Of a stretch of 64,000 nt of DNA, positions 1-64,000 are shown piece by piece. Both the position numbers and the translations under genes were made by a program. Location of the stretch: assembly GCA_019075865.1 (NCBI GenBank), contig JAGXAN010000008.1:1-64000 (forward strand), written 5' to 3'. Source of the stretch: Hyphomicrobiales bacterium. Lineage in GTDB: Bacteria > Pseudomonadota > Alphaproteobacteria > Rhizobiales > Beijerinckiaceae. How positions within the stretch are numbered: position 1 is the first letter of the stretch; every line of letters begins with the position of its first letter. The notes beneath the pieces are model-generated. The model worked only from the letters and a program-made list of their open reading frames with translations, was not told where the DNA came from and did not search any database.

Positions 1-123
1 GGTGAATGGCCGAGCGTATTCGGCGACGCCAAAATGACAACGGCGCTCCTCGACCGCCTCACGCATCACTGCGATATCGTCGAAACCGGAAACGACTCCT
101 GGCGCTTCAAAAACAGGGCCTGA
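1..123 (+). CDS. istB: IstB-like ATP-binding transposition helper protein, C-terminal end only
   Basis: Forty codons remain before the stop at 121-123. They contain the motif [19 protein letters not shown] (residues 2-20 of the fragment) and end [19 protein letters not shown], which is the characteristic C-terminus of IstB, the AAA+ ATPase that works with the IstA transposase of IS21-family elements. The N-terminal part with the Walker motifs, and istA, would lie to the left of the window. I infer an intact element but cannot see it. Confidence 0.85.
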
Positions 124-155
124 CACAAAACAGATCCAGCCAAGCCTAAACCGCG

Positions 156-198
156 CTTACCCCGTCTGCGCAACCCCGACCAGCTTCGACGGGGTAAG
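156..198. other. Perfect 11-bp inverted repeat inside the IS end
   Basis: CTTACCCCGTC (156-166) and its exact complement GACGGGGTAAG (188-198) flank a 21-base loop, 33 bases downstream of the istB stop. It could fold in the istB mRNA as a stem-loop. There is no U-run after it, so it is not a classical intrinsic terminator, but it may still end transcription or protect the 3' end. Confidence 0.55.
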
Positions 199-227
199 CC
201 CTACCGCTGCTGCCTCACGACCAAAAA

Positions 228-280
228 GAGGGGTCCTTTTTCGATGCTTATTGGGGGTCCCAATTGCTTGCTGATTGACA
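228..280. repeat. IS21-family terminal repeat region
   Basis: Two GGGGTCC copies spaced 24 bases apart (230-236, 254-260) are followed by the outer end, TTGACA at 275-280. The arrangement of several short direct repeats inside a TG/CA-bounded end is typical of IS21-family termini. Assignment as the end rests on the abrupt change to in-frame helicase coding sequence just after it. Confidence 0.7.
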
Positions 281-281
281 G

Positions 282-2000
282 GCGTTCACGCTTGCCCAGT
301 TTCTGCTCGGTTTGGACCGCTATGATACCCAGACAGGGGCATACCTTGTTACGAGCGCACCGAGCCGAGAGAACGGTTTCGCCACGGTTGTAATCGACGA
401 AGCCTCTATGCTCACCGAGGATCAACTAGCGGCGACCCTCGATGCGATTGACCCGTCAAGCGTCCAGCGACTTATCCTTGTCGGCGACCCCCGCCAGCTT
501 CCGCCCATCGGCGCGGGGCGCCCGTTCGTGGATGTGATCCGGCTTCTCCGGGAGCAAGACACCAAGCCTGTTCGTGGCCTGGCTGAACTCACCATCGTCC
601 GCCGTCAGGCTGAAGGTTCAGGCGATCCAGAAGCTACGCGAGACGATGTGCTGCTTTCACGCTGGTTCAGTGGCGAGGCGCCCGACGCGGGCGCTGACGA
701 AGTATGGGACCGTTTGATGGCGGGCTCTGCGCGCGGTGTACGAGCAATAGCGTGGGAAAGTGACGCCGAACTACAAGCCAAACTGCTGGCCGAACTCACG
801 GCTTATGTACGGGCCGGTGTGGACGCATCGTACAGCGATGAAACCGCGTTTGAGGTCAGCCTGGGCGGCTCAGAGTGGAATGGGCGGGCATATTTCAATC
901 CGTCTCGCGAAGATGGAGAGGGGCTACGACATGGGGGTGGGGCGGGTGTCGAGGCTTGGCAAATCCTTGCACCTATTCGCGCCGGGGAGACGGGCGTTGA
1001 TGGGTTGAATCGCTGGATCAAGCGGCTCTTCCGTACCTCGGTTCGAAGTTGGGCTGAAGCCGAGCCTCATTGGTATCGCAAGATAACCAAGCCGATGGGA
1101 AGTCAGGCTATCCTTTACGGCGATAAGGTCATCAATCTGTCAAATGGTCGCCGCTTCGACGTCTTTCCAGCGATGGATAAGGCATATCTAGCGAACGGCG
1201 AAATCGGACTCGTCGTTGGCCAATATAAGGGGAAGAATTGGAAGCCGAAGAAACTGCCCTGGAAGCTAGAGGTTGAGTTCGCAACCCAGCTCGGCTTCAA
1301 GTTCGGTTTCGGTGGATCGGACTTCGGTGAGGACGGCAATGAGCGCCTGGAACTCGCTTATGCGCTGACAATCCACAAGGCGCAGGGCAGCGAATTCGGA
1401 ACCACGTTCGTAGTCATACCGAATCCCTGCCGGCGGCTTTCGCGCGAACTGCTCTATACCGCGCTGACCCGACAACAGCGCGAGGTCGTTCTATTACACC
1501 AAGGCGATTTGCGAGACTTAATGAAGCTGTCGGATGCGGAGCGCTCCGAGACAGCTCGGCGGCTTACGAACCTGTTCACAGAGCCCAAGTTGGTGGCGCA
1601 CGGTGGCACTTTCCTGGAAGAGGGTTTGATTCATCGCACCACGCGTGGCGAACTTGTGCGGTCCAAATCGGAAGTGATCATCGCCAACCTGCTCGATGGC
1701 TTGAAACTGTCCTACGGATATGAGCAGCCGTTCACTGCCCCCGACGGCTCCGTGCGCTATCCCGATTTCACAATCGACGACGGTGAGACTGGTCGCCGCC
1801 TACTGATCGAACACCTCGGCATGCTCGATCGACCTGATTATGTTCGTCGCTGGAAGGCGAAGGAGGAGTGGTATCGTCAAGCTGGCGTTCTGCCGATCGG
1901 AGAGGGCGAGGTTCCGGTCGGACTACTGACGACATCCGAGGTCGGCGGCTTTGATGCGGCGATGGTGAAGGGACAGATTGTTGCAGCGCTTGGGCTCTGA
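282..2000 (+). pseudogene. RecD-like SF1 helicase with C-terminal PD-(D/E)xK nuclease domain, 5' part cut off by IS21
   Basis: The frame is open from the first base after the IS, with no initiation signal. A TTG at 312 is the first possible start but has no convincing ribosome site. Visible helicase signatures are Walker B DEAS (about nt 396-407), motif III GDPRQLPPIG (483-512), the late motif HKAQGSEF (about 1373-1395) and YTALTR (about 1455-1472), as in UvrD/RecD-type enzymes. After about nt 1655 comes RSKSEVIIANLL, then YPDF (about 1758) and IEHLGMLDRPDY (about 1806), a restriction-endonuclease-like domain seen fused to such helicases. The Walker A part is absent from the window and should lie on the far side of the IS. 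The role of this family is unclear; DNA repair or phage defence are both plausible. As it stands the gene is interrupted and probably inactive. Confidence 0.8.
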
Positions 2001-2339
2001 GAGGGCTCCATAGCAGGTGAAGTTCATAGGGCTATGGCGTAAATGTAGTGATCATCGCTATCCGGCGTGGCTCGCCAAGCATTCTTGCAAGCCATTGATA
2101 TTTATGGACTATTTTTTTGTCTTTTGCCCAGCTCCCCTTTCAGCCCCCCCCTTTCAGATTTGGCTTGGCGCGAATTGCAGCGAACTGAAATGGCCCAATT
2201 GAATTTGCACAACGAATAATTTCAATTAGTTATTAGGTTTATAACGAACCGAGACGAATTGCGCGCCGATCGTGACGACTGGAAAGGCAGAGCCGAGCGA
2301 CTGTTGACGGTTCAACGGCCGGTGACGTTGTGGCGTCGT
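2001..2339. other. AT-rich intergenic region, no gene recognised
   Basis: No open frame here shows a recognisable protein or convincing start signals. Base composition is clearly lower in GC than the catabolic and housekeeping genes to the right, and poly-T and AT stretches occur around 2100-2240. It may be the remnant edge of an acquired segment that includes the interrupted helicase. Confidence 0.5.
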
Positions 2340-2648
2340 TTACTCGGCTAACATTATTAAGGTCACCAATAATATTGAAGAGACGAAAACCGCGACGAAA
2401 ATCGCCAAAGACCCTGGTAGTTGCAGATACCAATCGATAATGGTGTTGAGCCCCACCCACCCTGTTTTGAGGTGAATTGGCCCAAATTTTTCCTGTAAGG
2501 AGTAGTCTTTCCAATCCCAGTAGCCGTTCTGTAGCCAAAACAAACATTGAAAGCCAGTTAAGCCAATAATAGAAAGATATCCCAAACCGACGATCAAAAG
2601 TTGCAAAAATAGCAAAACTCGAACGTAGATCCCAATAAGTCTTTGCAT
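2340..2648 (-). CDS. Small integral membrane protein of unknown function
   Basis: A 102-residue protein starting MQRLIGIYVRVLLF. I chose the ATG at 2646-2648 because GGGTGA lies just upstream and because an upstream in-frame ATG (2717) would add a cysteine-rich tail that looks non-coding. Two hydrophobic segments are visible: residues about 5-30, and about 80-100 near the C-terminus. Between them is a tryptophan-rich stretch (NGYWDWKDYSLQEKFGPIHL). The hydrophobic pattern and aromatic loop look like a real inner-membrane protein rather than chance reading frame, but I recognise no family. The gene sits alone in an AT-rich stretch next to the IS21-interrupted helicase. Confidence 0.5.
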   Translation of the reverse strand: MQRLIGIYVRVLLFLQLLIVGLGYLSIIGLTGFQCLFWLQNGYWDWKDYSLQEKFGPIHLKTGWVGLNTIIDWYLQLPGSLAIFVAVFVSSILLVTLIMLAE

Positions 2649-2804
2649 TTTTGTCACCCGGAAATTGCAGCAAAAAGGTAGTGACTGCCATAATAAACAA
2701 ATATAGCACTCATGCACGGCGCGCGACGTTGCCCATTCCAGGTTGAAATTGCCCCAATGCGACCAGGCTCTGCGTTCTCGCGATGCGGGGGCCCGGTTCA
2801 GGGC

Positions 2805-3467
2805 TTATTTACCCAAGGTCACTTTCTCGATCTCTGCCATCGTTCGGCCTGCGCGCGGGCGATAGGTGGGGAGTGACCAACCCGTGGTGATGGCAATGGC
2901 GCGCACGCCCAGTGCAATGGCAAAGCCAAACATCATCGCAAGGGGACGCGCCACGCCAATGCCAGCGGCGGTTACCAACACGAGTGCGCCAGCAACCGAT
3001 GCGGAGACATAGATTTCCTTGCGCAGGATGATCGATGGTTCGTGGCCTAAAATATCGCGGATAATGCCACCGAGCGCCGCAGTAATAACCCCCATCACGA
3101 TCGCGACCACCGGGCCGGCACCCGCATCAAGCCCCTTTGCCGTACCGGCGACGGTCACCAGAGCGAGCCCCACGGCATCAAGCCACAGCAGCCAGCGATA
3201 TCTCGAGGTGAGAATATGCGCCATGAAATAAACCGCTGTCGAGGCAATCAGGCAGGTGATTACGTAAACAGGCTCGCGCACCCAGAATACCGGTAGTCCG
3301 AGGAGCAGATCGCGCACGGTTCCACCGCCAATGCCGGTCACCAGTCCCAGCCAGCAAAATGCAACAATGTCCATCTGCTTGCGCGAGGCCACGAGAGCAC
3401 CCGTCAACGCAAAGGCAGCAGCTGCAAGAAGGTCAACGACGGTAATGATGGATGTAATGTGTTGCAT
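2805..3467 (-). CDS. TRIC-family cation channel protein (YicG/UPF0126 type)
   Basis: About 220 residues with roughly seven hydrophobic segments arranged as two homologous halves. The first carries GIGGGTVRDLLLG and the second GGIIRDILG, the duplicated glycine-rich GGGxxRD signature of bacterial trimeric intracellular cation channel homologues. These form inner-membrane trimers that conduct monovalent cations; the physiological role in bacteria is poorly known. The start was set at the ATG encoding MQHITSIITVVD; two further ATG codons upstream (to 3506) would add up to 13 non-hydrophobic residues. It lies downstream of, and codirectional with, the MarR gene, 59 bp away, so the two may be cotranscribed. 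Confidence 0.85.
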   Translation of the reverse strand: MQHITSIITVVDLLAAAAFALTGALVASRKQMDIVAFCWLGLVTGIGGGTVRDLLLGLPVFWVREPVYVITCLIASTAVYFMAHILTSRYRWLLWLDAVGLALVTVAGTAKGLDAGAGPVVAIVMGVITAALGGIIRDILGHEPSIILRKEIYVSASVAGALVLVTAAGIGVARPLAMMFGFAIALGVRAIAITTGWSLPTYRPRAGRTMAEIEKVTLGK

Positions 3468-3526
3468 GGGTCGCCACATTCTTTGGTTGGGGTTTGTGCG
3501 CGGCAATGTTTTGCCGGGTGATCCCG

Positions 3527-4048
3527 TCAGGGAAGTTTGGGTGCCCGCGCCGCCCCTTTGCCTGCCCGCGCGGCTTTGGCTGGGGCGCTCGTTTCGGGAA
3601 ATCTTTGTTTGACCGCGTCCTTGTAGCCGTCATTGACCCAGTCGGCGATCTTGTTCAGACAATCCAGAAACGCCTCGCGCTCTTTTGCATCCAGGGTTTG
3701 CAACATCAGACGCTCCATTTCCAGAGTCAGCGGATCCGATTTGCGCCGTAATGCGCGGCCCTTGGCGGTCGCGACGAGGTGGAATTGCCGGGCGTCCACC
3801 GTATCGTTGAAGCGTTCGACGAGACCCGCCTTGATCAGCCGCTGCAGACTTCGCGAGGTGGCCGAACGGTCAAGCCGGGTTTGGCCTGCCAATGGCGTGA
3901 AGGTGATGCCTGGCTGGTCATCGATCAACCGGAGAATGCGCACATGGTAGACGTCAAGGCCAAGGCTTTGCTCGAAAAGCTGTGTTCCGGTCTTTATTGC
4001 GTTCTCGGCAATGGTTGCAAAAGTATAGGTCAGGCTTTGGAATGGCAT
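3527..4048 (-). CDS. MarR-family transcriptional regulator
   Basis: 173 residues with a winged-helix core: residues about 35-105 contain FTPLAGQTRLDRSATSRSLQ (recognition helix) and LVERFNDTVDARQFHLVAT (wing), as in MarR proteins that bind small aromatic or phenolic ligands and repress neighbouring genes. The C-terminal tail (about 150-173) is rich in Ala, Lys and Arg and probably unstructured. It is divergent from the MHS transporter, and a 7-bp inverted repeat with 7-bp spacing lies in the shared intergenic region, so control of that transporter and of itself is the natural inference. Confidence 0.88.
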   Translation of the reverse strand: MPFQSLTYTFATIAENAIKTGTQLFEQSLGLDVYHVRILRLIDDQPGITFTPLAGQTRLDRSATSRSLQRLIKAGLVERFNDTVDARQFHLVATAKGRALRRKSDPLTLEMERLMLQTLDAKEREAFLDCLNKIADWVNDGYKDAVKQRFPETSAPAKAARAGKGAARAPKLP

Positions 4049-4121
4049 TCAATCGGTCCCGGCAAGATCCATAACACAGCTTACACGGACTAATTTTCTT
4101 CCGCAATATTCTCATATTACG

Positions 4122-4142
4122 ATTGTTGCAAAATACAACAAT
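4122..4142. promoter_or_regulatory. Probable MarR operator between divergent genes
   Basis: ATTGTTG (4122-4128) and CAACAAT (4136-4142) form a perfect 7-bp inverted repeat around a 7-bp centre. It lies 74 bp before the MarR start and 80 bp before the transporter start, in an AT-rich region suited to two divergent promoters. MarR dimers bind palindromes of this size. Assignment is by position and symmetry only. Confidence 0.55.
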
Positions 4143-4221
4143 ATCTCCTAAAGTGCATTCGCGCCGTTACAAACCAAAAAATCTGACCCATACGGCAGGA
4201 AACAACACGGAGGCTGAAAGC

Positions 4222-5532
4222 ATGTCCCTACAAAGCAACGCCCTGGCAACGGCAACTGCCTTGCACAAGCAAAAAATATCCGGGCCCCGATTGATCGCGG
4301 CCTGCACCATCGGCAACGCTCTGGAATTTTTTGATTTCGTCGTCTTCAGCTTTTTTGCGGCGACCATTGGCCAGCTGTTTTTCCCGGCTGCTGATCCAAC
4401 CATGCAGCTTCTGCTATCCTTTGCGACCTATGGCTTCGGCTTTTTTCTGCGTCCCCTTGGTGGCATCGTCCTTGGTGCTTTTGCGGATCGCCGCGGGCGC
4501 AAGCGTGCCACCGTTCTGACCCTGATGCTGATGGCGTCGGGAACCCTCATGATCGGTCTGGCCCCCACCTATGCGCAGATCGGATATTTTGGCCCGCTGG
4601 CAATCGTCATCGGCCGGCTTGTCCAGGGCTTCTCGGCAGGCGGTGAAGTGGGTGCATCGACAACCCTGTTGTCTGAGTCCGCACCGGTGGAACAGCGCGG
4701 GTTTTACGGTTCCTGGCAATTGGCCAGCCAGGGCCTCGCCGTTCTGGCGGCGGCCGGTATTGCGTTTGCCATCAACACGATGCTGACCCACGCAGAGGTC
4801 TTGTCATGGGGTTGGCGCATCCCTTTCATCTCTGGGGTATTGATCGTTCCGGTTGGCTTGTGGCTGCGCAGCGCGCTGGAAGAGACGCATGCCAATGAAG
4901 ACGACGTAAAGACCGCGCGGATAAGTTCATTGCGCGAGGTATTGACTGGCCATTGGCGGCGGTTGCTGCTGGGCGTGATGCTGATCGTGGGCGGGACTGC
5001 CGCCAATGCCATCATCGTGCTCTATATGGCGACCTATGCGGTCAGCCAATTGCATATGTCACCCGCGGCCGGGCTGCTGGCCGGTTTGATCGCTGGTATT
5101 GTCACGCTTGTTGCAGCGCCCTTGGCAGGCGCATTGTCGGATCGTATCGGCCGCCGGACGGTTGCCGGTGCCTCCTATCTCCTGATCGCCCTCCTGATTT
5201 ATCCAGCGTTCCTGCTGCTCAACGCCAGCGCGACCATCGGCACGCTGCTTGCGGTTGTGGCCGTTCTTGGCACGCTCAACGCGACGGGCGGCGCACCTGC
5301 CATCATATCCTTGACGGAGATATTCCCCACGCAGGTGCGTGCAACCGGCATGTCACTGGTTTATGCGCTCGGCGTTGCGATCTTTGGCGGGTTCGGACAA
5401 TTCATCGTCACATGGCTGATCAGGGCGCTCGCAACGCCAATTGCCCCCGCCTATTATGTCATCGTCTGCTGCATCTCAAGCCTTATCGCGCTCCTGCTGC
5501 TGCCGGAAACCGCGCGCAAGCCGCTCAACTGA
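4222..5532 (+). CDS. MFS transporter, metabolite:H+ symporter (MHS) type
   Basis: 436 residues with about twelve membrane segments. It has the MHS hallmarks: ALEFFDFVVFSFFAA in the first helix, GFFLRPLGGIVLGAFADRRGRKR in loop 2-3, and SAGGEVGASTTLLSE in helix 5, as in ProP, KgtP and related organic-acid symporters. The start is the ATG at 4222, preceded by CACGGAGG; an in-frame ATG at 4123 would lie inside the operator palindrome and lacks a ribosome site. Family members import dicarboxylates, shikimate, betaines or aromatic acids. With the benzoate/catechol operon nearby and a MarR regulator divergent to it, import of an aromatic acid is a reasonable guess, not shown by the sequence. Confidence 0.85.
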   Translation: MSLQSNALATATALHKQKISGPRLIAACTIGNALEFFDFVVFSFFAATIGQLFFPAADPTMQLLLSFATYGFGFFLRPLGGIVLGAFADRRGRKRATVLTLMLMASGTLMIGLAPTYAQIGYFGPLAIVIGRLVQGFSAGGEVGASTTLLSESAPVEQRGFYGSWQLASQGLAVLAAAGIAFAINTMLTHAEVLSWGWRIPFISGVLIVPVGLWLRSALEETHANEDDVKTARISSLREVLTGHWRRLLLGVMLIVGGTAANAIIVLYMATYAVSQLHMSPAAGLLAGLIAGIVTLVAAPLAGALSDRIGRRTVAGASYLLIALLIYPAFLLLNASATIGTLLAVVAVLGTLNATGGAPAIISLTEIFPTQVRATGMSLVYALGVAIFGGFGQFIVTWLIRALATPIAPAYYVIVCCISSLIALLLLPETARKPLN

Positions 5533-5674
5533 CGATCGTTTGGCAAGGTGCGCTTTTGCACATGCTATCCTACGGCGGCTTTCCAGGAGACAAACACTTC
5601 ATGTTGGTCTTTTGGGATGCCCCACCGCCGAAAGCCAATGTAGCAATTGGCAAATATGTCGCCGGATCGCGCCC

Positions 5675-6568
5675 TCATAATTCATGCCAGAGGTCAAACT
5701 CCCGGATCAGCGTCACCAGTTGTTTCAGCAATGCCGACTGGTCCCTGGCGCGATGGCTCATGATTACGGGTGAAACCAGCTTGGGTTCATCCAGATCGGC
5801 ATAGACAACATTGTCTCGCACCAGATGACGCACCGATGCTGGAACGAGGCAGAAACCGGCACCGGCTGCCACCAGACCAAGCGCCGTCTGCAATTCCCCG
5901 ACCTCAAACGCTATTTTGGGCTCCATGCCCTTGTCCCTGTAGAAGGCCAGCACCTGGTCAGCATAGCTGGGGCGCGGTGATTTGGGATAGAGTATCAACG
6001 GCTCAAGAACGGTCTGATGCAGTTTCAGCGCGCCGCCTGCTGCCAGCAAGGCATGTCCGTCCGGCAAGGCCGCCACCACCTTGTCCTCTCGCAGCACGGT
6101 GCGGATGATGTCGGCATCCTCGAACCGCAACCGGCCAAACCCGACGTCGATACGCCCGTCTTTCAGCGCCGCTGTCTGCTCCAGCGTGTTCATCTCAAGC
6201 AGGACAATGTCTATGCCCGGCCGCGTCTGTCGAAACCGGCGGATCAACTCGGGCAAGGCATCATAAAGGGTGGAGGCAACAAAGCCGATGCGGAACTGGC
6301 TGATATGGCCTTTGGCAATCCGCCGCGTCATTGAGGTTATTTCGTCCACCCGCGCCAGTATCTGCCGCACCTGTTCGTAAAAATAGCGGCCAGGCTCGGT
6401 CAGCGTCAGCGGACGGCCCCGGTCCAGCAACCGCGCGCCAATCTCGTCTTCCAGTTGCTGGATCTGGCGGCTGAGCGGAGGCTGCGCGATGTTCAGTTTC
6501 TCGGAAGCGCGGCTGAAGCTGCCCTCGGCGGCCACGGCTGCAAAATAACGCAAATGACGCAGTTCCAT
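5675..6568 (-). CDS. catR: LysR-type regulator of catechol/benzoate genes (CatR/CatM/BenM-like)
   Basis: 297 residues. Residues 1-60 form the LysR helix-turn-helix (MELRHLRYFAAVAAEGSFSR, then AQPPLSRQIQQLEDEIGARL); the remainder is the periplasmic-binding-like effector domain (PLILYPKSPRPSYADQV and AGAGFCLVPASV are typical of CatR/CatM/BenM). Such regulators activate cat and ben operons when cis,cis-muconate, with or without benzoate, is bound. It is divergent from catB with 103 bp between start codons. That gap holds a perfect ATAC-N7-GTAT site which also covers the regulator's own ribosome-binding sequence (GGAGG on the minus strand), so autorepression is likely. The symbol follows gene position and family; BenM-type naming would be equally valid. 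Confidence 0.88.
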   Translation of the reverse strand: MELRHLRYFAAVAAEGSFSRASEKLNIAQPPLSRQIQQLEDEIGARLLDRGRPLTLTEPGRYFYEQVRQILARVDEITSMTRRIAKGHISQFRIGFVASTLYDALPELIRRFRQTRPGIDIVLLEMNTLEQTAALKDGRIDVGFGRLRFEDADIIRTVLREDKVVAALPDGHALLAAGGALKLHQTVLEPLILYPKSPRPSYADQVLAFYRDKGMEPKIAFEVGELQTALGLVAAGAGFCLVPASVRHLVRDNVVYADLDEPKLVSPVIMSHRARDQSALLKQLVTLIREFDLWHEL

Positions 6569-6573
6569 GATCT

Positions 6574-6588
6574 ATACCTCCAGGGTAT
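6574..6588. promoter_or_regulatory. CatM/BenM-type operator ATAC-N7-GTAT
   Basis: ATAC (6574-6577), seven bases, GTAT (6585-6588): an exact match to the consensus known for CatM and BenM of Acinetobacter. It lies 84 bp before the catB start, a position suited to activation from upstream of the promoter, and 6 bp from the catR start codon, overlapping its Shine-Dalgarno sequence. A second dyad, TTATG-N5-CATAA (6632-6646), lies 43 bp further towards catB and could be a weaker second site. Confidence 0.75.
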
Positions 6589-6671
6589 GAAGATAGACAC
6601 AAACGGTCCTGTCCGCAAAGCCCGCATTTGCTTATGGTTTTCATAACAAATCACCAGACAGGACGCCTCAC

Positions 6672-7841
6672 ATGACATCGCCGCGCATCGACAGGATTGA
6701 GACCTTTCTGGTCGATCTGCCGACGATCCGCCCGCATCGCCTGTCGATGACCGTGATGAGCGGCCAGACACTGATGATCGTGCGGCTCTATTCTTCCGAC
6801 GGCACGATCGGGATGGGCGAGGCCACCACCATCGGCGGGCTGGCTTACGGGGCGGAAAGCCCTGAAAGCATGAAGCTCACGGTCGATAGATATATTGCGC
6901 CCCTCTTGCTCGGCGAGAATCCCGCAAATATCAATGCGCTGATGGCGCGCATCCGCAAAGCGGTATTCGACAACCATTTCGCCAAATGCGCGATTGAAAT
7001 GGCACTGCTGGACCACCTTGGCAAAAGCCGGGGCATGTCAATATCCAGCCTGTTTGGCGGGCGGTTGCATGATCGGTTGCCAGTGGCCTGGACCCTTGCC
7101 AGCGGCGATACCAGCAAGGACATTGCCGAGGCGCAGGAGATGCTGGATCAGCGCCGCCATAATATATTCAAACTGAAGATTGGTCTCAATACCGTCAAGG
7201 CCGATATTGCCCATGTCACGGCGATCAAGCGCGAGTTGGGCGACCACGCCCGCGTGCGCGTCGATGTCAATCAGGCGTGGAGCGAGAGCATCGCGGGGCC
7301 TGCCATTGCCGCGCTGGAGGATGTCGGTGTGGAACTGGTGGAACAGCCCATTGCCCTCTCCAACCGCCGGGGCATGGCTCGGCTGGCGGCCAAAGCCAAT
7401 GTCGCGATCATGGCGGATGAGCCTTTGCACGGGCCTGAAACAGCGTTTGACTTTGCCAGCGCCGGTGCAGCGGATGTGTTTGCCGTCAAGATCATGCAGT
7501 CGGGCGGGCTTTATGCTGCCGCCCGTGTTGCCGCGATCGCCGATGCAGCAGGCATTGGGCTTTATGGGGGCACCATGCTGGAGGGGGCCGTTGGCACGAT
7601 TGCAGCCGCACATCTCTTCTCCACCTTTGCGCATCTGGAATGGGGAACCGAGCTTTTCGGCCCGTTGCTTCTGACCGAGGAAATCCTCACCGAGCCGCTC
7701 GATTACAGTGAATTCAGCCTGAAAATTCCCGACGGACCCGGCCTTGGCATTGCGCTGGACGAGGCCTGCCTCAACCGCTTCCGCCGGGATGGCGCGCAGC
7801 GCAGCGTTCACGTTGTTTCGCAACTGAAGACGGGGTCATAA
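6672..7841 (+). CDS. catB: Muconate cycloisomerase
   Basis: 389 residues of the enolase superfamily. It converts cis,cis-muconate to muconolactone in the ortho-cleavage branch of the 3-oxoadipate pathway. Visible catalytic features: the KLK motif at residues 167-169 whose second lysine is the general base, metal ligands Asp198 (DVNQAW), Glu224 (VEQP) and Asp249 (MADEP), and Lys273 (VKIMQSGG) on the opposite face of the barrel. The length is normal for the family. It is the first gene of the operon, with AGGACG upstream of the ATG, and is one base from catC. The adjacent operator and regulator imply induction by muconate or benzoate. Confidence 0.95.
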   Translation: MTSPRIDRIETFLVDLPTIRPHRLSMTVMSGQTLMIVRLYSSDGTIGMGEATTIGGLAYGAESPESMKLTVDRYIAPLLLGENPANINALMARIRKAVFDNHFAKCAIEMALLDHLGKSRGMSISSLFGGRLHDRLPVAWTLASGDTSKDIAEAQEMLDQRRHNIFKLKIGLNTVKADIAHVTAIKRELGDHARVRVDVNQAWSESIAGPAIAALEDVGVELVEQPIALSNRRGMARLAAKANVAIMADEPLHGPETAFDFASAGAADVFAVKIMQSGGLYAAARVAAIADAAGIGLYGGTMLEGAVGTIAAAHLFSTFAHLEWGTELFGPLLLTEEILTEPLDYSEFSLKIPDGPGLGIALDEACLNRFRRDGAQRSVHVVSQLKTGS

Positions 7842-7842
7842 C

Positions 7843-8133
7843 ATGCTGTTTCACGTCAGAATGGATGTGCGCATCCCCCATGATTTTCCGCCTGAAGCAG
7901 GCGCTACGCTAAAGGCGACAGAAAAACAGCGTTCGCAGGAATTGCAGCGTGCAGGCACCTGGCGCCACCTTTGGCGCATTGCCGGGCAATATTCCAATAT
8001 CAGCATTTTCGACGTCAGCGGCCCGCAGGAACTGCACGACATCCTGTCCACACTGCCGCTGTTCCCGTTCATGGAAATCACGGTTAGCCCGCTATGCCGT
8101 CACCCCTCTTCAATCCGTGAAGACGACAAGTAA
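7843..8133 (+). CDS. catC: Muconolactone delta-isomerase
   Basis: 96 residues, the usual size of this small decameric enzyme that isomerises muconolactone to 3-oxoadipate enol-lactone. The N-terminus MLFHVRMDVRIPHDFPPE and the region YSNISIFDVSGPQELHDILSTLPLFPFM (about residues 48-75) are family signatures. It starts one base after catB stops and lies 28 bp before catA. The step that follows in the pathway (enol-lactone hydrolase) has no gene in this window and must be encoded elsewhere. Confidence 0.95.
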   Translation: MLFHVRMDVRIPHDFPPEAGATLKATEKQRSQELQRAGTWRHLWRIAGQYSNISIFDVSGPQELHDILSTLPLFPFMEITVSPLCRHPSSIREDDK

Positions 8134-8161
8134 CCCTTAAAAACCACCTGGAGGAAGTCCC

Positions 8162-9085
8162 ATGCCTGCAAATCTGATCGCTAAAGACAAAATTCGCGAA
8201 CTCGCCAACAAGGCCGCTGGTCTTGACATGAAGGGCGGTAATCCGCGCCTGAAAGCCGTAATGGCCCGCCTGCTTGGCGATCTGTTTCAGGCCATTGATG
8301 ACCTCGACATTTCCATGGACGAAGTCTGGGCCGGCGTTGGCTATCTCGGCAAGGCCGCACCGGAATTTGGCCTGATCGTGCCCGGTATTGCGCTGGAACA
8401 TTTTCTGGATTTGCGCCTTGATGAGGCCGAGCGTCTCGCCGGCCTTGCCGGTGGCACCGCCCGCACGATTGAGGGGCCGCTCTATATCGCAGGCGCGCCG
8501 CTGTGCAAGCACGAGGCCCGCCTCGATGACGGCACCGACACGGGCGAAGTGCTGTTCATGGAAGGCCAGGTCCGCGACATCAACGGCAAGCCGATTCCCG
8601 GTGCCATGGTCGATGTCTGGCATGCCAATACCATGGGCAATTACTCGTTTTTTGGCCCACCGCAATCGCCCTACAATCTGCGCCGCAAGATCGAAACCGA
8701 TCACGAAGGCCGCTACCGCTTCCGCACCATCATGCCAAGCGGCTATGGCTGCCCTCCTGGCAGCAACACCGAGACCCTGCTTGCCAATATGGGCCGGCAT
8801 GGCCAGCGTCCGGCCCATATCCACTTCTTCGTGACCGCGCCGGGCTATCGCCAATTGACCACGCAAATCAACATCGAAGGCGACAAATACCTGCATGATG
8901 ATTTTGCCTTTGGCACCCGCGATGATCTGATCCCGCCTGTGGCGCATGTCGAAGATGCCGGTGAAATCCGCAAGGCCGGGCTCAACAAGGCATTTGCCCG
9001 CATCACCTTTGACTTCGCGGTGATGAAGGAAGTGTCGGGCGCGCCTTCCACCATAGTCCACCGCGAACATGCGCCAGCTGCCTGA
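8162..9085 (+). CDS. catA: Catechol 1,2-dioxygenase
   Basis: 307 residues. This intradiol dioxygenase opens catechol to cis,cis-muconate using non-haem Fe(III). The N-terminal helical dimerisation domain (about 1-105) is followed by the beta-sandwich catalytic domain. The four iron ligands are visible as Tyr161 (GNYSFF), Tyr195 (SGYGCP), His219 and His221 (PAHIHFF). GGAGG lies 7 bases before the ATG. The order catB-catC-catA, followed directly by benABCD, puts the enzyme making catechol and the enzyme using it on one transcript. Confidence 0.96.
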   Translation: MPANLIAKDKIRELANKAAGLDMKGGNPRLKAVMARLLGDLFQAIDDLDISMDEVWAGVGYLGKAAPEFGLIVPGIALEHFLDLRLDEAERLAGLAGGTARTIEGPLYIAGAPLCKHEARLDDGTDTGEVLFMEGQVRDINGKPIPGAMVDVWHANTMGNYSFFGPPQSPYNLRRKIETDHEGRYRFRTIMPSGYGCPPGSNTETLLANMGRHGQRPAHIHFFVTAPGYRQLTTQINIEGDKYLHDDFAFGTRDDLIPPVAHVEDAGEIRKAGLNKAFARITFDFAVMKEVSGAPSTIVHREHAPAA

Positions 9086-9114
9086 ACAAGGCTTCGTTCA
9101 ATTATCCAAACAGG

Positions 9115-9135
9115 GGCCGCGTCGCTTGCGCGGCC
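9115..9135. other. Intercistronic GC-rich hairpin between catA and benA
   Basis: GGCCGCG (9115-9121) pairs perfectly with CGCGGCC (9129-9135) across a 7-base loop, in the 96-bp gap that is the longest within the cat-ben operon. There is no U-run, so full termination is unlikely; an mRNA processing or stabilising role is possible. Alternatively benA has its own promoter here. Confidence 0.5.
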
Positions 9136-9181
9136 TCCATCAAAAATTGCGCCCGAAATCGGGCCCCAGGGAGGAATGATC

Positions 9182-10537
9182 ATGCTGGAAGATGTAGCAA
9201 GCCGCCTCAATGCCTCGGTTGAGGAAAACGCCGACACCGGAGCCTTCCGTTGCAAGCGCGATATTTTCACCGATCCGGAAATGTTCGAGCTGGAAATGAA
9301 ACATATCTGGGAAGGCAACTGGATTTACATCGCCCATGAGAGCCAGATCCCCAACAACAATGATTATTTCACGACCCACATAGGTCGCCAGCCGATTGTG
9401 ATCTCGCGTGATCGCACCGGCACGCTGCATGCTTTTATCAATGCCTGCTCGCATCGCGGCGCGATGATCTGCCGCCACAAGCGCGGCAACAAGAGCACCT
9501 ATACCTGCCCATTCCATGGCTGGACCTTCAACAACACTGGCAAACTGCTGAAAGCGAAGGATCCGGAGGGCGCGGGCTATCCCGACAGTTTCAACAAGGA
9601 TGGCTCACATAACCTGACCAAAGTGGCGAGGTTCGAGAATTATCGCGGCTTCCTGTTTGGCTCCCTCAATGCCGACGTCAAGCCTTTGACCGAGCATCTG
9701 GGCGAGGCCGCGAAAATCATTGACCTGATCGTCGATCAGTCCCCCGATGGGCTTGAGGTTCTGCGCGGCAATTCCTCCTATATCTACGACGGCAACTGGA
9801 AATTGCAGACCGAGAATGGTGCGGATGGCTACCATGTCTCCTCCGTGCACTGGAATTATGCCGCCACCACCAACCAGCGCAAGGCGGTCGCCGTTGCCGA
9901 GGCAGGTGTTGATGCGGTGCGCGCCATGGATGCCTCGACATGGGCCAAACAGGGCGGCGGGTTCTATTCTTTCGAGAACGGCCATTTGTGCCTGTGGACC
10001 CGCTGGTCCAACCCGGAAGACCGTCCCCTGTTCGAGCGCCGCGACGAGTTGATCGGCATATTCGGCCAGACTCGCGCTGACTGGATGATCGAGCGCTCGC
10101 GCAATCTCTGCCTTTATCCAAATGTCTATCTGATGGACCAGTTCTCCTCGCAAATCCGCACCTATCGGCCGATTTCAGTCGATAAAACCGAGGTGACGAT
10201 CTATTGCATCGCCCCGAAAGGCGAAAGCGCCGAGGCCAGGGCCCGCCGTATCCGCCAGTATGAAGACTTTTTCAATGCCAGCGGCATGGCAACACCCGAT
10301 GACTTGGAAGAATTCCGCTCCTGCCAGATCGGTTACATGGGCGCAGCGGCAAAGTGGAACGATCTCAGCCGCGGTGCGACCCACTGGATCACCGGCCCGG
10401 ATGCCGGTGCCGACGCCATAGGCATGAAACCGCTGATGAGCGGCGCCAAGACCGAAGACGAGGGCCTGTTCGTGCTTCAGCACAAATACTGGAAAGAGAC
10501 GCTTGCGGCGGGCGTGGCCAAGGACGGGGAGAAGTAA
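9182..10537 (+). CDS. benA: Benzoate 1,2-dioxygenase, large (alpha) subunit
   Basis: 451 residues. The terminal oxygenase inserts O2 into benzoate to give the 1,2-cis-dihydrodiol carboxylate. The Rieske [2Fe-2S] motif is complete: Cys89-x-His91 and Cys109-x2-His112 (CSHRGAMIC ... CPFHGW). The mononuclear iron region [13 protein letters not shown] supplies two histidines. I start at the second ATG (9182) because AGGGAGGA at 9168-9175 is correctly spaced for it and directly abuts the earlier ATG at 9176. One base separates it from benB. Confidence 0.94.
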
Positions 10538-10538
10538 A

Positions 10539-11036
10539 ATGTCGAACACCATCACCCGCAAGACCGTCGAGGAATTCCTCTATCGCGAAGCCCGCGCGCT
10601 CGACGACAAGGATTGGGACGCCTGGCTGGCGCATTACGCCAAAGAGGCTGAATTCTGGATGCCAGCCTGGGACGATGACGACCGGCTGGTCGAAAACCCG
10701 CAGACCGAAATCTCGCTGATTTATTACGGCACGCGGCAGGGGCTGGAGGACCGCGTTTTCCGCATCCGCACCGAGCGTTCCAGCGCCACCAGCCTGCCCG
10801 AACCGCGCACCTCGCATAACATCAGCAATGTCGAAATCATCGAAAAGGGCGATGGCTTCGCCAAGGTTCGCTTCAACTGGTTCACCCTGAATTTCCGCTA
10901 CAAAACGGTCGATACCTATTTTGGCAGCTCGTTCTACACGCTGGATACTTCCATCCCGGATTTCAAAATCACCAACAAGAAGGTGATTTTGAAGAACGAT
11001 TACATCCATCACGTCATCGACGTCTATCACATCTGA
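10539..11036 (+). CDS. benB: Benzoate 1,2-dioxygenase, small (beta) subunit
   Basis: 165 residues, the normal length. The cone-shaped beta subunit (nuclear transport factor 2-like fold) packs with BenA in an alpha3beta3 hexamer and is structural rather than catalytic. Typical stretches are EEFLYREARALDDKDWDAWL near the N-terminus, FWMPAWDDDD, and RTSHNISNVEI in the middle. The start ATG follows benA's stop by one base, with GGGGAGAAG upstream. Confidence 0.94.
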   Translation: MSNTITRKTVEEFLYREARALDDKDWDAWLAHYAKEAEFWMPAWDDDDRLVENPQTEISLIYYGTRQGLEDRVFRIRTERSSATSLPEPRTSHNISNVEIIEKGDGFAKVRFNWFTLNFRYKTVDTYFGSSFYTLDTSIPDFKITNKKVILKNDYIHHVIDVYHI

Positions 11037-11067
11037 TTGTCGCGCTGGCGCGCAGGGAGGGCATGAC

Positions 11068-12084
11068 ATGGCCTATAAAATTGCCCTCAATTTCGAGGAT
11101 GGAATTACCCGCTTCATTGACGCCAATGAGGGCGAGCTGGTGGCAGACGCCGCCTACCGCCTTGGCTTCAACATCCCGATGGATTGCCGCGACGGCGCTT
11201 GCGGCACCTGCAAAAGCTTCTGCGAGTCAGGTCAATATGCGCTGGGCGATTACATCGACGATGCCATGACCCGCGACGAAGCGGAGGAAGGCTATGTCCT
11301 GACTTGCCAGATGAAGGCAAAAAGCGATTGCGTCATTCGCATCGCTGCCTCCTCAACGGTTTGCAAGGTAAAGGCCAGCACTTTCGCCACCAAAGTCGCT
11401 GCGGTGCGCAAGCTCTCGCCATCTTCCATCGGCTTTGCGCTGCAACTGGAACCGGGCGCAGCCCTCTCGTTTCTGCCTGGCCAATATGTCCATGTTGGCA
11501 TTCCCGGCACCGGCCAGTCGCGGTCCTATTCATTCTCCTCCATGCCCAATGAGGGGCGCGTGGAGTTTCTGGTGCGCAACATTACCGGTGGCCTGATGTC
11601 CACCTGGCTCAGCGACCATGCCACGCCGGGCGCAAGTGTTGACATCACCGGTCCGGTGGGCAGCTTCTATCTGCGCGATATCACCCGCCCGCTGGTGTTT
11701 CTGGCTGGTGGCACCGGCCTCGCGCCGTTTCTGGCCATGCTCGAGGAAATTCGCCGCCTTGGCACGAGCCAGCCCATTCACATGGTCTATGGTGTCACAA
11801 ACGACGCGGACCTCGTCGAAATGGACAAGCTTGAGGCCTTTGCCCGCGATATTGCCAGGCTGACGCTCTCCACCTGCGTTGCTTCTCCCGACAGCCAGCA
11901 TCCCGCCAAAGGCTATGTCACGCATCATCTGCCCGATAGCGCGTTGCATGGCGGAAATGTCGATATCTATCTCTGCGGGCCGCCGCCCATGGTTGATGCC
12001 GTGCGCAACTGGCTGACAGGTAAGGGTATTGCCCCAAAGAACTTCTATTTCGAGAAATTCGCTGCTTCCGAGGCTGGCAAGTGA
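11068..12084 (+). CDS. benC: Benzoate 1,2-dioxygenase electron transfer component (ferredoxin reductase)
   Basis: 338 residues. The N-terminal domain is a plant-type [2Fe-2S] ferredoxin with ligands Cys40, Cys45, Cys48 (MDCRDGACGTCKSF) and Cys80 (VLTC). The rest is an FAD- and NADH-binding reductase: RSYSFSS binds FAD, GGTGLAPFLAML binds NAD, and the C-terminus YFEKF is typical. It passes electrons from NADH to the BenAB oxygenase. Its last four bases overlap the GTG start of benD. Confidence 0.95.
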   Translation: MAYKIALNFEDGITRFIDANEGELVADAAYRLGFNIPMDCRDGACGTCKSFCESGQYALGDYIDDAMTRDEAEEGYVLTCQMKAKSDCVIRIAASSTVCKVKASTFATKVAAVRKLSPSSIGFALQLEPGAALSFLPGQYVHVGIPGTGQSRSYSFSSMPNEGRVEFLVRNITGGLMSTWLSDHATPGASVDITGPVGSFYLRDITRPLVFLAGGTGLAPFLAMLEEIRRLGTSQPIHMVYGVTNDADLVEMDKLEAFARDIARLTLSTCVASPDSQHPAKGYVTHHLPDSALHGGNVDIYLCGPPPMVDAVRNWLTGKGIAPKNFYFEKFAASEAGK

Positions 12085-12860
12085 CCGCCCGTTTCACTGG
12101 CAAGAGCCTTGTTGTCACCGGTGCCGCGCAAGGCATTGGCCGCCAGGTCGCGATCGAAGCGGCGCGTGAAGGTGCAAAGGTAACGCTGGTTGATCGCTCG
12201 GCCCTTGTCGGGGAAGTGGCGGCGGAAATCGTCGCGGCTGGCGGCACGGCCATTGCCGTTCTTGCCGATCTCGAGACATTTGCGGGCAATTGCGAAGCCC
12301 TGCGGCAAGCGGCAGGCACCTATGGCGGTATCGATATTCTCGTCACCAATGTTGGTGGCGCGATCTGGATGAAACCTTTTGACGAATTCAGCGAGCATGA
12401 GATTGAAGCGGAAATCCACCGCTCGCTGTTTCCCACCCTGTGGGGCTGCCGCGCTGTTCTGCCTTACATGCTGAAACAAGGGCATGGCGCTATCGTCAAT
12501 GTCTCGTCTGTCGCTACGCATGGCATTAACCGGATGCCCTATTCGGCAGCCAAGGGCGGCGTCAACGCACTGACGGCATCGCTGGCGCTGGAACTTGGGG
12601 AGAAGAACATTCGCGTCAATGCCATCGCTCCCGGCGGCACCTCTGCCCCGCCACGCCGCGTACCGCGCAACAGCGCCCCGCAAAGCGAGGATGAGAAGCG
12701 CTGGATGCAGGCGGTAGTGGATCAGACAGTGCAATCCAGTGCGATGAAACGCTATGGCACCCTGAAAGAGCAATCCGCCGCCATCCTGTTTCTGGCCTCC
12801 GACGCCGCCGCCTACATCACCGGCACCGTTCTGCCAGTCGGTGGCGGCGATCAGGGCTAA
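12081..12860 (+). CDS. benD: Benzoate cis-diol dehydrogenase (1,6-dihydroxycyclohexa-2,4-diene-1-carboxylate dehydrogenase)
   Basis: 259-residue short-chain dehydrogenase. It oxidises the benzoate cis-diol with NAD and loss of CO2 to yield catechol. The nucleotide motif TGAAQGIG is at about residues 12-19, NVGG in the middle, and the catalytic YSAAK with the preceding VSSVAT serine follows. GTG is the start codon (GTGA overlap with benC). It is the last gene of the operon; a weak hairpin around 12874-12890 follows without a clear terminator. Confidence 0.93.
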   Translation: MTARFTGKSLVVTGAAQGIGRQVAIEAAREGAKVTLVDRSALVGEVAAEIVAAGGTAIAVLADLETFAGNCEALRQAAGTYGGIDILVTNVGGAIWMKPFDEFSEHEIEAEIHRSLFPTLWGCRAVLPYMLKQGHGAIVNVSSVATHGINRMPYSAAKGGVNALTASLALELGEKNIRVNAIAPGGTSAPPRRVPRNSAPQSEDEKRWMQAVVDQTVQSSAMKRYGTLKEQSAAILFLASDAAAYITGTVLPVGGGDQG

Positions 12861-13098
12861 GAGCCCCCGCGCGAGGCTTGTAGCAAGCTCAGGCCAAGGA
12901 CAGAATACGAGCTTCATGGACAGATGCGGATGATGGAAGGGCATGAACGGCCCCGCGGCTTTGAATTCGACCTAATGTAGGATCCAGTTCGGCTCCTGCC
13001 GGAACTCCAGATAAATGTACTTTCCCTTTATAAATCAATTGCTTGATCTGTTTTCTGGCGGGCGCCGCTGCGCTGATCATGTAAATGCTGGGCAAGGA

Positions 13099-13386
13099 TT
13101 ACGCATGAGCCTTTGCCGTCAGCACGATTCCGAGCGCTTTCATAACGGCTATTGTTGTTTTCAGCGTCGGATTACCATTCTCGCTAAAAGACCGGTAGAG
13201 CTGTTCTCGCGAAAGACCGGTCTGACTGGCAATCTGCGCCATACCTTTGGCACGGGCCACCACGCCAAGCGCATGTGCGATATATCCGGAATCTTGCGTC
13301 TCGAACGCTTCGACCATGAAACTTGCAATCGCCTCGTCGGAAACAAGGTCTTCAGCAGGATCATAAGCCGTGAGTTTTTCACCCAT
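13099..13386 (-). CDS. HigA-like antitoxin, helix-turn-helix
   Basis: 95 residues. Residues about 45-80 (GMAQIASQTGLSREQLYRSFSENGNPTLKTTIAVMKAL) are the helix-turn-helix of the addiction-module antidote family COG3636. The ATG at 13386 lies one base after the toxin stop codon and is preceded by GGAGTGA; an alternative ATG at 13404 would overlap the toxin gene. The antitoxin neutralises the toxin by direct binding and represses the shared promoter. Confidence 0.85.
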   Translation of the reverse strand: MGEKLTAYDPAEDLVSDEAIASFMVEAFETQDSGYIAHALGVVARAKGMAQIASQTGLSREQLYRSFSENGNPTLKTTIAVMKALGIVLTAKAHA

Positions 13387-13387
13387 T

Positions 13388-13684
13388 TCATTCACTCCAT
13401 TCATCCGCGAGCCGTTTCGCCGTCTTAATGTCCTTCGCCTGGGTGTTTTTGTCGCCGCCACAAAGCAGGACGATCAACGTCGTTCCCCGCCTCTGAAAGT
13501 AAACGCGGTAGCCCGGGCCATAGTGGATGCGCAATTCGCTGATGCCGTCGCCAACCGGTTCAGCGTCGCCTGCGTGCCCATAGGCGAGACGATCTAGACG
13601 GGAGGCTATCAACGCCCGGACGCGCTCGTCTTTGAGCTTCGTTCGCCATTTGCGGAATGTTTCAGTCTGCTTTAGCTCGAACAT
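13388..13684 (-). CDS. RelE/HigB-like addiction module toxin
   Basis: 98 residues of the COG3657 type: FRKWRTKLKDERVRALIASRLDRLAYG in the N-terminal half, ELRIHYGPGYRVYFQRRG in the middle, and GGDKNTQAKDIKTAKRLADEW near the end. Members are predicted ribosome-dependent mRNA interferases or related RelE-fold proteins. The toxin gene comes first, as in higBA systems, and the antitoxin follows immediately. It lies between the benzoate operon and the TRAP cluster, a common place for such modules; the toxin length is complete. Confidence 0.87.
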   Translation of the reverse strand: MFELKQTETFRKWRTKLKDERVRALIASRLDRLAYGHAGDAEPVGDGISELRIHYGPGYRVYFQRRGTTLIVLLCGGDKNTQAKDIKTAKRLADEWSE

Positions 13685-13918
13685 TATTTTACGTAGTTTA
13701 TAAACTACATTTCGTCAATCAAAAATCCTTTCAAATGCCCTTGCCCTCCCAAAAATCATGAATTTTGACAATCGCCAGAGATACTTATGCTGCAATCTTT
13801 ATTGCCGCTTTTTTGTCAATTTGCATTGAGCCTAGTCGTTTGGCTGTCAATAAGCCCTGAAACGGGGTCCAGTACGGCGTCAGCCGGCGCTTTACCCGCA
13901 CTTACGTGCAACAATGAC

Positions 13919-15754
13919 CTACAGAAAGCCAATGGAGAACCAGGGGACGGCGGCGATCAGGGCAAGGCCGGCCAGCAGGGCGACCATATAGCCCCAGATC
14001 GGGCGAATGCCCTCCGAGGGGTCGATCTTGCTGATCGCGCAGGCGGCGTAATAGCCAACCCCGAAGGGCGGCGCGAACAAGCCAAGGCCCATGGCCAGCA
14101 CCACCACCATGGCATAATGGACTTCGTGTATGCCCATGCTGCGGGCAATGGGAAACAGCAGCGGCCCGAACAGGACAATCGCCGGTATGCCTTCCAGCAC
14201 GCTGCCAAGTACCACGAAGGCGACCACTGAAACAGCCATGAAGCCGGCCGCGCCACCTGGCAGCCCGGTCATCAACTGGGCCAGCTGATGCGAGAACCCC
14301 GATTGCGTCAGCCCCCATGCCATGCTGGAAGCGGCGCCGATGATGATCAGGATAGCCCCGGACAGAGCGGCGGTATCCACCAGCATCGGCAGCAGCCGCC
14401 GCCAGTCAAACTGCCGGTAGATCAGCAAGCCAGCCAGCATGGAATAGGCGATGCCAAGCGTCGAAACCTCGGTAGCCGTGGCAATGCCGCGAACCACCGC
14501 GTAGCGGATAATGACTGGCAGCGCCAGTGCGGGCAGGGCGCTCACCAGGCTGGCGCGAATATCGGCACCACTGGCCCGTGGTGGCAGGCGGATGTCGGCC
14601 TTGCGCGAGCGCCGCGCCACCACGAAGCAAAGCCCGATGGCGAGCACCAGCCCCGGCAGCAGCCCACCGGTAAACAGCGCCGCAATCGAGACGCCAGTTA
14701 CCGATCCAATAGTGATGAGGACGATAGAGGGCGGTACTGTCTCGGTTTGCGCGCCGGTCGCCGCCAGCAGCGCCACCAACTCGCCCGGCTTGGCCCCCCG
14801 CGCAATCATTTCGGGGAACAGGGCTGGCGCAATCGCCGCCATATCGGCGGCCTTGGCCCCGGAAATGCCAGAGACCAGATACATGGCACCGATCAGCACA
14901 TAGGACAGCCCGCCGCGCAAATGCCCGATCAGATTGGCAAGAAAGCGGATCATCGCCGCCGCCATTCCGGTCATTTCAATCAATTGTCCGAGAAACACGA
15001 ACAGCGGCACCGCCAGCAAAATAAGATGCGACATGCCCTCATCCATCCGGCCAACCAGCGTCATCACCGGCACGCGCGTCGTCAAACCAAGATAGGCGAG
15101 GGTGGCCAGCGCAAAGGCAAAGGCGATCGGCACGCCCGAAAACACGCAAAACCCGACAATACCAACAAAGAAAATCAAAAGATTGAGATTGCCAAGCGGT
15201 TGCAGCATGGGTTGAAGCAGGTAAAGCCCGGCCGCAATGACGCTCACCAGGGCCAGCGCCAGCATACAGTGGCGAAGCGAACTGCGCCGCAGCAGGGCGG
15301 ACACGGCAAACAGGATCATCAGGCCAATGCCGACCGGGAAAGCCGCCGCGCGCCACACCCCGGAAATCTCCATGGCCGGTGTGGTAATGGCAATGGACGC
15401 TTGCGTCCAGCGCGCCACCGGGGCCGCTATCAACACCAGAAACAGCAGGCTGGCGGCCACCGCGAGCGCGTCAAAAAACCCGCGCTGCGCCAAGGGCAGG
15501 CGGGCGACCAGCGCGGTCATGCGCATATGCTGGCCGCGATGCAGGGCAAGCGTCGCCCCCAGCATCGCCAGCCACAGAAACAGGGTCTCGGCCAGCTCAT
15601 CCGCCCAAATCAGCGGATGGCCAAATAGGCCGCGCGCTACAATGCCGGCAAGCAGCACCACAACTTCGCTGGCAACGAGCAAGGCCGCGCAGATTTCAAC
15701 AATCCCCGCGAGCCAATTTTCAATGCGCCCCTGTGTCGATTGGCGCGTCAGCAT
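13919..15754 (-). CDS. TRAP transporter, fused small and large permease (DctQ-DctM)
   Basis: 611 residues. Residues about 1-165 match the small DctQ subunit (WADELAETLFLWLAMLGATLALHRGQHM) and about 185-611 the large DctM subunit with many membrane helices (GVPIAFAFALATLAYLGL, LFVFLGQLIEMTGMAA, SGISGAKAADMAAIAPAL, GLFAPPFGVGYY). The fusion is complete with no frameshift. Together with the binding protein encoded 9 bp upstream it makes a sodium- or proton-driven importer of an organic acid. The substrate is not readable from the sequence, though the divergent CoA ligase suggests a carboxylic acid that is then activated to a CoA thioester. Confidence 0.92.
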   Translation of the reverse strand: MLTRQSTQGRIENWLAGIVEICAALLVASEVVVLLAGIVARGLFGHPLIWADELAETLFLWLAMLGATLALHRGQHMRMTALVARLPLAQRGFFDALAVAASLLFLVLIAAPVARWTQASIAITTPAMEISGVWRAAAFPVGIGLMILFAVSALLRRSSLRHCMLALALVSVIAAGLYLLQPMLQPLGNLNLLIFFVGIVGFCVFSGVPIAFAFALATLAYLGLTTRVPVMTLVGRMDEGMSHLILLAVPLFVFLGQLIEMTGMAAAMIRFLANLIGHLRGGLSYVLIGAMYLVSGISGAKAADMAAIAPALFPEMIARGAKPGELVALLAATGAQTETVPPSIVLITIGSVTGVSIAALFTGGLLPGLVLAIGLCFVVARRSRKADIRLPPRASGADIRASLVSALPALALPVIIRYAVVRGIATATEVSTLGIAYSMLAGLLIYRQFDWRRLLPMLVDTAALSGAILIIIGAASSMAWGLTQSGFSHQLAQLMTGLPGGAAGFMAVSVVAFVVLGSVLEGIPAIVLFGPLLFPIARSMGIHEVHYAMVVVLAMGLGLFAPPFGVGYYAACAISKIDPSEGIRPIWGYMVALLAGLALIAAVPWFSIGFL

Positions 15755-15763
15755 CAGCCGAAA

Positions 15764-16777
15764 CTAACCGAGTGCGCCAACGCTGTCTTCCAGGGTCGAC
15801 CAGGCCTTGTCGCCAAATTTGGCTTTCCAGTCTTTGTAGAAGCCCGCGGCTTTCAGTTTGTCGCGGAAAGCGTCAGGGGCCACTTCATTGAACACCATGC
15901 CCTTTTGGGTCAGTGCTGCCTGCAGGCCGGTGGTCAAGGCGGCGACATCGGCGCGCTCGGCAATGCCGGCAGCGTTGATATGCTTGGAAACAATCGCCTG
16001 CACGTCCTTGGGCAGCGCATCCCAACTGGTCTTGTTGCCAAGGAACCAGAAACCGTCCCACATATGGTTGGTCAGCGAGCAATATTTCTGCACTTCATAG
16101 AGTTTGGCCGTATCGACGATGGCCAAGGGGTTTTCCTCGGCATCGACCACCTTGGATTGCAGGGCGGTGTAAACTTCGTTGAAATTGATCGTCGTCGGGG
16201 CCGCGCCAAATGCCTTGTACATCGAAGTCCACAAGGCAGCCGGCGGAACCCGGATTTTCATATTGACCAAGTCGGCCGGCGTCACGATCGGCTTGCTGGA
16301 AGTGGTCGTCTGGCGAAAGCCATTGTCCCACATGGTGTCAAACGCGAAGATCGAGCCCGTTTTGGCAATTTCACCGCGCACATGGTCGCCCAGTTTGCCG
16401 TCCATCGCCTTCCAGACGGTTGGATAATCCTTGAACGCAAAGCCGACGCCGTTGATGGCGGCAACCGGCACCAGAGTTGACAAAATCAGGCCCGAAAGCG
16501 TGAAAAAGTCCACAGCACCCGAGCGCACCTGGTCGAGCGTATCGGTATCCGAGCCCAATTGGCTGGAAGGGAAGATCTGCAGGTCGAAGCGCCCGCCGGT
16601 CTCTTCCTTGATTTTGGCGGCAGCTTCCTGCGCGCGCTTGTTCATGGGATGGGCGAGGGGCAGGTTGTTGGCAAATTTATAGGTGAATTGCGCTGCTTTG
16701 GCAGTGCCAATGGCAAAACTTGAAACCGCCAGCGCGCCGGCGCTTTTGGTGAATTGGCGACGTGACAAAGACTTCAT
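15764..16777 (-). CDS. TRAP transporter substrate-binding protein, DctP type
   Basis: 337 residues. The N-terminus MKSLSRRQFTKSAGALAVSS carries a twin-arginine-like signal (SRRQFTK) followed by a hydrophobic stretch and AKAA cleavage site, so export by Tat to the periplasm is likely. The body has DctP features: NNLPLAHPMNKRAQEAAAKI, the ligand-clamping arginine region MKIRVPPAALW, and NFNEVYTALQSKVVDAEENP. The ATG at 16777 has GGAGATCC upstream; longer upstream reading is non-homologous. It is the first gene of the TRAP operon, divergent from the CoA ligase across about 195 bp. Confidence 0.92.
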   Translation of the reverse strand: MKSLSRRQFTKSAGALAVSSFAIGTAKAAQFTYKFANNLPLAHPMNKRAQEAAAKIKEETGGRFDLQIFPSSQLGSDTDTLDQVRSGAVDFFTLSGLILSTLVPVAAINGVGFAFKDYPTVWKAMDGKLGDHVRGEIAKTGSIFAFDTMWDNGFRQTTTSSKPIVTPADLVNMKIRVPPAALWTSMYKAFGAAPTTINFNEVYTALQSKVVDAEENPLAIVDTAKLYEVQKYCSLTNHMWDGFWFLGNKTSWDALPKDVQAIVSKHINAAGIAERADVAALTTGLQAALTQKGMVFNEVAPDAFRDKLKAAGFYKDWKAKFGDKAWSTLEDSVGALG

Positions 16778-16972
16778 GATGGATCTCCGAGATTGTGGTT
16801 CCTGCCCGATTTTCCCCTGCATTTGCACTGGGAAAATTCTTTTCTTTGTCAGACATATGTGGCAAATTCGCCGGATGCTGTCAAACGAAAGCCATCGCAT
16901 GATTGCGAACCTGAAGCACAAAATGATGTGGCATTTGGCCCGCGCATCAAACCTCGCCCGGACCCCGCACCC

Positions 16973-18595
16973 ATGACGTTAGACAAACTCGACAATCCCA
17001 TTGGCGGCGTGACGCCAGTCAGCCGCCGCGTCATGAATCTGGCGCATATCCTTCGCCAGAATGCGCGCCGCTTCCCCGATCGCGCGGCGTTTGTCTGGCG
17101 CGATCTGGTGCTCGATTGGCGAACCCTCGATCAACGTGTCAGCGCCATGGCCAAGGTTCTGGCCAGACATGGCGCTGCCAAGGGCACGCGCATTCTGGTG
17201 CATTCGTCCAATTGCAATGAAATGTTTGAGTCCATGTTCGCCACCTTTCGGCTTGGGGCGGTGTGGGTGCCCACCAATTTTCGCCTCACCCCCGCAGAAG
17301 TGGTTGAACTGGCCCGCGATTCGGGTGCGCAATTGATGCTTTGCCATGTCGATTCTGTCGGCCATGCAGCGGCGGTTTCGCAGAATGTGCCAAGCATTGG
17401 CTGGGTTGGAAAAATCGGCGCGACTTCTGGCCCCGATGCGCTCGGCACGCTGCTGCAGGCGCATCTGGGCGAAAATGTCGAAGATTGCTCTGTTGAATAT
17501 GATGATCCCTGCTGGTTTTTCTTCACCTCCGGCACCACCGGGCGATCCAAAGGCGCGGTTTTGACGCATGGGCAAATGGCCTTTGTCATCACCAACCATC
17601 TCAGCGATCTCGTGCCGGGCATCAATGAGACGGATGCCTCGCTGGTCGTCGCGCCGCTTTCGCATGGGGCCGGGGTGCATCAGCTCAATCAGGTGGCGCG
17701 TGGTGCCAAAACCGTGCTGCTCTCGGCGGAACGCTTTGATATTGATGAAGCTTTTGCCCTCATCGCCAGGCACAAGGTCACCAACCTGTTTACCGTCCCG
17801 ACCATTTTGAAAATGCTGGCGGAGCATCCGGCGGCGGATAAATACGATCATTCGAGCCTGCGCACGATCATTTATGCGGGCGCGCCCATGTATCGCGAGG
17901 ACCAGAAATTTGCCTTGCGCAAATTTGGCAAGGTTTTGGTGCAATATTTTGGATTGGGTGAAGTCACGGGCAATATTACGGTGCTGCCCGCGGTGCTGCA
18001 TGATGCGGATGACCATGCCAACAGCCGCTTTGGCACGTGCGGATTTGAGCGCACGGGCATGCAGGTATCCATTCAGGATGAGGCGGGCGAGGAAGTGCAA
18101 GCGGGCGTCACTGGCGAAATCTGCGTGATCGGCCCGGCCGTGTTCGCTGGCTATTACAACAACCCCGAAGCCAATGCCAAAGCCTTTCGCAATGGCTGGT
18201 TTCGCACCGGCGATCTGGGGCACATGGACACTGAGGGCTTTGTCTATATTACCGGTCGCGCTTCGGACATGTATATTTCCGGCGGCTCGAACATCTACCC
18301 GCGCGAGATTGAGGAGAAAATCCTCACCCATTCGGCGATTGCGGAAGTCGCGGTGCTCGGCATGCCCGACAAGACCTGGGGTGAAATCGGTGTCGCGGTC
18401 TGCGTGTTGCGGGCTGGCGAACAGGCGGGTGAAGCCGACATGATCGCCTTCCTGCAGGACAAGATGGCGCGATACAAAATGCCCAAGCACTTCCTGTTTT
18501 GGGATGAGTTGCCAAAATCGGGTTACGGCAAGGTTCCCAAACGCCTGATCCGCGAACGGATTGAAGCCAACGGCGGGCTGGCGGGCCGCGCATGA
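16973..18595 (+). CDS. Acyl-CoA ligase (AMP-forming), class I adenylate-forming family
   Basis: 540 residues. The phosphate-binding motif FTSGTTGRSKGAV is at about residue 185, YFGLGEVTG at about 325, GWFRTGDLGHMDTEGFVYITGR at about 405, and the C-terminal catalytic lysine region KSGYGKVPKR at about 519. The enzyme makes a carboxylic acid-AMP and then the CoA thioester. Substrate cannot be read directly; medium-chain or aromatic acids are likely given the TRAP importer next door. The start ATG at 16973 is the first in the conserved region and has only a weak ribosome site. It overlaps the next gene by four bases. Confidence 0.88.
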   Translation: MTLDKLDNPIGGVTPVSRRVMNLAHILRQNARRFPDRAAFVWRDLVLDWRTLDQRVSAMAKVLARHGAAKGTRILVHSSNCNEMFESMFATFRLGAVWVPTNFRLTPAEVVELARDSGAQLMLCHVDSVGHAAAVSQNVPSIGWVGKIGATSGPDALGTLLQAHLGENVEDCSVEYDDPCWFFFTSGTTGRSKGAVLTHGQMAFVITNHLSDLVPGINETDASLVVAPLSHGAGVHQLNQVARGAKTVLLSAERFDIDEAFALIARHKVTNLFTVPTILKMLAEHPAADKYDHSSLRTIIYAGAPMYREDQKFALRKFGKVLVQYFGLGEVTGNITVLPAVLHDADDHANSRFGTCGFERTGMQVSIQDEAGEEVQAGVTGEICVIGPAVFAGYYNNPEANAKAFRNGWFRTGDLGHMDTEGFVYITGRASDMYISGGSNIYPREIEEKILTHSAIAEVAVLGMPDKTWGEIGVAVCVLRAGEQAGEADMIAFLQDKMARYKMPKHFLFWDELPKSGYGKVPKRLIRERIEANGGLAGRA

Positions 18596-19488
18596 GACAA
18601 ATCCGGCAACCTGGCCCCCCGGCGATTGAGCGACACAAGGCGGTAATTTCACGCGGCGGAAATTTCACTGCCCTTCTGCAAGGCGGGCTTTTGATTGACG
18701 CGGTTGCCGCCGCTTTTGCCGCGCGCGGGTTTCAGGGTGGCGTGCTGCGTTTTGGTGCCGGCCGGTTGCAACCCTTGCATTATGTCATGCCCGCGCTTTC
18801 GCAATCTCCCGAACATGCCGCCTTTTACAGTCAGCCTTTCGCTCCAAAGGGCGTGACCGAGCTGAGTTCGGGTGCCATGACTTTTGGCAGCCGCGACGGC
18901 AAGCCATTTTTCCATTGCCACGCGTGGTGGCAGGAAGCCGATGGCAAGTTCAGCGGTGGCCATATCCTACCCGATGCCACTAGTCTCGCCGGGCCCCTCA
19001 CCATTCAGGCGACCGGCTTGCAAGACGCCACCTTTGACGCGGTTCAGGATGTGGAAACCGGCTTCAAACTGTTTGAACCGCAGAGCCTTGGCGGCGCAAG
19101 CGAGGCGTCGAGCGGGCGCTTTCACGCGCTCCGGCTTCGCCCCAACCAGGATTTGGAAGCGGCCCTGCGCGCCTATTGCCGCGCCCATGGCATTGCCCGC
19201 GCGCAGGTGCATGGCGGCGTCGGCAGCCTGATCGGTGCGCGTTACGCGGATGGGCGCCAGAGTCCGCTGTTTGCAACCGAAATGGCAATCCGTTCCGCGG
19301 CGATAGCGGTGGAGGGCGACAGCCGCATCGAGATAGATCTGATCGATTACGAGGGCCACATTTCCGGCGGCCTTATTTCCAATGGCGACAATCCGGTTTT
19401 GATGACCATGGAACTTGTGCTTGAGGCCGAGCAAATGCAGGGGTTGGAAATGCAGGGGTTGGAGATGCAGGAGAATGCCCGTGGATAA
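18592..19488 (+). CDS. Protein with two PCC/DUF296-type domains
   Basis: 298 residues. Residues about 20-150 contain SRGGNFTALLQGGLLIDAV and a metal-site-like HCHAWW followed by GGHILP, the hallmark of the PCC (plants and prokaryotes conserved, DUF296) fold. A second, more diverged copy spans about 175-285 with QVHGGVGSLIGARYADG and EGHISGGLI. The extreme C-terminus has a short internal repeat, MQGLE-MQGLE-MQEN. Bacterial PCC proteins are poorly characterised. ATGA overlap with the CoA ligase and a 14-base overlap with the SDR gene place it firmly in one operon with both. A role in the same acyl-CoA pathway is inferred; the enzymatic activity is unknown. Confidence 0.78.
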   Translation: MRQIRQPGPPAIERHKAVISRGGNFTALLQGGLLIDAVAAAFAARGFQGGVLRFGAGRLQPLHYVMPALSQSPEHAAFYSQPFAPKGVTELSSGAMTFGSRDGKPFFHCHAWWQEADGKFSGGHILPDATSLAGPLTIQATGLQDATFDAVQDVETGFKLFEPQSLGGASEASSGRFHALRLRPNQDLEAALRAYCRAHGIARAQVHGGVGSLIGARYADGRQSPLFATEMAIRSAAIAVEGDSRIEIDLIDYEGHISGGLISNGDNPVLMTMELVLEAEQMQGLEMQGLEMQENARG

Positions 19489-20275
19489 CCGCTTGGCCGG
19501 CCGCGTCGCTTTGGTATGTGGCGCGGGGTCATGCGGCCCCGGCTGGGGCAATGGCAAGGCGGCGGCGGTGACTTACGCCCGCGCCGGTGCCACGGTGATC
19601 GCCGTGGATATTGACCTTGCAGCAGCAACTGAAACCGCCGGTATCATAACAGGCGAGGGTGGCACTGCCGTAATCGAGCACGCCGATGTCACCAATGCGC
19701 AGGACATGGCCCGCGTGGTCGCTGCCACGCAAACCAGATTTGGCCGCATCGACATTTTGCACAACAATGTCGGCATAGCCTTGATGGGTGGCCCGGTGGA
19801 ATTAACGCCCGACGACTGGCACCGCTCGATTGACGCGAATTTGACCAGCATTTATCTCGCCTGCAAATTCGTTCTGCCAATCATGGAAGCGCAGGGGCGC
19901 GGCGTGATAACCAACATTTCGTCGATCGCCTCGATCCGTTACGTGTCCTATCCGTATTTCGCCTATTACGCCACGAAAGCAGGCGTCAATCAGGCAACGG
20001 TCGGCCTGGCATTGCAATATGCCGCCAAAGGCATTCGTGTGAATGCCATTCTTCCGGGCTTCATGGATACGCCCCTCGTCCAGCAGCAGATCGCCGGTCA
20101 ATATGCGGACGCGGCGGAAATGATGGCCAAACGCAATGCCGCCTGCCCGATGGGGCGGATGGGCACCGCATGGGATGTCGCCAATGCGGCCCTGTTTCTG
20201 GCATCCGACGAAGCCCAATATATCACGGGCGTCTGCCTGCCGGTGGACGGTGGCGTCAGCGCCCGCGCCTCCTGA
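19475..20275 (+). CDS. Short-chain dehydrogenase/reductase
   Basis: 266 residues. The NAD(P)-binding stretch is CGAGSCGPGWGNGKAAA at about residues 16-32, an expanded variant of the usual TGxxxGxG, as seen in 3-hydroxyacyl-type SDRs. NNVG, the catalytic serine region ISSIAS and YYATK follow, and the C-terminus ITGVCLPVDGG is standard. It starts inside the end of the PCC protein gene (ATG at 19475, preceded by CAGGAG). It probably oxidises a hydroxyl in the degradation pathway started by the CoA ligase; substrate unknown. Confidence 0.88.
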   Translation: MPVDNRLAGRVALVCGAGSCGPGWGNGKAAAVTYARAGATVIAVDIDLAAATETAGIITGEGGTAVIEHADVTNAQDMARVVAATQTRFGRIDILHNNVGIALMGGPVELTPDDWHRSIDANLTSIYLACKFVLPIMEAQGRGVITNISSIASIRYVSYPYFAYYATKAGVNQATVGLALQYAAKGIRVNAILPGFMDTPLVQQQIAGQYADAAEMMAKRNAACPMGRMGTAWDVANAALFLASDEAQYITGVCLPVDGGVSARAS

Positions 20276-20284
20276 GCGCGGCGG

Positions 20285-21817
20285 CTACAGCGGGATATTG
20301 TCGTGCTTTTTCCAGGGGTTTTCCAATGACTTGCCGCGCAGCATGGCCAGCGCGCGGGCCACGCGCCGCCGGGTGGAATGGGGCATGATTACCTCGTCGA
20401 TATAGCCGCGTTCCGCCGCCACAAAGGGGGAGAGGAAGCGCTCCTCATATTCCTTGGTGCGGGCCGCAATCTTTTCAGCGTCGCCAATGTCCGCGCGGAA
20501 GATGATTTCCACTGCGCCCTTGGCCCCCATCACCGCAATCTGCGCGGTTGGCCAGGCATAATTGACATCCCCGCGCAGATGCTTGGAGGCCATCACATCA
20601 TAGGCCCCGCCAAATGCCTTGCGGGTGATGATCGTGACTTTGGGAACCGTCGCCTCGGCATAGGCAAACAGCAGTTTGGCCCCGTGCTTGATCAGGCCGC
20701 CATATTCCTGCGCGGTGCCGGGCAGAAAGCCGGGCACATCGACCAGCGTCAAAATCGGAATGTTGAAACAGTCGCAAAATCGCACAAACCTTGCCGCCTT
20801 GCGCGAGGCGTCTGAATCGAGCACCCCCGCCAGCACCATGGGCTGATTGGCGACAATGCCGACGGTGCGCCCCTCAACCCGTGCAAATCCGGTGAGGATG
20901 TTTTTGGCATGGGCTTCCTGGATTTCAAAAAAGTCGCCTTCATCGACAATTTTGGCAATCAGCTCGTGCATGTCATACGGCTTATTGGGGCTTTCGGGGA
21001 CAATGGTGTCCAGCGACATATCGATGCGCTCGCCATTGTCAAAGCTTGGCCATTCCGGCAGTTCCGCCGTGTTGGAAGCGGGCAGGAAATCGATGAGGCG
21101 TCGCATTTGCAAAAGCGCTTCAACATCATTGTCATAGGCTCGGTCCGCGATAGAGGATTTGGTCGTATGGATCGATGCGCCGCCCAACTCTTCAGCGCTG
21201 ACCGTCTCATTGGTCACGGTTTTCACCACATCCGGCCCGGTGACGAACATGTAACTGGTATCGCGTACCATGAAAATGAAATCCGTCATGGCCGGCGAGT
21301 AGACGTCGCCACCCGCGCAAGGGCCCATGATCAGGCTGATTTGCGGAATGACACCGGAGGCCAGCACATTGCGCTGGAAAACCTCGCCATAGCCGCCAAG
21401 CGCTGCGACCCCTTCCTGAATGCGCGCGCCGCCAGCATCAAACAGGCCAATGATCGGCGCACGATTTTTCAGCGCCATATCCTGAATTTTGGTAATCTTC
21501 TGCGCGTGGGTTTCGGAGAGCGAGCCGCCAAAAACCGTGAAATCCTTGGCAAAAACAAACACCACCCGGCCATTGACCGTGCCCCAGCCACACACCACGC
21601 CATCGCCCGACACATGCGATTTTTCCATGCCGAAATCGGTGGCACGATGCTGCACGAACATGTCAAATTCTTCGAAGGAATTATGATCCATTAACAGATC
21701 AATCCGCTCGCGCGCCGTCAGCTTGCCGCGCTGGTGCTGGGCTGCAATGCGGGCCTTGCCACCGCCAAGGCGCGCGTTTTCCCGGCGTTCTTCAAGGCGT
21801 TCCAGAATGTGCTTCAT
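20285..21817 (-). CDS. pccB: Acyl-CoA carboxylase carboxyltransferase (beta) subunit, propionyl-CoA carboxylase type
   Basis: 510 residues, the standard PccB length. The start [20 protein letters not shown] is typical. Both crotonase-like carboxyltransferase halves are present, with acyl-CoA binding glycines in [12 protein letters not shown] and carboxybiotin-site sequence [17 protein letters not shown]. The protein moves CO2 from biotin to propionyl- (or acetyl-) CoA. No alpha (biotin carboxylase/carrier) subunit gene is in the window. It converges on the SDR gene with 9 bp between stops. Propionyl-CoA produced by the adjacent catabolic cluster would be a sensible substrate. Confidence 0.9.
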
Positions 21818-22053
21818 GTGCGTCGGCTTTCGGGTTTGTCGTTTTAACAAGGGGCTCCATTCTTTGCATAGGCAAAGAGCCAGCATTTGTCATCCAAGAC
21901 TAACCGGTAGTATGGCCCCAAAATCCGCATGGTCAAAACACCGCAAACAGGCCTCAGTCCGGGCGCCGCGCGGCACCGTCTTTGTTCGCCCGCCGCCCGA
22001 TTTTGGCTTGCTAAGCTGGCTCTGCCCTCGTTAAGTTGGCGTTTGAGGGGCAA

Positions 22054-23352
22054 GTGACCAATAATCCGCAAATTCTCAGCGCCGAGCAGAACAGGCTGGT
22101 TGCCAAGGCAGCATGGCGAATCCTGCCTTTGTTGATGGTCGCGTTTTTCATTTCCTTCGTGGACCGCGTCAACATCAGTTTTGCCGCCTTCCAGATGAAC
22201 CGGCAATTGCACATCGGCCCGGAAGCTTTTGGCTTTGCGGGTGGTCTGTTTTTCGTCTCCTATTTCTTGTTTGAACTGCCCGGCAATCTGTTCATGGAAT
22301 GGCTGGGTGCCCGCGTTTGGCTGGCGCGCATCATGATTGTCTGGGGCCTGGTTGCCACGGGCATGGCGCTGGTCAAAGGCCCTGTTTCGTTTTTGAGTAT
22401 GCGCTTTTTGCTGGGTGCGGCGGAGGCTGGCCTGTTTCCCGGTGTCATCCTTTATCTTACCTATTGGTTTCCCCGTGCGCGCCGTGCCCAGTTCATCAGC
22501 TGGTTCACGTTGGCGATCCCGCTTTCGGGCTTTCTGGGTTCGCCTATTTCGGCGGCGCTGGCACAATTGCCGCCCCTGTTGGGTCTGGCAAGCTGGCAAT
22601 GGCTGTATATTTTTGAGGGCACGCCTGCCGTGCTGCTCGGCCTGTTCTGCCTCTATTGGCTGCCGGACAGACCATCGCAGGCGCGCTGGCTCACGCCCGC
22701 AGAACGCAATGCCTATCAGGGCGTGCTGGCTGGCGAGCCCGTCGCAACTTCCTCAACCCATATCAATGCCTCGTTCTGGCACCTGCTGATCAACCCCAAA
22801 ATACTGGCGCTATCGCTGGTTCTGGCTGGCACCACCGCCGTTTCAGGGGCCTATGCGATCTGGCTGCCGATCATCATCAAATCATGGGGCTGGTCGGTCA
22901 CCGCCACCGGCTGGCTCAATGCGGTGCCCTTTTTGGTCGGTGCGCTCGCCATGCTGCTTTTTGGTTATATTTCCGACAAGCGTCAGGAACGGGTCTGGCT
23001 CACCGCCATACCGCTGTTGGTCTCCACATTCGCGACCTTCCTGATGTTGCTTGGCGGTGGCTTTGCGAGCTTTTACATTCTGTCGCTGTTTGTCATCGGC
23101 GGCATTTATGCCTGCAAGGGCCCCGCCTGGGCGATTGCCACCGAATTGTTGCCTGTGTCGGCGCGGGCGGTTGGCATTGCCCAGATCAATGCGTTGAGCA
23201 ATCTCGTCGGCTTTTTCACCATCTCGCTGATTGGCACGCTGCGCGCCCATAAATTCAGCTTCATCGAAGCCTTGTTGCCTATGGCAATACTTTCGGCAAT
23301 ATCCGCTTTCACGCTGCTTTGGATGCAGCGCGGACGCAAATCGGCCGCCTAA
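22054..23352 (+). CDS. MFS transporter, anion:cation symporter (ACS) family
   Basis: 432 residues and about twelve membrane segments. DRVNISFAAFQMNRQL in the first loop and RFLLGAAEAGLFPGVILYLTYWFP are signatures of the ACS family, which includes phthalate, 4-hydroxyphenylacetate and tartrate permeases. I chose GTG at 22054, five bases after GAGGGGC; an in-frame TTG lies six codons upstream. Located beside acid-degrading genes, import of an organic anion is probable. Confidence 0.87.
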   Translation: MTNNPQILSAEQNRLVAKAAWRILPLLMVAFFISFVDRVNISFAAFQMNRQLHIGPEAFGFAGGLFFVSYFLFELPGNLFMEWLGARVWLARIMIVWGLVATGMALVKGPVSFLSMRFLLGAAEAGLFPGVILYLTYWFPRARRAQFISWFTLAIPLSGFLGSPISAALAQLPPLLGLASWQWLYIFEGTPAVLLGLFCLYWLPDRPSQARWLTPAERNAYQGVLAGEPVATSSTHINASFWHLLINPKILALSLVLAGTTAVSGAYAIWLPIIIKSWGWSVTATGWLNAVPFLVGALAMLLFGYISDKRQERVWLTAIPLLVSTFATFLMLLGGGFASFYILSLFVIGGIYACKGPAWAIATELLPVSARAVGIAQINALSNLVGFFTISLIGTLRAHKFSFIEALLPMAILSAISAFTLLWMQRGRKSAA

Positions 23353-23358
23353 ATCCAA

Positions 23359-24126
23359 TTAGCCTGCAATCCCCAGCACCAGCCCGGCGGCCTGCATTTC
23401 GCTCCAGCGCGCGGCGCGCCTGTTTTGCGCCTCCTCATCCTCGCCCCACAGGCCGATCTGGTAATCTTCATCGACATGGGCTTTGTTCCAGGCCGCCTGC
23501 AGGGTGCAGCCACCGGCGAGGCAATACAGGGGAATCAGGGCTGAGCCCGTCAGGCTGGTCATCGTGCTAAGGGCCGCAAGCCGCAGCGATGCAACCGCGC
23601 CATCGCCCACCACATTTTCGATATGTGCCGCGACATTGATGATCCGCTCCGGCGCTTGCACAACATGGGCGACGCCATCGGTGGTCGCAAAAGCCGAACC
23701 AAATTGATGCTGCGCCCATTCCAGCACGTCATCAAATGCAGCCGCCTGCAACGCCACCAGTTCACTGGGGCTGGGAGCGCGATAGCAGGTCAGATCCGAA
23801 CCGGCAAAGCGCGTGATCTCCGCCAGCACTTCGGCCCGCCGGTCTGCCACGGCTGAAAGCGCCGAATTGACCAGCCTCGTCAAAGGCATGGTCGAGGGGG
23901 CGATGAATTCGCCCTGCGCGGCCCATTCGCGCGCCAGTTCTTCAGCAATTTTCGCGTCCTGCAACACAATCGGCAGGCGCGTTGGCGTGCGCAGCGCCTT
24001 GCCATCCAGCAACACCGCAAAGCCCGCATCGCTGCGCTCCACCTGCACCGCTTTGTAAAAGCGCTTGGGCAGCTTCGGGCCATCCTGCACGCCCACCGCT
24101 TTGAGCGCGTCCTGCCAACTGCTCAT
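23359..24126 (-). CDS. ATP12-family chaperone for F1-ATPase assembly
   Basis: 255 residues. KRFYKAVQVERSDAGFAVLLDGKALRTP near the N-terminus and FIAPSTMPLTRLVNSALS are family signatures. In mitochondria Atp12 holds the alpha subunit of F1 before assembly; alphaproteobacteria carry the same protein and are presumed to use it likewise. The ATG overlaps the stop of the upstream pseudouridine synthase gene (TGATG), so translation is coupled. crcB, the pseudouridine synthase and this gene form one minus-strand operon. Confidence 0.9.
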   Translation of the reverse strand: MSSWQDALKAVGVQDGPKLPKRFYKAVQVERSDAGFAVLLDGKALRTPTRLPIVLQDAKIAEELAREWAAQGEFIAPSTMPLTRLVNSALSAVADRRAEVLAEITRFAGSDLTCYRAPSPSELVALQAAAFDDVLEWAQHQFGSAFATTDGVAHVVQAPERIINVAAHIENVVGDGAVASLRLAALSTMTSLTGSALIPLYCLAGGCTLQAAWNKAHVDEDYQIGLWGEDEEAQNRRAARWSEMQAAGLVLGIAG

Positions 24127-25184
24127 CACGCCTCCGGTGCGTCTTCAATCGGATCATATTGGCGCACGTCAAAGCCAAAAATGTCGAAGGTTTTTTGCAT
24201 ATGCGGGGGCAGGGGGGCGGTGACATCAATGGTGCCGCCGCGCGGATGCGGCAGGCGTAACCGTCGCGCCAGCAAATGCAGCTTGCGCTCCACCTCATCG
24301 GGAATCGCACGCAGCGGGTCCACCGGATGCAAAGGCTTGGGGCCAGAATATTTCGGGTCCCCGATAATCGGGTGGCCGATGGCCTCCGCATGGGCACGCA
24401 ATTGATGGGTGCGCCCTGTTATCGGCTTCATCGACAGCCAGGAAAGGCGCGGCGCGGCTTTGTCCACGGTGGCATAATAGGTGATGGAGTGCTGCGCATC
24501 CTCCTCGCCATGTTTGGCGACGCGCATTTTCTCAAGCCCCGCCCGCCCGATGCCGGGTTTGGTCGGCCGGGCATCGCTCATGCCCTCGCCCTTGGCCAGA
24601 AACAGCGATATCCGCCCTTGCGCGGGCCGTGGCACGCCCTCAACCACCGACCAATAGACCTTTTGCGCGGTGCGGGCGCGAAAGGCTTCGCCCAGATCCG
24701 CAGCGATGCGCCGGGTTTTGGCCACCAGCAGCACGCCGGAGGTGTCACGGTCGAGCCGGTGCACCAGTCGCGGTCGCTCGCCATTGGCATCGGTGAGCGC
24801 TTCGAGCATGCCATCGACATGGCGCACCATGCCCGAGCCGCCTTGCACGGCCAGACCATAGGGCTTGTTGAGCACAAGCAGATGCTTGTCCTCGAAAAGA
24901 ATCATGTCGCGCAAGGCTTTGGCATCGGCGTCGCTTGGCGTGCGGCGAACGCTTGGTGCTGCCACGCCCTCGGGCACGCGCGTCTGCAGGGGTGGCACCC
25001 GCACATTGGCACCAGTGCTCAGGCGGGTGGATGTCTCACATCTTTTGCCATCCACCCGGACTTCGCCCTTGCGGACAATCTTGTTCAGATGCGACAGCGA
25101 CAATTGCGGCAACCGCAACTTGAACCAGCGGTCGAGCCGCATGCCATCTTCGTCTTCGGTAACAACCAGCGTTTCAACACTCAC
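24126..25184 (-). CDS. RluA-family 23S rRNA pseudouridine synthase (RluC/RluD-like)
   Basis: 352 residues. The N-terminal S4 RNA-binding domain is at about 15-75 (RLDRWFKLRLPQLSLSHLNKIVRKGEVRVDGKR), and the catalytic motif HRLDRDTSGVLLVAKT contains the active-site aspartate. TGRTHQLRAHAEAIGHPIIGDPKY completes the RluA signature. RluC modifies U955, U2504 and U2580 of 23S rRNA in E. coli, RluD three others; the fit is best to RluC but not certain. Start is a GTG that overlaps the crcB stop (GTGA). Confidence 0.9.
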   Translation of the reverse strand: MSVETLVVTEDEDGMRLDRWFKLRLPQLSLSHLNKIVRKGEVRVDGKRCETSTRLSTGANVRVPPLQTRVPEGVAAPSVRRTPSDADAKALRDMILFEDKHLLVLNKPYGLAVQGGSGMVRHVDGMLEALTDANGERPRLVHRLDRDTSGVLLVAKTRRIAADLGEAFRARTAQKVYWSVVEGVPRPAQGRISLFLAKGEGMSDARPTKPGIGRAGLEKMRVAKHGEEDAQHSITYYATVDKAAPRLSWLSMKPITGRTHQLRAHAEAIGHPIIGDPKYSGPKPLHPVDPLRAIPDEVERKLHLLARRLRLPHPRGGTIDVTAPLPPHMQKTFDIFGFDVRQYDPIEDAPEA

Positions 25185-25570
25185 GAAATAGTCCTGACTA
25201 ATGCCATGCCCGCAAACAGGGCGGCGATCGATATTACCACGGAAGTTAGCACATAGACGGCGGCAATACCCATCTCGTGTTTTTCGATCAGCAACCCGGC
25301 GTCGAGCGAGAAGGTCGAGAACGTCGTATAGCCCCCCAATATGCCTGTCGTCATGAAAATTCGTGTTGGCGCGGACCAACTCAGATGCGAGCGAAACGCA
25401 AACCAGGCGATCAGCACCCCCATCACGAATGAGCCGATCACATTGGCGGTGAAGGTCGCATAGGGGAAATTGGCGTTGGGCCCGATCCATCGCGCCCAGA
25501 TTTGATAGGTGAACAAGCGCAGCACGCCGCCGATGCCTGCGCCAAAAAACACCAGCAGAATTGATTGCAT
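25181..25570 (-). CDS. crcB: Fluoride channel protein CrcB/Fluc
   Basis: 129 residues with four membrane helices. GAGIGGVLRLF in helix 1, NVIGSFVMGV in helix 2 and GGYTTFSTFSLDAGLL with the phenylalanine-box pattern in helix 3 mark it as a fluoride exporter. It works as a dual-topology dimer in the inner membrane. The ATG at 25570 starts the conserved MQSILLVFFGAGIGG. I looked for the fluoride riboswitch fold in the 60 bases upstream and did not see it. Confidence 0.93.
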   Translation of the reverse strand: MQSILLVFFGAGIGGVLRLFTYQIWARWIGPNANFPYATFTANVIGSFVMGVLIAWFAFRSHLSWSAPTRIFMTTGILGGYTTFSTFSLDAGLLIEKHEMGIAAVYVLTSVVISIAALFAGMALVRTIS

Positions 25571-25751
25571 GACGGACGCTCCCCATTGATGCTGAGTTTC
25601 TTGCCGTCTCAGGTCAAAAAAATCAAGTTGGATGGCACATATTGCCACATGGGCCTGGACCCGAAGCGCCTGACGGCTTTATTCATTTGCTATGCTGGCG
25701 CGCGGTTATACAATGCCAATGCTCGCAATCGGAGCAAAGGGAGACACTGAA

Positions 25752-26177
25752 ATGCTGAAATCTCGCATCATCGTGGCGGCATTGATATTGACCTTGACCA
25801 GTAGTGTGGCATTTGCTCAAGCGGCCGCTGGGCCCGCCGGCCCCGGTGGCGCTGGCGGCGGCGCTGCCGGCGGTTCATCATCGGGTGGTTCCGGGCCCCC
25901 GACACCCGGTACGCCGCCCGGAGCCCCTCCACCCGCCATAACGCCTGCAACCGAACGCGGCCCGACACGCGCGCAGATCAAAACCGAGCGCGAGGCGTGT
26001 TTCAAAGAAGCGCAAGGCGCGCAACTGACGGGCGAGGCACGTCGCACTTCGATTCAAAAATGCATGGATACCAAATTCCCCATGCTGGCAAAACGCCGGG
26101 ATTGCGCGCAGCAAGGCCGGGCCAAGGGCCTGAAACATCGCAAGCTTCGCCGCTTCATCCAAAGCTGCGTCCACTGA
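25752..26177 (+). CDS. Secreted PsiF-like small protein with Gly/Pro-rich linker
   Basis: 141 residues. Signal peptide at 1-23 (MLKSRIIVAALILTLTSSVAFA). Residues about 24-65 are almost only Gly, Ala, Pro and Ser. The C-terminal part has two PsiF-like repeats, CFKEAQGAQLTGEARRTSIQKC and CAQQGRAKGLKHRKLRRFIQSC, each bounded by cysteines. PsiF was first known as a phosphate-starvation gene of unknown function in E. coli. GGGAGA lies before the ATG. It converges on glyS; GGGGGA/TCCCCC at 26199-26219 may form a hairpin between the two stops. Confidence 0.75.
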   Translation: MLKSRIIVAALILTLTSSVAFAQAAAGPAGPGGAGGGAAGGSSSGGSGPPTPGTPPGAPPPAITPATERGPTRAQIKTEREACFKEAQGAQLTGEARRTSIQKCMDTKFPMLAKRRDCAQQGRAKGLKHRKLRRFIQSCVH

Positions 26178-26221
26178 TGCAGCCATTCATGGCGGGTTGG
26201 GGGAGGGACGCTTTCCCCCGA

Positions 26222-28333
26222 TCAGCCGCCGATTTTAGAAAAATCCGCGACCTGATTCATGGCCTGGCGCAATTCGTTGAGCAATTGCAGGCGGTTGCGG
26301 CGAACCAGCGGCTTGGGATCATTCACCGTCACCGCGTCGAAAAACGCATCGACCGGTGCCCGCAGATGCGATAGCGCGCGCATGGCGCCCACGTAATCAT
26401 GCGCCAGCATACATTCCGCGCCGGTTTCGCGGGCGCGCTTGATGGCGGCGGCGAGTTTGTCTTCCTCAGGCTCCACCCGCAGGCTGGGGGCGTGGTGGGC
26501 GTCGAACGCGCCAGCCCCGTCCTTCTTTTCTTCTGCCCGCAGAATGTTGGTGGCCCGCTTGTAACCGGCCAGCAGATTCTTGCCGTCATCGGTCGCCACA
26601 AATGCCGTCAGCGCGTCGGTGAGTTCATTCATGACCAGAATATCATCCTGTTGCAGGGTGGGAAACACAGCCTCCAGCACATCATGCGCGCGTCCGCGCT
26701 CGCGCAGCCACACTTTCAGCCGGTCTTGCAGAAAACTCACCAGGCTGGGGGCAATTTCCGCCTGGGCGGCAAGCCCGCAAGCGGCGCAAAGCGCCTTTGA
26801 GTGGCCCTCGATCAACGCGGCCAGCGGCAAATGCAGCCGGTTCTCCAGCACGATCCGCACGATTCCCAAAGCCGCGCGGCGCAGCGCATAGGGGTCCTTG
26901 CTGCCTGTCGGCTTTTCATCGATGGCCCAGAAACCGATGAGCGTATCCAGCTTGTCGGCCAATGCCACAGCAATCGCCACCGCATCATTGGGTGCGCGGT
27001 CAGTTGGGCCTTGCGGGCGGTAGTGATCCTCAATCGCGGTGGCTACGGCTTTTGTTTCGCCCTGCGCCAGCGCGTAATAGCGGCCCATCAGACCTTGCAA
27101 TTCAGGGAATTCCCCGACCATTTCGCTGACCAAATCGGCCTTGGCCAATCGGGCAGCGCGCATCGCCTCACCAGCATCGGCACCCACGAGGGGCGCCAGT
27201 TTGCCCGCCAAATCCATGATGCGGCCCACCCGCGCCGCCTGCGTGCCAAGCTTCTCCTGAAACACGATTTTTTCGAGCCGCGGCAACCGATCCTCAAGCT
27301 TTACCTTAAGGTCAGATTTCCAGAAGAATTGCGCATCCGAGAGCCGCGCGCGCACCACCCGGCCATTGCCCTCCGCAATCGCCTTGCCGCCATCGCTGGC
27401 GATGAGATTGCTCACCATTATGAAGCGGTTGGCGAGTTTTCCCGAATCAATTTCTTTCAGCACGAAACACTTCTGGTTGGCGCGAATGGTAGCGCGGATG
27501 ACCTCGGGCGGAATTTCCAGAAAGCTCTCGTCAAACCGCCCCATCAGCACAACCGGCCATTCGGTGAGCCCGGCGACTTCGGCCAGCAGGCCCTCGTCTT
27601 CCACCAGTTCAAGGCCGGCAGCAAAGGCCAGATTTTTGGCATCATGCAAAATGATATCGCGGCGGCGGGCCGCGTCCAGCACCACGCGGGCGTTCATCAG
27701 GCTGCTGACGTAATCACTGAACCGGCGCACCTTGATCGCGCCCGGCGCCATGAACCGGTGCCCATAAGTGACGTTGCCGGAGGCAATATCGCCCAGCGTG
27801 AAAGCAATGATTTCTGCCTCGCTGGTCTCGCTGCCAAAGGTGCACACAATGGAATGCAGCGGCCGCACCCAGCGCAGCGCGTCGGCATGGGCGGAGCCCG
27901 CGCCCCAGCGCATCGACTTGGGCCAGGGAAAATTCTTCAATATCGGCGGCAGCAGTTCGGCCAGCACATCCTGCGCGCGCTGACCGGCTTTATGTATATG
28001 GGCGACATAGAAATCACCCTTTTTAGGGTCATTCTCAATCGCCGCCTGGTCGAGCGAGGCGAGGCCGGCGCTTTTCAAGAAACCGTCTACGGCCGCTTGC
28101 GGCGCGCTAACGCGCGGGCCCTTGCGCACTTCGCTGACATCGGGCTGCTGCACCGGCAGGCCGACAACATGCAGGCACAGCCGCCGCGGCGTGACATGCG
28201 CCACGCAGCCCTCATAAAGCAGCCCGCGCTCCACCAGGCCATCCGTCACCAGCCGTTGCAAATCCTGCGCCGCCTGCGCCTGCATGCGGGCGGGAATTTC
28301 TTCACTGAACAATTCAAGCAGCAAATCGGGCAT
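26222..28333 (-). CDS. glyS: Glycyl-tRNA synthetase beta subunit
   Basis: 703 residues, full length for GlyS. It begins [21 protein letters not shown], the invariant family start, and keeps [48 protein letters not shown] and, near the end, [21 protein letters not shown]. The beta subunit recognises tRNA-Gly in the alpha2beta2 enzyme. The alpha gene (glyQ), usually just upstream in related genomes, is not within the 559 bp before glyS and must be elsewhere. Confidence 0.95.
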
Positions 28334-28892
28334 GGCATACCATTAAATGAAAGAGGGCGGCTGTTGCGGGGCAACGCGCCAAACCTATGCCAAGCGCCGC
28401 TGATTTAAGCAACCCCGGCCATCTGCCACAGGCGCAGCGCGTGCGAATCTATGCCTCATTATAAATGGCGCGCGCGCCCGTTTGGCCGCTATATATATAG
28501 GTGAAGCTGCGGTCATTGTTTAACAAAACCTTACGGGGCTTGTTAGGATTGTCCCAAATCCACACGGCCTGCGTTAAAAACGTGACTATCATGCAACAGT
28601 GACCCCAAGAAGCGACGGCTCTGGGCCAATTGTGGGCAAAAGAGCTTTCCAATGGGGCAGAATCGCGGCATGTTGCGGAGGTGATCGGGGTCATCCGGTC
28701 GCTGGGTTTGGTTCAGGTTGCGGTTTCGAAGCTTCAATTCATTGAAACTTCAAAGGGCAGCCAAAGCCAAGGCCAAGGGGCCAAGGGGAGCAGAACGGTT
28801 CGATTAAGGCGAGGCCAGATGGTCAAGCTGGCTCGTCGATACCAAAAGCAAAACCAAATCCCGTTCGGGTTCAACATTTTTGGAGAATTAAC
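28334..28892. other. 559-bp intergenic region upstream of the porin, with a leader stem-loop
   Basis: No credible gene. The region must hold the glyS promoter on one side and the porin promoter on the other. GAAGCTTCAA (28728-28737) and TTGAAACTTC (28742-28751) can pair as a 10-bp stem with one mismatch and a TTCA loop, about 140 bases before the porin start, so the porin mRNA may have a long structured leader. CTATATATATAG at about 28489-28500 is AT-alternating within GC-rich surroundings. The porin start itself is preceded by TTTGGAGAATTAAC. Confidence 0.45.
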
Positions 28893-30239
28893 ATGAAGCT
28901 CATCAAGAGCATCCTTCTCGGCGCAGCGACCGGTGTGGTCGGCGTCGCAGCTGCTAGCGCAGCTGATCTTCCCCGCCTGACCAAGGGTCCTGCGGTTTCC
29001 TACGTAAAGGTTTGCGACACCTATGGCGCAGGCTTCTTCTACGTGCCGGGCTCGTCCGACACCTGCATCAAGATCGGCGGCTTCATGCGCGCTGACTACA
29101 ATCTGGCTTCGGTTCACAACTTCGGAACCCGCACGATTGCAGCTGCTGGCGCTTTGGCTTCGGTTACTTCGAGCTCAACCCAGAAGACCGACAACTTCTT
29201 CGCACGTTTCGGCATCGGCGCTGACGTTCGCACGGCTACCCAGTATGGCGTTCTGCGCGCATACGGCCTCGGCGAATTCAACACCGGCAACGTCACTTTC
29301 GGCAACACCGCCAACGTTCGCGCTGCATTCGTGCAGTTCGCAGGCCTGACCGCTGGTCAAGCTGAATCGTTCTTCGACTTCTACGGTTACGGCGCTGACT
29401 ATAACAGCGTGCACGACAGCTATCAGCCCACCCGCATGATCGCCTATACCGCTACCTTCGGTGGTGGTTTCTCGGCATCCTTGGGTCTCGAAGCCAACAG
29501 CACCCGCCAGAACGCTTTCCTGGTTGATCCTTTGGTTCCGGGCGTGATCGCCATCGGCGGTACCCGTATGCCTGACGTTGTGGCCAACCTCCGCGTTGAC
29601 CAAGGTTGGGGCGCAGCCCAGTTGTCTGGCGCTCTGCATCAGTCGATCGCTGTTAACAACCCGGTTGGCCTGCCGCTGGCTTCCACCACCCGTTCGACCA
29701 CCGGCTATGCCGTTCAGGGCGGCGTCAAGATCAACCTGCCGATGCTCGCCGCTGGCGACGCTCTGTGGATTGAAGGCGCTTACGCTTCCGGCGCAACCGC
29801 TTACCTCGGCTTTGGTTCCAACCAGTCGAACTCGCTCGGTGGTGCATTCCAGTCGGGTGCTCAGCTCTCGCGTCCGGAATACGACGTTGCCGTTCTCGCC
29901 GGTGGCAACCTCCAGAAGCAGACTGGCTTCCAGGTTATGGCTGCTCTCAACCATTACTGGACCCCGACTGTCGCTCAGGCATTCCTGATCGGCTACTCGA
30001 GCCTCAACCCCGGCCAGCAGACCTTTGCTGCAACTGGCGTTGGCAAGTGGAACGAACTCCGCCTCGCCAGCCAGCTGACCTGGTACCCGGTTGCTGGTTT
30101 CCAGATCGGCTTCGAAGGCGAATACGCTGCAGTGCGTGAAACGGTTAACGCCACCACCGCTGCTGCGCTGGCTGCGAACAACCTGAAGCCAAACTACGGC
30201 ACCTGGAACGGCAAGCTCCGTATTCAGCGCTCGTTCTAA
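28893..30239 (+). CDS. Outer membrane porin, alphaproteobacterial porin family
   Basis: 448 residues. Signal peptide MKLIKSILLGAATGVVGVAA...ASAADL (1-24). The mature start, LPRLTKGPAVSYVKVCDTYGAGFFYVPGSSDTCIKIGGFMRADYN, is the typical N-terminus of rhizobial/Brucella-type trimeric porins. The rest is rich in alternating aromatic and small residues expected of a 16-strand beta-barrel, ending in phenylalanine (IQRSF), the outer-membrane assembly signal. Codon choice is strongly biased (GCT, CGC, AAG, TTC) relative to neighbours, which fits a highly expressed protein. It has its own strong terminator. Confidence 0.92.
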   Translation: MKLIKSILLGAATGVVGVAAASAADLPRLTKGPAVSYVKVCDTYGAGFFYVPGSSDTCIKIGGFMRADYNLASVHNFGTRTIAAAGALASVTSSSTQKTDNFFARFGIGADVRTATQYGVLRAYGLGEFNTGNVTFGNTANVRAAFVQFAGLTAGQAESFFDFYGYGADYNSVHDSYQPTRMIAYTATFGGGFSASLGLEANSTRQNAFLVDPLVPGVIAIGGTRMPDVVANLRVDQGWGAAQLSGALHQSIAVNNPVGLPLASTTRSTTGYAVQGGVKINLPMLAAGDALWIEGAYASGATAYLGFGSNQSNSLGGAFQSGAQLSRPEYDVAVLAGGNLQKQTGFQVMAALNHYWTPTVAQAFLIGYSSLNPGQQTFAATGVGKWNELRLASQLTWYPVAGFQIGFEGEYAAVRETVNATTAAALAANNLKPNYGTWNGKLRIQRSF

Positions 30240-30261
30240 GCTGAACGCTTAAAATTAAAGG

Positions 30262-30295
30262 AAGGCCCCGGCGCGAAAGCCCCGGGGCCTTTTTT
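30262..30295 (+). terminator. Intrinsic terminator of the porin gene
   Basis: AAGGCCCC pairs with GGGGCCTT across a short loop containing GCGAAAG, followed directly by a run of T, 23 bases after the porin stop codon. Confidence 0.9.
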
Positions 30296-30321
30296 ATGCC
30301 CCAGAAATTTTGCGAGGCGCC

Positions 30322-30979
30322 CGTCATTGCGAGGAGCTCTTGCGACGAAGCAACCCAGTGCAAGCGGGAAGGGCGCCCCCCACTGGCTTGCTTCGGGCTC
30401 CGCCCTCGCAATGACGCCCCCCCAACCGTCATTGCGAGGAGCTCCTGCGACGAAGCAACCCAGAGCAAGCGGAAAAGGCGCGCCCAACCGTCATTGCGAG
30501 GAGCTCTTGCGACGAAGCAACCCAGTGCAAGCGGGAAGGGCACGCCTTATAGGCATCCACTGGCTTGCTTCGCTCCGCTCGCAATGACGCCCCCCCAACC
30601 GTCATTGCGAGGAGCTCTTGCGACGAAGCAACCCAGTGCAAGCGGAAAAGGCGCGACTTACCGTCATTGCGAGGCGCCCAGCTCCGAAGCAACCCAGAGC
30701 AAGCGGAAAAGGCGCGCCTAATAGGCATCCACTGGCTTGCTTCGCTGCGGTCGCAATGACGAGCACCCACCGTCATTGCGAGGAGCACAGCTCCGAAGCA
30801 ACCCAGTGCAAGCGGGAAGGGCGCGCCTCATAGGCATCCACTGGCTTGCTTCGCTGCGCTCGCAATGACGAACACCCACCGTCATTGCGAGGAGCACAGC
30901 TCCGAAGCAACCCAGTGCAACCGGGAAGGGCACCCCTTACAAGCATCCACTGGCTTGCTTCGCTCCGCTCGCAATGACG
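30322..30979. repeat. Array A of about 100-bp palindromic repeats (five complete, two half copies)
   Basis: Each complete unit starts CGTCATTGCGAG, continues with GAGC and GAAGCAACCCAGTG, has a variable centre, then CACTGGCTTGCTTCG and ends CTCGCAATGACG, so the two ends are inverted copies that can fold into one long hairpin. Complete units: 30322-30416, 30489-30589, 30662-30761, 30771-30870, 30880-30979. Two half units lacking the right arm begin at 30427 and 30600. Neighbouring units are separated by about 9-12 bases rich in C and A (CCCCCCAAC, AGCACCCAC). All units have the same orientation. Short peptides readable across this array are repeat shadows, not genes. Confidence 0.92.
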
Positions 30980-31054
30980 ACTATGTGATTTTGCGTTGCA
31001 TATCTAATTTCCACGGCTAAGTTGAAGCTTTCCGGGCCAGTCCTTGGAGGCACC

Positions 31055-31342
31055 ATGCGCGAACCGGCGGTTTATATCATGGCCAGCAAGCGCAATGGCA
31101 CGCTATATACCGGCGTCACCTCGGACTTGCCCCGTCGCGTGTCCGAGCATCGCCTCGGCACGCATCCCGGATTTACAGCGCGCTATGGCTGCAAATGGCT
31201 GGTCTATTACGAGCCGCACGACACCATGGAAGCCGCCATCCACCGCGAGAAGCAGATCAAAGCCGGCTCGCGGCGCAAGAAACTGGCCCTGATTGAAGAA
31301 TCCAATTCCGCATGGCGCGATTTGTTTGAAGACCTGATCTAA
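31055..31342 (+). CDS. GIY-YIG domain endonuclease, stand-alone small protein
   Basis: 95 residues. The GIY-like element is VYIM (residues 6-9), the YIG-like element LYTGVT (17-22), followed by Arg27/Arg28 and the catalytic-type Glu65 in HREKQIK. This is the single-domain UPF0213/YhbQ-like group related to the UvrC N-terminal nuclease domain. Start is the ATG at 31055 with GGAGG five bases upstream. The gene is bracketed by arrays of the same palindromic repeat: array A ends 75 bp upstream and array B begins 3 bp after its stop. The association suggests it acts on, or is spread with, these repeats; the function itself is unproven. Confidence 0.88.
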   Translation: MREPAVYIMASKRNGTLYTGVTSDLPRRVSEHRLGTHPGFTARYGCKWLVYYEPHDTMEAAIHREKQIKAGSRRKKLALIEESNSAWRDLFEDLI

Positions 31343-31345
31343 CAC

Positions 31346-31663
31346 CGTCATTGCGAGGCGCGCAGCTCCGAAGCAACCCAGTGCAAGCGGGAAAGGCACC
31401 CCCCACAAGCCCCCACTGGTTTGCTTCGCTGCGCTCGCAATGACGACCAACCACCGTCATTGCGAGGAGCTCAGCTCCGAAGCAACCCAGTGCTATCGGG
31501 AAGGGCACCCCTTACAAGCCCCCCCTGGCTTGCTTCGCTCCGCTCGCAATGACGCCCCCCCACCGTCATTGCGAGGAGCGCTTGCTCCGAAGCAAACCAG
31601 TGCAAGCGGGAAGGGTGCGCCCTACAAGCCCCACTGGCTTGCTTCGCTCCGCTCGCAATGACG
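31346..31663. repeat. Array B of palindromic repeats (three complete copies)
   Basis: Units at 31346-31445, 31455-31554 and 31564-31663, each exactly 100 bp and separated by 9 bp. They have the same orientation, ends (CGTCATTGCGAG ... CTCGCAATGACG) and internal blocks as array A, with centres such as CACCCCTTACAAGCC. The array fills the whole space between the GIY-YIG stop codon and the smpB stop codon, so it may also act as transcription terminator for both genes. Confidence 0.92.
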
Positions 31664-31669
31664 GGAGGT

Positions 31670-32143
31670 TCAGCCTCTGTCGCGCAGAAGGCGGGATTTT
31701 TCTCGGCCCCAATCGCGTTTCTTCTCGGTTTCGCGCTTGTCATGCAGGTTTTTGCCGCGCGCAAGGGCCAATTCGATCTTGGCCATGCCGCGGTCATTAA
31801 AATAGATCTTGAGCGGCACGATGGTCATACCATCACGCTCAACCCCTTGCGAGAATTTCACAACCTGGCGCGCGCTCATGAGGATTTTGCGCGGCCGGCG
31901 TGGTTCATGGTTGAAGCGGTTGGCCTGGAGATATTCGGGAATGGTGGCGTTGATCAGGAACATCTCGCCGCGCTCGGGTGCCGCATAGCTTTCGGCAATC
32001 GTCGCCTTTCCGGTGCGCAAGGACTTGACCTCGGTGCCGGTCAGCACCAAGCCACATTCGAGCACGTCGCCGATTTCATAATTGAAGCGCGCCCGCCGGT
32101 TGTCGGCCACCACTTTGAAATTTTTAACCGGCTTCTCCGCCAT
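31670..32143 (-). CDS. smpB: SsrA (tmRNA)-binding protein
   Basis: 157 residues. Typical SmpB sequence: [33 protein letters not shown], then the C-terminal [18 protein letters not shown] and RDWGREK that insert in the decoding site. It delivers tmRNA to stalled ribosomes. Array B ends 6 bp after its stop codon. The tmRNA gene itself was not found in the window. Confidence 0.96.
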
Positions 32144-32264
32144 TGACCCTGCGCTCCAAACTTTACCGGTTCCGGTTCGCGCCCGGCCCCACTGAAGCTT
32201 ATATAGGTGTCGGCAGCGCGCGCAACAAACCTCTTGGCCAATATCTGGCCAAGAGGCCCGCGCA

Positions 32265-32483
32265 TCACTTTTTCATTTTCAAATACTTGCTCAGCGAGGT
32301 CGCACCGGACTTTTGCAGCACGGCACCCAAATTGTCGCTGTCGGCAAACCCCGGGGCAAAGCCTTTGCCGTAAGTTTCGCGAAGGTGCCCCACCTTGGTA
32401 TTGTTATGCTTGCGTTCGATGCGCCCGGATTTATCACGATGCCTGCCATCAAGACCCGTGTGCTCTTTCGTTTTTTCTGTCAT
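32265..32483 (-). CDS. Small conserved hypothetical protein (72 aa)
   Basis: A very basic, probably soluble protein. It contains [22 protein letters not shown] at about 30-51 and ends in [13 protein letters not shown], a pattern I associate with small uncharacterised proteins in rhizobial genomes. ATG at 32483 with GGAG 7 bases upstream; an in-frame ATG at 32513 would add ten residues. It lies between nrdJ and smpB on the same strand. Function unknown; the high Lys/Arg/His content could fit nucleic-acid binding. Confidence 0.6.
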
Positions 32484-32598
32484 TTTCGGCTCCACATGAG
32501 TTGAAAAACACAATAAACGCGGAACGCGGATTTACATTTCTGCGCGTCGCCGAAGTTCAAAAAGCGGCGACGCACAAAACTGGTGGCGGGCCTTCCCC

Positions 32599-35500
32599 TT
32601 AACTGCACCCCGTCGTCGAGCCGCAGGTGTCGCATTTCAGGCAGGTGCCGTTGCGCACCAGCGTGAAATTGGCGCATTCGGGGCAGGCTTCGCCAACATA
32701 GCCCTTCATGCGCGCCTCATTGCGCTTGTCGGCGGCGCTTTGCGGCGCGCCCCAATTGAGCGTGCCAAGTTCCGGGGTGCCGGTTGGCTCGGGCACTTCG
32801 CCCTTGAGCGCCGTGGCGCCCTGCGTGCCAAACATCACGGTGGGCACGCTGTCCACTTTCACATGGCTTGGCACCAGCATCAAATGGTCGGTCTTGGAGC
32901 GCACCAGCCCCTTGGAGACCACCGAGGCATCGGCTTGGGTTGGCAACCGGCCTTCGTTCACCCCGCGGCCCATGGCATCAAAGCCCAGATCCTCGGGCTG
33001 CACATGCGCCAGATCATTACGCCCGACATAGGAAATGGCGAGTTCGCGGAACACGTAATCGAGAATGGAAGTCGCATTCTTGATCGCGTCATTGCCCTGC
33101 ACCAGACCTGCCGGCTCAAACCGGGTGAAGGTGAAGGCATCGACATATTCTTCCAGCGGCACGCCATATTGCAGGCCCAGCGATATGGCTATGGCAAAAT
33201 TGTTCATCAACGAGCGGAAGGCAGCGCCCTCCTTGTGCATGTCGATGAAGATTTCACCAATGCGGCCGTCCTGATATTCGCCGGTGCGCAGATAGACCTT
33301 GTGGCCACCCACAACCGCCTTTTGCGTATAGCCTTTGCGACGGTCGGGCAGCTTTTCGCGCTCACGGGTGCGCTCGACCCGCTCGACGATCCGCTCGACA
33401 ATCTTTTCCGCCACCATCGCGGCGCGGGCCGGGGCGGGCTGCGCGATCAGCGCCTCGACCATGTCCTCGTCTTCGTCCTCGTCCTGAATCAATTGCGAGT
33501 TCAGGGGCTGTGACAGCTTCGAACCGTCGCGGTACAGCGCATTGGCCTTCAGCGCCAGACGCCAGGACAACAAATAGGCTTCCTTGCAATCCTCGACGCT
33601 GGCGTCATTGGGCATGTTGATCGTTTTGGAGATCGCGCCGGAGATGAACGGCTGGCTCGCCGCCATCATCCGGATGTGGCTATCCACCGACAGGTAACGC
33701 TTGCCGGTGCGCCCGCAGGGATTGGCGCAATCAAACACGGCATAATGCTCCAGCTTCAGATGCGGCGCGCCCTCCACCGTCATCGCCCCGCACACGTGGA
33801 TATTGGCGGCGTCGATTTCAGCCCGCGAGAATCCCATATGCGCCAGCACGTCAAAGGCAGGGTCTTCCAGCTTGGCGGCCGGCACATTCAGCGTTTGCGT
33901 GAGGAAATCGGCCCCCAGTGCCCATTTGTTGAACACGAACTTGATGTCAAACGCGCCGGCCAGCGTTTTTTCCAGCGCTTCCAGCTTTTCTTCCGAGAAA
34001 CCACGGGCGCGCAGGCTGGCGTGATTGACGCCGGGTGCCTGGCGCAGGCTGGCATGGCCAACCGCATAGGCTTCGATCTCGGCAATCTCGCTCTCGCGGT
34101 AGCCAAGCGCGCGCAGGGCTTCGGGAACGGCGCGGTTGATGATCTTAAAGTAACCGCCGCCGGCCAGTTTCTTGAATTTGACCAGCGCGAAATCCGGTTC
34201 GATGCCGGTGGTGTCGCAATCCATCACAAGGCCAATGGTGCCGGTGGGGGCAACCACGCTGACCTGCGCATTGCGATAGCCGTGCTTTTCGCCCAGCGCC
34301 AATGCCTTGTCCCAGGCGGCTTTGGCATGGTCGCCAAGGCGCGCATCGGGCAGGCTGGCATGGTCGAGCGGCACGGGTGCAACCGCCAGATCTTCATAGC
34401 CCCCCGCCTCGCCATAAGCGGCGCGGCGATGGTTGCGGATAACCCGCAGCATATGGGCGCTATTGGGCTTGTATCCCTTGAAGGGCCCAAGCTCGCTCGC
34501 CATTTCGGCTGATGTCGCATAGCAAACACCGGTCATGACGGCGGAAAGCGCGCCGCAAATCGCCCGGCCTTCGTCGGAATCATAACTGGTGCCCGAGGAC
34601 ATCAGCAGCCCGCCGATATTGGCAAATCCTAGCCCGAGCGTGCGATAATCATACGACAGCCGCGCGATTTCCTTGGACGGGAATTGCGCCATCATCACCG
34701 AGATTTCAAGAACGATCGTCCACAGACGCACCGCATGTTCATAGGCTGGCAGGTTGAAGCTCTTGTCGGCACTGCGAAATTGCAGCAGGTTGAGAGACGC
34801 CAGATTGCAGGCGGTGTCATCAAGGAACATATATTCCGAGCACGGATTGGAGGCGATGATTGGCCCCGAAGCCGGGCAGGTATGCCAGTCATTGATGGTG
34901 GTGTGATATTGGATGCCCGGATCAGCGGACGCCCAGGCGGCGAGGCCGATCTTCTCCCACAAATCCTGCGCGCGCAGCACTTTATGGGTTTTGCCATCGA
35001 GGCGGCGCTTCAGGTGCCATTCGCCGTCGTTTTCCACGGCGCGCAGGAATTCATCCGTCACGCGCACCGAATTATTGGAATTTTGCCCGGCGACCGTCAG
35101 ATAGGCCTCCGAATCCCAGTCGGTATTATAGGTGTCGAAGCTGACGTCGGTATACCCCTGCTTGGCGTATTGAATGATGCGTTTGACAATGCCATCCGGC
35201 ACATCGGCACGACGCGCCATGCGGATTTCGCGCTTGAGCGCCGGATTCTTCTCCGGATTGAAGCAATCATCGCCCGCGCCATCGCAATTGACACAAGCCT
35301 TCATCAGCGCCTTCAGGTGGCGACGCACGGTTTTGGAGCCGGTGACGAGGGCAGCAACCTTTTCTTCCTCTTTCACCTTCCAGTCGATATAGGCCTCAAT
35401 GTCGGGATGATCGACATCCACCACCACCATTTTGGCAGCCCGGCGCGTGGTGCCACCCGATTTGATCGCGCCCGCAGCCCGGTCGCCAATGCGCAGAAAC

Positions 35501-36303
35501 GACATCAAGCCAGAGGATTTGCCGCCGCCAGACAATTTCTCCGATTCGCCGCGCAGTTTGGAGAAATTCGAGCCGGTGCCCGAGCCGTATTTGAACAGGC
35601 GCGCCTCACGCACCCACAGGTCCATGATCCCGCCCTCATTGACCAGATCATCCGCCACCGACTGAATGAAGCAGGCATGCGGCTGGGGATGTTCATAAGC
35701 GGATTTGGAAGCCGTCAGCTTGCCGGTTTCATGGTCGACGTAATGATGGCCCTGGCCGGGGCCATCAATGCCATAGGCCCAGTGCAGACCGGTGTTGAAC
35801 CATTGCGGCGAATTGGGCGCAACCATCTGCGCGGCCAGCATGAAGCGCAATTCATCATAAAACGCCCGCGCGTCCTTTTCGGTGGTGAAATACTTGCCTT
35901 TCCAGCCCCAATAGGCCCAGGCACCGGCCAGACGGTCAAACACCTGCTTGGCGGATTTCTCAGAGCCGTAACGCTCGTTCTCGGGCAAATTGGCAAGCGC
36001 AGCTTCGTCGGCCACCGAGCGCCACAAAAACGAGGGAATGCCGGTCTCTTCGACCTTTTTCAGCCGCGCGGGCACACCCGCCTTGCGGAAATACTTTTGC
36101 GCCAGAACATCGCTGGCCACCTGACTCCATCCGGCCGGCACTTCGACATTTTCCAGCGAAAACACCACCGAGCCGTCGGGATTGCGAATCTCGCTGCGCG
36201 TGGTGTTGAAGGCCAAGCTGTCATAGGCCGAATCGCTCTTGGCAGAGGCAGGCTTGGCAGAGCCAGGCTTGCCGGTTTCGGTAAAGCGCCGTTCGATATG
36301 CAT
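32599..36303 (-). CDS. nrdJ: Adenosylcobalamin-dependent ribonucleotide reductase (class II)
   Basis: About 1234 residues, the long NrdJ form of alphaproteobacteria. It reduces ribonucleotides to deoxyribonucleotides using B12. The 10-stranded barrel is recognised by [32 protein letters not shown] with a catalytic cysteine, [21 protein letters not shown], and the finger-loop region. The C-terminus has a four-cysteine cluster, [22 protein letters not shown], ending GCS, as in NrdJ proteins with zinc ribbon and redox-active cysteine tail. The chosen start is the ATG encoding [11 protein letters not shown]; an in-frame TTG lies 12 codons upstream. I could not identify a clear NrdR box or cobalamin riboswitch upstream. 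Confidence 0.95.
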
Positions 36304-36829
36304 TCTCGCAGTCCATTCGTGGTTTGCGGCGCGTGACAACGCTGCCGCGAGGTTCAGATTTCAATTGGTCAAAACGCGTCTCAAATGGCAAAAACTGGCT
36401 CGGTTCGCTATGAAAGCCCCATCCAATGCGAACCCTTGAAGACATTCGAAATATGCGACCAATTCGAAAAATCGTCAACCATTTGTATTAAAAAAATACT
36501 AACACACAAGATGTAGCGTTTCGTGCCGTCGTGCGGCCTATTGCGCTGACCCGCAACTAACTATCTGCAAAATATGGAGCTTGGGCCAGACGTCCATTTA
36601 ATTCGTCCACAGATTGCGTGCTTTATCCCCAAGCTTCCGCGCCGGAAGCAGGGTTATTAACAAATTATGACACGAAAAAACGTCATTCTGAAGCCGACGT
36701 TCGAGAATCAGCGATCCGCAAATCCCAATCTTGCGGCATTGAGCACAGAATCAGCGTGAAGGCTGGACATGGCCTCATGGAATAAGGCATAGAATGGCGC
36801 ATCGAACATTTCACGATGAGGGCCTGCCG
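36304..36829. other. 526-bp divergent intergenic region between nrdJ and the NDUFA12 gene
   Basis: No convincing gene. The half near nrdJ (36440-36540) is AT-rich (TTGTATTAAAAAAATACTAA) and probably holds its promoter. Near 36509-36523 ACACACAAGATGTAG resembles half of an NrdR-type box but is not a good palindrome. The half near 36660-36720 (TTATTAACAAATTATGACACG) may hold the opposite promoter. Confidence 0.4.
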
Positions 36830-37237
36830 ATGCAATGGCTGTTACAGTTTTTCACCTGGTGGAACGGCCAGACGCTGAATACGCGCTTCCATACCTGGCG
36901 GCATGGTGAGTTTGTTGGCAAGGACACAGCGGGCAATAGCTATTACCGCACCCGCGGCGGCAAACTGGATGCGGCCCTTGGCTTTGAGCGGCGCTGGGTG
37001 ATTTATGTGGGCGAGAGCGATGGCTCTGCAACGCCCCCAGGCTGGTATGGTTGGCTGCATCACACCAGTGATGTGCCACCAACGCAAGAAAACTATCTTG
37101 CCAAGGATTGGCAGCGTCCGCATCAACCCAATATGTCGGGCACTGCACTGGCTTACCGCCCGCCCGGTTCCATGGCCAATATCGGCGTGAACCCCGAACC
37201 CGCCGCCGATTATGACGCATGGTCGCCCGGTGCCTGA
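36830..37237 (+). CDS. NADH:ubiquinone oxidoreductase accessory subunit NDUFA12-like
   Basis: 135 residues. MQWLLQFFTWWNGQTLNTRFHTWRHGEFVGKDTAGNSYYR and RRWVIYVGESDGSATPPGWYGWLHHTSDVPP match the B17.2/NDUFA12 complex I subunit found in alphaproteobacteria and mitochondria. It binds the hydrophilic arm of complex I. ATG at 36830 chosen over 36794 because the family begins at this tryptophan-rich motif and GAGGG precedes it. The order NDUFA12, DUF2155, aat is conserved in alphaproteobacteria. Confidence 0.92.
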   Translation: MQWLLQFFTWWNGQTLNTRFHTWRHGEFVGKDTAGNSYYRTRGGKLDAALGFERRWVIYVGESDGSATPPGWYGWLHHTSDVPPTQENYLAKDWQRPHQPNMSGTALAYRPPGSMANIGVNPEPAADYDAWSPGA

Positions 37238-37317
37238 ATTTGGTCGCAAGTTTTTGGCAAGTGACGTCGATCGATGGAACTGACTTGCACAGCAGCGGGC
37301 AGGCAAAGGAAGCAAGA

Positions 37318-37956
37318 ATGAACATGCGTGGCACCGTGGGAAGGACTTTTGCAAAGCTGGCATGTGTTGGCCTTGGCCTCGCACTTGTCGCCATGCCGGC
37401 ACGCGCGGACCACATTGAAAACCCTACCGCGACCTTTTCCGGCCTCGACAAGATCACCGGGCGCATCATCCACTTTTCAGCCTCCATCAATGAGACCGTG
37501 CAGTTTGGCTCGTTGCTGATCACGCCGCGCGTATGTGACTCCCGCCCGGCGACGCAGGCACCGCAAACCGAGAGCTTCATCCAGGTGGACCGTGTCAATG
37601 CCGCCAATAATTTCAAACGGATTTTTTCCGGTTGGGTGTTTGCGTCCAGCCCTGGACTGAACGGCATCGAAGACCCGATTTACGACATCTGGCTCACCAA
37701 CTGCTCAGGCGGCACCACGGTCATTGCCAGCGAAAAGCCACCCAGCGACGACAATGCCATCAGCGATACGCCAAGCCCGGCGGAAACCATGCCGCTGGCC
37801 CCCGCGCCGGTCGAGCCGCTGGCACCCAAACCCCGTCCCAAACCGCCTGTGCGTCGCCCACCAGCGGAACTCGCGCCCCGCTCCGTGCCCAAGCAGCGTT
37901 TTTATCCAACCAATACCCACGCCGATTTCCCCGGCGCACCGCAGGGCGTATATTGA
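37318..37956 (+). CDS. DUF2155 secreted protein
   Basis: 212 residues. Signal peptide about 1-30 (hydrophobic LACVGLGLALVAMPARA). The DUF2155 core spans about 35-140: ATFSGLDKITGRI, VQFGSLLITPRVCDSRPATQAPQTESFIQV, FSGWVFASSPGLNGIEDPIYDIWLTNC, with two cysteines that could pair. The tail is proline- and arginine-rich. Function unknown; the protein is probably periplasmic. ATG at 37318 follows AAAGGAAGC. Confidence 0.85.
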   Translation: MNMRGTVGRTFAKLACVGLGLALVAMPARADHIENPTATFSGLDKITGRIIHFSASINETVQFGSLLITPRVCDSRPATQAPQTESFIQVDRVNAANNFKRIFSGWVFASSPGLNGIEDPIYDIWLTNCSGGTTVIASEKPPSDDNAISDTPSPAETMPLAPAPVEPLAPKPRPKPPVRRPPAELAPRSVPKQRFYPTNTHADFPGAPQGVY

Positions 37957-37963
37957 ATCGCAT

Positions 37964-38653
37964 CTAATTCTGCGGCTCCGGGCCCTGCGACAGAATTTCC
38001 AGCACCCGCGCACCGCTATAGGCCGGCCGGTTGGACCAATCAACCACTTCAAATCTGCCCGAAGGCACGGCCGCATCGAGGCGGGCGTGATATTGGTTGC
38101 GGCTGATTTCTATGGCCCCAAGGCTGGCAAGATGCGGCGTGATGAATTGCGTATCGAGCAATTGATAATCCATGGCACGCAAATGCGCGACCAGATGCGC
38201 CAGCGCGACTTTGGAAGCATCCGTGGCGCGATGGAACATGCTTTCACCACAAAATGCCTGCCCCAGCGCGACGCCGTATAATCCGCCCACCAGCGCCCCA
38301 TCGAGATAAGTCTCGACACTATGGACGTGGCCTTGATCGAACAGCTTTCGATAAAGCTGGCGAATCAGGGGGTTGATCCAGGTTCCGGCCCCATCGGCGC
38401 GCGTTTTGGCGCAGCCCGCAATGACAGCATCGAAATCATGGTCGATGCGAACCTCGAACCGGTCGGCGCGCAATACCTTGGCGAGCGAGCGCCGGATGAT
38501 CAGCCCATCAAGCGGGAAAATTCCGCGATCGGGCGGGTCGACCCAGAATATATGCGGATCATCCGCGCTCTCCGCCATCGGAAACAGGCCTACGGAATAG
38601 GCCTGCAACAGAATTTGGGGTGTGAGCGACAGATTGTTCTGTATCCGGGACAT
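37964..38653 (-). CDS. aat: Leucyl/phenylalanyl-tRNA--protein transferase
   Basis: 229 residues. LLQAYSVGLFPMAESADDPHIFWVDPPDRGIFPLD at the N-terminus, TWINPLIRQLYRKLFDQGHVHSVE, and GGLYGVALGQAFCGESMF are the family signature. It adds Leu or Phe to N-terminal Arg/Lys of proteins, marking them for ClpS/ClpAP. It converges on the DUF2155 gene with 7 bp between. The ATG at 38653 begins the conserved part; upstream reading is non-conserved. Confidence 0.94.
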   Translation of the reverse strand: MSRIQNNLSLTPQILLQAYSVGLFPMAESADDPHIFWVDPPDRGIFPLDGLIIRRSLAKVLRADRFEVRIDHDFDAVIAGCAKTRADGAGTWINPLIRQLYRKLFDQGHVHSVETYLDGALVGGLYGVALGQAFCGESMFHRATDASKVALAHLVAHLRAMDYQLLDTQFITPHLASLGAIEISRNQYHARLDAAVPSGRFEVVDWSNRPAYSGARVLEILSQGPEPQN

Positions 38654-38717
38654 GCCCTTTATTGCGCGCAGCCGTTGGAGCGCGTCAAGCCCACCGGATG
38701 GACTTGCAGTCTTGCGC

Positions 38718-40157
38718 CTAACCTGCGGTTTTGAATTTGGTGGGGCGCAGCAAGAAGGACGGCACGTGATCGCCAAGCCCGATCACCGGCACATCATCCT
38801 CGTGGTCATGACGCGGGCGACGTTCATGGCGCTCTGGCCGCTCCTGACGCTCTGGGCGTTCGGCTCGAACGGGCGCTCGGGCACTGCGCTCCGGCGCGCT
38901 GCCCTCAGTCGGGCGCTCGCGCGTGGCAACTGGTTCGCGGCGCGGTGATCCTCGCCCGGCAGGGGCCTTGCGTTCACGCTTGCCGCGTGAAACTTGCGGT
39001 TCAGCGGATGTCTCGCCTTCGGCTTCCGGCACAGCCACATAATCGGGCAGCCAGTCGATTTTTCGCTCAATCAGCTTCTCGATTTCATCCACATATTTCT
39101 GGTCAGCCCGCGTCACGAGCGATAGCGCGGTGCCCAGTTTGCCGGCGCGGCCCGTGCGGCCGATGCGATGCACATAATCTTCGGCATGGGTTGGCATATC
39201 GAAATTGAAGACATGGCTGACATCTGGAATGTCGAGACCGCGCGCCGCCACATCCGAGCATACCAAAAGGTTGACCTGCCCGGATTTGAACGCATCCAGC
39301 GCCGCCATGCGCGCGCGTTGGTCGAGATCCCCATGCAGGGCACCCGCGCTAAACCCATGCCGCTCCAGCGATTGATGCAGCAAGGCCACCTCACTTTTGC
39401 GATTGCAGAATATGATGGCGTTTTTGAAATTGTCAGCGCTGCCCAAAAGGCGGCGCAGGGTCTCGCGCTTGGCATGGCCAGGAGCGGTTGTCACCAGCGC
39501 CTGCGTAATCGTGCTGGCAGTGGAGGCGGCACGCGCCACCTCTACCCGCGCCGGGTTATGCAGGAAGGTCTCGGTGAGCTTGGTGATTTCTGGCGGCATG
39601 GTTGCCGAGAAAAACAGGGTTTGCCGCGTGAACGGCACCAATTTGCAGATGCGCTCAATATCGGGAATGAAACCCATGTCGAGCATGCGATCGGCCTCGT
39701 CGATGACGAGAATCTCGATGCCCGTCAGCAAAAGCTTGCCGCGATCGGCAAAATCCAGCAATCGGCCGGGTGTCGCAATCAGCACATCGGCACCGCGCGT
39801 GATCTTGGCTTCCTGATCGCTGAACGATACGCCGCCAATCAACAAAGCCACATTGATCTTGTGATTGATACCGTAGCGCGCAAAAGATTCTTCTACCTGC
39901 GCCGCCAATTCGCGGGTTGGCTCCAAAATCAGCGTGCGCGGCATGCGGGCGCGGGCGCGTCCGGTTTCCAATCGCGAAATCATGGGCAGCGTGAAGGCGG
40001 CGGTTTTGCCGGTGCCGGTCTGGGCAATGCCCAGAACATCGCGGCCACTGATGGCAAACGGAATCGCCTGTGCCTGAATGGGGGTAGGGGTGGTGTAACC
40101 AGAAGCGGCTACAGCCTGGAGGACCTTGTCGCTAAGGCCTAACTCGGAAAAACTCAT
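38718..40157 (-). CDS. DEAD-box ATP-dependent RNA helicase (RhlE-like)
   Basis: 479 residues. All helicase motifs are present in order: Q motif (FSELGLSDKVLQAVAASGYTTPTPIQ), AQTGTGKT, PTRELA, DEAD (VIDEADRMLDMG), SAT, and HRIGRTGRAG, ending around residue 370. The last 100 residues are rich in Arg, Glu and Pro (RPERQERPERHERR), a disordered basic tail that in RhlE-type enzymes binds RNA. Roles may include ribosome assembly or mRNA decay. Exact orthology (RhlE or another) is uncertain. Confidence 0.9.
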   Translation of the reverse strand: MSFSELGLSDKVLQAVAASGYTTPTPIQAQAIPFAISGRDVLGIAQTGTGKTAAFTLPMISRLETGRARARMPRTLILEPTRELAAQVEESFARYGINHKINVALLIGGVSFSDQEAKITRGADVLIATPGRLLDFADRGKLLLTGIEILVIDEADRMLDMGFIPDIERICKLVPFTRQTLFFSATMPPEITKLTETFLHNPARVEVARAASTASTITQALVTTAPGHAKRETLRRLLGSADNFKNAIIFCNRKSEVALLHQSLERHGFSAGALHGDLDQRARMAALDAFKSGQVNLLVCSDVAARGLDIPDVSHVFNFDMPTHAEDYVHRIGRTGRAGKLGTALSLVTRADQKYVDEIEKLIERKIDWLPDYVAVPEAEGETSAEPQVSRGKRERKAPAGRGSPRREPVATRERPTEGSAPERSARAPVRAERPERQERPERHERRPRHDHEDDVPVIGLGDHVPSFLLRPTKFKTAG

Positions 40158-40363
40158 TATTATCCTGAAACGGCCCTGAGCGAATCGATCATGCCGTGGG
40201 GCGCGTCATCATGAACACATGAACTGCCAAATCATTGATCAGTCTGGGGGCACGCGCAAGCCCCACGTGAAATGCCTGCATGATGCCGCCATAAAAGTCA
40301 AGCTTTTGCTGCGAAATTGCAAGCTCGCCCACCAAATTGCCGATAAAAATTCAAGCGCTATGC

Positions 40364-40684
40364 TTACTGTGCATCGTCCTGATTTTTGACCTCGCCGGAG
40401 CAAGGCGCAAAAGTGACGGGCTTATCGAGTACGCTGCGGATCGAACCCGTTGCGCCGTAATCCACTTTTCCAAAATTATTGCGCGCGCCAGGGTTGGCCG
40501 CCTCGGTCACCCGGGTTGGCTGGCCGGTGCGCGTCCAGGCCAAAACGGGATACATGCCGCTGTCAGCGATCTGGCTGAGAACGCTGACACCAGCCATGCC
40601 GGTCAATGAAAAAATACCAGCGGCCACAATGATGGAATAGCGAAAGAACTTGTGATCGCCGGTGTCTACGTCGTCGTGTTTCAT
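40364..40684 (-). CDS. Hypothetical protein with one membrane segment
   Basis: 106 residues. MKHDDVDTGDHKFFRYS is followed by a hydrophobic segment at about 18-40 (IIVAAGIFSLTGMAGVSVL); the remainder (SGMYPVLAWTRTGQPTRVTE, APCSGEV) is polar. The N-terminal segment could be an uncleaved anchor. ATG at 40684 has GAGG upstream. It is the gene immediately downstream of cytochrome b561 on the same strand. No family recognised. Confidence 0.55.
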   Translation of the reverse strand: MKHDDVDTGDHKFFRYSIIVAAGIFSLTGMAGVSVLSQIADSGMYPVLAWTRTGQPTRVTEAANPGARNNFGKVDYGATGSIRSVLDKPVTFAPCSGEVKNQDDAQ

Positions 40685-40778
40685 GAACGGAACCTCTAAA
40701 CTTGAGGCTCCAAATTGCGCCAACTGGGTAAACGGGAGGTTTACACGTGGCATTTAATCCTGAAATAATGCCAAAGCC

Positions 40779-41333
40779 TCAGGAAGCCTGGCTCGAACGC
40801 ATCATTCGGTTCATCACACCATCTTTCAGGAAGAAATAGTGATAGAGCCCGGCAAGCAAATGCAAAGCCGCCACACCCACCAAAATATAGGCCAGCAATC
40901 CATGCAGATTTTCGGTGGTCTCGGCAAAAGGCTTGTTTACAGCCCAGGGCGAAGCAATGTTGAACAGGCCGAAATTGATACCGGCACCGCGCGCAAAGCG
41001 CGTCATCATCCCGACAATCGGCACGGCGAACATCAGAATATAAAGCAGGTAATGCCCGGCTTTCGAAATCAGGGCCTGCAAATGCGGCACGCTGCTTGGC
41101 AGGGCGGGAACCACATGGGTCAACCGCCAATAAAGCCGGAATGCCACCAGAATCAGCAAGGTTAAGCCGATGGCTGCATGCAGGTTGATCATGTCGCCTT
41201 TCAGCGGTTTTTGAAAATCATCAAAAATCAGTCCAACAAAGAATTGGAAAACAATGATCAAGGCGATCAGCCAATGCAGGCCAATGGCAATTGGTGAATA
41301 GCTTGTGGTTGCAACTTCATTTTTGGGCGGCAT
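40779..41333 (-). CDS. Cytochrome b561 (CybB-type)
   Basis: 184 residues and four membrane helices. Histidines expected to bind two haems b are visible at IGLHWLIA, NLHAAIG, and HGLLAYILVGVAALHLLAGLYHYF. Bacterial b561 proteins oxidise ubiquinol or reduce superoxide at the inner membrane. The ATG at 41333 starts MPPKNEVATTSYSPIAIGLHW. Cotranscription with the small hypothetical gene downstream is likely. Confidence 0.88.
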   Translation of the reverse strand: MPPKNEVATTSYSPIAIGLHWLIALIIVFQFFVGLIFDDFQKPLKGDMINLHAAIGLTLLILVAFRLYWRLTHVVPALPSSVPHLQALISKAGHYLLYILMFAVPIVGMMTRFARGAGINFGLFNIASPWAVNKPFAETTENLHGLLAYILVGVAALHLLAGLYHYFFLKDGVMNRMMRSSQAS

Positions 41334-41398
41334 GTTTTTTCCTGGGTGGCAATCAAGGCGCAATGGCCTAACTTTGTGACGCAATCATAAAATTGGGA

Positions 41399-43474
41399 CT
41401 AAATATCGACACTCTCGACGGCAAACGCGGCGCGTTCTGTAATAAAGGCAAATCGCGCCTCGGGTTTGTTGCCCATCAGTCGATCAACGGCGTCTATGGT
41501 ATTTTCTCGGTCATCGGCGGCAATGGTCACTTTCAAAAGCAGGCGCTTTTTGGGGTCCATCGTGGTCTCTTTTAACTGGTCTGCGCGCATTTCGCCCAGC
41601 CCCTTGAAGCGGCCAATCTCGATTTTGCCTTTGCCGGTAATGACATTTTTCAAAAGGTGTTCGCGGTCGGCCTCATCACGCGCGTAATAGCGCTTGGTGC
41701 CTTGGGTCAGCGAATAAAGCGGCGGCACCGCGAGATAGAGATGCCCGCCATCAATCAATTTGGGCATCTCCCGATAAAAATAGGTAATGAGCAGCGAAGC
41801 AATATGCGCACCATCCACGTCCGCGTCGGTCATGATGATGATCTTTTCATAGCGCAGATCAGCATCCTTATAGTGGCTTCCCGTGCCGCAACCGAGCGCT
41901 TGCGCCAGATCGGACAATTGCTGGTTGGCCTGCAGTTTGTCTCGCGTCGCGCTGGCGACATTGAGGATCTTGCCACGCAGCGGCAAAATCGCCTGGTTGG
42001 CCCGATCCCGCGCCTGTTTGGCGGAACCGCCGGCCGAATCGCCTTCCACGATGAACAATTCGGAGCCTTGCGACGAATTATTGGAGCAATCGGCCAATTT
42101 ACCCGGCAGCCGCAGCTTTTTGACCAGGGATTTGCGCGCCACATCCTTTTCCGCGCGGCGGCGCAACCGGTCCTCGGCGCGCTCAATCGTCCAGTCGAGG
42201 AGCCGCGTCGCCTGCACGGGTGAACCCGCCAACCAGTGATCGAACGCATCGCGCACGCTGGTCTCGACAATCCGTGCCGCTTCGGCCGACATCAGACGGC
42301 CCTTGTTCTGGCCCTGAAATTCCGGCTCGCGGATGAAAATGGCGATCATCGCGGCGCAATTGAGCATGATATCGTCAGTGGTGATGCCGCTGGCCCGCTT
42401 GGTCTGGCCAATGCGTTCGGCATGGTCTTTCAGGCCGCGCAACATGGCGATCCGAAAACCGGCTTCATGGGTGCCGCCATCGGGGGTCGGAATGGTGTTG
42501 CAATAGGAGCGCACGAAACCATCTTCGCCCGCCTGCCACGCCACCGCCCATTCAATCGAGCCGTGCCGTCCGGGTTTGTCGATACGTCCGGTAAAGGGCT
42601 GGTCCGTCACCAATTCCCGTCCGTCGATTTCCTGCGCCAGATAATCCTTCAACCCACCCGGAAAGCGAAACACGGCTTCGGTGGGTATGGCACTGCCCGG
42701 CTCCAGCAGCCCTGGCGCGCAATGCCAGCGAATTTCAACGCCGCCAAACAGATAGGCTTTGGACCGCGCCATTTTGAAAATGCGCGCCGGCTTGAAATGC
42801 GCACCTTCGCCAAAAATCTGCGGGTCTGGCAGAAACCGCAGCCGGGTGCCGCGCCGGTTTTGCACGCGGCCAATGGTTTCCAGCGGCCCGATCGGGCTGC
42901 CACGTTCAAAAATCTGGCGGTACAGCGTCTGCTCGCGCGCCACCTCCACCTCAAGTCGCACCGACAGCGCATTGACCACCGAAACGCCAACCCCGTGCAA
43001 ACCGCCCGATGTCTCATAGGCCTTGGAATCAAACTTGCCGCCGGCATGCAGCGTGGTCATGATCACTTCAAGCGCTGATTTGTCGGGGAATTTCTTGTGG
43101 CGATCGACGGGTATGCCGCGGCCATTGTCCGAGACACACAACCAGCCTTCCGGTTCCATGCTTACTTCGATGAATGAGGCATGGCCAGCCACCGCTTCAT
43201 CCATGGAATTGTCGATAACTTCGGCAAACAGATGATGCAGCGCCGCTTCGTCCGTGCCGCCAATATACATGCCAGGGCGGCGGCGAACCGGCTCCAGCCC
43301 CTCAAGAACATCAATTGAATCCGCGTTATATTCGGCTTCCCCGGTCTTGGGTAAAGCCACGCGGGGCTCAGGCCGCACGACCGCCTTGCGCTGGCTTGCG
43401 CCGCGCACCGTCGCTCCCTCCGCGTCGGCTTTTGGGGCCACAACCGGCAATGATTCAAACAGGTCTTCGTTCAT
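41399..43474 (-). CDS. parE: DNA topoisomerase IV subunit B
   Basis: About 691 residues. GHKL ATPase motifs: EVIDNSMDEAVAG (about residue 87), DNGRGIPVD, TSGGLHGVGVSVVNALS. The TOPRIM domain has IVEGDSAGGSAKQARDR and the metal-binding MTDADVDGAHI, and GLGEMRADQLKETTMDP near the end is diagnostic for ParE/GyrB; the lack of a GyrB-size insertion favours ParE. With ParC it unlinks daughter chromosomes. Start: ATG at 43474; a GTG two codons upstream (43480) is equally possible. The first 45 residues are an extension before the conserved YNADSI. Confidence 0.93.
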   Translation of the reverse strand: MNEDLFESLPVVAPKADAEGATVRGASQRKAVVRPEPRVALPKTGEAEYNADSIDVLEGLEPVRRRPGMYIGGTDEAALHHLFAEVIDNSMDEAVAGHASFIEVSMEPEGWLCVSDNGRGIPVDRHKKFPDKSALEVIMTTLHAGGKFDSKAYETSGGLHGVGVSVVNALSVRLEVEVAREQTLYRQIFERGSPIGPLETIGRVQNRRGTRLRFLPDPQIFGEGAHFKPARIFKMARSKAYLFGGVEIRWHCAPGLLEPGSAIPTEAVFRFPGGLKDYLAQEIDGRELVTDQPFTGRIDKPGRHGSIEWAVAWQAGEDGFVRSYCNTIPTPDGGTHEAGFRIAMLRGLKDHAERIGQTKRASGITTDDIMLNCAAMIAIFIREPEFQGQNKGRLMSAEAARIVETSVRDAFDHWLAGSPVQATRLLDWTIERAEDRLRRRAEKDVARKSLVKKLRLPGKLADCSNNSSQGSELFIVEGDSAGGSAKQARDRANQAILPLRGKILNVASATRDKLQANQQLSDLAQALGCGTGSHYKDADLRYEKIIIMTDADVDGAHIASLLITYFYREMPKLIDGGHLYLAVPPLYSLTQGTKRYYARDEADREHLLKNVITGKGKIEIGRFKGLGEMRADQLKETTMDPKKRLLLKVTIAADDRENTIDAVDRLMGNKPEARFAFITERAAFAVESVDI

Positions 43475-43557
43475 GCTCACAATGGGATGTTAGTGATTCG
43501 CTGTGCCCAGACTATGGCACACTTTACCAGATAGTGCCGCAAATCCACTGTTTCAGG

Positions 43558-44712
43558 CTAGGTTACCGCGCCGCTGAATGTCAATTTCCCGTTGAAATCG
43601 CGGTGGACAGCGAGTGCGAGAATTTCCGTCCCGCTGAAATTTAACATGCGCGGCCGCTCCAGAAGCGCACCGGCTTCGCCATTGACACGCGCCACCGCAA
43701 TGTTGACGCGCTCGCCAAAGGCGTGGAGATCAATGACGGGAATGCTGGCATCCGTGCCCTGCGGCACCATGAAATCGTGCCCGTCATCCTGCCAGCGAGA
43801 CAGGCCGATGAAATGCGAAACATGCGCGCGCTGGAACCATGGCTCGGCTTTGATCATGGCCAGCAAGGACAATGGCGCGATCAGATATCCGTCCTGCATC
43901 GCCTCGATCTGGCTTTGCAATCCGGCCGCTGAAAACGGCGCATGATATTGCATGCTGGCGCTGGAAAGCAGCATTACCAGGGGCCCGCTCACCAACCCGG
44001 CCTGCGAGGCTGGCGGCAATGTCGTCAATAATTGCGACCGCTGCACAATGTGCGTGGCCTCGATGAAGGTGAGTGCGCAAGTCACCATTTTCACTTGCTG
44101 TTGAATGACGGGCTGCCAAATCGGGGCGCGATCGCCATTTTGGGCGTTTTCATAGGTGATAATCAAGGAAGCCATCGCGGGCTTGGGAAGGTCGACATTG
44201 AAGAAAGGTTCAACCGCCGATCCAAGATCGACCGTGCCATCGGGGGCATCGCCCGCCAATATGCCCACGAGCCGCACGCTTTGCGCTTGCAGGGCGCATT
44301 CGAGGGCCAGGTCTGCCAGATCAATGTCTCCCATTCGGGAAACGGTGAGCAGCGCGGCAGCATCCATCTGCCGAACCCGCTCCAGCGCCGCATCGCGCGG
44401 CATATGCAGCGGCAGCAGCGCGACATGCAGGCCAAGGCGGCAGGCCGCGAACAACCCGCAAATGGTTTCATTCGCACCCGCGCCATAAAGGGCGATGGTT
44501 TCACCCGCCACCAGACCGACATTGCTGAGCAGCAAGGTGAGCCGCCCGACCCGCGTTGCAATTTCGCCTATGGTCAGGGCCGGGCCGTTGGGGCCGCCAC
44601 GCAATCCGGGCGCGTTCGGTCGCATTTGCGCCGCCCCGTCCAGCAGTAAATCCAGCGTGCAACCGGCCAGCGGGTCATTCGGGTCCATTGGTTGGGCTGC
44701 GCTCTCGCTCAT
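43558..44712 (-). CDS. Degenerate AMP-binding-like protein of unknown function
   Basis: 384 residues. Residues about 25-125 (LTIGEIATRVGRLTLLLSNVG, then LVAGETIALYGAGANETICGLFAACRLGLHVALLPL) closely resemble the N-terminal lobe of acyl-CoA ligases. However, the phosphate loop (SGTTGxxK), the GxTE-type motif and the C-terminal catalytic lysine domain are not visible, and total length is well below the usual 500-550. It is probably not an active ligase. Its ATG overlaps the stop of the YejA-like binding-protein gene (ATGA), so the two are co-translated. It could be a decayed or re-purposed ligase; I cannot assign a function. Confidence 0.65.
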   Translation of the reverse strand: MSESAAQPMDPNDPLAGCTLDLLLDGAAQMRPNAPGLRGGPNGPALTIGEIATRVGRLTLLLSNVGLVAGETIALYGAGANETICGLFAACRLGLHVALLPLHMPRDAALERVRQMDAAALLTVSRMGDIDLADLALECALQAQSVRLVGILAGDAPDGTVDLGSAVEPFFNVDLPKPAMASLIITYENAQNGDRAPIWQPVIQQQVKMVTCALTFIEATHIVQRSQLLTTLPPASQAGLVSGPLVMLLSSASMQYHAPFSAAGLQSQIEAMQDGYLIAPLSLLAMIKAEPWFQRAHVSHFIGLSRWQDDGHDFMVPQGTDASIPVIDLHAFGERVNIAVARVNGEAGALLERPRMLNFSGTEILALAVHRDFNGKLTFSGAVT

Positions 44713-46613
44713 GGCTTTTTCAACTTGGGAAATTGACTGCCCGCGACTGTGCCCGGCTTTTGGCGAATCCACCAATTGTCGAGCGTCGCCTCGAACTCGG
44801 GCTGTCCGAATTTAGGCCACTCGCGCGGATGTGCAAGCCGACTGGAGGCGCCAATCCACATCTGCGCGCGATGGTAGAGCGGCACCACATAAAACCCCGA
44901 AAGCAGCACGCGGTCATAGGCGCGCACCACGGTCTGGAATTGCGCGTCGGTTTTGGCCGCCAGCATGTCGTCAATCAGGTGATCGATCACCGGCGAGCGG
45001 ACGCCAGCCAGATTGAATGAGCCATTGGAACTGGCACTTGCCGAGCTCCAGCGCCCGCGCTGTTCTGCCCCCGGTGAGGCGGAGGAGATCCAGCTTCCGA
45101 GCATCATGTCAAAGTCGAAATTCTGGCGTCGGCGTTGATATTGCACCTCGTCCACCTGCCGCACCCTCGCATCGACGCCCAACCGCTGCATGGATTGCGC
45201 AAAAAACAGCGCCAGTCGCTGCTGCGAGGTATTTGTGACCATAATTTCAAAGCGCAGCGGCTGCCCGCCCTTGGCCAGAACGCCATTCTGGATCTCATAA
45301 CCCGCCGCCTTCAAAAGGTCATAGGCCTTATGCGCCAAAGCACGATCCCGACCCGACCCGTCGGACACCGGCGGACGCCAGCTTCCGTCCAGAAAATCGG
45401 GCCGAACCTGCGCCCCCAATTGATGGAGCAGGGTCAATTCCCCGGCACTGGCGGGATGTCCGGTCGAGGCAAGCGGACTGCCGGCATAAAATGAATCGGT
45501 GCGGGTATAGAGGCCATCGAACAATATCTTGTTCACCCACTCGAAATCGAACAAGAAACTGAGCGCCTCGCGCACCCGCACATCCTGAAACATCGGGTGG
45601 CGGGTGTTGAAAACGAAACCCTCCAGCCCCTTCGGCCCACCGATATTGACGGCTTCATGAAACATGCGGCCATCGCGCATCGCCGGAAAATGATAGCCGC
45701 TTGTCCAGTGGGTCGGGTCCACCTCTTCGCGATAGTCAAGCAACCCCGCCTGAAATGCCTCGAACATCGTGTCGGCGTCGCGATAATAGATCAGGTGCAG
45801 CGTATCGAAATTGTAGAGGCCGCGATTGATCGGCAAATCCTTGCCCCAATAATCGGGGTCGCGCTGCAGCACCAGTTCCTTGCCCGGATCCACTTTGGCG
45901 ATCTTGTAGGGCCCCGAACCCAGCATCGGCTTGAGGCTCGCTTCGGGAAAACGTGCCACATCTGTTGCCTTCGCCGACAGCACCGGCATCAAGCCCAGCG
46001 TCAGCGGCATTTCGCGGTCGTTAATGCCGGTCAAATCGAAACGGATGGTGTGGGGATCGAGGATCGTGACAGCCTTGATCAACCCATAGGCGAAACGCTG
46101 CGGTGGCCGCCCTTTGGTTTTCAACAGGTTGAACGTGAAAAGCACATCCTCGGCGGTGATGGGCGTGTGGTCGGAAAATCGCGCCAGAGGGTTGATGTGA
46201 AATGTCACAAAATCACGCGCGGCATCGGTCTCGACGCGATCGGCGATCAGCCCGTAGAGCGTGTAGGGTTCATCATAGGAGCGCATCAGCAAGGTTTGAT
46301 AGACATTGCCGCGCAGCCCCTGCGACGTGGAACCCGACAGGAGGTTGAAGGGATTCAGGCTGTCAAATGTGCCCAGAAAGCCAAGCGAAATTGAGCCGCC
46401 TTTGGGCGCGTTCGGGTTGGCATAGGGCAGGTGGCTGAAATCAGGTGGCAGCGCGGGTGTGTCGCGAATGGCGATCCCGTAATCGGGCTCAGCCGTTGCA
46501 GAAGCCACAACTTGCGGTGCCGTCACAGGCACGGTTTGCCCCGGCGGCGCTCCGGCAGCCGCAGTGCTCATACATATTGTGGCGAATGTCAGGGCCCGAA
46601 TCATTTGCTTCAT
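44709..46613 (-). CDS. Periplasmic peptide-binding protein, family 5 (YejA-like)
   Basis: 634 residues. Signal peptide at about 1-21 (IRALTFATICMSTAAAGA). Family 5 features: the start of the mature core LPYANPNAPKGGSISLGFLGTFDSLNPF, RFSDHTPITAEDVLFTFNLLK, and GSGPYKIAKVDPGKELVLQRDPDYWG. The length and PKGGS start fit YejA and microcin C/oligopeptide-binding proteins of the yejABEF type. No permease or ATPase genes (yejBEF) are adjacent, so its membrane partners must be elsewhere. Confidence 0.88.
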   Translation of the reverse strand: MKQMIRALTFATICMSTAAAGAPPGQTVPVTAPQVVASATAEPDYGIAIRDTPALPPDFSHLPYANPNAPKGGSISLGFLGTFDSLNPFNLLSGSTSQGLRGNVYQTLLMRSYDEPYTLYGLIADRVETDAARDFVTFHINPLARFSDHTPITAEDVLFTFNLLKTKGRPPQRFAYGLIKAVTILDPHTIRFDLTGINDREMPLTLGLMPVLSAKATDVARFPEASLKPMLGSGPYKIAKVDPGKELVLQRDPDYWGKDLPINRGLYNFDTLHLIYYRDADTMFEAFQAGLLDYREEVDPTHWTSGYHFPAMRDGRMFHEAVNIGGPKGLEGFVFNTRHPMFQDVRVREALSFLFDFEWVNKILFDGLYTRTDSFYAGSPLASTGHPASAGELTLLHQLGAQVRPDFLDGSWRPPVSDGSGRDRALAHKAYDLLKAAGYEIQNGVLAKGGQPLRFEIMVTNTSQQRLALFFAQSMQRLGVDARVRQVDEVQYQRRRQNFDFDMMLGSWISSASPGAEQRGRWSSASASSNGSFNLAGVRSPVIDHLIDDMLAAKTDAQFQTVVRAYDRVLLSGFYVVPLYHRAQMWIGASSRLAHPREWPKFGQPEFEATLDNWWIRQKPGTVAGSQFPKLKKP

Positions 46614-46974
46614 CGCGCCATTTTAGCGACTAAGGTCGTCAAGGGCCATGCTCAACCGTGCAAACCGCCCAAATGCAGCGCAACATCCCGAAATTCAAGT
46701 CCAATATACCGCCCCGCCGGATTTGACAGCGACTGGAATTGGCCTAGTACTGCCGCAATTCCTCCACATTGGGTCGCCAAGGAACCTTTGACAGACGCAT
46801 CTCCCGTGCTCGGACGCGTTTGCACCATGAAAAGAATAAAATGCGCGGCCAGCACACTTGCTGATTGTCGACGATAATGGCACAAGCACGCCTGAATTTA
46901 ATGCGCTCTTTGCATGCGGCAGGAGTTCCGTTTCTCGAATGAGAGTTCCGTCTCTCGAATGAAAGGTCCAATTC
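46614..46974. other. 361-bp intergenic region upstream of the IalB gene
   Basis: Divergent promoter region for the peptide-binding protein and the IalB-family gene. No gene is seen. Its main feature is a tandem 20-bp duplication at 46923-46962, just before the IalB start codon. Confidence 0.5.
46923..46962. repeat. Tandem 20-bp direct duplication before the IalB start
   Basis: GAGTTCCGTTTCTCGAATGA (46923-46942) is followed without gap by the same 20 bases with one change (C for T at the tenth base, 46943-46962). The ATG is 12 bp after the second copy. The second copy ends in GAATGA, so the ribosome-binding area (GAAAGG) lies just beyond. Confidence 0.8.
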
Positions 46975-47736
46975 ATGTTGAAGGTTCGATTGCTCACGGC
47001 AACGATGGCTTTGGGCGCGACGCTGCTTATGGCCGCAAGCGCCAATGCGGCTCAGCCTGCCAAGAAGGTTCAAAACAAGGCGGGTGAGGCAGCCCCCGCA
47101 GCTGCCCCGGCGCAACAGCCCGGTGGTGCCGTAAAGGCCGACCTCATCGGCCTCGGCAAGTGGCTGAAGATCTGCGATGTGGATCAGAACATCAAAAAGA
47201 AGGTGTGTTACGCCACCCGCGATTTCGGGACGGCGGCTAACCAGCCGACCCTGGCCTTGGCCGTTTATTCGACCGAAGGCGAAAAGGTCAAGATATTGCG
47301 GATGCTGCTGCCGGTTGGCCTGTTGCTTCAGCCAGGTTTCCGCATGTCGGTGGACAAGGGCGCAGGCACTGCCGGAGCCTATCAGATATGCTTCCCCAAT
47401 GGGTGCTTTGCCCAGACCAAGTTGGACCCAGCCGCGCTCGAACGCACCAAAAAAGGCACTGAAATGCACATTGAAGTGCAAAATCAGGGTGGTCAGGTGA
47501 TCACTTTCAACCTGCCGCTTGAAGGTTTCGGCACGGCGTTTGATGGCCCTGCCATTGATCCAAAAGTCCTCGCGGCCGAGCAGAAGGCGCAGCAAGACCA
47601 GTTGAAGGCGGCCCTTCAGCAGCGCGCGGAAGAACAGCGCAAGGCATTGGAGAAGACCGCGCCGGCCGGCGCAGCCCCAGCAGCCCCCGCAGCTGCCACT
47701 CCAGCAGCGCCAGCCGCAGCCGCTCCTGCCAAGTAA
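46975..47736 (+). CDS. Invasion-associated locus B (IalB) family secreted protein
   Basis: 253 residues. Signal peptide about 1-25 (LLTATMALGATLLMAASANA). The IalB core spans about 58-185: WLKICDVDQNIKKKVCYATRDF, LLPVGLLLQPGFRMSVDKG, YQICFPNGCFAQTKLD, with paired cysteines. The end is a Gln/Lys-rich probable helix (AEQKAQQDQLKAALQQRAEEQRKALE) then an Ala/Pro tail. IalB affects erythrocyte entry in Bartonella, but the family is widespread in free-living alphaproteobacteria, so no virulence role is implied. Confidence 0.87.
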   Translation: MLKVRLLTATMALGATLLMAASANAAQPAKKVQNKAGEAAPAAAPAQQPGGAVKADLIGLGKWLKICDVDQNIKKKVCYATRDFGTAANQPTLALAVYSTEGEKVKILRMLLPVGLLLQPGFRMSVDKGAGTAGAYQICFPNGCFAQTKLDPAALERTKKGTEMHIEVQNQGGQVITFNLPLEGFGTAFDGPAIDPKVLAAEQKAQQDQLKAALQQRAEEQRKALEKTAPAGAAPAAPAAATPAAPAAAAPAK

Positions 47737-47762
47737 TAGACGCACGACAACCGAAAATTCGA

Positions 47763-47788
47763 GCCGGGCAGTCTTGCCCGGCTTTTTT
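47763..47788 (+). terminator. Intrinsic terminator after the IalB-family gene
   Basis: GCCGGGCA (47763-47770) and TGCCCGGC (47775-47782) form a perfect 8-bp stem with a 4-base loop followed by six T, 26 bases after the stop codon. Confidence 0.92.
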
Positions 47789-47979
47789 GTGCCGGGCATG
47801 CAAAATGTCAGACGATAGGGCGTGCAAATGCGACTTTGGTTGCTGTGCTCTATTGACAGGCGTTTCAACTGAAGGCCCTGTACGTGCCTGCACGGATCGG
47901 GGCCATTGCCATGGTTCCACCGGCCATGGGCGCAATGACGCCCGCAACGTGACGCGATTGGAAATTGGGAGAAGCGCAT

Positions 47980-48834
47980 ATGAGATTGGTCCGCTACGGA
48001 AAAATGGGCAAGGAAAAGCCGGGGATTCTCGACGCGAATGACAAGATCCGTGACATTTCCGGCATTGTCGACGATTTGTCGGGGGACTTCCTGTCGCCCA
48101 AGAATTTGGCCAAGATCGCCAAGGCAAAAATCGACAAATTGCCAGAGGTGCGTGGCACGCCCCGCATCGGCTCCTGCGTCGCGCGTCCCGGTAATTTCAT
48201 CGCGGTCGGGCTGAATTTTGCAGATCACGCCGCCGAAACCGGCGCGCCCGTGCCCAAGGAACCGATCTTGTTCAACAAGGCCCCCAATTGCGTCGTCGGC
48301 CCCTATGATGACGTGATGCTGCCCAAGGGATCGGTGAAAACCGATTGGGAAGTGGAGCTTGCCATCGTCATTGGCAGCCGCGCTTCCTACGTCACGGAAG
48401 CGGACGCCATGGCCCATGTCGCCGGATTTTGCATCTGCAACGATGTTTCCGAGCGCGAATACCAGGCCGAACGCGGTGGCCAGTGGATGAAGGGTAAATC
48501 AGCCCCGACCTTTGGCCCGCTGGGCCCGTGGCTGGTAACGCCCGACGAAATTGCCGATGTGCAGAAGCTTGATATGTTTTTGGATGTCAACGGCGCGCGC
48601 TGCCAGACCGGTTCCACCGCGACGATGATTTTCAACGTCGTGCAATTGGTCTCCTATATTTCGCATTTCATGACGCTGGACCCCGGCGACATCATTACCA
48701 CCGGCACCCCGCCGGGCGTCGGTCTTGGCATGAAGCCGCCCCGCTACTTGAAAGCGGGCGACACCTTGTCGCTCGGCGTCGCCGGTTTGGGCCGTCAGGC
48801 ACAGCGCGTCATCGCCTGGACGGATGAGGCCTGA
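47980..48834 (+). CDS. Fumarylacetoacetate hydrolase (FAH) family protein
   Basis: 284 residues. Metal-site and fold motifs: CVARPGNFIAVGLNFADHAAETG, KTDWEVELAIVIG with the metal-binding Glu residues, GFCICNDVSERE, KSAPTFGPLGPWLV and DIITTGTPPGVGLGMKP. FAH-fold enzymes hydrolyse or decarboxylate 2-oxo- and 1,3-diketo acids (2-hydroxyhepta-2,4-diene-1,7-dioate isomerase, oxaloacetate decarboxylase or ureidoglycolate lyase are common labels); the exact substrate is unknown. ATG at 47980 with GGGAGA upstream. Confidence 0.88.
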   Translation: MRLVRYGKMGKEKPGILDANDKIRDISGIVDDLSGDFLSPKNLAKIAKAKIDKLPEVRGTPRIGSCVARPGNFIAVGLNFADHAAETGAPVPKEPILFNKAPNCVVGPYDDVMLPKGSVKTDWEVELAIVIGSRASYVTEADAMAHVAGFCICNDVSEREYQAERGGQWMKGKSAPTFGPLGPWLVTPDEIADVQKLDMFLDVNGARCQTGSTATMIFNVVQLVSYISHFMTLDPGDIITTGTPPGVGLGMKPPRYLKAGDTLSLGVAGLGRQAQRVIAWTDEA

Positions 48835-48990
48835 TCGCACGCTTTCCACAGGCGCAACGCCGGTAATGCGTTGCGCCCGTTTGATATAGCGTGCGGCTTG
48901 ATGCACTGTCGCAATCCATAGAATAGTGCGGATGGCGATTCGTCGCCCGCCGCAAGCTTGACCAAACCCACCTGCCGGATAAAAAAACTC

Positions 48991-50313
48991 ATGCGTATGT
49001 CGCGATATTTTCTTCCTATTTTGCGTGAAACCCCAAAAGAGGCGGAGATTGTGTCGCATCGCCTGATGCTTCGGGCCGGGATGATCCGCCAGGAAGCTTC
49101 CGGCATTTACGCTTGGCTGCCTTTGGGGCTGCGTGTGCTCGAAAAGATCAACAAGATCATTCGGGAAGAGCAAAACCGGGCAGGGGCGATTGAGTTGCTG
49201 ATGCCCACCATCCAATCAGCCGACCTTTGGCGGGAATCCGGCCGTTACGAAGATTACGGCAAGGAAATGCTGCGCATTCGCGATCGCCACGAGCGGGACA
49301 TGCTGTTTGGCCCGACCAACGAGGAAATGATCACCGAGATTTTCCGCGCCAACGTCAAGTCCTACCGCGATCTGCCCCTCAACCTCTATCACATCCAATG
49401 GAAATTCCGCGATGAAGTGCGCCCGCGCTTTGGCGTCATGCGGTCGCGCGAATTCCTGATGAAGGACGCCTATTCGTTTGATCTGGATGCGCGCGGCGCG
49501 CAGGAATCCTATCACCGGATGTTTGTCGCCTATTTGCGCACTTTCGCGCGGCTGGGCCTCACCGCCATCCCCATGAAAGCCGATACCGGGCCGATTGGTG
49601 GCGAAAACAGCCATGAATTCATTATTTTGGCGTCAACCGGCGAGAGCGAGGTCTATTGCCACAAGGATTTTCTGCAATTTTCATCGCCGCCCGACACGGT
49701 CAATTTTGATGACGCGGCCGAAATGGCGGCGATTGTCGAGAAATGGACGTCGCGTTACGCCGCCACTTCCGAAAAGCACGACCAAGCCGCCTTCGCCGCG
49801 CTGCCCAAAGACGAGCAGGTTTCGGCGCGTGGCATCGAGGTCGGCCATATTTTCACCTTCGGAACCAAATATTCAGTGCCGATGAAAGCCAATGTCAGCG
49901 GTCCGGACGGCAAGGAAGTGCCCGTGCACATGGGTAGCTATGGCATCGGCCCCTCGCGCCTGGTGGCGGCGCTGATTGAGGCCGGCCACGATGACAATGG
50001 CATCATCTGGCCCGATGCCGTGGCACCCTTCAATGTCGGCATTGCCAATCTCAAAATCGGCGACGCCGCCACCGACGCTGCCTGCACGAGGCTTTATGCC
50101 GCCATGCAAAAGGCCGGGATCGACACCCTTTACGATGACCGCGATGAGCGGCCGGGCGTGAAATTTGCGACCATGGACATGATCGGCGTGCCGCATCAGG
50201 TGATTGTCGGGCCCAAAGGCCTCGCCGAGGGAAAAATCGAACTGAAGGACCGCCGCAGCGGCGCGCGCGAAAACCTGAGCGTGGATGAAGTGATTGCGAG
50301 GTTGACCGCGTGA
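48991..50313 (+). CDS. proS: Prolyl-tRNA synthetase, short alphaproteobacterial type
   Basis: 440 residues, which lacks the large editing insertion found in the E. coli enzyme (about 570), as is normal in alphaproteobacteria. Class II motifs: [16 protein letters not shown], the motif 2 region [26 protein letters not shown], and [16 protein letters not shown] (motif 3). MRMSRYFLP at the start is typical; ATG at 48997 is an alternative. The stop overlaps the GTG start of the Lol permease gene, beginning the cluster proS, lolC/E, lolD. Confidence 0.95.
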
Positions 50314-51617
50314 GCATTGCCGCGACCAGCGAAACCGTGCCCGCAAAGGCCGCCCAGCCAACCGGAACGCGGCCATTTTCGGCATTTGAATGGATGGTGG
50401 CGCTGCGCTATTTGCGGGCGCGCCGCCAGAGTGGCTTTGTCTCGGTCATCGCCGGTTTTTCCTTTGCCGGCATTATGCTGGGTGTCGCCACATTGATTGT
50501 GGTCATGTCGGTGATGAACGGCTTTCGCTACGAATTGCTGTCCAAGATTGTTGGCGTCAATGGCCACATTTTCCTTCAGGCCGTTGGCAAACCGCTCGAT
50601 GATTATAATGATGTCGTCACCCGTGTCGCCAAAGTGCCCGGCGTGACCGTGGTTCTGCCTTTGGTGGAGGGCGCGGCCGGCGTATCATCGCAATACAACC
50701 AGTCAGGCGCCTTGGTGCGCGGCGTGCGCGAAAGCGATCTGAAGCGCTTGCCGGGCATAGCCGGCCATGTCGTTCAGGGCAGTCTCGATGGTTTTGACAC
50801 CAGCGGCGGCGTTGCGATTGGCGAGCGCATGGCCCAAACCCTGAGTTTGCAAGTCGGTGATTCCATTTCGATATTGATTGCCAAGGGCGCGCAGACCCCC
50901 TTCGGCATAGCCCCGCGCATCAAGGCCTATCCGGTAACCGCCATTTTCAAGATTGGCATGTCGGAATTCGACTCCACTTTCGTTTACATGCCTCTGGCAG
51001 AGGCGCAGGCCTTTTTCAACCGCGACAATGAAGCCAGCGTCATTGAGATTTTTGTAAAGAACCCAGACGATATGAACGGCATGCGCAAGAAAATCGACGC
51101 AGTTGTCGGGCGTCCGGTCATCATGACCGATTGGCGGGAGCGCAACCAGACCTTCTTTGACGCATTGAATGTCGAGCGCAATGTCATGTTCATCATTCTG
51201 GCGCTGATTGTGCTGGTGGCGGCGCTCAATATCATATCCGGGCTGATCATGCTGGTGAAGGACAAGGGCCGCGATATTGCTGTTTTGCGCACGATGGGCG
51301 CGACGCGCGGTGCCGTCATGCGGATTTTCCTGATCACCGGCGCCTTTATCGGCTTTGCCGGAACCCTGGCCGGCCTGCTGCTCGGCCTGCTCGTGGCCAG
51401 CAATATCGAGCACATCCGTCAGGGCCTGAACTGGCTGCTGGGCGCCAATCTGTTTCCCTCCGAATTGTATTTCCTCTCCACCCTGCCGTCGCGGATTGAG
51501 CCCTCGGACGTCATAACGGTGGTCGCCATGACCCTGTTCCTGTCCCTGGCAGCCACGCTTTATCCCTCTTGGCGCGCCGCCAAACTCGATCCGGTTGAGG
51601 CTTTGCGTTACGAATGA
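50310..51617 (+). CDS. Lipoprotein-releasing ABC transporter permease (LolC/LolE-type)
   Basis: 435 residues with four membrane segments: one at about 45-70 after the [22 protein letters not shown] start, three near the C-terminus (about 290-320, 345-370, 395-415), with a periplasmic MacB-like domain between. [12 protein letters not shown]-type sequence ([26 protein letters not shown]) is the FtsX/LolE signature. With LolD it lifts lipoproteins from the inner membrane to LolA. As in many alphaproteobacteria, one permease gene replaces separate lolC and lolE. GTG start overlaps proS; the stop overlaps the lolD start. Confidence 0.93.
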
Positions 51618-52297
51618 GCGACCCCGTTCTCTATATCCACCAAGCCGAACGCCGCTACCAGCAGGGCGAATCGAGTCTGGAAATCCTCAAAAAAGCCGAC
51701 ATCGCGCTTTGGCCAGGCCAGTCGGTTGCGCTGGTTGCGCCATCCGGTGCCGGCAAATCGACCCTGTTGCACATGGCCGGACTGCTGGAGCAGCCCGATG
51801 CGGGCGAGGTGTATATTGATGGTCAGCCGACCACCCATATGAACGATGATCAGCGCACGCTGCTGCGCCGCTTGCGGATCGGCTTTGTGTATCAGATGCA
51901 CCATTTGCAGCCCGAATTTACCGCCAGCGAAAATGTCATGCTGCCGCAGATGATCCGGGGTCTCTCCCGTAGGGAAGCGCAACGCCGCGCCCATGAATTG
52001 CTGGATTACCTCGGGCTTGGCCAGCGCAAGACCCATCGCCCAGCGCAATTGTCGGGTGGCGAACAGCAGCGCGTCGCCATTGCCCGCGCCGTGGCCAATG
52101 CCCCCAATATCCTGCTGGCGGACGAGCCGACCGGTAATCTGGATCCGGTTACCGCAGACAAGGTTTTCGGCACGCTCACCACGCTGGTCAAAGCCACAGG
52201 TCTGGCGGCGCTGATTGCCACCCATAATCTGGATCTTGCCGCCCGAATGGATCGCCGCGTCACCTTGCGTGATGGGCAGGTGGTTGAATTGCCATGA
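51614..52297 (+). CDS. lolD: Lipoprotein-releasing ABC transporter ATP-binding protein
   Basis: 227 residues. Walker [13 protein letters not shown] (about residue 43), Q-loop [21 protein letters not shown], signature [17 protein letters not shown], Walker [13 protein letters not shown] and the H-loop IATHNLD are all intact. It powers the LolC/E permease encoded just upstream (ATGA overlap). The following gap of 131 bp holds the LexA box and small-peptide promoter. Confidence 0.95.
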
Positions 52298-52328
52298 GAT
52301 GGCAAGCCGCGCAAAGCGTATTTGGGGC

Positions 52329-52343
52329 GAACATAGTCCGAAC
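52329..52343. promoter_or_regulatory. LexA (SOS) box, GAAC-N7-GAAC
   Basis: GAAC (52329-52332), ATAGTCC, GAAC (52340-52343) is an exact match to the direct-repeat operator bound by alphaproteobacterial LexA (GTTC-N7-GTTC or its complement). It lies 100 bp before the 34-codon peptide gene. A second, one-mismatch copy, GAAC-N7-AAAC, occurs at 52381-52395 inside the promoter spacer. Confidence 0.75.
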
Positions 52344-52372
52344 GAATTTGCGACAGGAACCCAAAATAGCAC

Positions 52373-52400
52373 TTGACTTAGAACAAATATGAAACATACT
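52373..52400 (+). promoter_or_regulatory. Sigma-70-type promoter for the small membrane peptide and possibly dnaE
   Basis: TTGACT (52373-52378) and CATACT (52395-52400) are spaced by 16 bases, 28 bp before the peptide start codon. The imperfect LexA box lies in the spacer and overlaps the first base of the -10 element, a position at which LexA binding would block RNA polymerase. Confidence 0.55.
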
Positions 52401-52428
52401 GGGCCTACAAGAACAAATGAGGTCCATC

Positions 52429-52533
52429 ATGTTCAAGTATGCGTTGCAGTCCGTGTGTCTCGGGGTTTTGGAATTGAGTGCGATTGCGGCCTATGTCGCA
52501 TTTGTGATGATTGTGGGCCGCTCGCTGGCGTAA
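52429..52533 (+). CDS. 34-residue single-pass membrane peptide, probable SOS gene
   Basis: ATG at 52429 is preceded by GAGG at 9 bases. The peptide starts MFKYALQSVCLGVLELSAIA and ends VMIVGRSLA: a short basic N-terminus, one hydrophobic helix at about residues 8-29, and an Arg-containing end, as expected of an inner-membrane peptide. A promoter and LexA boxes lie just upstream, and dnaE begins 38 bp after its stop. Size, topology and regulation resemble SidA of Caulobacter (29 residues, SOS-induced inhibitor of cell division), but I see no direct sequence match that would prove homology. It could also be a leader peptide or a small accessory of the replication gene. Confidence 0.65.
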   Translation: MFKYALQSVCLGVLELSAIAAYVAFVMIVGRSLA

Positions 52534-52571
52534 GGTCAGGCAGTGGCCGGATTGGGAGTGGGGGTTAGGCG

Positions 52572-55500
52572 ATGCAGGGCAGCCCGGGATTTGTCCATCT
52601 TCATGTCCATTCGGCTTATTCCCTGCGGGAAGGGGCGCTGTCGGTAGAGGCGCTCGCCAAACTGGCGGTCGCCGACAAAATGCCGGCGCTTGCCATTACC
52701 GACACCAACAACCTGTTCGGTGCGCTGGAATTTTCGGAATATATGGTCAAAAACGGCGTACAGCCGATTATAGGGCTGCAAGCGAACCTGAATTTTGCCG
52801 ATGCGGCGTCGCTGGGTATGCGACAGGAACTCGCCGGGGCCGGCACTGGTTCGATCGTGTTGCTGGCAAAATCGGAGATGGGCTACGCCAATCTGATGAA
52901 GATTGCCTCCAAACTGCATTTGGAGGCGGATCCTTCCGAGGGGCCAGCGCTGCATCTGGAAAAGCTCGATGGCCTTGTCGATGGCCTGATCGCGCTTTCG
53001 GGTGGCTCGGAGGGGGCGATATCGCCATGGTTTGGCCGCGAGCGCCCGGAAATGGCGATGGGCCGGTTGCAGCGCTTAGAAAAATTATTTGGCGAGCGGC
53101 TTTTCATTGAATTGCAGCGTCATGACACAGCCGATGAGCGCGCCAGTGAAGCCGCTTTGATTGATTACGCTTATCAGCACTCGCTGGGGCTGGTGGCGAC
53201 CAACGAACCCTATTTTGCCAGCCAGCGGGATTTTGAAGCCCATGACGCGCTGATCTGCATTGCCCAGAACAGCTTTTTGAGCGCGCAGGATCGTCGCCAA
53301 TTGACGCCCAAGCACAGCTTTCTGCCGCGCCGCGATATGTTGAAGCTATTTTCCGACCTGCCGGAGGCCTGCGCCAATACGGTGGAAATTGCCCGCGCCT
53401 GCGCCTATCGGCCCAAGCCCCGCAAACCCATTTTGCCCAATTTTACCGCATTGGACGGCACTGCGCTGGATGAAGTGGGTGAATTGCGCACGCAGGCCTT
53501 GCAGGGCCTCACCGATCGCCTGGCTGCCAATGGCATGGCGCCAGGACTGACGCTGGAAGATTATCAACAGCGTCTCGAATTTGAGCTGGATGTCATCATC
53601 AAGATGAAGTTTCCAGGTTACTTCCTGATTGTTGCCGATTTTATCCGCTACGCCAAGCGCGAGCACATTCCGGTCGGGCCGGGCCGTGGGTCGGGTGCCG
53701 GATCGCTGGTGGCCTATAGTTTGCAGATCACCGATCTTGACCCATTGCGTTTTGGCCTGCTGTTTGAGCGGTTTCTCAACCCCGAACGTATTTCAATGCC
53801 CGATTTCGACATTGATTTTTGTCAGGATCGCCGCGATGAGGTGATTGCCTATGTGCGCGGCCGTTACGGGCGCGACCGGGTGGCGCAAATCATCACCTTT
53901 GGGTCGTTTCTGGCGCGCGGGGTCATGCGCAACGTCGGCCGCGTGCTGGAAATGCCGCTTGGCCAGGTCGACAAGCTCGCCAAACTGGTGCCGCAGAACC
54001 CGGCCAAGCCGATGAAATTGGTGGAGGCCATCGCCACCGAAACCCGTTTGCGTGAAGCGGCCGATTCTGAGCCCAAAATTGCCCGCATGCTGACCATTGC
54101 CCAGACCCTTGAGGGGCTTTTGTCGAATGCCTCCACCCATGCCGCCGGTATTGTCATCGGCGATCGCCCGCTGGATCAATTGGTGCCGCTTTACCGCGAC
54201 CCTAAATCCGACATGCCTGCCACCCAATTCAACATGAAATGGGTTGAGGCGGCCGGTCTGGTCAAATTCGACTTTCTCGGGTTGAAAACCCTAACAATTT
54301 TGGCCAAGGCAGTGGCTTTGTTGAAAGATCGCAAAATTCAGGTAAACTTGGCCGCCATACCGCTTGACGACAAATTGACTTTTGAATTGCTTGGTCGCGG
54401 CGAAACCGTCGGCGTGTTCCAGTTGGAAAGCGCGGGCATGCGCAAGGCCCTTGTCGACATGCGCGCCGACCGCTTTGAAGATATTATCGCGCTGGTCGCC
54501 CTGTATCGGCCCGGTCCGATGGAAAACATTCCCACCTATTGCGCCCGCAAACTGGGCGAGGAAGACCCCGAATATTACCATCCCCTGATCCAGCCGGTGC
54601 TGCAGGAAACTTTCGGTGTCATCATTTATCAGGAACAGGTGATGCAGATCGCCCAGACCCTGTCGGGCTATTCGCTCGGTGAGGCCGATGTTCTGCGCCG
54701 CGCCATGGGTAAAAAGATCAAGCGGGAGATGGATGCGCAGCGCGAGCGCTTCGTCGAGGGCGCGCTCAAGCGCGATCTGAAATCCGAACAGGCGAATGAG
54801 ATTTTTGATCTGCTGGCGAAATTTGCCGATTACGGCTTCAACAAGAGCCATGCCGCCGCCTATGCGCTGATCGCTTATCAGACGGCATGGTTCAAGGCCA
54901 ATTATCCGGTTGAATTCATGGCTGCTTCCATGTCGCTCGACCGTTCGAACACCGACAAGCTCGCTGAATTTCGCAACGAGGCGCTGCGCATGGGAATTGG
55001 GGTGGCCGGGCCTTGCGTCAATCGTTCGGGCAAGGACTTTGAAGTTCAAAAAGGTGTTGGCGACGTGCTTTCCATTCGCTACGCGCTGTCGGCGGTCAAG
55101 GGTGTCGGCGAAGGGCAGGCGCGCGCTATTGTCGAGTCGAGGCGCAGTGGCCCTTTCAAAAGCCTGGCGGATTTTGGCCGACGCGTGAACCCGCATGAGA
55201 TCAACAAGCGCGTAGTGGAAACGCTGGCGGCGGCCGGTGGTTTTGATGCAATCGAGCCGTCGCGCGCCCGCGTTTGCCTCAATGTCGAGACGATTCTGGG
55301 TTTGGGTGCCGCCTCCCATGCCGATGCAATGTCGGGCCAGAATGCCTTGTTTGATGTGGGAGAAAGTGACGCCGTCACCTGGGTGCAGGCCAAGGAATGG
55401 CAAACCGCCGAACGCATGAAGCGCGAATTTGATGCAGTCGGCTTTTTTCTGTCCGGGCACCCGCTGGATGATTATGCCAGCGTGATGAAGCGTATGCGTT

Positions 55501-56075
55501 TAACCGATTGGCGCCAGTTCGTCCATTCGGTGCGCCATGGCGCTGCCGCCGGACGCCTGGCCGCCGTCGTGCTGGAGCGAACCGAACGGCGCACCAAAAC
55601 CGGCAATAAAATGGGTATTGTCACGCTTTCGGACGCCAGCGGGCAATATGAAGCCATTATGTTTCAGGAGGGTCTCGATCAATTTCGCGATGCGCTGGAA
55701 AAGGGCGCTTTGGTTATTGTCTCGCTGCAGGCCAATCTGGATGGCGAGGAAGTCCGCGCCCGGATCATCAATGTCGAAGCTTTGGAGCCAGCCGCAGCCC
55801 GCGTGCAAAAGGGGGTGCGGATTTTTATTCGTGATGCGTCCGCGCTCGATATGATGCACGATTGCCTCAGGGCGCAGGCTGGCAGCGGCGATGGAAATCG
55901 GGAAGGCCACAACACGCGCGACCATGCGCCGCTGGGAGATGTGTCGGTGATTTTGATGCTGGGAAGCCAGTTGGGCGAAGTGGAGATGCGATTGCCAAAC
56001 CGCTATCCGGTTACATCGCGGATGACCGGTGCGCTCAAGGCGCTGCCCGGCATTGTATCGGTGGAGGCGGTCTAG
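52572..56075 (+). CDS. dnaE: DNA polymerase III alpha subunit
   Basis: 1167 residues. The N-terminal PHP domain starts FVHLHVHSAYSLREGALSVEAL. The polymerase active site has GPGRGSGAGSLVAY, then PDFDIDFCQDRRDEVIAYV with catalytic aspartates, and GFNKSHAAAYALIAYQTAWFKANYPVEF in the fingers; an OB domain (about 980-1070) follows. The complete PHP motif and the proS-lol neighbourhood mark the replicative DnaE1, not the error-prone DnaE2/ImuC. It may share the SOS-linked promoter of the small peptide gene. Confidence 0.96.
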   Translation: MQGSPGFVHLHVHSAYSLREGALSVEALAKLAVADKMPALAITDTNNLFGALEFSEYMVKNGVQPIIGLQANLNFADAASLGMRQELAGAGTGSIVLLAKSEMGYANLMKIASKLHLEADPSEGPALHLEKLDGLVDGLIALSGGSEGAISPWFGRERPEMAMGRLQRLEKLFGERLFIELQRHDTADERASEAALIDYAYQHSLGLVATNEPYFASQRDFEAHDALICIAQNSFLSAQDRRQLTPKHSFLPRRDMLKLFSDLPEACANTVEIARACAYRPKPRKPILPNFTALDGTALDEVGELRTQALQGLTDRLAANGMAPGLTLEDYQQRLEFELDVIIKMKFPGYFLIVADFIRYAKREHIPVGPGRGSGAGSLVAYSLQITDLDPLRFGLLFERFLNPERISMPDFDIDFCQDRRDEVIAYVRGRYGRDRVAQIITFGSFLARGVMRNVGRVLEMPLGQVDKLAKLVPQNPAKPMKLVEAIATETRLREAADSEPKIARMLTIAQTLEGLLSNASTHAAGIVIGDRPLDQLVPLYRDPKSDMPATQFNMKWVEAAGLVKFDFLGLKTLTILAKAVALLKDRKIQVNLAAIPLDDKLTFELLGRGETVGVFQLESAGMRKALVDMRADRFEDIIALVALYRPGPMENIPTYCARKLGEEDPEYYHPLIQPVLQETFGVIIYQEQVMQIAQTLSGYSLGEADVLRRAMGKKIKREMDAQRERFVEGALKRDLKSEQANEIFDLLAKFADYGFNKSHAAAYALIAYQTAWFKANYPVEFMAASMSLDRSNTDKLAEFRNEALRMGIGVAGPCVNRSGKDFEVQKGVGDVLSIRYALSAVKGVGEGQARAIVESRRSGPFKSLADFGRRVNPHEINKRVVETLAAAGGFDAIEPSRARVCLNVETILGLGAASHADAMSGQNALFDVGESDAVTWVQAKEWQTAERMKREFDAVGFFLSGHPLDDYASVMKRMRLTDWRQFVHSVRHGAAAGRLAAVVLERTERRTKTGNKMGIVTLSDASGQYEAIMFQEGLDQFRDALEKGALVIVSLQANLDGEEVRARIINVEALEPAAARVQKGVRIFIRDASALDMMHDCLRAQAGSGDGNREGHNTRDHAPLGDVSVILMLGSQLGEVEMRLPNRYPVTSRMTGALKALPGIVSVEAV

Positions 56076-56082
56076 CCGGTTC

Positions 56083-58266
56083 TCAGCTTTCGGCCTGCCG
56101 TGGCAGGCGCAGCAAAAGCGAGATCAGCGCGCGGTCGTGCAGAACCACCATACGCTCTTTGGAGGAGAGCCAATGCAGCGCCTCCTCCAGTGTCAGCGCA
56201 TCATTGAGCTTGGCGATTGCCATGGCCTGTTCGGTATGGATATGGCCGCGCGCCCGGAAATGGCCGGGCGGCAGCAAAGTGTCATGCGCCTGCGCAAATT
56301 GCGCGTCGTCGTGCAAAATGGCGAGGCCGTCCGCGTCGGCGTCGACTTCGCTCTCGTAACCGCTGGTCAAATCGTTGGCGCGCCGCGCGATCGGCGGCGG
56401 AACGGTTTCTTCCGGTGTTAGCAGCAGGCCCCAGCTTTTCAGGCGCAGCCCGAATGACAATTTGCCACTGGCCATGGAGAGCGGAATCGACAGGGCGAGC
56501 CCGGCAATGGTGGGCGACATCCACGCGACCAGTGACGGCGAAATCAGGAAGCCGGCAAACAGGCTGAGCAGGCCCATGGCGGTATGCGAGCGATGGCGGC
56601 GGATGATGTCCTTGACCGGGATGGATCCGTCATCACGGCGCTGCGGGTTCCAGCCCGTGTCGCGCCCCAGTAAAATCTGCAGAACCGAGCCGGTCTGTAT
56701 CAGCATCATGATCGGCGCAAACAGTGCAGAGAAAATGATTTCGAAAAACGATGAGGCGATGAGGCGAATGGTGCCGCCGCTTTGCTGGCGTGTCTGCCGG
56801 TCAAACAGGCTGACGATCAGTCCAAACAATTTGGGCGCGAGCAACACGCCCATGGTCAGCCCAAAAAGCTGCAAGGAGCGCTGCGCATCAAAGCGCGGCC
56901 AGGCCGGATAGAGTGAAAAGCCGGGCGCAAAATATTCCGGGCGGATGTAATGCGATTGCAGGACGAGGGTGATACCAACCAGCAATTGCGCCATCCAGAA
57001 TGGCGATGCCACATAACCCATGATTCCGGTGATGAAATGCTGCCGCGAAGCCCAGTGAAAGCCGCGCGCGCCCAGCACCCGCACGTGTTGCAGGTTGCCC
57101 TGCGCCCAGCGGCGGTCGCGTGCCGAAAGGTCGATAAGCGAGGGCGGGCTCTCCTCGAAACTGCCGCCCAGCACGGGCAGCATATAGACCGCATATCCGG
57201 CCCGCCGGATGAGCGCCGCCTCGACGAAATCGTGGCTCATTATGTGCCCGCCAAAGGGGGGACGCCCGGCCAGATCGGGCAGGCCGCAATGGGCAGCAAA
57301 GGCCTGCGTGCGAATGATCGCGTTATGGCCCCAGTAATTGCCATCGTTTCCGCTCCAGATAGCAAGGCCCGAGGCAATGACCGGCCCGTAAATCCGCGCT
57401 GCAAATTGTTGCAGGCGGGCAAACAGGGTATTGCGGTTGATGATCAGGGGCAGGCTCTGGATGATGCCAGCATTGGGGTCGCGTTCCATCGCGCCCGCCA
57501 GCGTCACAATTGCATGGCCGGTCATCAGGCTGTCCGCATCCAGCACCAGCATCTGCGGGTAGCGCCCACCCCATCGGCTGACGAAATCGGCGATATTACC
57601 CGCTTTGCGATGCGCGTTCTTCTCGCGGTGCCGGTAATAGATGCGCGCTTGCGGGCCCAGAATATGGCGCAAAACCAAAAGCGCGCGTTCTTCGGCGATA
57701 AAAATATCCGGGTTTGTGGTGTCGGACAAAAAGAAATAATCGAAATTGTCACCCAGCCCCGTTGCCGCGACATCCTCGTAAATGGCCTGGAGCGCCGCGA
57801 ATACACGGGCAGGGGCTTCGTTGTAAATCGGCATGACGACGGCAGTGCGGGTGCTCAACCGTTCGGGCAGCGCCGCCCGCTTGGGTGCGCGAAACAGGAG
57901 CCAGAACATTCCCACGAGGCCGTTGGTGAAGGCCAGAGCGATCCAGGAGAAATTGGCGACAAAAAGCGCCAGCAGCACCCATTCAAGTGTGGTAACGCCG
58001 CCAATGTTGACGACATCATACATTTGCAAGGCCCCGTAAAGGGTCAAGGCAAGGGCGCCGCCAAAGACCATGAGACGCGTCCAGACCGGCTTGGGACTGC
58101 GGTCAAGCTGCCGGCGCGAGGGGGGTGCAACAAACTCGGTCAGGCTTTGCACGGGCATGTCCAAGGGGGCGAACTCCGGCATGCCCGGCATGGGTTCCGC
58201 CTCGGGGAAGGCTTCGACCGGCGCAGTGTGGCGCGTTTCAACCTGTGCGGTCATCAAACTGTCCAT
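56083..58266 (-). CDS. opgH: Glucan biosynthesis glucosyltransferase H
   Basis: 727 residues. Several membrane helices flank a family 2 glycosyltransferase domain (about 140-400) with VVMPIYNEAPARVFAALQAIYED, VLDADSLMTG (metal-binding DxD-like) and the QRRxRW-like RRWAQGNLQH. It polymerises UDP-glucose into the backbone of osmoregulated periplasmic glucans and exports it. The start may be the ATG at 58254 (overlapping the opgG stop as TGATG) rather than 58266. It faces dnaE tail to tail, 7 bp apart. Confidence 0.93.
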   Translation of the reverse strand: MDSLMTAQVETRHTAPVEAFPEAEPMPGMPEFAPLDMPVQSLTEFVAPPSRRQLDRSPKPVWTRLMVFGGALALTLYGALQMYDVVNIGGVTTLEWVLLALFVANFSWIALAFTNGLVGMFWLLFRAPKRAALPERLSTRTAVVMPIYNEAPARVFAALQAIYEDVAATGLGDNFDYFFLSDTTNPDIFIAEERALLVLRHILGPQARIYYRHREKNAHRKAGNIADFVSRWGGRYPQMLVLDADSLMTGHAIVTLAGAMERDPNAGIIQSLPLIINRNTLFARLQQFAARIYGPVIASGLAIWSGNDGNYWGHNAIIRTQAFAAHCGLPDLAGRPPFGGHIMSHDFVEAALIRRAGYAVYMLPVLGGSFEESPPSLIDLSARDRRWAQGNLQHVRVLGARGFHWASRQHFITGIMGYVASPFWMAQLLVGITLVLQSHYIRPEYFAPGFSLYPAWPRFDAQRSLQLFGLTMGVLLAPKLFGLIVSLFDRQTRQQSGGTIRLIASSFFEIIFSALFAPIMMLIQTGSVLQILLGRDTGWNPQRRDDGSIPVKDIIRRHRSHTAMGLLSLFAGFLISPSLVAWMSPTIAGLALSIPLSMASGKLSFGLRLKSWGLLLTPEETVPPPIARRANDLTSGYESEVDADADGLAILHDDAQFAQAHDTLLPPGHFRARGHIHTEQAMAIAKLNDALTLEEALHWLSSKERMVVLHDRALISLLLRLPRQAES

Positions 58267-59819
58267 CTATACAACCAGGTCTCGCTGATCGGCCGATTTT
58301 CGGCCTGGAGCTGAAGGCGGATTTCACATAGAGGCTCAACGTCCGGGTTCAATTCAAACTCGCATCGAAACACATGCAAATCCTTCATGAGATATGTTGC
58401 CTGACTGGTAATTCGGCCTTTTGCAAGGCTCAATAAAGCCTGAATGGGCCGATCCTTCGGCCATTGCGCGAATTCGGGATGGCTGAAATCGACCGCAAAT
58501 TTCCGCCAGCTTGCCTTGGCCCCCACGCCGCTGCGGCTGCTGGTGACCAACGCCAACTCATGCCGGTCGGGAATGTCCCAGCACCAGATTTGCCGGTAGG
58601 CGATGTTCATTTCGCCGCCTGCCGCAATTGTGTTCTTGGGACGCCAATAGGCAACGATATTTTCGTTGAACTCACCCTGCGAGGGGATTTCCACAAGGTC
58701 AATGCTGCCCTCGCCCCAATCACCGATCGGCTCCACCCATAGCGAGGGGCGCTTTTCGTCTTGCTGCTGATTATCTTGAAAAAGCGCGAAATCGCGATCC
58801 CTCTGCAAAAACCCGAAGCCTTTCGGGTTGTTGTCGGCAAACACCGAAATTTGCAGCGATGAGCGATTGTTGACAGGCCGCCAGATCCATTCACCATTGC
58901 CGGAATGCATTTGCAATCCGTTGATTTCATAGGCTCTTGGGCGCAGGCGGTCGACCGGTCTTGGCCCCAGGGTTCCATAGAGAAACGAGGCGGACATGGC
59001 AGCAATGCCCAGATGGTCAATCTGCGTGCGCGCGAACAAGGAGCATTCAATATCCATGATGGTTGCAAAGCCCGGACGCAGGGTGAAACGAAACGCGCCG
59101 GTCATGCTCGGCGAATCGACCACCCCGTGCAACACCAGTGTGTCGGAGTCTTTTTCCGGTTGCTCGATCCAGAACGTTCGAAATTGTGGAAATTCTTCGC
59201 CGCGCGGGTCCGCGGTTCGAATGGCCAGCGCCCGTGCGATCGTTCCAAACGTCTGTCCAACTGCCTTGGTGCGAAACAGGCTGGCACCCTGAAATTTTGC
59301 AATTTCCATAGCCGGCGCATCCGTGCCCTTTTGCAAGATGCGAAACCCGGAAAAGCCCAGCATGAAAGGCTTTGCTGGCAATTTTATGGTTCCAAAATCA
59401 TAATCGTCATTGACGCAGGCTACGCTCGAAACGCGGCCGTCCACGACCAGATTGATGTCCACCTGCGTGGTATAAAGCGGGCCGCGCAGCAGGGGCTCAA
59501 CGATGAAATGCGTGTCGTTGGTGCGCCAGATGAGTGCGTCCTCATGGCGATGGATGCCTTGATACAAATCCTCGCTGATTTGCCTGAAAGGGTCCGGCAG
59601 GTCGATGGATGGCCCCTTGTAGGGTTGGCCCGCCAGTGCTTTGGCTTGCTCGCGCACCAGGCGTTGATGAAAACCATCCGCAATGGCTGGCGCATCAGCC
59701 GGTTTTGCAACCGGAACCTCGTTGGTCTCGTTGGTCTGGCCGAGCGCCGCCAGCGGCTCAAACGCAGCAGCAATCCCGCCGGCACCGGCCCATTTCAATA
59801 GATCACGTCGCTGGAACAT
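58254..59819 (-). CDS. Periplasmic glucan biosynthesis protein (OpgG/OpgD), Tat-exported
   Basis: 521 residues. The N-terminus MFQRRDLLKWAGAGGIAAAF is a twin-arginine signal (RRDLLK), as in OpgD rather than the Sec-exported OpgG of E. coli. The core has MLGFSGFRIL, LAIRTADPRGEEFPQFR, AFRFTLRPG and RDFALFQDNQQQ, all family motifs. It acts on the glucan made by OpgH in the periplasm and is coupled to opgH by stop/start overlap. The in-frame TTG at 59831 is an unlikely start. The gene is first in the two-gene operon. Confidence 0.9.
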   Translation of the reverse strand: MFQRRDLLKWAGAGGIAAAFEPLAALGQTNETNEVPVAKPADAPAIADGFHQRLVREQAKALAGQPYKGPSIDLPDPFRQISEDLYQGIHRHEDALIWRTNDTHFIVEPLLRGPLYTTQVDINLVVDGRVSSVACVNDDYDFGTIKLPAKPFMLGFSGFRILQKGTDAPAMEIAKFQGASLFRTKAVGQTFGTIARALAIRTADPRGEEFPQFRTFWIEQPEKDSDTLVLHGVVDSPSMTGAFRFTLRPGFATIMDIECSLFARTQIDHLGIAAMSASFLYGTLGPRPVDRLRPRAYEINGLQMHSGNGEWIWRPVNNRSSLQISVFADNNPKGFGFLQRDRDFALFQDNQQQDEKRPSLWVEPIGDWGEGSIDLVEIPSQGEFNENIVAYWRPKNTIAAGGEMNIAYRQIWCWDIPDRHELALVTSSRSGVGAKASWRKFAVDFSHPEFAQWPKDRPIQALLSLAKGRITSQATYLMKDLHVFRCEFELNPDVEPLCEIRLQLQAENRPISETWLYRWTV

Positions 59820-60093
59820 AGGCTCGAACAATTAGGACAGAGGAAGCATGCGGCGCTGGAATCATCATTCCAGCATGATTCCGCAAGCAAGTTGTTTGTC
59901 TGCAGTGCTACAATTATTTGTAGCGATTTGCGAGTTGATTTTATTTTTCATGAACTTGGATTTCGCAGGTGGCAGGTTGGCACTGCGTGAATGATCGACG
60001 CGGCGGGTTGACCAAAAATTGCAAGCTGTCCTAATGATTCCAGAACTGAAATGCACAGCCCTTGCGTTTGTGGCTGCAAAATTGGAACAGATT

Positions 60094-61476
60094 ATGGCGC
60101 AAAACCGCAAACCGGCTTCCCCTTCTACCCTCACCATAATTCTGGCAGCCGGGGAAGGCACCCGCATGCGGTCGGACAAACCCAAGGTGCTGCACGAAAT
60201 TGCGGGTCGCAGCCTGCTGGGCCATGTGCTGATGCAGACGCGCGTTCAGGATGAAAACGCCGCCCTTGCCGTGGTCATCGGGCCCAATCGTGAGGATGTG
60301 GCCGCCGAAGTTCGCCGCCATGCACCACATGCGGAAATATTCATCCAGACCGAGCGTCGCGGCACGGCCCATGCGGTGCTGGCGGCCAAGGCCGCCATTG
60401 CCCGGGGCTATGGCCGCGTGCAGGTGGCATTTGCCGATATGCCGCTGGTGCTGCCAGCAAGCTGGGCCAGCCTGCACTTGGCCATGTCGCAAGGCGCTGA
60501 CCTCGCCGTCATCGGTTTTCAGGCGCATGACCCCTCCGGTTATGGCCGCTTGCTGATGGAGGGCGAGCGATTGCAGGGCATAGTCGAACACAAGGACGCA
60601 AATCCCGCCCAGCGCGCGATCACGGCCTGCAATTCGGGGTTGATGGCGCTGCGCGGCGACACGATGCTTTCCATTCTGGAGTCCATCGGCAGCCAGAATG
60701 CCCAAGGCGAGTTTTATATGACCGACGCGGTGGCCTTGGCGGTCGCGCGCGGCCAGATGGCCAAAGTGGTTTTTGCCGATGAAACGGAAGTCATGGGCGT
60801 CAATGACAAGCGCCAACTGGCAGAAGCCGAAGCGATCATGCAAAAGCGGCTGCGTGCCGCGGCGATGACCGCTGGCGTCACCATGCTGGCACCCGACAGC
60901 GTGCATCTGGCGCATGACACCGAATTTGGCCGCAATGTCACGCTCGAACCCAATCTCTATTTTGGAAAAGGCGTTGTGGTTGGCGACAACGCCGTCATTC
61001 ATGCTTTTTCGCATCTTGAAGGCGCAAAAATCGGGACGGGTGCCCATGTCGGGCCGTTTGCCCGCCTGCGCCCTGGCACGGTGCTGCATCCATCCGCCAA
61101 AGTGGGCAATTTCGTTGAGATCAAGGCCAGCGAAGTCGAGACCGGCGCCAAGATCAGCCACTTGAGCTATATTGGCGATGCGCGCATCGGTGCCAATGCC
61201 AATATTGGCGCTGGAGTCATTACCTGCAATTATGATGGCTATTTGAAATATCGCACCGATATTGGCGAAGGCGCGTTCATTGGCTCCAATTCTTCGCTCG
61301 TGGCCCCGGTAAGCGTCGGCAATGGGGCGATTGTCGGTTCAGGATCGGTGATTACCCGTGACGTCGCCGCCGACGCGCTTGCGCTGGCCCGCAGTCGCCA
61401 GGTCGAAAAACCAGGTTGGGCGCAATTCTTTTCGAGAAAAATGCGGGAGAGGCTGGGCAAGGGCAAAAAACAGTGA
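60094..61476 (+). CDS. glmU: Bifunctional N-acetylglucosamine-1-phosphate uridyltransferase / glucosamine-1-phosphate acetyltransferase
   Basis: 460 residues. N-terminal pyrophosphorylase domain: LAAGEGTRMRSDKPKVLHEIAG (about 18-40), FADMPLV, and NSGLMALRGD. C-terminal left-handed beta-helix with hexapeptide repeats from about residue 265 and acetyltransferase residues in GAVITCNYDGYLKYRT-like sequence (GAGVITCNYDGY) and EIKASEV. It makes UDP-GlcNAc for peptidoglycan and LPS. ATG at 60094 has GGAA upstream; earlier ATGs (60019, 60034) would add non-conserved residues. Confidence 0.95.
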   Translation: MAQNRKPASPSTLTIILAAGEGTRMRSDKPKVLHEIAGRSLLGHVLMQTRVQDENAALAVVIGPNREDVAAEVRRHAPHAEIFIQTERRGTAHAVLAAKAAIARGYGRVQVAFADMPLVLPASWASLHLAMSQGADLAVIGFQAHDPSGYGRLLMEGERLQGIVEHKDANPAQRAITACNSGLMALRGDTMLSILESIGSQNAQGEFYMTDAVALAVARGQMAKVVFADETEVMGVNDKRQLAEAEAIMQKRLRAAAMTAGVTMLAPDSVHLAHDTEFGRNVTLEPNLYFGKGVVVGDNAVIHAFSHLEGAKIGTGAHVGPFARLRPGTVLHPSAKVGNFVEIKASEVETGAKISHLSYIGDARIGANANIGAGVITCNYDGYLKYRTDIGEGAFIGSNSSLVAPVSVGNGAIVGSGSVITRDVAADALALARSRQVEKPGWAQFFSRKMRERLGKGKKQ

Positions 61477-61526
61477 AACATTAGGCACCGAGGGCAGGAA
61501 CCCGTTACCCCATAGAGGATTGCGCC

Positions 61527-62741
61527 ATGGATATGCAATTGACCGCCGATGAAGTCGCGTTTCGCAAAGAGGTTCGCAGTTTTATTCGCAGCGCGCTGCC
61601 GACACAAATCCGCGACAAGGTCGCCGCCGGTGGTTATGGCTCGCGCGATGAAATGATCGAATGGACGCGCATTCTGCATGCCAAAGGCTGGTCCGTACCG
61701 CATTGGCCGGTGCAATGGGGCGGCACTGGCTGGAGCCCGATGCAATTGGCAATTTTCGACGACGAAATTCAATTGGCCAATGCGCCGCAACCTTTGGCCT
61801 TTGGCGTCAACATGCTGGGGCCAGTGCTCTATACCTTTGGCAATGAAGCGCAAAAAGCCCGCTTCCTGCCGCGCATTGCCAACCTCGACGATTGGTGGTG
61901 CCAGGGCTTTTCCGAGCCGGGCGCGGGTTCGGATCTGGCCTCGCTCAAGACCTCGGCACGCCTCGAAGGCAATGCGTATATCGTCAATGGCCAAAAGACC
62001 TGGACGACACTGGCGCAATATGCGGAGTGGATATTCTGTCTCGTGCGCACCGACCCCGAATCGCTGCAACCGGGCAGAAAGAAGCAGGAGGGCATTTCCT
62101 TTTTGCTGATTGATATGAAAACCAAGGGCATTACGGTTCGCCCCATTCAGACCATTGACGGCGGCGTCGAGGTCAATGAAGTGTTCTTCGATGATGTCCG
62201 GGTGCCGGTGGAGAATTTGGTCGGTCAGGAAAACCGGGGGTGGGATTACGCCAAATTCCTCTTGGGTAACGAGCGTAACGGCATTGCCCGAACCGGGGCT
62301 ACCAAGGAGAAATTGCGCCGCATTCGCCAGCTTGCGCAAAATGGCTATGAAGGCGGCCCGCCGCGCGCCCATGACCGCCGCTTCATGGAAAAGCTGACCG
62401 CGGCTGAAATCGAATTGCGGGCACTGGAAATCACCCAATGGCGTGTGCTGGCCCGTGTCGCGAAAAACCCCAAGGGCAAGCCCGATCCGGCTTCCTCGAT
62501 CCTCAAGATCAAGGGCTCGCAGATGCAGCAATGCGCCACCGAGCTTTTGCTGGAAATGGCTGGCCCCTACGCCATGGTGCGCAAATCCTCCGCGAGTGAC
62601 GCGCATAACCAGCCACCGGTTGGCCCCGAATGGGCCGCAGTCACCGCGCCGCAATATTTCAACTATCGCAAGGTTTCGATTTACGGCGGTTCCAACGAAA
62701 TCCAGCGCAACATCATTGCCAAGGCGATTTTGGGCTTTTGA
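61527..62741 (+). CDS. Acyl-CoA dehydrogenase (large-form, ACAD family)
   Basis: 404 residues. The FAD-linked fold is seen in PHWPVQWGGTGWSPMQL, GFSEPGAGSDLASLKTSARLEGNAYIVNGQKTWTT, and the C-terminal YGGSNEIQRNIIAKAILGF. This group (FadE17/CaiA-like, with AEIELRALEITQWRVLARV) is often paired with a second, smaller ACAD as here, and some pairs act as heteromers on cholesterol side-chain or branched acyl-CoAs. It is 21 bp before the second dehydrogenase. Confidence 0.88.
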   Translation: MDMQLTADEVAFRKEVRSFIRSALPTQIRDKVAAGGYGSRDEMIEWTRILHAKGWSVPHWPVQWGGTGWSPMQLAIFDDEIQLANAPQPLAFGVNMLGPVLYTFGNEAQKARFLPRIANLDDWWCQGFSEPGAGSDLASLKTSARLEGNAYIVNGQKTWTTLAQYAEWIFCLVRTDPESLQPGRKKQEGISFLLIDMKTKGITVRPIQTIDGGVEVNEVFFDDVRVPVENLVGQENRGWDYAKFLLGNERNGIARTGATKEKLRRIRQLAQNGYEGGPPRAHDRRFMEKLTAAEIELRALEITQWRVLARVAKNPKGKPDPASSILKIKGSQMQQCATELLLEMAGPYAMVRKSSASDAHNQPPVGPEWAAVTAPQYFNYRKVSIYGGSNEIQRNIIAKAILGF

Positions 62742-62762
62742 GCATTTTTGGGGGAAACAATC

Positions 62763-63908
62763 GTGAATTTTGACCTGAGTGAAGACCAGCAATTGCTGAA
62801 AGACACGTTTGAACGCTTTTTGAAGCAGACCTATGGCTTCGAGCAGCGCAAGGCCGCCTGCGCCAAGCCCGAAGGCTGGAGCCACGACATCTGGCGTGAA
62901 ATGGCCGAAATCGGCTTGACCGGATTACTGGTGCCCGAGGCGCATGGCGGATTTGGCGGCGGCAAAGTCGAGGCTATGGTGGCGTTGGAAGCTTTGGGCT
63001 CGGCGCTGGTGGTGGAGCCATTTCTACCCACGGCAGTGCTTTGCGCCCATCTGATCGCCAAACACGGCACAACCGCGATTGCCGAGGAATATCTGCCTAA
63101 AATCGTGGATGGCAGCGCCTTGCTGGCGCTGGCCCATATGGAACGCCAGGCCCCGCTTGACCCTGCCAATGTGGCGACCACGGCCAAGCCGTCAGGCGAC
63201 GGCTATGTGCTGAACGGCGAAAAGACGCTGGTTCTGCACGGCGACAGTGCGCAGGCCCTGATTGTCAGCGCGCGGGTTGCCGGCAACCAGACGGATCGCG
63301 CCGGCATTGGGTTGTTCCTCGTTGATGCCAAAGCTTCGGGCCTCAAGCGCCAAGCCTATGCAACGCAGGACAATGGCCGCGCCGCAGAAATATCGCTTTA
63401 TGACGTGCCCGCCCGGGCGCTGGGCGAGGCGGTGGCCAAGGACGGTCTGCTGGCACTTGAAGCGACCATCGATCTTGGCATGGCATGCATTTGCGTCGAG
63501 GCGGTCGGGGCCATGGCGGCCTTGCACGCCCTCACGGTCGATTACCTGAAAATGCGCAAGCAGTTTGGCCTGCCCATTGGGGCCTTTCAGGTGCTGCAAC
63601 ACCGCGCCGCCGATATGTATATAGCGCTGGAACTGGCGCGCAGCATGGCGATTTCTGCGATGATGAGCACGGATGAGCCCGATGCGCACAAGCGTCATCA
63701 GGCGATTGCCGCAGCCAAAGTGCAGATCGGGCGCGCCGGCATGATGTTGGGTGAAGAAGCCACTCAATTGCATGGCGGCATTGGCATGACCATGGAATAT
63801 GCTTCAGGTCACTACTTCAAGCGCCTGACCATGATCGACGCGCAATGGGGGGATGCCGATCACCACCTTGGTCAATTGGCAAGGCAGGGATCCCTTCTGA
63901 GCGATTAA
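62763..63908 (+). CDS. Acyl-CoA dehydrogenase, partner of the preceding gene
   Basis: 381 residues. NFDLSEDQQLLKDTFERFL at the N-terminus, IGLTGLLVPEAHGGFGGGKVEAMVALEALGSALVVEPF, then YLKMRKQFGLPIGAFQVLQHRAADMYI and GGIGMTMEYASGHYFKRLTMID. These are FadE-like features of ACADs that pair with a longer partner. The start is a GTG (62763) after GGGGGAA. The two genes probably encode a heteromeric dehydrogenase acting in beta-oxidation of an unusual acyl-CoA. Confidence 0.86.
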   Translation: MNFDLSEDQQLLKDTFERFLKQTYGFEQRKAACAKPEGWSHDIWREMAEIGLTGLLVPEAHGGFGGGKVEAMVALEALGSALVVEPFLPTAVLCAHLIAKHGTTAIAEEYLPKIVDGSALLALAHMERQAPLDPANVATTAKPSGDGYVLNGEKTLVLHGDSAQALIVSARVAGNQTDRAGIGLFLVDAKASGLKRQAYATQDNGRAAEISLYDVPARALGEAVAKDGLLALEATIDLGMACICVEAVGAMAALHALTVDYLKMRKQFGLPIGAFQVLQHRAADMYIALELARSMAISAMMSTDEPDAHKRHQAIAAAKVQIGRAGMMLGEEATQLHGGIGMTMEYASGHYFKRLTMIDAQWGDADHHLGQLARQGSLLSD

Positions 63909-63932
63909 GCTGCATTTTGCAGCCATTTCAAG

Positions 63933-63971
63933 CACTTGTTTACGCCGATGACAAGTGTTGGCATTTTGCCA
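63933..63971. other. Two inverted repeats after the last gene
   Basis: CACTTGT (63933-63939) with ACAAGTG (63951-63957), and TGGCA (63959-63963) with TGCCA (63967-63971). They could be operator sites of a gene beyond the window or weak hairpins after the dehydrogenase operon; no U-run follows. Confidence 0.4.
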
Positions 63972-64000
63972 TAATTGGCGTGGTAGGATTGAGGGATTCG

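Follow-up and report, generated by a model that had tools for sequence, protein, structure and literature searches.

What is encoded by the short frame that stands directly before dnaE in a Hyphomicrobiales bacterium of the Beijerinckiaceae (GCA_019075865.1), and is it part of the SOS response? We analyzed a 64,000-nt stretch of contig JAGXAN010000008.1 (hereafter the window), for which a preliminary description had proposed an SOS-controlled, SidA-like membrane peptide linking DNA damage to cell division or to DnaE. The locus is organized as follows.

50310-51617, forward strand: lolC/lolE-type permease gene (TIGR02212 lolCE, 487 bits, above cut-off)
51614-52297, forward strand: lolD-type ABC ATPase gene (TIGR02211 LolD as best model, 241.6 bits, below the cut-off of 307.75)
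52329-52343, forward strand: exact GAAC-N7-GAAC, a possible auxiliary LexA site or a chance occurrence, GAACATAGTCCGAAC
52373-52378, forward strand: -35 hexamer TTGACT (TTGAC unchanged across the window and its three congeners)
52381-52395, forward strand: one-mismatch LexA box GAAC-N7-AAAC, candidate operator in the promoter spacer, GAACAAATATGAAAC
52395-52400, forward strand: -10 hexamer CATACT (CATA-x-T unchanged across the window and its three congeners)
52419-52422, forward strand: ribosome site GAGG, 6 nt 5' of the ATG
52429-52533, forward strand: 34-codon gene (coordinates include the stop codon) for a putative SidA-like single-helix peptide (frame, helix and profile A2)
52534-52571, forward strand: 38-nt gap between the peptide gene and dnaE, without a terminator-like site
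52572-56075, forward strand: dnaE, DNA polymerase III alpha (NF004226, 1395 bits, above cut-off)

The elements on which the proposal had been built were all present as described, namely the exact box, the one-mismatch box within the TTGACT/CATACT spacer, the GAGG ribosome site and the 34-codon frame with one hydrophobic helix, on which Kyte-Doolittle and AlphaFold2 analyses agree. The peptide start lies 131 nt behind the end of the lolD-type gene (52297). The two hexamers, spaced by 16 nt, form the sole sigma70-like match in 52200-52650, and shuffled versions of this interval gave a mean of 0.4 matches (sd 0.6). An alternative in-frame ATG at 52417 would yield a 38-aa peptide; the start at 52429 is favoured because of the ribosome site and the start positions in congeners. 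The resulting 34-aa peptide has a best 19-residue Kyte-Doolittle mean of 2.27, and AlphaFold2 run on the single sequence predicted one helix spanning residues 3-33 (pLDDT 92.9, pTM 0.51), suggesting that the peptide sits in the inner membrane.

One explanation for such a locus is a chance frame behind chance boxes. Short frames are common, the window contains no excess of GAAC-N7-GAAC when one mismatch is tolerated (32 sites, 36.9 expected), and exact GAAC-N7-GAAC is not enriched genome-wide (48 copies versus 131 of the pattern read backwards). The boxes alone therefore prove little, and the case rests on conservation in relatives. There the frame and box were found again, and together with the permuted-motif controls, the selection among congeners and the boxes at loci found by a protein-only profile, all presented below, this makes a chance origin extremely improbable. 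Indeed, sequence comparison indicates that the conservation of the second box, the promoter and the frame in relatives is beyond chance.

In three congeners a 35-codon frame occupies the same place, which bears out the expectation that a frame of 30-40 residues is kept in close relatives. All three share the promoter TTGACA-[GAAC-N7-GAAC]-CATA[CA]T, in which the exact box is aligned with the 52381 box of the window, and no exact box was found elsewhere in the three congener loci examined. The conservation expected of the box in relatives thus holds at the 52381 place and fails at 52329, where the congeners have no exact counterpart. For this reason the exact box at 52329, tried as the operator, was demoted, and the one-mismatch copy at 52381-52395 is likely the LexA operator here. 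The 52329 box is possibly a helper LexA site or else a chance occurrence; the helper role was kept because the box of lexA likewise has a G+C-rich spacer and because many relatives carry two boxes. At L302, L303, L305, L313, L318, L320, L331 and other loci the frame is preceded by a pair of LexA-type boxes spaced 17 or 21 nt; the two boxes of the window are 52 nt apart.

The window's genome encodes lexA, whose start lies 112 nt behind an exact box, and contains seven exact boxes with A+T-rich spacers (6-7 of 7 positions). Boxes of the latter kind precede recA, radA and ssb (all above NCBIfam cut-offs; ssb divergent from a uvrA-like frame), an alkB gene scoring 196 bits against a cut-off of 267, an rmuC-like gene that reaches 31 bits of the required 810 and stands divergently to a def-like frame, and an imuA-like gene, the names uvrA, def and imuA resting on N-termini or place rather than on a family search. 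The remaining one of these seven boxes (L292, G000:C17:4338-4352) stands before a 159-codon frame that had no NCBIfam match at 1e-5 and is a candidate SOS gene. With a matrix of the seven A+T-rich boxes, which were picked after the genome box list, omit the lexA box and favour 52381, the 52381 box came second in the window with 14.1 bits, and the 52329 box, with 10.3 bits, shared the seventh and eighth places. The top box-like site of the window by this matrix, GAACATCAATTGAAT at 43306-43320 (15.7 bits), lies inside a frame of the opposite strand that, from its sequence, we take to be ParE-like.

Comparison among the three congeners gave pN/pS values of 0.07, 0.13 and 0.17 and not a single difference at second codon positions, which indicates purifying selection on their frames. 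Of the four genus copies, that of the window has diverged furthest. When one codon is gapped, it shares 13-14 of 33 residues with the congeners, 11-12 of them among the last 21, and its pN/pS against them is 0.83-0.92 at synonymous differences of 0.47-0.55. Selection is accordingly established for the congeners without being shown for the window copy, so that the protein-like codon bias predicted for this frame was found among the congeners and not in the window copy.

The peptide of the window is also the weakest of its genus by sequence. Search with the single peptide in the genus and family was tried and set aside as unconvincing alone, as it returned the congeners at E values of 0.18-0.33 amid chance matches in long frames. 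When seven members were run against Pfam and NCBIfam at E <= 10, each database returned a single match of chance quality (E 0.25 and 0.11) that fell well short of its cut-off. A profile made without the window's genus ranked the peptide first among the 1595 frames of the window, yet at E = 1.3, with the next frame at E = 1.5; 15 of 1000 shuffles scored as high as the peptide, and 32 of 1000 reached it when Caulobacterales were left out as well. For two of the congeners no shuffle out of 1000 reached the peptide with either profile, and the third was reached by 2 of 1000 and 5 of 1000, respectively. With the protein-only profile A2, which comprises 29 members and includes the window peptide, the peptide was the sole match at E <= 1 in the window's genome (E = 1.2e-5).

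We surveyed the regions upstream of dnaE across the Alphaproteobacteria. The dnaE N-terminus was matched in 38 of the 41 relatives, in 147 of the 153 class genomes and in all 30 genomes from named loci. From the 148 match rows of the class genomes the 82 with the strongest matches were used (80 after two drops), and 30 of a further list of 80 loci were carried on. In total 145 upstream regions were examined, stronger dnaE matches first; they include related genera and are not independent. L028 (G003, contig end) and the mis-registered L064 and L074 were left out, and L248, which failed the dnaE motif check and may be mis-registered, stays among the 145. The layout was scored when a box with 0-1 mismatch preceded a hydrophobic frame 23-50 codons long whose first codon lay 25-94 nt from where the box begins. 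Box, short one-helix frame and dnaE were found in this layout in 59 of the 145 regions, a biased estimate of the class frequency because upstream DNA was taken for the stronger dnaE matches; the 59 include two doubtful frames (L055 and L128) that were kept out of the profiles. The conservation of frame and box thus extends to many members of the class. The other 86 regions are without the layout, among them six of the 30 named genomes; box and frame before dnaE are missing at L251 and L259 (Brevundimonas), L238 (Mesorhizobium), L241 (Tianweitania), L245 (Nitratireductor) and L248 (Hyphomicrobium; possibly mis-registered).

Exact boxes occur in 50 of the 145 regions, and 45 of these are followed within 90 nt by the start of a short hydrophobic ATG frame. 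The same search gave 0-1 cases with 11 permuted half-sites, 0-3 with six other spacings and 4 with the opposite orientation. With one mismatch allowed, 57 of 145 regions scored, and the controls gave 2-13 with permuted half-sites, 1-14 with altered spacing and 12 with the orientation reversed; the box of the window has a mismatch, and its control is therefore the less sharp one. Over the 59 regions the distance from box to start was 44-56 nt in 45, and the peptides were 25-47 residues long (25-38 in 55). The family alignment has no invariant or near-invariant column and a mean column identity of 33%; its frequent features, by our reading, are a [KRE]-[DE] pair followed by A-[AE]-[LF]-x-S-[ILV] and F-x-A. 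L068 and L081 (G286 and G172) carry an N-terminal extension of ~15 residues (47 aa in all) ahead of the usual helix motif.

Profile A2 uses no box information. It matched 123 of 149 family genomes at E <= 1 and 93 of 149 at E <= 1e-3, training genomes included. Its best 30 loci were examined, of which 29 were readable (L304 was mis-registered at a contig end), and in all 29 the 130 nt upstream hold a box with 0-1 mismatch. Of the best 30, twenty come from genomes outside A2, which are relatives of A2 members and include one near-identical congener (G001); a box is present in 20 of 20 and exact in 17. Among these 20, dnaE lies within 500 nt downstream in 16, and L309 (G099), L325 (G111), L326 (G087) and L328 (G017) have frame and box with no dnaE within 1.5 kb, so the gene and its box can exist apart from dnaE. 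In G017 the dnaE match is ~160 kb from the SidA-like frame on the same contig.

These loci bear on the relation of the peptide to dnaE, of which the window's genome has a second gene of the same type (G000:C16:245273-248305). The closeness of dnaE, 38 nt away in the window and with 27-309 nt between frame and dnaE match over the 59 cases, would suit control of dnaE through translation of a leader peptide; regulation of dnaE would then be what is conserved. The peptide gene, however, has its own promoter and box, selection among the congeners acts at the amino-acid level, the gap range is wide, and four of the 20 non-A2 genomes have box and peptide with no dnaE within 1.5 kb; a leader function is hence quite improbable. 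The gap range also implies that tight coupling to dnaE is not general. What speaks for the putative functional link to DnaE that had been put forward is position, and the same four genomes lack the neighbour within 1.5 kb. The lolD-type gene was rejected as a generally fixed neighbour: in a sequence-signature search it accompanied 17 of the 44 peptide loci whose upstream sequence extends over 1400 nt or more, and it was beside the peptide gene in none of six Caulobacter loci.

How does the frame relate to SidA? Caulobacter SidA is described as a 29-residue inner-membrane peptide that, in the proposed model, holds FtsW/I/N inactive (PMC4211646), and it is also described as LexA-repressed and as interacting with FtsW and FtsN. 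SidA is listed as CCNA_02004 (PMC11034885), Caulobacter dnaE and recN as CC1926 and CC1983 (PMC1839093), and recN as CCNA_02062 (PMC12700426); the recN and dnaE numbering would thus place CCNA_02004 at dnaE or within a gene or two of it. A frame directly before dnaE was found at all six Caulobacter loci examined (hibisci, D5, AP07, BK020, 17J65-9 and one MAG). It is 29 codons long, or 30 in the case of 17J65-9, follows one-mismatch boxes of the GAAC-N7-GAAT type and lies 36-44 nt from the dnaE match in five loci and 139 nt in one, compared with 38 nt in the window. A profile built without Caulobacterales and the window's genus matched all six Caulobacter peptides better than any of 1000 shuffles. 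We infer that these frames of 29-30 residues, read in species other than C. crescentus, are SidA. Like SidA, the window peptide is very short, has a single helix, stands behind what by sequence is a LexA-box promoter and, as the Caulobacter frames are, is placed before dnaE. It differs from SidA in its length (34 versus 29 residues), in four extra residues before the helix core, in the absence of the [KRE]-[DE] pair common in the family, and in low pairwise identity.

Other damage-induced division inhibitors are less close. DidA of Caulobacter is described as a damage-induced, one-helix division inhibitor, but it has 71 aa, binds FtsN, and is SOS-independent and DriD-activated; with 34 aa, not ~71, and a conserved LexA box, the window peptide was rejected as a DidA member. 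YneA of Bacillus subtilis, described as interacting with FtsW, and SosA of Staphylococcus aureus are likewise described as SOS-induced division inhibitors; they belong to other lineages, and it is their descriptions that are set beside the window peptide here. SulA of E. coli also blocks division upon SOS induction, but it is described as acting on FtsZ. SulA is soluble and larger.

Taken together, 52429-52533 is, with good though not full confidence, a sidA-type gene, with a LexA-shut promoter opened by damage and a peptide that would hold division back. The proposal of an SOS-controlled SidA-like membrane peptide thus draws support from the conservation of box and frame and from a SidA-sized Caulobacter member at the same locus. 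In the mechanism we propose, LexA bound to 52381-52395 would cover the spacer between the -35 and -10 hexamers, whose sequence and conservation are observed, and would shut the promoter. DNA damage leads to RecA-triggered cleavage of LexA, and lexA and recA are both present with boxes. The promoter would then open, and the 34-residue peptide with its predicted helix would be made and probably enter the inner membrane. By analogy with Caulobacter SidA, it may keep the FtsW/FtsI/FtsN septal wall-synthesis complex inactive until repair, a division block through FtsW that is carried over to the window peptide on account of its family membership. An ftsW-type gene is present in the genome (327.8 bits, slightly below the model cut-off of 337.5).

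An SOS-induced peptide of this kind might instead act on the membrane itself, causing depolarisation and growth arrest, as in the case of E. coli TisB, an SOS-induced peptide acting on the membrane, or DinQ. The size class, the single helix and the SOS control would all be the same. According to its description, DinQ is toxic and crosses the inner membrane once (PMC3567139), and antisense RNAs to dinQ are described. The family's continuity with Caulobacter 29-mers matching SidA in length and position argues for the divisome rather than the membrane as the target, and the frequent polar pair before the helix core, together with F-x-A, hints weakly at a protein partner. We therefore consider direct action on the membrane unlikely, and favour a SidA-type division inhibitor.

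SOS transcription from the peptide promoter may, more weakly, continue into dnaE across the 38-nt gap. No terminator-like site was found in this gap, and the only match of the scan (52485-52500) lies inside the peptide frame, so co-transcription of the peptide with dnaE is possible from the sequence. We further entertain, as a tentative reading that is rather more apt to fail than to hold, that SidA represents one side of an ancient and widespread dnaE-anchored checkpoint of the Alphaproteobacteria, in which brake and polymerase share one SOS transcript and the peptide changes rapidly because it follows its partner in the divisome. If so, division block and repair synthesis would rise together.

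Among the literature matches listed, SidA is described for Caulobacter only, and no SidA-type peptide before dnaE outside Caulobacter was found in their titles and abstract openings. The dnaE upstream region together with a LexA box offers a simple handle for finding SidA counterparts despite low identity, and the putative counterparts found here include those of rhizobia and Agrobacterium. With these, the SidA-FtsW model would become testable in many lineages, including the unipolarly growing Rhizobiales.
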